Positions 1-33,592 of a stretch of DNA of 33,592 nucleotides are shown in pieces; positions within the stretch are counted from its first letter, which is position 1, and each line of letters starts with the position of its first letter. The notes beneath the pieces are model-generated. The model worked only from the letters and a program-made list of their open reading frames with translations, was not told the origin of the DNA and did not search any database. Origin of the DNA: Betaproteobacteria bacterium (GTDB taxonomy: Bacteria > Pseudomonadota > Gammaproteobacteria > Burkholderiales > Burkholderiaceae_A); NCBI GenBank assembly GCA_018970545.1, contig JAGWWC010000011.1, positions 1 through 33,592 on the forward strand, written 5' to 3'. The translations under genes were made by a program, and so were the position numbers.

Positions 1-429
1 ACCGCAGCCGATGTGCAAGGCCCGATGGTGACCTGGATGCCGATTAAGTCTTTTATCACCGTGCCTTTGGTGCTGGAGAAGTCCCCCTCGGTGCCTGCGA
101 ATTACCCATTAAAGCGCGGCGAGTTGCCAAAGCTCACCGCCGGCAGGCAAATTATGCGGGGCTACGCCTGGGCGCCGCAGCACGGCATCTGGTATGTCGA
201 GTACCGTATTGATGGCGGCATGTGGCAGCGGGCAACGATTCGCCAGCCCAATCTCGGCAGATACACCTGGGTGCGCTTTGACTTCCCGTGGGATGCCACC
301 CCGGGGGTTCACGTGGTGGAAACCCGCGGATATGACACCAAGGGTGAGACTCAGCCGGCATCGGTGCCCTTTAATCAGCTGGGTATGGCCAACGGGGCGA
401 TTCCGAAGTTTCGCATCCAGGTCGTTTAA
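1..429 (+). CDS. Sulfite-oxidase-family molybdopterin oxidoreductase, C-terminal fragment
   Basis: The frame is open from the first base, so the gene starts upstream of the window and only its last 142 residues are present. The fragment matches the Mo-co oxidoreductase dimerisation domain of the sulfite oxidase family: an Ig-like fold with GYAW, VEYRIDGG and WDATPGVH segments followed by RGYDTKGETQP. Members oxidise sulfite or related substrates in the periplasm and pass electrons to a cytochrome c. The gene directly downstream encodes a small periplasmic monohaem cytochrome c, as in SorA/SorB-type pairs, which fits electron transfer between the two. The catalytic domain with the molybdenum-binding cysteine is outside the window, so the substrate cannot be judged. 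The family assignment is firm; calling it SorA or SoxC specifically would be a guess. Confidence 0.8.
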   Translation, partial: TAADVQGPMVTWMPIKSFITVPLVLEKSPSVPANYPLKRGELPKLTAGRQIMRGYAWAPQHGIWYVEYRIDGGMWQRATIRQPNLGRYTWVRFDFPWDATPGVHVVETRGYDTKGETQPASVPFNQLGMANGAIPKFRIQVV

Positions 430-440
430 CCCGATGAGAC

Positions 441-476
441 GCTGCGGTCGCCAAGGTGCGGCCGCAGCTTTTCTCT
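441..476 (+). terminator. Strong intrinsic terminator after the molybdoenzyme gene
   Basis: Bases 441-451 (GCTGCGGTCGC) pair with 458-468 (GCGGCCGCAGC), giving an 11-bp stem with one G-T wobble. The loop is six bases (CAAGGT) and the run TTTTCTCT follows immediately. It begins 11 bases after the stop codon of the molybdoenzyme and ends shortly before the cytochrome start. This is the clearest rho-independent terminator shape in the window. It would reduce or stop read-through into the cytochrome gene. Confidence 0.7.
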
Positions 477-493
477 ACCTCTTTTTCGACTCT

Positions 494-877
494 ATGAAGA
501 CTAAATTTTTAGTGGGCCTGGCGCTTGCTGCCAGTGTTTCGGCTGCAACTGCAGTCGAGATTCCGCAAGGCGCGAGCCCCCAGGTAAGCTTGGGTGGCAC
601 TTTGTATGGAAAGCACTGCGTGGTCTGCCACGGAGTAAATGGCCGTGACGCCGTGACCTTTCCGAGACCCATCTGGGGGCCAGGCCAAGACATCAAAAAG
701 TTTCAAAACGCTAAGGGACTTGTTGAGTATCTGCAGATGCTGATGCCTTTTGATGACCCAGCAAAGATTAACGACGCAGAAAAGACAGCCATTGCGGCCT
801 TCATGCTGGTGAAAAACGGTGACTTGCCGCCAAGTGCAAACTTGCCTCTTGGCGGTAATGCAAGTCCGATTAAATAG
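494..877 (+). CDS. Periplasmic monohaem cytochrome c
   Basis: Predicted product of 127 residues. An N-terminal signal peptide (MKTKFLVGLALAASVSA, then ATA) is followed by a single haem-binding motif CVVCH near residues 43-47. A likely distal Met ligand lies in LMPFDDP near residue 83. The size and layout resemble the small class I cytochromes that accept electrons from sulfite-oxidase-type enzymes (SorB-like), and it lies directly behind such an enzyme. The ATG at 494 is chosen because it gives a canonical signal peptide, but it has no visible Shine-Dalgarno sequence (its upstream region is pyrimidine-rich). An in-frame ATG at 434 would add 20 residues and place the hairpin at 441-468 inside the coding region. 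The cytochrome call is secure from CxxCH and the signal peptide; the partner is inferred from position. Confidence 0.82.
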   Translation: MKTKFLVGLALAASVSAATAVEIPQGASPQVSLGGTLYGKHCVVCHGVNGRDAVTFPRPIWGPGQDIKKFQNAKGLVEYLQMLMPFDDPAKINDAEKTAIAAFMLVKNGDLPPSANLPLGGNASPIK

Positions 878-898
878 CTATTCAGCAGTGTTTTAAAT

Positions 899-934
899 GG
901 AAAAGGGGCTGGAGAAATCTGGCCCCTTCTCCTT
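899..934 (+). terminator. Hairpin downstream of cytochrome c, possible terminator
   Basis: Bases 899-909 pair with 922-932: 10 pairs with one A-C mismatch and core AAGGGGC/GCCCCTT, around a 12-base loop. It lies 21 bases after the cytochrome stop. Only two T residues follow the stem, so it is a weak intrinsic terminator at best, or an RNA-stabilising 3' structure. Confidence 0.4.
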
Positions 935-1054
935 GATAAATCGTGATGGCGTAGTCAGGTGCTACTTTACATTGCCAAAGTTATGCGTTGTTGATCACAG
1001 CCGAATTACTCGTACAAGGGCCCGCTCGGGCAAAATTCTCAAAGTAACTTTCGC

Positions 1055-1069
1055 AAAAAAAAGGGGGGG
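1055..1069 (+). repeat. A8-G7 homopolymer tract overlapping the ribosome-binding region
   Basis: Eight A (1055-1062) run straight into seven G (1063-1069), immediately before the ATG at 1075. The G run supplies the ribosome-binding purines for the M48 gene, and its last base is the first base of an alternative GTG start. Slippage in either run would change spacing between ribosome-binding site and start, or shift use of the GTG. See findings. Confidence 0.6.
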
Positions 1070-1074
1070 TGAGG

Positions 1075-2400
1075 ATGAGGCGGCCTGTCATTTGCCTTTC
1101 CAGGCGCAGGGCGGCCTGGGCCTTCGGAATAAGTATCACTGCGCCGGCAGCAGTCTTGTCAGGTTGCGCTGTCTCTCCAGTAAGTGGCGAGCGGATTCTG
1201 GTCGGGATGGCTGAGCGAGACGAACTTACTGTGGATCGAACAATGGCCGCCCACCAGTTCTCGTTAGATATGGGCGCCATTCAAGACCCAAAAGTCAATG
1301 CTTACGTCACCGAGGTAGGCGAGAGACTCCAAGGCAACACGCATCGAAAGTCTATGCCTTACAACTATCGGGTCGTCAACGCCAACTATCTGAATGCCTA
1401 CACATTTCCGGGTGGCTCGATGGCGCTCACTCGAGGCATCATGATTGAACTGCAAAGCGAGGCGGAGCTTGCTGGTGTCCTCGGCCACGAGCTGGGTCAC
1501 GTAAATGCGCGTCACGCCGCCCAACGGCAGGGCCAGGCGCTATTGGCAGCAGTCGCTCTGGCCACCGTGGAGGCGGCCACCCGAGACTCTCGAAATCGTG
1601 AACTGGTCGGAATTGGCAGCCAATTGGGAGCAAGCGTTTTGCTGGCGAGCTACTCAAGAGAGTTTGAGCGGGAAGCCGACAGTCTCGGCCAAGAGTACCT
1701 TGCACGTGCAGACTACCCGGCCGCTGCGATGGTCATGGTTCATGAGATGCTGGTGCGGACCGAGAAGGAAAAGCCGGGGTTATTGGAGACTATGTTTTCA
1801 TCGCATCCGATGTCAGCGGAGCGGGTGAGAAACGCTCGGGCGCTTGCCGCTTCCCGCTATTCGCTGACGCAGCATCGATCGATTCATCGCGAGCGTTTTA
1901 TGGACAACACGGCGAGTCTGCGTGCACTCAAACCAACCATTGAGGAAAACCGAAACGCTGAGCTGCTGATGGGGAAAAAGAAAATGACCGAGGCTCATTC
2001 GATTCTTCGCACGACCCTGCGCCGCAGCCCCAATGACTATCCAACTCTTTTTCGGCTGGCCCAGATTAATCAAGCGCTCAACCATGTTGGCGAGGCACTC
2101 CGCTACGCCCAAGAGGCCCAGAATGTTTATCCCCAGGAGGCTCAAGCGCATAAGCTGGTGGGCGTATTGCAGATGCAGCGCGGAAATCCTGCGGCGGCAC
2201 TGACGAGTTATCAGCAATACGAGCGTTTTTTATCTGGCGATATTGGCGTATCGTTTTTAAAGGGGTTGGCGCATGAATCCCTCGGAGACCGTGCGCTTGC
2301 TGCGAGGCAATTTCAGGTTTTTTTAAACGGAGGCGGCTCCGGCGAGGGGGCGACCTATGCTCGAGAAAGAATGAAAAAGTGGGGCCTCACTGGGCGTTAG
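1075..2400 (+). CDS. M48-family zinc metalloprotease lipoprotein with TPR-like C-terminus
   Basis: About 441 residues. The N-terminus carries basic residues, a hydrophobic stretch and a lipobox ending at Cys31 (VLSGC), so an envelope lipoprotein is likely. The protease domain holds the zinc motif HELGH (about residues 138-142), with a downstream EREADSLG segment that supplies the third zinc ligand in the family. The region after about residue 270 is helical with TPR-type repeats (for example FRLAQINQALNHVGEALRYA). This architecture resembles BepA/YfgC, a periplasmic protease and chaperone for outer-membrane protein assembly, although BepA itself is not a lipoprotein in E. coli. ATG 1075 is preferred over GTG 1069 because the G-rich ribosome-binding run then has workable spacing. 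It stands alone, with convergent malonyl-CoA decarboxylase downstream. Confidence 0.85.
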   Translation: MRRPVICLSRRRAAWAFGISITAPAAVLSGCAVSPVSGERILVGMAERDELTVDRTMAAHQFSLDMGAIQDPKVNAYVTEVGERLQGNTHRKSMPYNYRVVNANYLNAYTFPGGSMALTRGIMIELQSEAELAGVLGHELGHVNARHAAQRQGQALLAAVALATVEAATRDSRNRELVGIGSQLGASVLLASYSREFEREADSLGQEYLARADYPAAAMVMVHEMLVRTEKEKPGLLETMFSSHPMSAERVRNARALAASRYSLTQHRSIHRERFMDNTASLRALKPTIEENRNAELLMGKKKMTEAHSILRTTLRRSPNDYPTLFRLAQINQALNHVGEALRYAQEAQNVYPQEAQAHKLVGVLQMQRGNPAAALTSYQQYERFLSGDIGVSFLKGLAHESLGDRALAARQFQVFLNGGGSGEGATYARERMKKWGLTGR

Positions 2401-2463
2401 AAATCTACACAGCGATTAAGTCGTATTCATTTTGTTTGCGTACGCCCAGAAATGATCGAGTCG

Positions 2464-3765
2464 CTATGCTTTGATGAGATCACGAATTGCTTTTGATAGT
2501 GCGGTCGTGCCTGAGACAAAGCTTTCATGATTCTGTTCGACTTTATCAAGGTCATATCGGTAGTTCACCATCATCCCAAAGGACTGTTTGAGCCCTTTGC
2601 TGGAGTGGTCTGCGCCCAGGTTAACCCGTTCGAGTATTGCTCCATTGTTGAGATGAAACTTGGCAACCGGATCGCTGCGCACGCTTTCATCCGGGGCGGT
2701 TTGGGCAAGATAGGCCGAACACAGGCGCGTCAGTCGGTTCTGATGCGTTGCTGATAACACCGCATTTGATTTTGATAGGTTTTGAAGATTCGGCTGTAGT
2801 TCCTTGAAGTCGGCTTCGAGCCGACTCAGCTCTTTGGCGGTGTATCGTCCGGACTTCCACTTTGGTCCTTTGAGTAAAAATTCGGCCAAAGATGGAATAG
2901 GCGATAGGGTGCAGAAGGTCTTAAGACCGGGAAACTCTAATTTCAGATCCTCAGCAACCCGCTTGATCAGGAAGTTACCGAGATGAATTCCTTTTAAGCC
3001 CGGCTGACAATTTGAGATTGAATAAAAAGCCGCCACTTTATAGCGCTTTGTCTCCACTTCCGGGGGCTTACTGCGGTCCAGTAGTGGTGCTACCGCACTT
3101 GGCATATCGTTAAGAAGCGCGACCTCAACGAAGATCAGTGGTTCGTTTGGTAGTGTCGGATGAAAATAAGCATAGAGTCTGCGATCGGGCTCAAGTCGCC
3201 GTCTCAGGTCACCCCAGCCATCGATTTCGTGGACTGCTTCATGCTGGATGACTTTTTCGAGAAGGTGCGCCGGAGTCATCCAATCAAGCCGCTTGAGTTC
3301 CAAAAATCCAGGGTTAAACCACGAGGACAGCAGATGCTCAAAATCGGCATCGACTGCTGCCAGTGCTGGGGCCGAGCGCAAAGCGTTGAGGATCTCTTCG
3401 CGCATCCGGACGATGACTGCGGTACCAGAGGACACCCGATTTAGGCGCCGCAGCAATTCCTGCCGGGGAGGCTCGACTGCCCGCACCAATTCGATCAGGC
3501 TTTCGGGGGATCGTTTTTCCTTGTGGCTATCGAGTGCCCGAGTAATATGTTCAATATTGGGTTCGTATCGAGTTGCCAGTTGACTGTAGAACTCGCTTCG
3601 TGAACCGAAATCAAGTTTTTGATAGCGGTTTAAGGCACGGGAGGCAATTCCGACACTAACGGATTGACCTGGCTCTTTGATCAGCTCGTCGCAATCTGCA
3701 ATAAGTTTTTTTAACTCAGTTTTCTGATTGGCAACTTCGCGGGCTGCTTTCAGGCGCTCGAACAT
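2464..3765 (-). CDS. Malonyl-CoA decarboxylase (MatA/MLYCD family)
   Basis: 433 residues, typical for bacterial malonyl-CoA decarboxylases, which convert malonyl-CoA to acetyl-CoA and CO2 in the cytoplasm. The N-terminal half is the helical domain; the C-terminal half is the GNAT-like catalytic domain. Diagnostic stretches are EIDGWGDLRRRL (about 180-191), YFHPTLPNEPLIFVEVAL (about 200-217), FYSISNCQ (about 247-254, containing the serine region used in catalysis) and FHLNNGAILERVN (about 370-382, with His371 aligned to the family catalytic His). It is last in a minus-strand run behind a GntR/FCD regulator (43 bp away) and a RutE-like reductase. A GntR regulator next to this enzyme recalls the rhizobial matR-matA malonate locus, but no malonyl-CoA synthetase or MatC carrier is present here. 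Confidence 0.93.
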   Translation of the reverse strand: MFERLKAAREVANQKTELKKLIADCDELIKEPGQSVSVGIASRALNRYQKLDFGSRSEFYSQLATRYEPNIEHITRALDSHKEKRSPESLIELVRAVEPPRQELLRRLNRVSSGTAVIVRMREEILNALRSAPALAAVDADFEHLLSSWFNPGFLELKRLDWMTPAHLLEKVIQHEAVHEIDGWGDLRRRLEPDRRLYAYFHPTLPNEPLIFVEVALLNDMPSAVAPLLDRSKPPEVETKRYKVAAFYSISNCQPGLKGIHLGNFLIKRVAEDLKLEFPGLKTFCTLSPIPSLAEFLLKGPKWKSGRYTAKELSRLEADFKELQPNLQNLSKSNAVLSATHQNRLTRLCSAYLAQTAPDESVRSDPVAKFHLNNGAILERVNLGADHSSKGLKQSFGMMVNYRYDLDKVEQNHESFVSGTTALSKAIRDLIKA

Positions 3766-3808
3766 CCTGGGATCGCTTTCAATGAATTGTCGTAATGCGT
3801 CTTTTACG

Positions 3809-4549
3809 TTAACTTAGTTTTCGAGACTTCTGTAGCTTTTTTTCGGCACTTCCGCTGGCCGCTTTGCTCACCAGCTCCTCGGTCTTTTGATAATGTGCGC
3901 TGAGCAACCGAATCGCGAGTTCGATATCGCCTTGGATTGCAGCATTCATTATCGATTGATGCTCTGCATGCTCATTTCGTTTCTTCGAAGGCCCGGAGGC
4001 TGCAAGCTGTCTGAGCCGATAGGCTTCTTCGGCCAATTTATCGCAGTAGCTTAACAACCATCGGGAGGGGCAGGTGGCGAGTAGTGCCCGGTGAAAATCC
4101 CGATGAAGAGCCTCCCACTCCGGGTTTGGTTGGTGCGACTGCTCATTGAGCGATCGGGGTGTGCGTCCAAGTCGGTGATGAAGCAGCACGAGTCGATCCT
4201 CCCAATCGGATGTTCGGGCGCTGATGGCGTCTTTGAGCGCTAGCGTCTCAAGACGGATACGGGTCTCGGTAAGTATCGGTAGCTCGGCCCAGTTGAGAGG
4301 TGCAACGCTAAACCCACGCAAATCATTTCGTACGACAAGGCCCTCCGCCGAGAGCCGTGACAGCGCCTCGCGAAGCGGGGTCGCACCGACCCCATACTTA
4401 TCGCACATCAACTCGACTCTCAGCTTCGATCCGGGGGTGAGCAGTCCATCAGCGATATCAGTCCGGAGTTTTTCGTAGACAGCCGTAGCACGTGTTATGC
4501 CCTCTCTGGGCTGCGAGCCGACGCTGCGTACGGCAGGTTTTCTCGCCAT
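3809..4549 (-). CDS. GntR-family transcriptional regulator, FadR/FCD subfamily
   Basis: 246 residues. A winged helix-turn-helix covers about residues 22-85, with the typical YEKLRTDIADGLLTPGSKLR start and GVGATPLREALSRLSAEGLV recognition region. The C-terminal FCD effector domain (about 95-230) carries the conserved acidic and His positions seen as HRDFH, EHQSI and SAHYQ, which bind a metal and a small carboxylate in this subfamily. It starts three bases after the reductase stop and precedes malonyl-CoA decarboxylase, so the three genes are probably co-transcribed. By analogy with MatR it may respond to malonate or to an acid from the adjacent aromatic pathway. It is a plausible controller of both the leftward operon and the divergent one at 5283. 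The effector is unknown. Confidence 0.9.
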   Translation of the reverse strand: MARKPAVRSVGSQPREGITRATAVYEKLRTDIADGLLTPGSKLRVELMCDKYGVGATPLREALSRLSAEGLVVRNDLRGFSVAPLNWAELPILTETRIRLETLALKDAISARTSDWEDRLVLLHHRLGRTPRSLNEQSHQPNPEWEALHRDFHRALLATCPSRWLLSYCDKLAEEAYRLRQLAASGPSKKRNEHAEHQSIMNAAIQGDIELAIRLLSAHYQKTEELVSKAASGSAEKKLQKSRKLS

Positions 4550-4552
4550 CGC

Positions 4553-5149
4553 TTACAGGATCTCGGCAATCTCTTCGAAACGGTAGCGCTTCCCTCGCGG
4601 CTTTAGAGAGGCGTGGTCACCGTAGCCCAAGGCACAGAGAAAATTCGTTTTCACAGCGCTGCCCGACCAGAACGCCTGGTCAACCGCAGCGTGATCGAAT
4701 CCCGACATGGGCCCACAATCAAGGCCAAGCAGTCGCGCAGCCAGCATTAAATACGCGCCCTGAAGGCTGCTGTTGCGAAGCGCGGTCGCGAAGGTTTTTT
4801 CCGCATTGCCGATGTAATAGTTCTTTGCCTCTGCTTTGTGAGGAAAAAGCTCGGTGAGCGTTGCAGGAAAGTTCAGATCCATGCCGATGATGGCCACCAC
4901 GGGGGCGCTCAGGACTTTGCCGACATTTCCGGCATCTACACAGGTGGAGAGTTTTTTTCGGGAAGAGTCGCTTTGCGCAAATTTCAGCCGCATCGGCTGC
5001 GAGTTCATAGAGGTAGGGCCCCACTGGGCAAGCGAATACAGCTGCAACAGTGTCTCTGGCGAGAGGGTCTGAGGGAGCCAGCCGCCAAACGATCTCGCCT
5101 CTGAGAATAAACGCTTCGTGATTGCTTCAAGTGTGGGTTCGCTCATCAT
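4553..5149 (-). CDS. RutE/malonic-semialdehyde-reductase-like nitroreductase
   Basis: 198 residues, the usual size of the RutE/HadB group of flavin nitroreductases. Family landmarks are LFSEARSFGGW near the N-terminus, WGPTSMNSQP (about residues 43-52), FRNSSLQ-type ALRNSSLQGAYL (about 122-133) and LGLDCGPMSGFD (about 140-151), with ALGYGD near the C-terminus. E. coli RutE reduces malonic semialdehyde to 3-hydroxypropionate at the end of the Rut pyrimidine pathway. No other rut gene is present here; instead it leads an operon with a GntR regulator and malonyl-CoA decarboxylase, so a role with a C3 acid or aldehyde is plausible. The start at 5149 has a GGAG about 10 bases upstream; a second ATG follows immediately. 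Family certain, substrate inferred. Confidence 0.85.
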   Translation of the reverse strand: MMSEPTLEAITKRLFSEARSFGGWLPQTLSPETLLQLYSLAQWGPTSMNSQPMRLKFAQSDSSRKKLSTCVDAGNVGKVLSAPVVAIIGMDLNFPATLTELFPHKAEAKNYYIGNAEKTFATALRNSSLQGAYLMLAARLLGLDCGPMSGFDHAAVDQAFWSGSAVKTNFLCALGYGDHASLKPRGKRYRFEEIAEIL

Positions 5150-5209
5150 GTCGTCGGTTCTCCAAGTCGCTCTAATCCTGTAGCACGACCGCTCTAAGGG
5201 TTTTTGCTT

Positions 5210-5237
5210 ATTTTATATAGAAATGACTGATTCACAA
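5210..5237 (-). promoter_or_regulatory. Candidate sigma70 promoter for the reductase-gntR-decarboxylase operon
   Basis: Read on the minus strand, TTGTGA (5237-5232) and TAAAAT (5215-5210) are separated by 16 bases, matching the -35 and -10 consensus at four and five of six positions. It lies about 60 bases upstream of the reductase start in an AT-rich island within an otherwise GC-rich window. For the rightward operon only a poorer pair is visible (ATGACT at 5223 and GATTAT at 5245, spacing 16), overlapping the same island. Confidence 0.35.
5211..5222. promoter_or_regulatory. Imperfect palindrome, candidate GntR/FCD operator
   Basis: Bases 5211-5222 read TTTTATATAGAA: TT, mismatch, TATATA, mismatch, AA, symmetrical except at one pair. 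It overlaps the candidate -10 box of the minus-strand promoter, as expected for an autoregulatory site of the GntR gene two positions downstream. FadR-subfamily sites are short palindromes of this scale, but the match to their usual GT...AC core is incomplete. Low confidence. Confidence 0.2.
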
Positions 5238-5282
5238 TTTTATCGATTATTTTTTTGATGGCAATCATGTGGGAGACGCGTC

Positions 5283-6248
5283 ATGTGGGGAAGATGCAAA
5301 GGATTGGGTGTTGCGCTGATGATGTCTGTATTGTCGGGCCTCGCGGCGCCGGCGTGGGCCTATCCGGATCGGCCCATCAAACTGATTGTGGCCTTTCCCC
5401 CCGGCAGCTCAACGGACATTGTCGCGCGCGCAATTGCGCAGCCTCTCGGTGAAGCGCTCGGCCAGCCTGTTGTTGTCGAGAATCGCGGTGGCGCCGGCGG
5501 GAATATCGGAACGATGGCAGTCGCGCGATCGCCTGCCGATGGCTACACGTTTTTGATGCATAGCGTGGCGTATTCGGTGAATCCGTCGCTGTACACTAAT
5601 GCGGGCTACCAGGTAGGCAAAGAGTTGGTGGGCGTGGCCATGGGGGCTGTATCCCCGAATATCCTCTACGTGCATCCGTCAGTGAAAGCGAAGGATCTGA
5701 AAGAGCTGCTGGCGCTGTCCAAAACAGAGAAACTCAGTTACGGATCCTCGGGCAATGGCACCACCACCCATTTGGGGGCGGAGTTGTTGTTTAGAAATCT
5801 GGCCAAAGTCGACATACAGCACGTTCCATTTACCCCTGCGGCAGCAGCCACCGCAGTCGTGGGCAATCATGTGCCCATCGGCTCTACTTCGATACCGCCG
5901 GTGGTTCAGTTGGCAAAAGCGGGGAGAGTTCGGCCGATTGCGGTCACGAGCCTAAAGCGCAGCAGCGCCTTGCCTGATGTCCCCACTGTGGCAGAGCTCG
6001 GATATCCCGGTTTTGAGGCCAACACGTGGTTTGCCATGATGGCACCAGCGGGGGTGTCGGCAACGATCCTGGATCGCTTGAACACCGAGATTAACCGTAT
6101 CCTGCAAAATCGGTCGATCAATGAGGGGTTTGCCGCCCAGTCACTTGAGGCCATTCGCATGGGCCGCACTGAGTTGGATGCATATCTTTTGTCCGAGTCT
6201 CGCAAATGGGCAGAGGTGGTGAAGCAGACCGGGGCCAAGGTCGATTAA
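5283..6248 (+). CDS. Bug/TctC-family tripartite tricarboxylate transporter solute-binding protein
   Basis: 321 residues. A signal peptide ends at AWA/YPDRP (cleavage after about residue 26). The mature N-terminus has the classic Bug pattern YPDRPIKLIVAFPPG, followed by ENRGGAGGNIG (about 66-76) and SPADGYTFL. Later family features are the YGSSGNGTTTHLGAELL segment and the LPDVPTVAELGYPGFE segment. These periplasmic proteins bind carboxylates and deliver them to TctA/TctB membrane subunits; none is encoded in the window, so this is an orphan binding protein. A GGGAG sits about 8 bases before the ATG. It is first in a tight four-gene operon, suggesting it captures an organic or aromatic acid used by the following enzymes. 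The ligand cannot be deduced from sequence. Confidence 0.92.
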   Translation: MWGRCKGLGVALMMSVLSGLAAPAWAYPDRPIKLIVAFPPGSSTDIVARAIAQPLGEALGQPVVVENRGGAGGNIGTMAVARSPADGYTFLMHSVAYSVNPSLYTNAGYQVGKELVGVAMGAVSPNILYVHPSVKAKDLKELLALSKTEKLSYGSSGNGTTTHLGAELLFRNLAKVDIQHVPFTPAAAATAVVGNHVPIGSTSIPPVVQLAKAGRVRPIAVTSLKRSSALPDVPTVAELGYPGFEANTWFAMMAPAGVSATILDRLNTEINRILQNRSINEGFAAQSLEAIRMGRTELDAYLLSESRKWAEVVKQTGAKVD

Positions 6249-6264
6249 GCATCGCATTAAAACT

Positions 6265-7128
6265 ATGAAATTGGTGAGCTTTGTTCACGACTGCAGTGAG
6301 CGCTACGGAATCGCAGTGCAGGGGGGTGTTGTGGACATCCCCGGGTGCGATGCGGGCGCTCCACCCTCCATTCTTGATTTCATTCGTCTCCGAGATGAGG
6401 GCCCGGGTGAGTTTTCACGCCTTCTGGCGGCATGCGAATCCGGAGAGGTGATTCCGAACACCGAGGTTCGGTTCTTGCCCTGCATTCCCCACCCAAGCAA
6501 GATTATTTGCTTGGGTGTGAATTATCACGACCATGCCGCAGAAGGCGGAAACAAGGTTGCCGATTACCCCACCATTTTTTTAAGAGGCCCCTCATCATTG
6601 ATTGGACATCTGGGCAAAATCCCTCTGTCGCGGGTTTCTGATAAGTTGGATTACGAAGCAGAACTTGCGCTTGTGATTGGAAAGTCAGCCAAAGACGTAG
6701 CAGAGGAGCGGGCGCTGGATCACGTGTTTGGCTATGCTTGTTTTAACGATGCCACCTTCAGAGACTATCAACGCAAAACGACTCAATGGACGATCGGGAA
6801 AAATTTTGATGCGACGGGCGGATTTGGACCGTGGATTGTCTCCGCCGATGAACTCCCGCCGGGCGCTGTAGGTCTTCATATTGAGTCCCGGCTCAACGGC
6901 AACGTGATGCAAAGCGCATCGACAAAAGACATGGTGTTTGCTGTCGCGCAGACTATATCTCTGATGTCGCAATGCATGACACTGGAGCCAGGAGACGTCA
7001 TCCTGATGGGCACCCCTGCTGGTGTGGGGTATGCCCGTACACCACCCGTGTGGATGAGGCCCGGTGATGTCATTGAGATTGAGATCGAGGGAATCGGCAC
7101 ACTTCGTAACACCATCGTTGGGGCCTGA
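6265..7128 (+). CDS. Fumarylacetoacetate hydrolase (FAH) family protein
   Basis: 287 residues. The FAH catalytic domain covers about residues 75-285, preceded by a short N-terminal domain. Visible motifs are CLGVNYHDHA (82-91), DYEAELALVIG (129-139) with metal-binding Glu131 and Glu133, FNDATFRD (160-167) with Asp162, GKNFD (178-182) and LMGTPAGVG in the C-terminal part. The family includes fumarylpyruvate hydrolase, acylpyruvase, oxaloacetate decarboxylase and 2-hydroxyhepta-2,4-diene-1,7-dioate isomerase activities, which act on beta-diketo or acylpyruvate compounds from aromatic ring cleavage. It lies 16 bases after the binding protein and is followed with no gap by an intradiol dioxygenase, so it probably processes a ring-cleavage product. 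The precise reaction is not assignable. Confidence 0.92.
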   Translation: MKLVSFVHDCSERYGIAVQGGVVDIPGCDAGAPPSILDFIRLRDEGPGEFSRLLAACESGEVIPNTEVRFLPCIPHPSKIICLGVNYHDHAAEGGNKVADYPTIFLRGPSSLIGHLGKIPLSRVSDKLDYEAELALVIGKSAKDVAEERALDHVFGYACFNDATFRDYQRKTTQWTIGKNFDATGGFGPWIVSADELPPGAVGLHIESRLNGNVMQSASTKDMVFAVAQTISLMSQCMTLEPGDVILMGTPAGVGYARTPPVWMRPGDVIEIEIEGIGTLRNTIVGA

Positions 7129-7959
7129 ATGGTCGATTTGGGCAGCCTGACTGGAGTCGTTGAGAGGAGCTTTGACGGCCTTGAAGACTCCCGGCGTCGT
7201 CAGCTTTTAAAAGACCTGGTCCGAACGATTCATGATTTTGTAGTGCGCAATAACATCTCGCATGCGGAATGGCGCCAATCGATTGAATTTTTGCATCGTG
7301 TTGGCGACATCAGCAATGCGTCACGCAGTGAATTCTCATTGCTCTCGGATGTGCTCGGTATTTCAAGTCTTGTGGATCTCATCGGAGCACCACCGGGCGC
7401 GACTCCGAGTAGCGTGTTGGGGCCTTTTCACTCGGCCGATTCGCCATGGCGCGACAACCCGGTTGATTTGGTCAAGCAAAACACGGGTGAAGTGGTGATT
7501 CTAGAGGGGGTTGTCAAAACGCTGTCGGGGTCGCCGATTGCGGATGCAACGATCGATTTTTGGCAGAACGCGGACAATGGGCTGTACTGGCAGGTCGACC
7601 CATCTCAGCCGGCTGATAATCTGCGCTGTAAATTGAAAGTTGGCAAAGACGGACACTTTTTGATTCGAACAATTCGGCCAAAACCGTATTGCATTCCCAC
7701 CGATGGCCCGGTCTGGAAGGAGCTCGTTGAACCGGCACGCAGGTCGGCGTGGCGCCCAGGCCACTTTCATGTCATTGTGTCGGCGCCCGGATACCAGACC
7801 ATCGTGACCGAGATTTTTGGTCACGATGATCCCTACCTAGCGACAGATGCAGTATTTGGTGTGCGTGAAGGCTTACTGGGTCGTTACGAAGCAGTCGATG
7901 GAGAGGCGCCTCGGATGCGATTTGATTTTGAATTGGCCAGAGGGGCGGAGGAAAGCTAA
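7129..7959 (+). CDS. Intradiol ring-cleavage dioxygenase (catechol/hydroxyquinol 1,2-dioxygenase type)
   Basis: 276 residues: an N-terminal helical dioxygenase domain (about 20-100, ending ATPSSVLGPF) and a C-terminal beta-sandwich catalytic domain. All four Fe(III) ligands expected of the family are visible: Tyr153 (GLYWQ), Tyr187 (PKPYCIPTDGPV), His212 and His214 (RPGHFHV). The tail DDPYLATDAVFGV is characteristic of the hydroxyquinol/catechol 1,2-dioxygenase branch rather than protocatechuate 3,4-dioxygenase, and no second subunit gene is present. These cytoplasmic enzymes insert O2 between the two hydroxyl groups of a catechol to give a muconate or maleylacetate. Its start codon directly abuts the FAH stop and its own stop directly abuts the next start, implying a single transcript. 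Hydroxyquinol is the likeliest substrate class, but a substituted catechol is possible. Confidence 0.93.
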   Translation: MVDLGSLTGVVERSFDGLEDSRRRQLLKDLVRTIHDFVVRNNISHAEWRQSIEFLHRVGDISNASRSEFSLLSDVLGISSLVDLIGAPPGATPSSVLGPFHSADSPWRDNPVDLVKQNTGEVVILEGVVKTLSGSPIADATIDFWQNADNGLYWQVDPSQPADNLRCKLKVGKDGHFLIRTIRPKPYCIPTDGPVWKELVEPARRSAWRPGHFHVIVSAPGYQTIVTEIFGHDDPYLATDAVFGVREGLLGRYEAVDGEAPRMRFDFELARGAEES

Positions 7960-9291
7960 ATGATTGGAGAAAGTAAAGTGCGTTTGCTCATCGTGATGTC
8001 GGTTGCGGCCCTGCTTGCCGGCTGCGCAACCTATATCAGCCCCCTCACCGAGGTGGCTCCGAAAGAGGCCGTCTGCCCCTCCGGCGTGCCGGCCGGAGTG
8101 AAATGTTTTCGGGGGCGTGATTCCGCGAACTCGCATTATCTGATTGCGGTGCCGCAGAAGTGGAGTGGCGTGCTGGTCGTTCACGCGCACGGCGGCCCGG
8201 TGCTGGGGGACCCACCGGCCTCGCGGGCCGACGAAGACATCAGGCGTTGGGCGATCACGCTGTCAGAGGGCCACGCTTGGGCCAGCTCGGTCTTTCGTCA
8301 GGGCGGGTTCGCAGTGACGACGGCCGCCGAGGATACCGAGCGTATCCGGCAGATCTTTATTCACTACATCGCCAGACCCCGCGTGACGCTACTGCATGGG
8401 CAGTCCTGGGGAACGATGGTGGCTGCTCGTGCGGCAGAGCTTTACCCGAATTCCTGGGGTGGCCTACTTTTGACCAGTAGCGTCATCGCCGGGCCGACCA
8501 CCTATGACTTTCGGCTGGATTTGCGCGCTGTGTACCAACACCTTTGCGGTAATCATCCGCGGCCTACCGAGGCCCAGTACCCACTATCGATTGGGCTACC
8601 GGTTGGAGTAAAAATGAGCGCTCAAGAGCTGGCCTCCCGAGCCGATGAGTGTCTGGGAATTGGTAAGCCTGCAGCGCAGAGAACTGCCGAACAATTGAAA
8701 AAAATCAAAACGATTGTCGATGTGATTCGAATTCCGGAGGCCTCCATTTTGGGGCACCTGACATGGGGAACCATCAGTCTGCAGGATGTGGTGAGCAAGA
8801 CCGGCGGTGCCAGTCCTTTTGGTAATCATTCTGTGCGATACCAAGGATCCGATGACGACAATGGCTTAAATGCCGCACTCGATGCGAAGGGCCTTCGATT
8901 CAAAGCCGATCCGATGGCAGCACGGGCCTTTGCGGCGGACGTCGATTACGCCGGAAGATTTCGGGTGCCAGTATTGACCACGCACGGCATCAACGACAGC
9001 ACTGTCTTTGTCGAGGGTAACGACACGCTGCGTCAGCGGATGGAGCGGCATGGTGTTGGGGCTAATCTCGTGCAGACTTTTGTGGATTCGCGTGAACACA
9101 GCTATCTGGGGGATCCGATTTATCCACCGCTCTTTGAGGCGCTCCTGAAGTGGGTTGAGCAGGGCATCAAGCCCACGCCGCTCGGAATAGCGAATCGGTG
9201 CAAAGAGATGGCGATGCAGCAGGCAAATCTGTGTCGATTCGTCCCAGACTATGCGCCGCGGCCTCTGGCTTCACGAATCGCTCCGCGCTGA
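7960..9291 (+). CDS. Alpha/beta-hydrolase lipoprotein
   Basis: 443 residues. The N-terminus is a lipoprotein signal peptide with lipobox LLAGC (Cys22), so the protein is probably membrane-anchored outside the cytoplasm. The alpha/beta-hydrolase fold carries nucleophile motif GQSWG (Ser149), a likely oxyanion region at HAHGGP (75-80), acid Asp346 (HGINDSTV) and His380 (SREHSYLGD). A long insert between the nucleophile and acid (about 185-330) forms a lid or cap. Paired Cys (39/49, 195/231, 414/425) suggest disulfides, consistent with an oxidising compartment. ATG 7960 has GAGGAAAG upstream; GTG 7978, with GGAG ahead of it, is an alternative that also leaves a good signal peptide. As last gene of the operon it may release a phenolic acid from an ester; the substrate is not identifiable. 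Confidence 0.8.
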   Translation: MIGESKVRLLIVMSVAALLAGCATYISPLTEVAPKEAVCPSGVPAGVKCFRGRDSANSHYLIAVPQKWSGVLVVHAHGGPVLGDPPASRADEDIRRWAITLSEGHAWASSVFRQGGFAVTTAAEDTERIRQIFIHYIARPRVTLLHGQSWGTMVAARAAELYPNSWGGLLLTSSVIAGPTTYDFRLDLRAVYQHLCGNHPRPTEAQYPLSIGLPVGVKMSAQELASRADECLGIGKPAAQRTAEQLKKIKTIVDVIRIPEASILGHLTWGTISLQDVVSKTGGASPFGNHSVRYQGSDDDNGLNAALDAKGLRFKADPMAARAFAADVDYAGRFRVPVLTTHGINDSTVFVEGNDTLRQRMERHGVGANLVQTFVDSREHSYLGDPIYPPLFEALLKWVEQGIKPTPLGIANRCKEMAMQQANLCRFVPDYAPRPLASRIAPR

Positions 9292-9311
9292 GACCAACAC
9301 AGCGTCGCGTT

Positions 9312-10421
9312 TCAGAGTGACTCCACGCGATCGAGATCGGGACGGGAGAGCCAATTTGCAAATTCGTCGGCCAGACGTTGACTCTCACGGATTGCGATTT
9401 TCCAGTTGCGGATTCGCGAATCGAGGTCGTTGCTATAGGTGACAAAGTCAGTTCGATCGGGCAACTTTCGGTTGGGTAGGCGCGCCACCCAAGCCGGGTC
9501 TGGCGCAAGCACAATCGTGTTGTCGAGAAATGCGGTCGGCCGGTGTCGGGCTTTGAGTTGTTTGTCGAGCCATCCGGGCACGACGGCGCGCTGGAAATGG
9601 GGATAAAGCACCAGTCCTTGATAATTGAGATGCAAATGGTAATCCGTGATGCCGCCATCCCAGTAGGCGCCTAAGGGGGCACCGACAATCTCGGGGACGG
9701 ACTGCAGCGCAAAGGGAATGCTGCAGCTGGCTTGAATCGCTTGCAGAAAATTCTGTTCGGTGAGTTTGAACTCGCGAGTGGCAAAGTCATCAGTGGCAAA
9801 GGGCCTGCCGTTGAGCGCATGGGCGCCAAGCGAAGAAAAGACTGTACGCTCCAGCCAAATACCCATCCAGCGCCGGTTCAGTGCGTTACTGAGGTAAGCC
9901 ATGGCATACCCAAGGGGCGTGAGTAAGGCATGCTCTCGGCGCAGGACATACTTACCCCGGGAGCACAGCACATGCAATCGATAACGGGGATGGTGCAAGA
10001 TTTCAGAAATTCGACCCGAATAAAATGACTGAAGGTTGCCGCGAAAGCTGTCGCTGACTTGTTGTGCGGTGGGTCGTTTTTGGCCTGGCGCAAGTGCATA
10101 GTCTTGATGCACGTAATCCCGCTCCAGCCGACCCAATGCTTGGACCGGCGAGGAAAGGCATGCGGTGGCCATTCTCCAGGCGCCGATGGAGGCGCCCACA
10201 AGGTGAATGGGCTGATCACTCTGGGGCAGCCAGCTGCCAAAAAGAAACCGATCTATCGGTCCGAGGATCAGTCCCTTCGGACCTCCAGCCGCCCCGGGAA
10301 TGACATCAATATGCGCTGGTAGCAGGCCATGCTCGCGAATATGCGCCTGGGCTTTCGGTCCAGCGTAGATGCGGAGGGCCCTCTGGGTTGATGCGGTGAT
10401 ACGACTCAAATTTTGCGACAA
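9312..10421 (-). CDS. Patatin-like phospholipase
   Basis: 369 residues. The Ser-Asp dyad of the patatin family is present: an oxyanion motif GGPKG (46-50), nucleophile motif GASIG (Ser78) and DGG with Asp255 in YWDGGITDY. No signal peptide is evident, so the protein is probably cytoplasmic or secreted by another route. Patatin-like enzymes hydrolyse acyl esters of membrane lipids; the physiological role here is unknown. The start appears to be TTG at 10421, because no in-frame ATG precedes the oxyanion motif; no strong ribosome-binding site is visible. The gene ends 20 bases from the end of the convergent hydrolase gene and starts about 39 bases from the divergent membrane-protein gene. Confidence 0.85.
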   Translation of the reverse strand: MSQNLSRITASTQRALRIYAGPKAQAHIREHGLLPAHIDVIPGAAGGPKGLILGPIDRFLFGSWLPQSDQPIHLVGASIGAWRMATACLSSPVQALGRLERDYVHQDYALAPGQKRPTAQQVSDSFRGNLQSFYSGRISEILHHPRYRLHVLCSRGKYVLRREHALLTPLGYAMAYLSNALNRRWMGIWLERTVFSSLGAHALNGRPFATDDFATREFKLTEQNFLQAIQASCSIPFALQSVPEIVGAPLGAYWDGGITDYHLHLNYQGLVLYPHFQRAVVPGWLDKQLKARHRPTAFLDNTIVLAPDPAWVARLPNRKLPDRTDFVTYSNDLDSRIRNWKIAIRESQRLADEFANWLSRPDLDRVESL

Positions 10422-10460
10422 TTTAGATGTGAAAACTGCATTTTATGGTGATTGTCACGC

Positions 10461-11393
10461 ATGACTCGTTTTCGGCGAGAAGCGCTATTCGGAATCTTAA
10501 TTCCCTTTCTTTATCTGATTGTCGAGCTCGGCTTTACGGATCAGATCGTCGGAATTTTATCGGGCACAGCAAGCGATGAGATCTTAAAAGGCTTGGAGTT
10601 CTGGGCCAGGATTGTTTCGGGTACCGGCCTGGGACTGGTGCTGTTTCGGCTTAAGTTGCTCGCACGTTTCCGGGAATCCTTGCGATTGATTGCTTTTGTC
10701 GCACTGGGCGTGGTCATCATGTGGAATGTACAGCGCGAACTCACCGATTATCTCGTCCGCACCGCTAAGCCGGAAGATAAGCAGGCCGCAGTGGCGCTTT
10801 CTCTGGTTGCGAAATACGCGGGCGAAGGCCGCCTCCGGCTTGAGAGCGGTGAGCCAGTCATTTGGGGACCGCTGGACCGGGCCGAAAAAGACATCGTGAT
10901 GGCGTTGTTTCCCGCCGCGGCCTTGCACACCATGAATCGTGAGGCGCAGCTGACTCAGTGGGTGCTGGAGCACGGAAGTGTGAACGCCGGACTCACCATC
11001 ACCACTGAGCTCGAATACAACGCTTACAAGAATTTGATTATTCCGCCAATTGTGGTGGGCATCTCACTGTTTTTCGCGCTCGTGAACCTTTCTTTTTTGG
11101 TGGGAACGTTTGGCAATTTGATTCGACCGAGAACGCGTTTGCCGGTGATGTTGGCGACGTTGCTGCTGCTGGTTTTGGTGTCTTTCATTCCGCGCAATGC
11201 GCTGATGGACTCCCCGGGTTATGTCAATGCAATGCGGGCTGGCCTATGGAAGGAAAAGCCGGTGCTTGGAATCTTGGTGGAATGGTCCTCGCAGACCGCA
11301 CCGGCATGGAGTTTCCCGTCGCATCTCGCCCACGAGTTCCTGTTGGGCGGCTATTCATTTAAACGACCTGCTTTGCCTTGGTCTTCAGGCTAG
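10461..11393 (+). CDS. Multi-pass membrane protein of unknown function
   Basis: 310 residues from ATG 10461; TTG 10452 would add three residues but leaves almost no space to the GGTG upstream. I do not recognise the family. Hydrophobic segments lie at about 8-26, 45-65, 74-90, 192-218 and 227-243. The polar stretch between the third and fourth (about 91-190) would form a soluble domain, probably on the outer side given Arg/Lys-rich positions near the first segments. The C-terminal 65 residues are mostly non-membrane and end abruptly (ALPWSSG). No motif suggests a transporter, enzyme or sensor. It sits between a divergent lipase and gltX, whose start follows 29 bases after its stop, so it may be co-transcribed with gltX. 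Confidence 0.7.
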
Positions 11394-11422
11394 GTGGGCG
11401 GCTACGGGTAAACTTGCAGCCC

Positions 11423-12841
11423 ATGTCGTCCCCAGCTTCTAAGCCTGTTCGAACCCGGTTTGCACCCAGCCCAACGGGTTATCTCCACGTGGGTGGCGCC
11501 CGCACCGCACTGTATTGTTGGGCCTATGCCCGTCGCCACGGCGGCCAATTCATTCTTCGGATTGAAGATACGGATGTCGAGCGCTCCACTCCAGAGGCTG
11601 TTCAGGCCATCTTAGATGGCATGCAATGGCTTGGACTTACTCCCGATGAGGGCCCGATTTATCAGATGCGGCGTATGGACCGTTACCGAGAGGTAATCGC
11701 ATTCATGCTCAAATCCGGCACCGCTTATCACTGTTACTGCACGCCACAGCAGTTAGATGCAATGCGTGAAGACCAGCGGGCCCGGGGGGCGAAGCCGCGC
11801 TATGACGGCCGCTGGCGGCCAGAAAATGCGCAGGCCAGTGGTCTCGTGCCACCACCAGGACTACTGCCGGTTGTGCGGTTTCGCAATCCAGACTCCGGCT
11901 TTGTGACTTGGGAAGATGGCGTGAAGGGCCGAATCTCAATTTCCAACGAAGAACTGGACGATCTCATCATCGCCCGTACGGACGGGACTCCGACTTATAA
12001 CTTTTGTGTCGTGGTCGATGATATGGATATGCAGATCAGCCATGTTATCCGTGGCGATGATCACATCAACAATACGCCGCGGCAGATCAATATTTTGAAG
12101 GCCCTTGACGCAGCGGTGCCGACCTACGCGCATCTGCCGATGATTCACGGCCCAGATGGCGAGAAGCTGTCCAAGCGCCATGGCGCTGTGTCGGTCATGC
12201 AGTACCACAGCGATGGCTATCTGCCGCAGGCTTTGCTGAACTATTTGGCGCGGCTCGGGTGGAGCCATGGCAATGATGAAATTTTTTCTACCCAGCAGCT
12301 TCAAGAGTGGTTCTCCCTGGAGCATTGCAGTAAGTCGGCTGCCCAGTTTGATTTTGAAAAATTAAAGTGGATCAACAATCATTATCTGCGGCTACTCGAC
12401 GGGCAAGAGCTGGCATCGATGGTGGCGCCGCGTGTTCGAGAGGAAGGATTTTCAGTGGCCAGTGGCCCGCCGCTTGCAGCGGTGTGTGAGCTGCTGAAAG
12501 ATCGTGCGCAGACTCTCAACGAGCTTGCCGAGTCGGTTGCGATGTTCTACATGGAACCCCCCGATGTATCCGAGGCGCTGGCGGAGCAGCTCAGCCCGCC
12601 GGTACGCGCGGCCCTAACGGCGCTGGGGGCCAGTCTGCCTGCCGATTGGAATGCGTCAGCTCTGGCACTGGCGCTCAAAGGGGTCGTCTCGGCGTCCGGC
12701 TTGAAAATGCCGCAGATTGCAATGCCGCTTCGGCTGATCTTGATGGGCCGCACTGATACGCCATCGATCGATAAGGTCATGGCAGTCCTGGGCCGAGCCT
12801 GCGTCACACAGCGGCTTGGCGCTCATCTCGGCGCTCCTTAG
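11423..12841 (+). CDS. gltX: Glutamyl-tRNA synthetase
   Basis: 472 residues from ATG 11423, a normal length for bacterial GluRS. The class I signature motifs are present: [13 protein letters not shown] (the HIGH equivalent at about residues 22-25) and KLSKRHG (the KMSKS equivalent at about 247). [11 protein letters not shown] marks the region that is cysteine-rich in many bacterial GluRS proteins. The C-terminal anticodon-binding domain is complete. It charges tRNA-Glu in the cytoplasm. ATG 11423 is chosen over a TTG 45 bases upstream because the family N-terminus begins just before [11 protein letters not shown]. aroC follows after 28 bases. Confidence 0.96.
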
Positions 12842-12869
12842 CCAGACCTTGATCGCTTAAACTGCGGCT

Positions 12870-13961
12870 ATGTCAGGAAACACTTTTGGTCATCTGTTTG
12901 CGGTGACGTCATTTGGGGAATCTCATGGCCCGGCGATTGGCTGTGTGGTGGATGGCTGCCCGCCAGGAATGGCTTTATCAGAGTCTGATATCCAGCCGGA
13001 GCTGGACCGTCGCCGGCCTGGCACCTCGCGACACGTGACCCAGCGGCAGGAGTCCGATACCGTTGAGATTCTCTCCGGCGTGTTCGAAGGGGTCACCACG
13101 GGCGCACCGATTGCCCTTCTGATTCGAAATCAGGATCAGCGCAGCAAAGATTACAACGACATCAAAGATACCTTCCGGCCCGGCCATGCCGATTACACCT
13201 ACTGGCAAAAATACGGTGTGCGTGATTATCGGGGTGGCGGACGATCATCGGCCCGTGAGACCGCGGTTCGGGTAGCGGCTGCCGCAATTGCGAAGAAGTG
13301 GCTACGCGAAAAGTTTGGTGTGATGATCCGAGGTCACATGACGCAGTTAGGTGAAATCGCAGTTCGATTTGAAGACTGGGCAGAGGTGGACGCCAATCCG
13401 TTTTTCGCTGCAAACAAAAGCCAGATCGCCGAACTAGAAGCCTACATGGATAGCCTGCGCAAGGCGGGGGACTCCTGTGGGGCGCGCATCAATATTGAGG
13501 CAGCCCATGTTCCGGTGGGCTGGGGCGAACCGGTGTTTGATCGGCTGGATGCGGAGATCGCCTACGCCATGATGGGCATTAATGCAGTCAAAGGCGTAGA
13601 AATTGGCGCAGGTTTTCAGTCCATCGCTCAGCGGGGTTCGACCCATGGTGATGAGCTCACCCCTGCGGGCTTTGCAACGAACAATGCCGGCGGTGTGCTG
13701 GGTGGCATTTCTACCGGTCAGCCGATTACGGTGTCCATTGCGATCAAGCCCACTTCAAGCATTCGTACGCCGCGACGCTCCATTGATCTGCAGGGCCAGC
13801 CTACTGTGGTGGAGACCCACGGCCGGCACGATCCGTGTGTCGGCATTCGTGCAGCGCCGATTGCTGAGGCCATGCTCGCTTTGGTACTCATGGACCACGC
13901 CCTGCGTCACCGGGCCCAAAACGCTGACGTTCGCGTGCCAACGCCGCCGATTGCAGGGTGA
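12870..13961 (+). CDS. aroC: Chorismate synthase
   Basis: 363 residues, full length. It converts 5-enolpyruvylshikimate-3-phosphate to chorismate using reduced FMN, the last common step to aromatic amino acids and folate. Family signatures visible: [10 protein letters not shown] near the N-terminus, [17 protein letters not shown] (about 101-117), [12 protein letters not shown] (about 119-130) and [18 protein letters not shown] near the C-terminus. Its chorismate feeds the trp genes found further right in the window. The last four bases overlap the start of the permease gene, implying translational coupling. Confidence 0.97.
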
Positions 13962-15124
13962 GCGCGACCGCCCGTCTTGGGGCATTTTTTGGCGCTTACT
14001 TTGCTTATGTTGGTTTGTTTTCGCCTTACCTACCGCTTTGGCTAAACGCACGCGGCTTTAGTCCTGCCGAAATTGGCGTGCTCATCTCGCCGATGCAGTG
14101 GGCGCGAGTCTTTGGTCCGCCGGCGTGGGGGTGGCTTGCCGATCATGTGCGCGGGCCCCGGGGTGTAGCCCGAGTGATTCAAATTGCTGCGGTGGCCGCG
14201 TTAATCGCGAGTCTGGGGCTGCTGACATCGCTGCCGTTTTGGCCGTTATTTGCACTATTTTGTGTCTTGAGTTTCTTTCTCAGCGGCCAAGTGCCGATTG
14301 CAGAATCGCTCGCGATGCAGGCCGGCGGCGGGAGCCTGAAGCGATACGGCCGGATGCGGGTCTGGGGTTCCATTGGTTTTATTCTCGCGGTACTCAGTGC
14401 TGGCCCATGGTTTGATCGGGTCGGAATAGATTGGTTGCCCGCATCGCTGATCGGGGCGCTGTTGATTCTGGTGGTGGCCTCTGCCTTGCTGCCCGGCCGT
14501 GAGGTGCAGGCCGCGGCCACGCGGCATCGACTCATGGGTCAGGTGCTGCGCGATGGCCGGCTGCGTTCATTTCTGCTGGCGTCATTTCTCATGCTGATTG
14601 CCCACGCACCGCTGTACACCCTGTTTTCGCTCTGGCTGCATCAGCAGGGCTATAGCACCACTGAGATCGGTCTGCTCTGGGCTCTGGGGGTGGTTGCGGA
14701 AATCGTGATGTTTCAGTTTCAACACCGATTGTTTGATCGTTTCTCGGTAGGCCAGTGCTGGGTGGCGTCTTACGGGGTGACAGCGATTCGTTTTTTGATG
14801 ATTGCTTGCTCCGGCGGGTCGTTGGTGGTGATCATTTTTGCCCAGATCCTGCATGCGGTGACATTTGGTATTCATCACAGCGCTTCCATGGCGCTGATAC
14901 GGCAATGGTTTCCCCCCCAGGCCCAGGCCCGCGGTCAGGCCCTGTACACCATGGCTTCGTATGGTCTCGGCGGATCAATTGGCGGTATCGCTGCCGGCTG
15001 GCTATGGGAGGTCGTTTTTCCAGAGTTTGTGTTTGTGGTCTCGGCTGCGGCGGCCGTTGGCGGCGCAATTGCCGCCGTCATCGGGCTGAAGGCGGCGCGT
15101 CAGCGGGCCGAAACAGTGACCTAG
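13958..15124 (+). CDS. MFS permease, HcaT/nucleoside-symporter-like (MFS_1_like)
   Basis: 388 residues beginning at a GTG whose last two bases form part of the aroC stop (GTGA overlap). About 12 hydrophobic segments are seen in two halves of six, joined by a polar stretch near residues 175-195. The N-terminus ([20 protein letters not shown]) and the segment [11 protein letters not shown] resemble the family of E. coli HcaT, a putative 3-phenylpropionate transporter. The substrate is unknown. Coupling to aroC is positional; it does not prove a link with shikimate metabolism. Confidence 0.85.
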
Positions 15125-15181
15125 CCCGGGCATAATTAAGGGCTCAGGAAAAAACTTACCCAATTCTTAGTGAGATTTGCG

Positions 15182-16585
15182 ATGCCAGGACGCACCCTTT
15201 ACGACAAACTGTGGGACGAGCATGTTGTCCACCAGGAAGCTGACGGTACCTGCCTGATTTATATTGATCGCCATCTGGTCCACGAGGTCACCAGCCCCCA
15301 GGCCTTTGAGGGCCTTGAACTCTCTGGCCGCCAGCTGTGGCGCAATGCCGCCAACCTGGCGGTGGTGGATCACAACGTGCCGACCACGGACCGCTCTCAC
15401 GGAATCAGTGATCCGATCTCGCGTCTACAGGTGGAGACGCTAGATGCCAACACCAAAAAATTCAATATCCGATATTTCAATATCAGCGATCACCGTCAGG
15501 GCATCGTCCATGTCATTGGCCCTGAGCAGGGAGCAACGCTACCGGGTATGACGGTTGTCTGCGGCGATTCCCACACCAGTACCCATGGCGCATTCGCATG
15601 CCTTGCAATGGGAATCGGCACCTCCGAGGTCGAGCATGTGCTCGCTACCCAGTGTCTGCTGATGAAAAAAGCCAAGCGCATGCTCGTGAAAATCGAAGGC
15701 ACACTCGGGCCGGGCGTCACCCCGAAGGATGTCGTGCTTGCTGTGATTGGAAAAATTGGCACCGCGGGCGGTACCGGATTTGCGATCGAGTTTGGCGGCG
15801 CGGTCATGCGATCCATGTCAATGGAAGGCCGCATGACGGTGTGCAATATGGCCATCGAGGCGGGCGCCCGCGCCGGGATGGTGGCGGTCGATCAAAAGAC
15901 AATTGACTATGTTCGCGATAAGCCGATGGCACCCAAGGCTGCGGACTGGGATCGGGCACTCACGTACTGGCAGTCGCTGCATTCCGATTCCGACGCGCGT
16001 TTTGATTCGGTCGTGGAATTAAACGCCGCAGACATTGCCCCCCAGGTCACTTGGGGCACCTCACCCGAGATGGTCCTGCCAGTGGGGGCGCGGGTGCCCG
16101 ATCCCGCCCACGAGTCCGATGCCTCAAGGCGTGAGGGCATGGAACGCGCACTTGCCTACATGGGCCTTGCACCCAACATGCCTCTGACCGAGATTGCCGT
16201 GGACAAAGTGTTTATCGGTTCGTGCACGAATTCGCGCATCGAGGATTTGCGTGCGGCTGCGGCCGTCATCAAGGGCCGCAAAAAAGCCGGTAATGTGAAG
16301 CTGGCGCTGGTGGTGCCCGGATCTGGGCTGATCAAGGCCCAGGCAGAGCAGGAAGGTCTTGATCAGGTATTTCGGCAGGCCGGCTTTGAGTGGCGTGAGC
16401 CAGGCTGCTCGATGTGTCTTGCAATGAATGCTGATCGGCTTGAGCCCGGTGAGCGCAGCGCTTCGACATCGAATCGCAATTTCGAGGGCCGGCAGGGTGC
16501 GGGGGGCCGCACCCATCTGGTTTCGCCCGCCATGGCGGCTGCCGCAGCACTGGCAGGCCATTTTGTTGATGTTCGACACTTCTAA
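15182..16585 (+). CDS. leuC: 3-isopropylmalate dehydratase, large subunit
   Basis: 467 residues from ATG 15182, matching the family length. GTG 15170 would add four residues not typical of LeuC, which usually begins close to TLYDKLWD. The aconitase-type iron-sulfur ligands are visible: Cys348 in [11 protein letters not shown] and Cys409/Cys412 in CSMCLAMN. With LeuD it isomerises 2-isopropylmalate to 3-isopropylmalate in leucine synthesis. It is the first gene of the long biosynthetic run. The 57-base gap upstream contains CATAATTAAG, which could be a -10 element, but no convincing -35 box. Confidence 0.97.
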
Positions 16586-16603
16586 CTGCGGGGAATTCTT
16601 TCG

Positions 16604-17266
16604 ATGAAACCTCTTGATCAGCACCAAGGTCTGGTGGCGCCGATGGATCGGGCCAATGTGGATACGGATGCCATCATCCCGAAGCAATTTTTAAAGTCGA
16701 TTAAGCGTAGCGGTTTTGGCCCAAATCTTTTTGATGCTTGGCGTTACGAAGACGAAGGCCAGCCAGGTATGGACTGCAGCCGTCGGCCATTGAACAAAGA
16801 GTTTGTCTTAAATCAGGCTCGCTACCAGGGCGCAAGTATCTTGCTGGCCCGACGTAATTTCGGCTGCGGATCGAGCCGAGAGCACGCGCCTTGGGCATTA
16901 GAGGATTACGGATTTCGCGTGCTGATTGCGCCGTCTTATGCCGACATCTTTTTCAATAACTGCTTTAAAAATGGCCTACTGCCGATTGTGCTTGCCGAAA
17001 GCGATGTGGAAATTCTTTTTCAGCGGGTCTTTGGCGAGGAGGGCTTTCAGCTAAACGTCGACCTCTCCGGGCAAAAGATTGCAAGCCTGGATGGAAGTTT
17101 CTCGCGGTCTTTTGATATTGAGCCTTTTCGCAAGCATTGTCTGATCAATGGGCTGGATGACATTGGGCTGACGCTGCAGCATGCAGAGAAAATTCGTGCC
17201 TTTGAGTCGCGACGGCTTGCCGATCAGCCCTGGCTGGCGGTTGATCCGCATCGGGCATTAGGCTGA
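16604..17266 (+). CDS. leuD: 3-isopropylmalate dehydratase, small subunit
   Basis: 220 residues, full length, 18 bases after leuC with GGGGA ahead of the ATG. Swivel-domain signatures are [17 protein letters not shown] (near residues 19-35) and [18 protein letters not shown] (near 84-101), followed by [13 protein letters not shown]. It completes the LeuCD heterodimer. Many Burkholderiales carry a small entericidin-like gene between leuC and leuD; the 18-base gap here has no room for one. Confidence 0.97.
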
Positions 17267-17279
17267 CTCGGGGTACACG

Positions 17280-18362
17280 ATGTCAACGCATTTAAAGCTC
17301 GCTGTGCTGCCCGGAGACGGTATTGGTCCCGAGATCACGCAGCAGGCGGTGCGGGTGCTCGAACGGCTGGCAGCCCAGGGCCACTTGTCGCTTACGCTCG
17401 AGCAGGCCCCGGTAGGAGGCGCGGGCTATCGGGCCAGTGGCCATCCCTTGCCCGAGGCAACGCTGCGACTGGCGAAGTCATCCGATGCCATTTTGTTTGG
17501 CGCAGTGGGCGACTTCAGTCTGGATAACTTGGCGCGTGAACTTCGACCTGAGCAGGCCATTCTCGGCCTGCGCCAAGAGCTTGAGCTGTTTGCAAATTTA
17601 CGGCCCGCGATGATCTACCCCGAGCTTGCCGGGGCATCGACACTTAAGCCGGAAGTGGTCTCGGGCCTGGACATCATGATCATTCGTGAGCTCACCGGGG
17701 ACATTTACTTTGGTAAGCCGCGTGGCATTCGCGTACTCGACAACGGAGAGCGCGAGGGCTTTGACACGATGGTCTATCGCGAAAGTGAGATCGTGAGAAT
17801 CGGTCGGGTGGCATTTGAGGCAGCACGAAAGCGCGGCCATCGGGTCTGCTCGGTTGACAAAGCCAATGTGCTGGAGACGACGCAGCTCTGGCGTGATGTG
17901 ATGACCACCTTGGGGAAGGAATATCCCGATGTGGCGCTCTCGCACATGTACGTGGATAACGCAGCCATGCAGCTCTTAAAGGACCCAAAGCAGTTTGATG
18001 TACTGGTAACTGGCAATATGTTTGGCGACATCCTTTCCGATGAGGCCTCCATGTTGACGGGTTCAATTGGCATGCTGCCTTCGGCTTCACTTGATGCCCG
18101 CAACAAAGGCCTGTACGAACCGATCCATGGATCGGCACCTGATATTGCAGGCAAGAATCTCGCAAATCCCTTGGCCACAATTCTGTCGGCCGCGATGCTG
18201 CTGCGCTATTCCTGCGGTCTGGCGCAGGCGGCCGATAAGATTGAGTCAGCCGTTCGTAAAACACTCGCCAGCGGCATGGCCACGCCCGATATCTACCGCG
18301 AGGGCTGCCAGCGGGTGGGAACAGTGGAGATGGGGGACGCGGTGATTGCCGCTTTGGCCTAG
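17280..18362 (+). CDS. leuB: 3-isopropylmalate dehydrogenase
   Basis: 360 residues, full length. It oxidatively decarboxylates 3-isopropylmalate with NAD+ in leucine synthesis. Motifs: [10 protein letters not shown] near residue 10, [14 protein letters not shown] (about 137-150), [15 protein letters not shown] (about 195-209), [12 protein letters not shown] (about 243-254) and the NAD-binding [15 protein letters not shown] (about 283-297). It follows leuD by 13 bases and precedes asd by 19. Confidence 0.97.
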
Positions 18363-18381
18363 CAAAAAAAGAGAAATCGTG

Positions 18382-19518
18382 ATGAAAAAAGTCGGTCTGG
18401 TGGGATGGCGGGGCATGGTGGGATCGGTCCTGATGCAGCGCATGCAGCAGGAAAATGATTTCAAGTGGATTGACCCTGTATTTTTCAGCACCTCAAATGC
18501 TGGCGGTGCTGGTCCGGCCTTTGCCAAAACCCAGCAGCCGCTGCAGTCCGCCTCAGACCTTGCGGCCCTAAAGGCAATGGATATCGTGATCACCTGCCAG
18601 GGCGGGGATTACACGAAAGCGATCTACCCCAAATTGCGGGCAAGCGGCTGGTCAGGCCATTGGATTGACGCGGCCTCTGCCCTGCGCATGGAAAACGATT
18701 GCGTCATCATCCTGGATCCGGTGAATCGTCCGGTGATCGATCGGGCGTTGGCGGCTGGCGGAAAAAATTGGATCGGTGGCAATTGCACCGTAAGTCTGAT
18801 GCTCATGGCCATGGGCGGGCTATTTCGCGAGGGCCTGGTGGAGTGGGTCAGCGCCATGACGTATCAGGCGGCATCGGGTGCGGGCGCGCAGAACATGCGC
18901 GAGCTGCTCGAGCAAATGGGGAAGCTCCATCAGTCGGTTGCCCGAGAGCTTGCCGATCCGTCATCGGCGATTCTTGAAATTGACAAAAAAATCAGCGAAC
19001 TCCTGCGCAGCGGGGCTTCCTCAGGATTGCCGGTGGAGAATTTTCGCGGTGTGCCGCTTGCTGGCAGTCTGATTCCTTGGATTGATGTTCCAGTAGAGCA
19101 TGGTCAGAGCAAGGAAGAGTGGAAGGGCGGCGCTGAGGCCAACAAAATTCTGGGTAATCCCGCTTTTCGTTCGCCGGGATCGATTCCGATTGACGGGCTC
19201 TGTGTTCGCGTGGGGGCGATGCGCTGCCATTCGCAGGCGCTGACCGTCAAGCTCACCAAAGATGTTTCTTTGCAAGATATCGAAGCGATTCTTGCGAGCG
19301 CAAATGACTGGGTGCGTGTCGTTGCGAACGAGCGGGAGCGCTCTGAGCGTGAGTTAAGCCCAGCAGCGGTCAGCGGCACCATGCAGATTCCCGTGGGCCG
19401 ACTGCACAAGATGGCCATGGGCCCGCAGTATCTCGCCGCCTTTACGGTCGGGGATCAACTGCTATGGGGCGCTGCCGAGCCGCTGCGACGCATGCTGCGC
19501 ATTTTGCTTGAGCGTTGA
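18382..19518 (+). CDS. asd: Aspartate-semialdehyde dehydrogenase
   Basis: 378 residues from ATG 18382, preceded by an AAAAAGAGAAA purine tract; an upstream in-frame start at 18346 would extend back into leuB and is disfavoured. The N-terminal NADP-binding segment [15 protein letters not shown] and active-site Cys135 ([10 protein letters not shown]) identify the proteobacterial Asd type. It makes L-aspartate semialdehyde for lysine/diaminopimelate, threonine and methionine. Its stop overlaps the truA start by one base (TGATG). Confidence 0.97.
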
Positions 19519-20291
19519 TGCGGCTTGCTCTGGGGCTCGAGTATGACGGCACGGACTGGAGTGGCTGGCAGACTCAGCCCGGCGGCAACACAATTCAGGA
19601 TCAGCTTGAGGCAGCTCTTTTAAAGTTTACGGGCAGTCCGCACCCCACCATTTGTGCAGGCAGAACGGATGCCGGCGTGCATGCCCGCGGCCAGGTGGTG
19701 CATTTCGATACCGCGCTTGAGCGGGCCGAATGGAATTGGGTCCGTGGGCTCAATGCGCTTTTGCCGCACAGCATTGCCGTGCGCTGGGCCTGCCGTGTGG
19801 ACACGGAGTTCCACGCCCGATTTTCGGCCCGCTCTCGCACGTATATCTATCGACTGCTGTGTGCGCCCACGCGTTCACCGCTCACGCAGCGTTATGCGGC
19901 CTGGTGGTATCGGCCGATTGATCGTGAGTTACTGCGACAAGCCTGCGCGCTTTATATCGGTAAACATGATTTCAGTGCCTTTCGGTCATCGGAGTGCCAG
20001 GCCAGCTCCCCGATTCGGGAGCTGCATCAATTTGACGTGATTGAGTCAGACGCCGTGATTGAGTTTCATCTGACTGCCAACGCATTTTTGCATCATATGG
20101 TGCGTAATCTGGTGGGCACCGTAGTGGAAGTCGGCCGGGGCGCGGCGACATTGCAGTGGGCCCAAGAGGTCTTGGCCAGCCGGGATCGGACTCGGGCGGC
20201 CCGCACCTTTCCTGCACAGGGCCTCTGCCTTGCGCATGTCGAGTACGATTCTCGGTTGTTATGCGTACCCGAATCAAAGTTTGTGGATTAA
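19518..20291 (+). CDS. truA: tRNA pseudouridine(38-40) synthase
   Basis: 257 residues from ATG 19518, overlapping the asd stop. Catalytic Asp51 lies in AGRTDAGVHARGQVVHF, the TruA hallmark; RTYIYRLL (about 111-118) and FLHHMVRNLVGT (about 189-200) are further family segments. It modifies U38-U40 in the anticodon arm of many tRNAs. The conserved domain ends around LCLAHVEY; the last 14 residues are an extension whose coding sequence overlaps the start of trpF by 31 bases. Confidence 0.96.
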   Translation: MRLALGLEYDGTDWSGWQTQPGGNTIQDQLEAALLKFTGSPHPTICAGRTDAGVHARGQVVHFDTALERAEWNWVRGLNALLPHSIAVRWACRVDTEFHARFSARSRTYIYRLLCAPTRSPLTQRYAAWWYRPIDRELLRQACALYIGKHDFSAFRSSECQASSPIRELHQFDVIESDAVIEFHLTANAFLHHMVRNLVGTVVEVGRGAATLQWAQEVLASRDRTRAARTFPAQGLCLAHVEYDSRLLCVPESKFVD

Positions 20292-20968
20292 CCCGCGAGG
20301 CCGATGTCGAGGCCGCCGTACAGGCTGGAGCGGATGCCTTGGGCTTTGTGTTCTACGAGCCCAGCCCCCGTTCGGTTTCGGTGCAGCAGGCCCACCGGCT
20401 GATACGAAGTGTCCCCGCATGGGTAGCCGTTGTGGGTCTTTTCGTGAATGCCCCGCGCAGCATTGTGATGTCGGTTGCTGATGAGGTCGGCCTGTCGCAT
20501 TTGCAGCTCCATGGTGATGAGTCACCTGACGATTGCCGCGGCCTGGGCCGGCCGGTGATCAAGGCCCTCCGGCTTTCGGCCAAAGGGGAGGCGGCGGCCA
20601 GCTCTGCGGCGCCTGCGCTTGCGGATCAGGTCGCCGCCTATTCGGATTGCCATGCGGTCTTGTTTGATGCCGACAGCGCCGGCTTTGGCGGCAGTGGTCA
20701 GGCCTTTGATTGGGCCAGGCTCGACGGCGCCTTTGCGAAGGCCCCGCGGCATGAGGCCTGCTGGGTATTGTCGGGGGGGCTAGAATCGGGGTCTGTGGGC
20801 CAGGCGATTGCTCAGCGGGCACCTCCCTGTGTGGATGTCAGCAGCGGGGTAGAGGCCTGGGAGAACGGGAAACAGCTCAAAGGAATTAAAGACGCAATCA
20901 GGATTCGGGAGTTCGTGGCCGCTGTGCAGGCCGCCGATGCTGACCGACATTTAAAAAACAATTCATGA
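20261..20968 (+). CDS. trpF: Phosphoribosylanthranilate isomerase
   Basis: 235 residues from ATG 20261. The start is fixed by the family N-terminus: [10 protein letters not shown] with catalytic Cys8 follows immediately. The general acid is probably Asp136 in [18 protein letters not shown], and WVLSGGL and DVSSGVE near the C-terminus form the phosphate-binding loops. It catalyses the Amadori rearrangement of phosphoribosylanthranilate in tryptophan synthesis. It overlaps truA by 31 bases and trpB by four (ATGA). It is slightly longer than typical TrpF, with an extra tail after EFVAAVQA. Confidence 0.95.
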
Positions 20969-22206
20969 AACCCAACGATCTTCCGCAGCAGCCCCCTGGT
21001 TCAGGTCAGCAGGCTTACGCATTTCCCGATGCGCGGGGCCACTTTGGACCCTATGGGGGAAGCTTTGTCTCCGAGACGCTGACCCATGTACTTGAAGAAT
21101 TACGCAAGGCCTACGATCGCTATCACCAGGATCCCGAGTTCATTGAAGAGTTTCATCGCGAGCTGAAGCACTTTGTCGGCCGGCCAAGCCCGGTGTATCA
21201 CGCCCGCCGCTGGTCCGAGATCTGCGGTGGGGCGCAGATTTACTTCAAGCGCGAGGATCTGAATCACACTGGCGCGCACAAGGTGAACAATACGATCGGC
21301 CAGGCGTTGTTGGCCCGTCGCATGGGTAAGCCCCGTGTGATCGCGGAGACCGGTGCTGGCCAGCATGGCGTTGCAACCGCCACGGTCGCCGCCCGATTCG
21401 GCATGGAGTGCGTGGTGTACATGGGCGCCACCGATGTGGTGCGTCAGGCAGCCAACGTGTATCGCATGAAACTCCTCGGTGCGACTGTGGTTCCGGTAGA
21501 AAGCGGCTCGAAAACGCTCAAGGATGCGCTCAACGAAGCCATGCGTGACTGGGTCACCAACGTCGAAAACACCTACTACATTATTGGTACCGTGGCGGGC
21601 CCCCATCCTTATCCGATGATGGTGCGCGACTTTAATTCGGTGGTGGGTAAGGAATGCCTCTGGCAGATGCCCGAGATGGTGGGCCGTCAGCCCGATATGG
21701 TGGTGGCCTGCGTGGGCGGTGGCAGCAACGCCATGGGAATTTTTTATGACTATCTCAATATCCCAGGTGTGCAGCTTGTTGGGGTTGAGGCTGCCGGCGA
21801 GGGCATCGCCTCAGGCCGACATGCGGCTCCGCTGTCAGCGGGAACGCCAGGTGTGCTGCATGGAAATCGTACTTACCTGATGCAGGATGCTGCGGGCCAG
21901 ATCGCCGAGACTCATTCGGTGTCGGCTGGCCTGGATTATCCGGGGGTTGGCCCCGAGCATGCATGGCTTAAAGATTCGGGCCGCGCCCGCTATGTCGCGA
22001 TTACCGATCAGGAAAGCTTAGAGGCCTTTCATACCTGTTGTCGTATCGAGGGAATTATTCCGGCGCTGGAGTCTAGCCATGCCCTGGCGTATGCCGCAAA
22101 GATCGCACCCACGTTGCCAAAAGATCGGATCATTCTGGTGAACCTCTCTGGCCGTGGCGACAAAGATATGCACACCGTGGCCGAGCGCTCCGGAATGCAC
22201 CTTTAA
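20965..22206 (+). CDS. trpB: Tryptophan synthase beta subunit
   Basis: 413 residues. PLP-binding Lys106 lies in HTGAHKVNN; the PLP-phosphate loop GGGSNAMG (about 252-259) and [12 protein letters not shown] (about 128-139) are intact. It condenses indole and serine to tryptophan in complex with TrpA. The ATG overlaps the trpF stop by four bases. The N-terminal 20 residues (Pro/Gln-rich) precede the conserved [11 protein letters not shown] segment. Confidence 0.98.
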
Positions 22207-22221
22207 ATTACGGAAATCGCC

Positions 22222-23055
22222 TTGTCGCGACTCCAACAAAAATTTGACTGGCTTGCCCGCGGGGGCCGCACGGGCTTGATTCCTTACGTCACGGCGGGCG
22301 ATCCTGCCCGCGAATCTGTGGTGCGCTTAATGCACACCCTGGTCAAGCATGGTGCTGATGTCATTGAGTTGGGCGTACCGTTTTCGGATCCCATGGCCGA
22401 TGGGCCAGTGATTCAGCGTTCAAGCGAGCGGGCCCTGGCCCGGCATGTCACGCTTGCCGACTGTTTGGGCTGGGTGCGTGAGTTTCGATCTTCCGATGCG
22501 GCCACGCCGGTTGTATTGATGGGCTATGCGAATCCAGTTGAGCGCTTTGGCATCGATCGATTTGTTGCTCAGGCAAAAGAATCTGGTGTCGATGGCACGA
22601 TCGTGGTGGACTATCCGCCCGAGGAGTGCGAGGAATTCAGCAACACTTTGAAATCGCGTGGCATGGATCCCATCTTTCTTTTGGCGCCGACTTCAACCGA
22701 GTCGCGAATGCGGGATGTCGCCCGGCTTGGCGCAGGCTATCTGTATTACGTTTCGCTCAAGGGAGTCACTGGGGCAGGCCACCTGGACCCGGCCGCGGTC
22801 GGCGACCGCGTGCAACAGATTCGGCGTTTTACGTCCATGCCAATTGGAGTGGGCTTCGGAATCAGTGATGCCGACTCGGCAGTGGCGGTCGCCCGGCATG
22901 CCGATGCAGTAGTGATTGGCAGTGCGCTGATTCGGGTGATGGAAGATGCAGTGAAGACGGGGTCGGATACGCTATCCGCAGCAGCGGGATTTATCTCAAG
23001 CATTCGGCAGGCCTTGGACTGCATGCCGAAGAAATCGCACGCGGAGGCCGCATGA
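22222..23055 (+). CDS. trpA: Tryptophan synthase alpha subunit
   Basis: 277 residues from a TTG start at 22222. The family N-terminus (about seven residues before [21 protein letters not shown]) fixes this region and no ATG is available. Catalytic Glu49 ([11 protein letters not shown]) and Asp60 (MADGPVIQ) are present, with the phosphate loops GVGFGISDA and VIGSALI later. It cleaves indole-3-glycerol phosphate and channels indole to TrpB. It follows trpB by 15 bases; its stop overlaps the accD start. Confidence 0.97.
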
Positions 23056-23927
23056 GTTGGATTGACAAGATTCTCCCGCCAAAGATTCAGCGCTCCGAAG
23101 GCCCACGTCGCAGCGTGCCCGAGGGCCTATGGCTGAAGTGCCCCTCCTGCGAGTCTGTTTTGTATCGGACTGATTTAGAAAATAACCAACAGGTCTGCCC
23201 GAAGTGCGATCACCATCTGCGGATTCGTGCCCGTGATCGTCTCGATAAGCTTCTGGATCCCGAGGGCCGTTTTGAAATAGGCCAAGAAGTTCTGCCGGTC
23301 GATTCCCTGAAATTTAAAGACAGCCGTAAGTATCCCGAGCGGCTGACCGAGGCCATGGAGCAGACCGGTGAGACCGATGCCTTAATCGCGATGAGCGGAG
23401 CAATTAAGTCGGTACCAGTTGTCGTGGCCTGTTTTGAGTTCGAGTTTATGGGCGGCTCAATGGGATCTGTGGTGGGCGAGCGGTTTGTGCGCGCTGTTGA
23501 AGTGGCGCTTGAACGCAAGGTGCCGTTTGTCAGCATTGCCGCCAGTGGCGGCGCTCGCATGCAGGAGGGCCTGCTGTCGCTGATGCAGATGGCCCGCACC
23601 ACCGCGGTCTTGCAGCGGTTAAGCCATGCACGGCTACCTTATATTTCAATTCTCACGGACCCCACGATGGGTGGCGTATCCGCCAGTTTCGCATTTTTGG
23701 GCGATGTGGTGATGGCTGAGCCCAAGGCCCTCGTGGGTTTTGCAGGGCCGCGCGTGATTGAGCAGACGGTGCGCGAGAAGCTTCCTGCCGGATTTCAGCG
23801 GGCGGAGTTTCTGTTAGAAAAAGGCGCTGTCGACCGGCTCGTTGATCGACGGAAAATGCGCGACGAGCTTGCTGATTTGCTGACGCTGCTGATGCGGCAG
23901 CCCGCTGATGCAGCCCGCCAAAGTTGA
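23052..23927 (+). CDS. accD: Acetyl-CoA carboxylase carboxyltransferase subunit beta
   Basis: 291 residues, ATG overlapping the trpA stop by four bases. The N-terminal zinc ribbon has Cys30, Cys33, Cys49 and Cys52. The carboxyltransferase core includes [15 protein letters not shown] (about 134-148), SGGARMQEG (about 165-173), [13 protein letters not shown] (about 200-212) and [14 protein letters not shown] (about 228-241). With AccA it transfers the carboxyl group to acetyl-CoA, making malonyl-CoA, the compound that the decarboxylase at 2464 would degrade. Confidence 0.97.
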
Positions 23928-25225
23928 CGCTTTCTGACTGGCTAGAAAAAATCACCTCCCAGCATGTCCGGCCGATTGATCTCGGCCTGGACCGGGTGGT
24001 CCGCGTGGCGCAGTCCATGGGCTTTCCTGAGGGACGAACTTTCAGCGGCCCGAGCATTCGACTGGGCTGCCCATCCATTCTCGTTGGTGGAACCAATGGC
24101 AAGGGCTCAACCTGCGCCATGCTCGAGTCGATTCTGTTGCAGTCAGGATATCGGGTCGCGGTCTATACCTCGCCGCATTTGCTGCGGTTTAACGAGCGGC
24201 TTCGCATCAATAACGAGGCGATCAGTGATGCTGAGCTGATTGCCGCATTTGAGCGGGTTGAGCAGGCGAGGGCAGAGACATCACTGACTTATTTTGAATT
24301 CACGACATTGGCAATTTTTGACATTGTCTGTCGGCATGGTGTCGATATCGCCGTGCTGGAAATTGGACTGGGCGGCCGGCTTGATGCGGTCAATATTGTG
24401 GATGCTGACTGTTCCATTCTGGTGTCAGTGGATTTGGATCATCAGGAGTTTCTCGGTGAGACTCGCGAGCAGATTGGCTGGGAGAAGGCCCATATCGCTA
24501 AGCGCGATCGGCCGTTTATCTGTGCCGATCCTGAGCCGCCGAAGTCAGTTGCTGAGGTCGTCAAGGCGCAGGCCGCCGATCTCTGGCAGTTTGGCCAGGA
24601 TTTTAATTTTCAAGGCGATCGGCAGCAGTGGAGCTGGGCAGGCCGGGGACAGCGCCGAAATGCGATGGCTTATCCGGCGTTGCGCGGCGCCAACCAGTTA
24701 ATCAATGCATCGGCCGCACTTGCGGCACTGTCTTCTTTAAAAGATCAACTGCCGGTCACACAGGGCGCCGTTCGGCAGGGATTTGCGCTGGTAGAGCTGG
24801 CCGCCCGCTTTCAGGTGTTGCCGGGCCAGCCAGCGGTTGTATTGGATGTTGCTCACAATCCGCATGCGGCCGGAGTGCTGGCGGTCAATTTGGATCAGAT
24901 GGGGTTTTTTCCAAAGACTGTTGCAGTCGTGGGCATAGTGGCGGGTAAGGATGCGGCGGCGATCTTTACCCGACTGGCGGATCGCATCGATCACTGGTGT
25001 CTGTGCTCTCTGATTGGGCCAGATGCCGGGCCGCGTGCACAGTCGGCAGAAGCGCTTGCGGTAACACTGAAAGCTGCAATTCCAAATGCGGCGTTCAGTT
25101 GTCATGATGATGTCGGGCATGCCTTCACCGCGGCCAAATCGATGGTGCAGTCAAATGATAGAATTGTGGTCTTCGGATCTTTTTTGACGATCGCTGCACT
25201 CCCACTCTTGCGCCATGTCCGCTGA
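23924..25225 (+). CDS. folC: Bifunctional dihydrofolate synthase/folylpolyglutamate synthase
   Basis: 433 residues starting at TTG 23924, overlapping the accD stop by four bases (TTGA); no ATG is available before the conserved N-terminal region. The Mur-ligase-like P-loop [12 protein letters not shown] contains Lys60; [14 protein letters not shown] (about 86-99) and [15 protein letters not shown] (about 146-160) follow, and [10 protein letters not shown] marks the C-terminal domain. It adds glutamate to dihydropteroate and tetrahydrofolate. It overlaps the SPOR gene by 11 bases. Confidence 0.96.
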
Positions 25226-25826
25226 TCGCGAATCCCGTTCCCACCAGCGCGACGAACAGGCGTCAGATCCGATGGCCGATCACAAACGTCGGGCGCGCTG
25301 GAGACTTCTTGGCGCCGTCATCATCGTTCTTGCTGTCGCCGGGCTTGCGCCACTACTGCTGGAAGATCAGGCCAGGCCCCTTTCGCAGGATTTATTAATC
25401 GAGATTCCGTCGCGTAACTCTGTTTTTTCAAAAATTGAATCCCTGCGTCCAGCGGCGCCACCGCCGGAAGCGGCCGCAGAAGAAAAACCAAAGGCCCCTG
25501 AGCCGAAGGCAGAGGTGAAGACAGAGGCGAAAGCTGAAGCAAAACCCGAATCAAAACCTGAGCCAAAGGCCGAGCCAAAGAAATCCGCTGCCCAGGCGGG
25601 CTTTCTCGTGCAAGTCGGTGCCTATTCCAAGCTCGAAGCGGCCAGCGGCGTGAAGGCACGGCTTGCCTCGGGCGGCCATCGTGTCAGCATCGAGACCATC
25701 AAACTCGACGATGGATCGGAGCGGCACCGTGTGCGCATCGGGCCTTTCGAGACACGTGAGCTTGCCAACCAGGTCCGAGACCGCGCAAAGTCACAGGGCT
25801 ACGATGCCATGGTGGTCACGCCCTGA
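25215..25826 (+). CDS. SPOR-domain membrane protein (DedD-like)
   Basis: 203 residues: a charged cytoplasmic N-terminus (1-29), one transmembrane segment (about 31-49), a low-complexity Lys/Pro/Glu/Ala linker (about 79-127) and a C-terminal SPOR domain (about 128-203, starting GFLVQVGAYSKLEAA and containing RVRIGPFETRELA). SPOR domains bind glycan strands stripped of stem peptides at the septum, so a role in cell division is likely, as for DedD. The start lies inside folC and the stop overlaps cvpA, as expected for the folC-SPOR-cvpA-purF block of proteobacteria. Confidence 0.9.
   Translation: MSADRESRSHQRDEQASDPMADHKRRARWRLLGAVIIVLAVAGLAPLLLEDQARPLSQDLLIEIPSRNSVFSKIESLRPAAPPPEAAAEEKPKAPEPKAEVKTEAKAEAKPESKPEPKAEPKKSAAQAGFLVQVGAYSKLEAASGVKARLASGGHRVSIETIKLDDGSERHRVRIGPFETRELANQVRDRAKSQGYDAMVVTP
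25479..25586 (+). repeat. Imperfect Lys/Glu/Pro/Ala coding repeats in the SPOR-protein linker
   Basis: The DNA encoding residues about 89-124 is made of short imperfect copies of codons for PKAE, AKAE and KPE. This is a periplasmic spacer between membrane anchor and SPOR domain. Its length may vary between strains through repeat slippage. Confidence 0.5.
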
Positions 25827-26383
25827 TGCATTGGTTGGAGGCACTCACCTGGGTCGATCTGCTGGTGATCGGGATCATTGTCGTGTCAACGCTGTTATCG
25901 CTATTTCGTGGATTAATCAAAGAGATCGCTTCGCTCGCGATCTGGGTCTTGGCCATTGTTGGTGCAAGCCGACTCGCATCGCCTGCGGCCGCCTTATTAC
26001 CCCAGTGGCTTGCGCCGCCGCTGCAGCAGACTGCCGCCTTCATCATCATTTTGCTGCTGATCTTGCTGCTGGGAAGGCTGCTGACCATGCTGCTGCGAGA
26101 GGTCGTCAGTGCGGCCGGAATCAGCGGCCTGGATCGACTGCTGGGCATTGGTTTTGGCCTGGCACGCGGGGCATTGCTGGTGATCGTGTTGGCCATCCTT
26201 GGGGCGATGACGGCGCTGCCCAGCCAGCCCGCCTGGCAGAAGGCCCAGAGCCGGCCGTTTTTAGAGCTCGGAATCCGCACCGCCGCGCCTTGGCTGCCCC
26301 CGACACTGGGAGATCGGCTTAGACTTCCGGTTTCACCAACCTCCAAGACCCATCCCTCGGGGAGCCCAGTATGTGTGGCGTGA
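25826..26383 (+). CDS. cvpA: CvpA family membrane protein
   Basis: 185 residues with four hydrophobic segments (about 10-27, 33-50, 66-86 and 108-128). The N-terminal pattern TWVDLLVIGIIVVSTLLSLF and the GLIKEIASLAIW segment are the CvpA signature. CvpA is an inner-membrane protein linked to colicin V export and envelope-stress tolerance, and it precedes purF in many proteobacteria. The TGATG overlap with the SPOR gene and the 13-base overlap with purF indicate co-translation. The hydrophilic C-terminal tail (about 150-185) is not membrane-spanning. Confidence 0.92.
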   Translation: MHWLEALTWVDLLVIGIIVVSTLLSLFRGLIKEIASLAIWVLAIVGASRLASPAAALLPQWLAPPLQQTAAFIIILLLILLLGRLLTMLLREVVSAAGISGLDRLLGIGFGLARGALLVIVLAILGAMTALPSQPAWQKAQSRPFLELGIRTAAPWLPPTLGDRLRLPVSPTSKTHPSGSPVCVA

Positions 26384-27882
26384 TCGGTGTAGTTGGACAT
26401 TCGGCAGTCAATCAACTGCTCTACGATGGCCTGCTGCTGCTTCAGCACCGCGGCCAAGATGCCGCAGGCATCTCCACCGCCAAGGGCAAGCGCATCCATA
26501 TTCACCGCGGCAATGGTTTGGTCCGCGATGTATTTCGCACCCGTGATATGCGCAATCTCCAAGGTGAGATGGGCATCGGCCATGTCCGTTATCCCACCGC
26601 AGGCAGCGCCTCGAATTCCGAAGAGGCCCAGCCGTTTTATGTGAATGCACCCTTTGGCCTTGTATTGGGCCACAACGGCAACCTCACCAACGCCGAGGAG
26701 CTGCAGCAGGATATGTACCGTCGGGATCGTCGCCACATCAATACCGAGTCGGATTCCGAGGTGCTGCTCAATGTCTTTGCCCATGAATTGCAGCAGGCCG
26801 TATCGGGACTCTCGCTGGATGAGTCTTCGATTTTTACCGCCGTCTCGGCCCTGCATGCTCGGGTCCGTGGTGCCTATGCCTGTGTGGCCATGATTGCGGG
26901 CTATGGCATCGTGGCGTTTCGTGATGCCTACGGTATTCGGCCGCTTGCCCTGGGCCGGCATGCAGATGCGCGCGGCGAAGAGTGGATGATTGCTTCGGAA
27001 ACCGTGGCCATTAACGGCCTGGGCTTTACGCCGATTCGCGATGTTGCTCCGGGCGAGTGCGTGATTCTTACGCTCGATGGCCGGCTGCATTCCCGAGTCT
27101 GTGCCCGGCATACTCGCCTAAATCCTTGTGTATTTGAATACGTTTACTTTGCAAGGCCTGATTCAGTAATTGACGGGGTAAGCGTCTACGACGCCCGCCT
27201 GCGTATGGGCGAGACGTTGGCCGATAAAGTCCGCAAGGAGTTTCCAACGGGCGAGATTGATGTGGTGATGCCGATCCCGGATTCCAGCCGGCCCGCCGCT
27301 ATCCAGCTGGCCATGCAGCTGGGCATCGACTATCGCGAGGGCTTTATCAAAAACCGGTATATCGGCCGAACCTTTATCATGCCCGGCCAGGCCGCTCGTA
27401 AAAAATCGGTTCGGCAAAAGCTCAATGCGATTCCGTATGAGTTTAAAAATAAAAGCGTACTGATCGTGGATGACTCGATTGTGCGGGGAACCACCAGCCA
27501 GGAGATTGTCCAGATGGCCCGTGACTCGGGGGCAAAACGCGTGATCTTCGCCTCAGCGGCACCGCCAGTGCGCTACCCCAATGTTTATGGCATTGATATG
27601 CCCACCCGTGGCGAGCTGATCGCCTTTGGCCGCAGCGACGACGAGATCTGCAAGGCCATCGGCGCAGATGCCCTGATTTATCAGGATCTCGAATCGATGC
27701 GCTCCGATGTGATGAATCTGAACCCCAATATCGAGGGGCTGGAAGCATCGTGCTTTGATGGCAATTACATCACGGGCGATATCAACGATCGCGTGCTGGA
27801 CTCTCTGGAATATGCCCGTATTCATAGCGATGCCGATGCCACACGAAACCAGCTTGCGTTAAATCTGAACCATGACGAATAA
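26371..27882 (+). CDS. purF: Amidophosphoribosyltransferase
   Basis: 503 residues. The start is fixed by the N-terminal MCGVIG, where Cys2 becomes the catalytic N-terminal nucleophile after Met removal. The glutaminase half contains HRGQDAAGI, GHVRYPTAG and LGHNGNLTN; the phosphoribosyltransferase half contains the PRPP loop LIVDDSIVRGTTS (about 364-377). It makes phosphoribosylamine, the first committed step of purine synthesis. No N-terminal propeptide or iron-sulfur cysteines are evident, as in E. coli PurF. The stop overlaps the metZ start by 11 bases. Confidence 0.97.
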   Translation: MCGVIGVVGHSAVNQLLYDGLLLLQHRGQDAAGISTAKGKRIHIHRGNGLVRDVFRTRDMRNLQGEMGIGHVRYPTAGSASNSEEAQPFYVNAPFGLVLGHNGNLTNAEELQQDMYRRDRRHINTESDSEVLLNVFAHELQQAVSGLSLDESSIFTAVSALHARVRGAYACVAMIAGYGIVAFRDAYGIRPLALGRHADARGEEWMIASETVAINGLGFTPIRDVAPGECVILTLDGRLHSRVCARHTRLNPCVFEYVYFARPDSVIDGVSVYDARLRMGETLADKVRKEFPTGEIDVVMPIPDSSRPAAIQLAMQLGIDYREGFIKNRYIGRTFIMPGQAARKKSVRQKLNAIPYEFKNKSVLIVDDSIVRGTTSQEIVQMARDSGAKRVIFASAAPPVRYPNVYGIDMPTRGELIAFGRSDDEICKAIGADALIYQDLESMRSDVMNLNPNIEGLEASCFDGNYITGDINDRVLDSLEYARIHSDADATRNQLALNLNHDE

Positions 27883-29089
27883 GAAAAAACCGTCTTCTGC
27901 ATCACGCCGCGATCTGGGCTTTGCAACCCGGGCCGTTCGGGGGGGCACGCAGCGTTCTGATTTTGGTGAGCACTCCGAGGCGCTGTACCTCACCTCAAGC
28001 TTCGTCTTTGATGACGCCCAGCAGGCGGCAGATCGCTTTCAAAACCGCGAGCCGGGCATGGTCTATTCGCGGTTTTCTAACCCCTCGGTGCAGATGTTTG
28101 AAGAGCGGCTTGCGTCTTTGGAAAACGCGGAGCGCTGTGTGGCGACAAGTTCCGGCATGGCGGCCATTCTGGCCACCTGCTTGGGGTTGCTGAAGGCTGG
28201 CGATCATGTTGTATCCACTCCCAGTCTATTTGGTGCAACGGTCCAACTTTTTGAAACTACCCTGCGCAAATTCAACGTGCCGGTCGATTATGTGCCGCTC
28301 ACTGATCCTCAGGCGTGGGCCAAGGCGGTGACGCCAGCGACAAGACTCTTTTATCTCGAAACGCCTTCCAATCCACTGACCGAGATTGCCGATATCGCTG
28401 CGATAGCGGCGGTCGCCCAACAGCATGGCATCACGTTGGTGGTAGACAACTGCTTTTGTACGCCCGCCTTACAGCAGCCGCTGGCGCTGGGCGCTGATTT
28501 GGTTTTGCATTCGGCAACCAAGTATCTCGATGGCCAGGGCCGCGTTCTTGGGGGCGCTGTCGCAGGCCGCAGTGAGCTAATCGAGCCGATTTTTCAGGTG
28601 GTCCGCACCTGCGGACCCTCGTTATCGCCCTTTAATGCATGGGTGCTGCACAAGGGGCTAGAGACCTTAGATTTACGGATGCGGGCCCACAGTGCATCGG
28701 CGCTCGCCTTGGCCGGCTGGCTTGAGCAGCATCCGCGTGTCGCCCGTGTTTTGTATCCGGGATTGGCCTCGCATCCTCAGCATGCATTGGCGATGCGGCA
28801 GCAAAGCGCGGGGGGCGCAATCGTGTCGTTTGAAGTAAAAGGCGCAGATCCCACCGAGCAGCGGCAGCGGGCATTTTCGCTCATCAATGCGCTCCAGATC
28901 ATGTCGGTCACTGGTAACCTCGGTGATACCCGCACGACCATTACCCATCCGGCCTCGACCACCCATGGCCGCATCTCACCGCAGGCCCGCGAGCAGGCCG
29001 GCATTCGTGAAGGCTTAGTCCGCATTGCGGTGGGCCTGGAAGACCTCGAGGATCTCAAGGCAGATCTCGACGCTGGCTTGGCCGCTTAG
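27872..29089 (+). CDS. metZ: O-succinylhomoserine sulfhydrylase
   Basis: 405 residues, Cys/Met-metabolism PLP enzyme. Lys217 (SATKYLDGQG) binds PLP; YSRFSNPSVQMFEERLASLE, TSSGMAAI and LETPSNPLTEIADI are family segments. It forms homocysteine from O-succinylhomoserine and sulfide. The MetZ call rather than cystathionine gamma-synthase rests on the QAADRFQN and GRVLGGAV features and on position directly behind purF, where metZ usually lies in betaproteobacteria and pseudomonads. It shares the asd-derived aspartate-semialdehyde branch with the genes to the left. Confidence 0.93.
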   Translation: MTNKKKPSSASRRDLGFATRAVRGGTQRSDFGEHSEALYLTSSFVFDDAQQAADRFQNREPGMVYSRFSNPSVQMFEERLASLENAERCVATSSGMAAILATCLGLLKAGDHVVSTPSLFGATVQLFETTLRKFNVPVDYVPLTDPQAWAKAVTPATRLFYLETPSNPLTEIADIAAIAAVAQQHGITLVVDNCFCTPALQQPLALGADLVLHSATKYLDGQGRVLGGAVAGRSELIEPIFQVVRTCGPSLSPFNAWVLHKGLETLDLRMRAHSASALALAGWLEQHPRVARVLYPGLASHPQHALAMRQQSAGGAIVSFEVKGADPTEQRQRAFSLINALQIMSVTGNLGDTRTTITHPASTTHGRISPQAREQAGIREGLVRIAVGLEDLEDLKADLDAGLAA

Positions 29090-29098
29090 GGCCTGCCG

Positions 29099-30292
29099 AT
29101 GGATCGGTTGAGCGCGAAAGATCCACCACCGCATCGCGACCTCTGCACCGACTGTGGGGTATCGCGATCCTCGCAGCCCAAACGGTGCGCCACTGCTTGT
29201 CAGTTCATTGCACCCGACTACCCGGCAATGGAGCGACAGGTCCATGGCCGGGCCCGTAGGCCCCATCAGGCGGATGAACAATTCTTTGGCCCTTATCAGA
29301 TTCTGAATCGGGCCGTGCTGAAAACGCCTGCGCCGGGAGCCCAGTGGACAGGTATCACCACCCGAATCGCACAACGGCTTTTAGAGGAAAAGATGGTCGA
29401 TGCCGTGCTCACCATGGCGCCAGATGAAGAGGACCGTTGGCGGCCAGTGCCGGTGCTGATCACGGACCCCCAAGACATGGAGCGCTGCCGCGGCATGCGC
29501 ATGGGCTACGCGCCGCTGCTGGCCTTGCTTGAACCGGCATTGCAAAAAGGCATTGAGCGCATCGCAGTAATTGGAATCCCGTGTCAGGTGTATGCACTGC
29601 GGGCCCTTGAAAAAGAACTGGGCTTTAAAAAAATGTATGTGATTGGCACGCCGTGCTCGGATAACACCACCACCGCGCGGTTTCATGAGTTTTTAAAACT
29701 CCTGACTCCTAAGCCCGAGACCATTACCTATCTTGAGTTTTGTGCGGATTATCACGTCGAGATTCGTTTTGACAACGGTAAGAAAAAACGCATTCCTTTT
29801 CTGATGCTGCCTTTATCCAAACTGCCCCAGGATTTTTTTCCGCTAACCTGTCGTACCTGTGTGGACTACACCAATGTGTTGTCGGACATCACGGTAGGCT
29901 ACATGGGTGGCGAGGGCCAGCAGTGGCTGATCGTGCGCAATGACACGGGCGCGGAATTGCTGAGCCTGCTGGGCGATGAAATTCGGCTGTCGACACCGGG
30001 AAGCGGCGGCAATCGGCGGGGCCCAGTGAAAGGGTTTTTACAAAACACGGAGCGGGCCGCAGGCGGGCTACCACTGCGTAGCATGCCATCATGGCTACGG
30101 CCGATCGTGGGCTGGCTGATGCCAAAAATTGGACCCCGGGGCCTCGAGTTTGCCCGGGCCCGTGTGGAGATGAAGGCCATCGAGAGCGTGATTCATCTGC
30201 GGCGTGAGGAGCCGCGGCGGATGAAGTCGATGGTGCCGGAGCACGTCTGGCGGCTGGTCAAGCCCTATGGTCTAAAGGGAGATCAGGGTTAG
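29099..30292 (+). CDS. FrhB/FdhB-family iron-sulfur flavoprotein, BciB/HCAR-like reductase
   Basis: 397 residues, starting 9 bases after metZ. Cys16 and Cys19 (CTDCG) with Cys30 and Cys34 form a possible iron-sulfur site. GAQWTGITT (80-88), GIPCQVYALR (Cys162), GTPCSDN (Cys186) and CRTCVDYTNVLSD (Cys251, Cys254) followed by ITVGYMG match the layout of the coenzyme F420 hydrogenase beta-subunit family. Within it, the order resembles cyanobacterial 8-vinyl reductase (BciB) and plant 7-hydroxymethyl-chlorophyll a reductase (HCAR), which use ferredoxin, FAD and two [4Fe-4S] clusters. No photosynthesis gene is in the window, so chlorophyll chemistry cannot be claimed; some other ferredoxin-dependent reduction is equally likely. 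Its last four bases overlap the end of convergent dnaE2. Confidence 0.8.
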   Translation: MDRLSAKDPPPHRDLCTDCGVSRSSQPKRCATACQFIAPDYPAMERQVHGRARRPHQADEQFFGPYQILNRAVLKTPAPGAQWTGITTRIAQRLLEEKMVDAVLTMAPDEEDRWRPVPVLITDPQDMERCRGMRMGYAPLLALLEPALQKGIERIAVIGIPCQVYALRALEKELGFKKMYVIGTPCSDNTTTARFHEFLKLLTPKPETITYLEFCADYHVEIRFDNGKKKRIPFLMLPLSKLPQDFFPLTCRTCVDYTNVLSDITVGYMGGEGQQWLIVRNDTGAELLSLLGDEIRLSTPGSGGNRRGPVKGFLQNTERAAGGLPLRSMPSWLRPIVGWLMPKIGPRGLEFARARVEMKAIESVIHLRREEPRRMKSMVPEHVWRLVKPYGLKGDQG

Positions 30293-33200
30293 TGAAAATC
30301 TCGGGAAGAAGTCTCAAGTGGCCCGATAAGTTCAGCCAAGAGATCGGATCGATCTTCAACCCGTTGGGCCAATAGATTGCGGACCTGGCCGGCTGCGCGG
30401 GGATCAATATGCTGATCACGCTGCCAGGTGCCATAGACCAGCATCAGCTGGGAATACAGCACTGCTTTATAAAAGCGCTCTAAGACTTCGGGCTGAATGA
30501 TCACATTGATCATCCCGGTTTCGTCCTCCAGAGAAATAAAGAGTGTGCCGCGTGCAGTACTGGGCCGCTGCCGATGGGTGACCAGGCCTGCCGCACGCGC
30601 TAGCCGGCCGTGTGTGTAGCGATTTAATACTTCTGCTGGCTGGGTGCCGAGTTGTGTAAGTGTTGGCCGCAGCACCGCAAGTGGATGGCGGCCAAGTGTC
30701 AGCCCAAGACTTGCATAGTCGGCAACGATGTCATCGCCTTCTGTGGGGGCAGATAGCTCAGGTAAAGGTTCGTGAATTGGAGCGGTGATAAGAAGTGCGG
30801 GCCTGCGGTGCTGGCCGCTAGTGGCCCAGACGGCCTGATGGCGATGGCCTGCAATGGATCGCAGTGCGCCCGCGGCAGCCAATGCATTTAAGTCTCCCCG
30901 ATCTAGGCCGGCACGCAGCGCCAGATCTTCCACCGATGTGTAGGGCCGATGCAGCACGATGTCGTGCATGGCCTGCTCGGAGAGTCCTGCGACTCTGTTG
31001 AATCCGAGACGGACTCCGTGGGGCTCAAGATGAGTTTCAACACCACTGAATTGAACATCGACTGCCAGCACACGGACACCATTGCGTTTTGCATCTTGAA
31101 TCAGCTGGGAAGGCGAATAAAACCCAAGCGGCTGCGCATTCAGCAGGGCAGCCAGAAAGGCATCGGGATGGTGATGCTTCATCCAGCAGCTGACATAGAC
31201 CAGCAGCGCAAAGCTGGCGGCATGGGACTCTGGAAATCCGTATTCGCCAAAGCCCTGGATTTGCCGAAATACCCGGTCTGCGAATTCTCGGGGATAACCG
31301 CGGGCCAGCATGCCGTTAACGATCCGGTCATAGAACTGCCCAAGGCCGCCCTTGCGGCGCCATGCCGCCATCGAGCGGCGCAGCTGATCGGCCTCGCCGG
31401 CGCTAAAGCCCGCTGCAAGAATCGCCAGCTGCATGACCTGCTCTTGAAAGATCGGCACACCAAGTGTGCGCGAGAGTGCCTCGCGGACTGCAGGGCTGGG
31501 ATATTCCACCGGTTCAAGCCCCTGACGCCTGCGCAGATAGGGGTGCACCATGCCGCCTTGAATCGGCCCCGGCCGCACGATGGCCACCTCAATGACCAGA
31601 TCATAAAAGCATCGCGGCTTTAGCCGTGGCAGCATCGACATCTGGGCCCGGGATTCAATCTGAAATACGCCCACGGTCTGTGCTGCACAGATCATGTCGT
31701 AGGTCGCTGAATCTTCAGCAGGAATATCTTGCATCTGAAAATCACGGCCAAGCTTTTGGCCAATCAATTCCAGCCCCCGACGAATGGCTGAGAGCATGCC
31801 GAGTGCCAAGACATCGACCTTGAGCAGGCCCAGTGACTCGAGATCGTCTTTATCCCATTGAATGACGCTGCGCTCTGGCATCGAAGCGTTTTCCACTGGC
31901 ACCAAGTCAGAGAGCCGATGGCGGGCAATCACAAATCCGCCAACATGCTGCGATAGATGTCGGGGTGCGCCGATCAGCTGATTGCACAGCCCAGCCCAAC
32001 GTTCGCATTGGGCAGCAGATGGGGGTGAAATTTCATGGCGGCAGGCCAGTAGCGCCGGGCTTTCCAAGGCTTCTTGCAGATGAGTGGCCAGCACGCTGGC
32101 ATCGACCTGCCGTCCATCCCACCACTGGTGGTGTTTGGCCACATGGTCCACCAGGGCAGCATGAATACCCAGGGCCTTGCCGGTATCGCGAAGCGCAGAC
32201 CGTGGCTTATAGGTGGTCACCGATGCGGCCAGTGCCGCCCGCTCACGGCCATATTTTTGATAAATGTATTGAATGACTTCCTCGCGCCGCTGATGTTCAA
32301 AATCCACATCAATATCGGGCGGTTCATTGCGCTCTTTGGAAATAAAGCGCTCAAAAAGCATGCTCATGCGGGCCGGATCGACTTCGGTAATGCCCAGGCA
32401 ATAACAGACCGCAGAGTTGGCGGCCGATCCCCGGCCCTGGCAGAGAATCCCTTTGCTGCGGGCAAAGTCCACGATGTCATAGACTGTTAAAAAGTAAGGC
32501 TCATAACGCAGTTCATGGATAAGCTGCAGCTCATGTTCAATTTGCTGGCGGACCTTGGGATTGATGCCTTGAGGAAAGCGTCGGCGCACGCCTTCTTCGG
32601 TCAGATGCCGAAGCCACTGGGTGGGTGTGAGTCCTGGCGGCACAATCTCTTCGGGATACTCATAGCGCAGCTCATCTAAAGAGAACTGGCAGCGTTTGGC
32701 CAGCATCACTGTTGCGGCCATCAGCTCGGGGGAATAAATGCGGGCCAATCGCAGACGGTTGCGCAGATGTTGCTCAGCATTTGGGGCAAACCGTTTGCCG
32801 CAGGCGGTAATCGGCAGTCCATGCCGAATCGCCGTCAGCGTATCGGCCAGTGGTTTGCGCGAGCGGCGGTGCATGACCACATCGCTGGTGGCCACTAGGC
32901 CCACCCGATGCAGTGCTGCCAGGGTCTGCAGATGATCACGCCAGGCGTTGTCGTGGCCACGCAGCAGTAACGCGCAGCCAATGTAGAGACGATCAGCAAA
33001 CAGTTCTTTAAGCCGCTGGATTGCCGGGTAATGCCGGGCAGGACTATCACTGGAGTCCCCAATCCAAATCACAAGGCAGTCGGGCAGCCCGCTTTGCAGA
33101 TCGTCAACGTTCAGCCGGTAGTGGCCTTTGATCTCACGGCGTCGTGTCTGGGTGATGAGCCATCCGAGTTGTGCATAGCCCTGACGTGACATAGCGATCA

Positions 33201-33432
33201 CCACAATGCGTCCGGCCAGATCAGCGCAGGAAAACTGGGCCCCAATCAGTAACTGAATTCCCAGTGGCTTGGCGGCCATATGGGCCTGAACTGCGCCTGC
33301 GACCGAGGCCTCATCGGTGATGGCGATTGCTCGATAGCCGAGGTGATGGGCCCGATCAATTAATTCTGCAGGCGCTGAGGCGCCATGCAGAAAAGAGTAA
33401 TGACTGCGGCAGATGAGTTCAGCAAATTCCAC
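30289..33432 (-). CDS. dnaE2: Error-prone DNA polymerase DnaE2 (ImuC)
   Basis: 1047 residues from a GTG start at 33432, 12 bases after the imuB stop. An N-terminal PHP domain (about 1-200, starting ELICRSHYSFLHGASAPAEL) is followed by the C-family polymerase core: GRGSAANS (about 333-340), catalytic Asp residues in PDIDVDF (about 372-378) and a third in KVDVLALGM (about 538-546). A helix-hairpin-helix region follows, then an OB fold (LFISLEDETGMINVIIQPEV) near the C-terminus. The length and the preceding imuB identify DnaE2 rather than replicative DnaE. It performs mutagenic translesion synthesis with ImuA/ImuB in the SOS response; any LexA box would lie upstream of imuA, outside the window. 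Confidence 0.96.
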   Translation of the reverse strand: MEFAELICRSHYSFLHGASAPAELIDRAHHLGYRAIAITDEASVAGAVQAHMAAKPLGIQLLIGAQFSCADLAGRIVVIAMSRQGYAQLGWLITQTRRREIKGHYRLNVDDLQSGLPDCLVIWIGDSSDSPARHYPAIQRLKELFADRLYIGCALLLRGHDNAWRDHLQTLAALHRVGLVATSDVVMHRRSRKPLADTLTAIRHGLPITACGKRFAPNAEQHLRNRLRLARIYSPELMAATVMLAKRCQFSLDELRYEYPEEIVPPGLTPTQWLRHLTEEGVRRRFPQGINPKVRQQIEHELQLIHELRYEPYFLTVYDIVDFARSKGILCQGRGSAANSAVCYCLGITEVDPARMSMLFERFISKERNEPPDIDVDFEHQRREEVIQYIYQKYGRERAALAASVTTYKPRSALRDTGKALGIHAALVDHVAKHHQWWDGRQVDASVLATHLQEALESPALLACRHEISPPSAAQCERWAGLCNQLIGAPRHLSQHVGGFVIARHRLSDLVPVENASMPERSVIQWDKDDLESLGLLKVDVLALGMLSAIRRGLELIGQKLGRDFQMQDIPAEDSATYDMICAAQTVGVFQIESRAQMSMLPRLKPRCFYDLVIEVAIVRPGPIQGGMVHPYLRRRQGLEPVEYPSPAVREALSRTLGVPIFQEQVMQLAILAAGFSAGEADQLRRSMAAWRRKGGLGQFYDRIVNGMLARGYPREFADRVFRQIQGFGEYGFPESHAASFALLVYVSCWMKHHHPDAFLAALLNAQPLGFYSPSQLIQDAKRNGVRVLAVDVQFSGVETHLEPHGVRLGFNRVAGLSEQAMHDIVLHRPYTSVEDLALRAGLDRGDLNALAAAGALRSIAGHRHQAVWATSGQHRRPALLITAPIHEPLPELSAPTEGDDIVADYASLGLTLGRHPLAVLRPTLTQLGTQPAEVLNRYTHGRLARAAGLVTHRQRPSTARGTLFISLEDETGMINVIIQPEVLERFYKAVLYSQLMLVYGTWQRDQHIDPRAAGQVRNLLAQRVEDRSDLLAELIGPLETSSRDFH

Positions 33433-33444
33433 GACGCAGCAGGC

Positions 33445-33592
33445 TTAAGAAAAAAATCCATGTAGATACCAGTCATGGGCAGGAGTACGAAAAATCCACA
33501 GCAAAGACTGCTGGGGAGATCGGGCAATAAAGTAGTCACGCTGCACGATGCTGCCGGGTGTTTCTTCCCACCACCCGGCCTCAATACGCTCT
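33445..33592 (-). CDS. imuB: ImuB (Y-family polymerase-like) C-terminal fragment
   Basis: Reading the minus strand from the window edge gives 48 residues ending at TAA (33447-33445). They begin ERIEAGWWEE, continue QRDYFIARS and LLWIFR, and end DWYLHGFFS. The IEAGWW, RDYF, LWIFR and WYLHG pattern is the conserved C-terminal end of ImuB proteins, the catalytically inactive Y-family partner that links ImuA, DnaE2 and the sliding clamp. Twelve bases separate it from dnaE2, fitting the imuA-imuB-dnaE2 operon. The rest lies outside the window. Confidence 0.88.
   Translation of the reverse strand, partial: ERIEAGWWEETPGSIVQRDYFIARSPQQSLLWIFRTPAHDWYLHGFFS

Follow-up and report, generated by a model that had tools for sequence, protein, structure and literature searches.

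A Predicted bciB Gene Behind metZ in the Small Genome of a Phototrophic Betaproteobacterium

The Locus

The window described here (the whole stretch of DNA analyzed, 33,592 nucleotides) lies on contig 32 of a 1.87-Mb assembly (G000) that is 91% complete. On its plus strand, an open frame at 29099..30292 encodes a protein of 397 amino acids which, on the basis of the frame, its domains and its fold, is a predicted 8-vinyl reductase (BciB) with FrhB_N and FrhB_C domains and an N-terminal cysteine extension. Directly upstream is metZ (27872..29089, plus strand), which encodes an O-succinylhomoserine sulfhydrylase recognized by its NCBIfam model above cut-off and which has bciB behind it at a genus-specific site; its stop is separated from the bciB start by 9 bases. 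The next gene upstream is purF (26371..27882, plus strand), and the whole row reads trpF-trpB-trpA-accD-folC-SPOR-cvpA-purF-metZ, then bciB. On the other side lies the convergent gene dnaE2 (30289..33432, minus strand), encoding an error-prone DNA polymerase, whose 3′ end shares 4 bases with that of bciB. When the bciB protein was used as query in its own genome, the single match was the protein itself.

The translated frame contains the segments GAQWTG (residues 80–85), GIPCQVYALR (159–168), CRTCVDYTN (251–259) and VGYMG (266–270). These segments and a gap of ten residues between C19 and C30 had been listed in an earlier note on this DNA and occur exactly so in the frame; the position behind metZ, also listed there, is confirmed as well.

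Elsewhere in the window (2464–9291), genes with domains of a malonyl-CoA decarboxylase, a GntR regulator, a nitroreductase, a TctC binding protein, an FAA hydrolase and a catechol dioxygenase are grouped. A frame of 313 amino acids with a TTG start (10452–11393), free of Pfam matches and maybe a chance frame, immediately precedes a gene whose product carries a tRNA synthetase domain of class I (E and Q).

Family Assignment and Predicted Structure

Both Pfam domains of the protein are well above their cut-offs (FrhB_FdhB_N, 83.8 bits, E 9.3e-24, cut-off 22; FrhB_FdhB_C, 92.5 bits, E 3.1e-26, cut-off 23.3). Among solved structures the best relative by sequence is HCAR from Arabidopsis (PDB 5dqr; residues 11–394, N-terminal extension included, E 1e-68), followed by F420-type proteins at E 1.6e-16 and weaker. 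An AlphaFold2 model built from an alignment of 29 sequences (the window protein and 28 of the 59 homologous contig loci) reached a pLDDT of 87.4 and a pTM of 0.89, and was matched to HCAR both by Foldseek (E 7.5e-37, TM 0.90) and by VIA (382 aligned residues, model residues 9–393, with Z 48.6 and rmsd 2.2). The assignment to the BciB/HCAR family made in the earlier note is right.

Relatives at 65–96% identity were found in the 59 contig loci, one of which (L085) is just a piece. Together with the domain and HCAR matches, these relatives show that the frame is no chance occurrence. A rapidly built tree (53 rows, 49 of the 59 loci among them; no bootstrap; two outgroup branches of great length) contains only close homologues, HCAR and a Thiodictyon protein and was used for the genus grouping and the place within the ingroup: five rows of the window's genus cluster with the window protein (SH-aLRT 99), and HCAR and the Thiodictyon homologue fall outside the ingroup. 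The ingroup around the window protein includes rows titled Rhodocyclus, Rhodopseudomonas, Rhodoferax, Roseococcus and Roseobacter, all of them genera with phototrophs.

Conserved Cysteines and Presumed Cluster Ligands

Eight cysteines (C16, C19, C30, C34, C162, C186, C251 and C254) are invariant in all 59 rows of an alignment comprising the window protein and 58 of the 59 contig loci (left out: the piece L085, as well as L001 and L004–L014), whereas C130 and C215 vary across the same rows. The N-terminal quartet C16-x2-C19-x10-C30-x3-C34 (29144..29200, plus strand) comprises the presumed ligands of a distal [4Fe-4S] cluster. The remaining four, on the same strand, are the presumed ligands of a proximal one: C162 in GIPCQV (29582..29584), C186 in TPCSDN (29654..29656) and the pair C251 and C254 in CRTC (29849..29860). 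Eight invariant cysteines are enough for two [4Fe-4S] clusters.

In a wider alignment of 98 homologues with at least 60% identity (L110, L124, L125 and L126, below this value, left out), two rows stop short of C16, C19 and S22 and one row stops short of each other position. In this set C16 and C19 are present in 96/96 rows that reach them, C30 and C34 in 97/97, and C162, C186, C251 and C254 in every row reaching them; S22 is conserved in 96/96 readable rows. The earlier note had regarded the C19–C30 spacing as unusual. The spacing is real, but it is the rule among close homologues (96/96 readable rows).

Where the pattern does differ is in the comparison with HCAR and the Thiodictyon protein, which in the alignment have C-x2-C-x2-C-x11-C vs. 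C-x2-C-x10-C-x3-C in the window protein. The first, second and fourth cysteines align with those of HCAR, the third sits at C30 where HCAR has it at the position matching S22, and the distance from the second to the fourth is 14 residues in both patterns. From the alignment we infer that one presumed [4Fe-4S] ligand has moved and that both patterns would build the same distal cluster. The C-x2-C-x10-C-x3-C class comprises the window protein together with the homologues close to it, which by record title are alpha- and betaproteobacterial, along with one gammaproteobacterial metagenome-assembled genome.

In a published AlphaFold 3 model of Synechocystis BciB, ferredoxin docks on a surface made up of residues 9–40 (PMC13297055); it is in this region that the window-type BciB group shows a cysteine pattern of its own. 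In Rhodobacter sphaeroides, Synechocystis BciB did not recover 8-vinyl reduction, for which PMC4214422 considers misfolding, failed interaction with native enzymes and lack of reductant as possible causes. It is conceivable, although rather unlikely, that the BciB/HCAR family falls into two ligand classes and that the swap marks a changed electron donor, because the AlphaFold 3 model puts ferredoxin on residues 9–40, and helps to explain the Synechocystis result. If the reading of two classes were true, the cysteine swap might offer a handle on what decides the electron donor of BciB. No mention of two BciB cysteine classes was found in the portions available of PMC13297055, PMC4214422, PMC4836224, PMC7242693, PMC5972617 and PMC3931815 or in a literature search within one library.

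Phototrophy of the Host and Distribution of BciB

Contig 66 of the same genome carries two Photo_RC genes as well as pufC, bchX, bchY, bchZ, bchC, bchI and bchD, these last seven over the NCBIfam cut-offs, in a check that covered part of the bch gene set; by their place beside pufC, the two Photo_RC genes are taken as pufL and pufM. The earlier note had left the choice between a phototroph using a BciB-type enzyme and a non-phototrophic paralogue, of which the former is the better supported alternative. The bch and puf genes in the genome and a protein placed among BciB-type relatives, which the note had named as the signs of an ordinary bciB, are both found.

The distribution of homologues was followed in three samples of genomes. 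In the order sample (399 genomes, Burkholderiales to judge from the titles of matching records) 32 genomes have a match; the strong ones (E 2.7e-179 or better), 30/30, all fall in the 48 pufLM-positive genomes and none in the 351 negatives. The two weak matches, both in genomes without pufLM, are a 62-residue piece (G213) and a distant paralogue (G133). In the phylum sample (398 genomes, on the same basis Pseudomonadota, 18 with a match) all 15 strong homologues occur in the 31 pufLM-positive genomes and none in the 367 negatives, and three weak ones (G634, G691 and G762), 25–29% identical, are in genomes none of which is pufLM-positive; G000 and G282 count among the strong cases of either sample, and the genomes are not independent. 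The five weak homologues (G133, G213, G634, G691 and G762) were dropped before BciB was counted. One strong homologue (G372), at a contig end, is without the first 28 residues.

In the sample of nearest relatives (61 genomes) a match, in each case strong, was obtained in 11 genomes, and 10 of the 11 are pufLM-positive (22/61 overall). The exception is a genome of the same genus (G006, 79% complete) which has bciB and in which pufLM was not found.

The weak piece in G213, a genome 95% complete and without pufLM, spans 62 residues (C148:4768-4953) that are 51% identical to the C-terminal part of BciB. The genus has phototrophs, and this stretch is perhaps a remnant left after the loss of phototrophy.

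BciA and BciB as Mutual Replacements

A search with PF13460 in 13 genomes returned, among the 30 loci listed, one cluster present in seven of eight BciB-negative phototrophs (not in G012) and in none of the five BciB-positive genomes, and one member of this cluster served as BciA query. The name is predicted from the likeness of its peptides (SCLASRTG, SGLxYSIVRPTAFFKS and ERGDHAVF) to Acaryochloris BciA, for which tryptic peptides are printed in PMC4836224; the query matched no NCBIfam family at E 1e-20. To be called BciA a match needed E 2.7e-71 or better, and those at E 6e-18 or weaker were taken to be other NAD-binding proteins.

The three samples together contain 83 pufLM-positive genomes, of which 79 entered the BciA search (left out: G024, G557, G573 and G704); with the pufLM-negative G006 these make 80 genomes. 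BciB was found in 46 and BciA in 25, several of the latter matching the query incompletely and two (G076 and G538) with an internal stop. Two genomes with short pieces, G438 (67 residues, 72%, E 9.9e-24) and G009 (36 residues, 64%), were counted as having no BciA. Strong matches to both occur in none of the 80, and this mutual replacement of BciA and BciB in the phototrophs examined is a clear comparative result. The genome of the window gave a weak match only to the BciA query (28% identical, E 6.6e-6). This complementarity places the bciB product, as judged from sequence comparison, at the 8-vinyl step, where BciB would replace BciA.

The remaining nine genomes (G012, G016, G025, G201, G230, G438, G504, G550 and G731) have neither, so the step can be done otherwise, in agreement with the third, COR-type 8-vinyl reducing activity described in PMC4214422. 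Six of them (G201, G230, G504, G550, G731 and G438) are phototrophs 97–100% complete without a strong match to BciA or BciB and may rely on COR-type 8-vinyl reduction.

A long-branched BciB was observed in G009 (C5:17152-18321; L131, L075) amid acyl-CoA, CoA-transferase and TRAP-transporter genes. G009 belongs to the sister genus g2, and BciA is present in six of the seven other g2 members tested; in G009 BciB may have taken the place of BciA, or the assembly may be mixed.

Place of bciB in Relatives

The order purF-metZ-bciB followed by convergent dnaE2 occurs in the window, L030, L031, L077 (where metZ and bciB are both fragmentary) and G001, and in L029 up to the end of its contig. In G003 bciB and metZ are at the ends of two contigs, and a stretch of roughly 0.5 kb lies behind bciB in G003 and G001. 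All bciB-less genomes of the sister genus that were compared at this site (G007, G011, G013 and G017) have purF before metZ, then a small other gene, then dnaE2. The small gene, which we take to be NlpC-like, has the opposite direction in G017, and when it was searched against loci of the window's genus (the window, L030, L031, L032, L077, L129 and L134) nothing matched at E 1e-3.

At other loci the neighbors are different. The bciB gene immediately precedes bchI, in the same orientation, in 7/59 loci (L036, L038, L040, L044, L045, L048 and L054), near bchI in L043, L050 and G026, and before crtE-crtF in Limnohabitans (L076 and L080); the order bciB-bchI-bchD occurs in several other Burkholderiales. 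A photosynthesis gene is present in the flanks of at least 13 of the 59 loci (the other 46 are without annotated surroundings), a lower bound since short contigs are frequent and two genomes supplied the queries for photosynthesis genes. Given the placements without metZ elsewhere and the sister-genus site without bciB, the linkage to metZ is best read as a relocation within one genus, with no functional link.

Predicted Function

With very little doubt, the window gene is bciB, coding for a ferredoxin-type (bacterio)chlorophyll 8-vinyl reductase of a small-genome phototroph. It is best read as an ordinary bciB of which only the place, outside the photosynthesis cluster, has changed.

It is very improbable that the protein is instead a BciB paralogue recruited to a non-photosynthetic substrate and tied to methionine or purine metabolism. 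Such a role would agree with a gene in a housekeeping row, 9 bases behind metZ, but no second copy was found in this phototroph, for which BciA gave no strong match, the strong homologues in the order and phylum samples track pufLM and not metZ, and the four bciB-less genomes of the sister genus still have purF-metZ, with dnaE2 behind. The co-occurrence with pufLM led to rejection of the non-phototrophic paralogue that the earlier note had put forward.

A 7-hydroxymethyl reductase of HCAR type with a different pigment as its substrate is suggested by the nearest solved structure; HCAR, the only close homologue with one, acts elsewhere on the pigment (C7 hydroxymethyl), a point that was weighed against BciB. 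This reading is highly unlikely given a mere 33% identity, the reaction of plant HCAR, which turns chlorophyll b back into a (PMC4214422), and the complementarity of BciA and BciB, which indicates the 8-vinyl step.

A beta subunit of F420 hydrogenase/dehydrogenase (FrhB/FpoF type), to which the names of the Pfam domains (FrhB/FdhB) and matches to the NCBIfam frhB and FpoF models (E 2.6e-20 to 4.1e-23) would point, is extremely unlikely and was rejected, as the scores (72.6–81.9 bits) are below the cut-offs (269–475) and the structures are more distant (best F420 protein by VIA, Z 32.2 over 313 residues, vs. 48.6 for HCAR). CofD, the marker used for F420 synthesis, was not found in the window's genome (91% complete), though G002 of the same genus has a match. 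The latter, over cut-off, is at G002:C45:11781-12677 (L195), with none in six other searched genomes of the genus.

For the preferred reading, BciB, the cofactors, electron path, substrate and ferredoxin of the window protein are proposed by analogy with the characterized enzymes, among which Chloroherpeton BciB is reported to have FAD and two [4Fe-4S] clusters (PMC13297055; the two clusters also in PMC7242693). Electrons would pass from reduced ferredoxin to the N-terminal (distal) [4Fe-4S] cluster, then to the core (proximal) one and to FAD, and 3,8-divinyl-chlorophyllide a, or the corresponding protochlorophyllide, would have its vinyl group at C8 hydrogenated to ethyl, toward bacteriochlorophyll. 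Because bciB is located outside the photosynthesis cluster and 9 bases behind metZ, it is probably transcribed by read-through from the housekeeping trp-acc-fol-pur-met row.

Comparison with Known Systems

With the characterized BciB proteins (Slr1923 and Ctha_1208) the window protein shares the family, the restriction to phototrophs and the role of alternative to BciA, and presumably two [4Fe-4S] clusters and FAD; unlike theirs, the window gene sits behind metZ, and the contrast in cysteine pattern is drawn against HCAR. The likeness to HCAR takes in the fold and the succession of domains along almost the entire chain, with corresponding cysteines bar the shifted one; the window protein differs in its 33% identity, and HCAR in its own N-terminal C-x2-C-x2-C-x11-C and its plant reaction from chlorophyll b to a.

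WP_100923195.1 from Candidatus Thiodictyon syntrophicum belongs to the same family but has HCAR-type cysteines and is 36% identical to the window protein vs. 43% to HCAR. Its gene, on the 485-kb plasmid pTs485 (L110:11923-13167), is near bchI, a gene for magnesium chelatase subunit D and bchO, with transposase genes close by. A phage or plasmid origin of the window gene was considered and rejected: no phage relative was found, viral contigs gave none, and the single record on a plasmid belongs to a purple sulfur bacterium.

FrhB and FpoF have the core domains in common with the window protein and differ in substrate and in far lower scores. BciA, which is NADPH-dependent, catalyzes the same reaction (PMC4214422) and is an unrelated protein. 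BciB itself has already been reported for some purple bacteria (PMC7242693), and a tree legend in PMC4836224 names purple nonsulfur bacteria.
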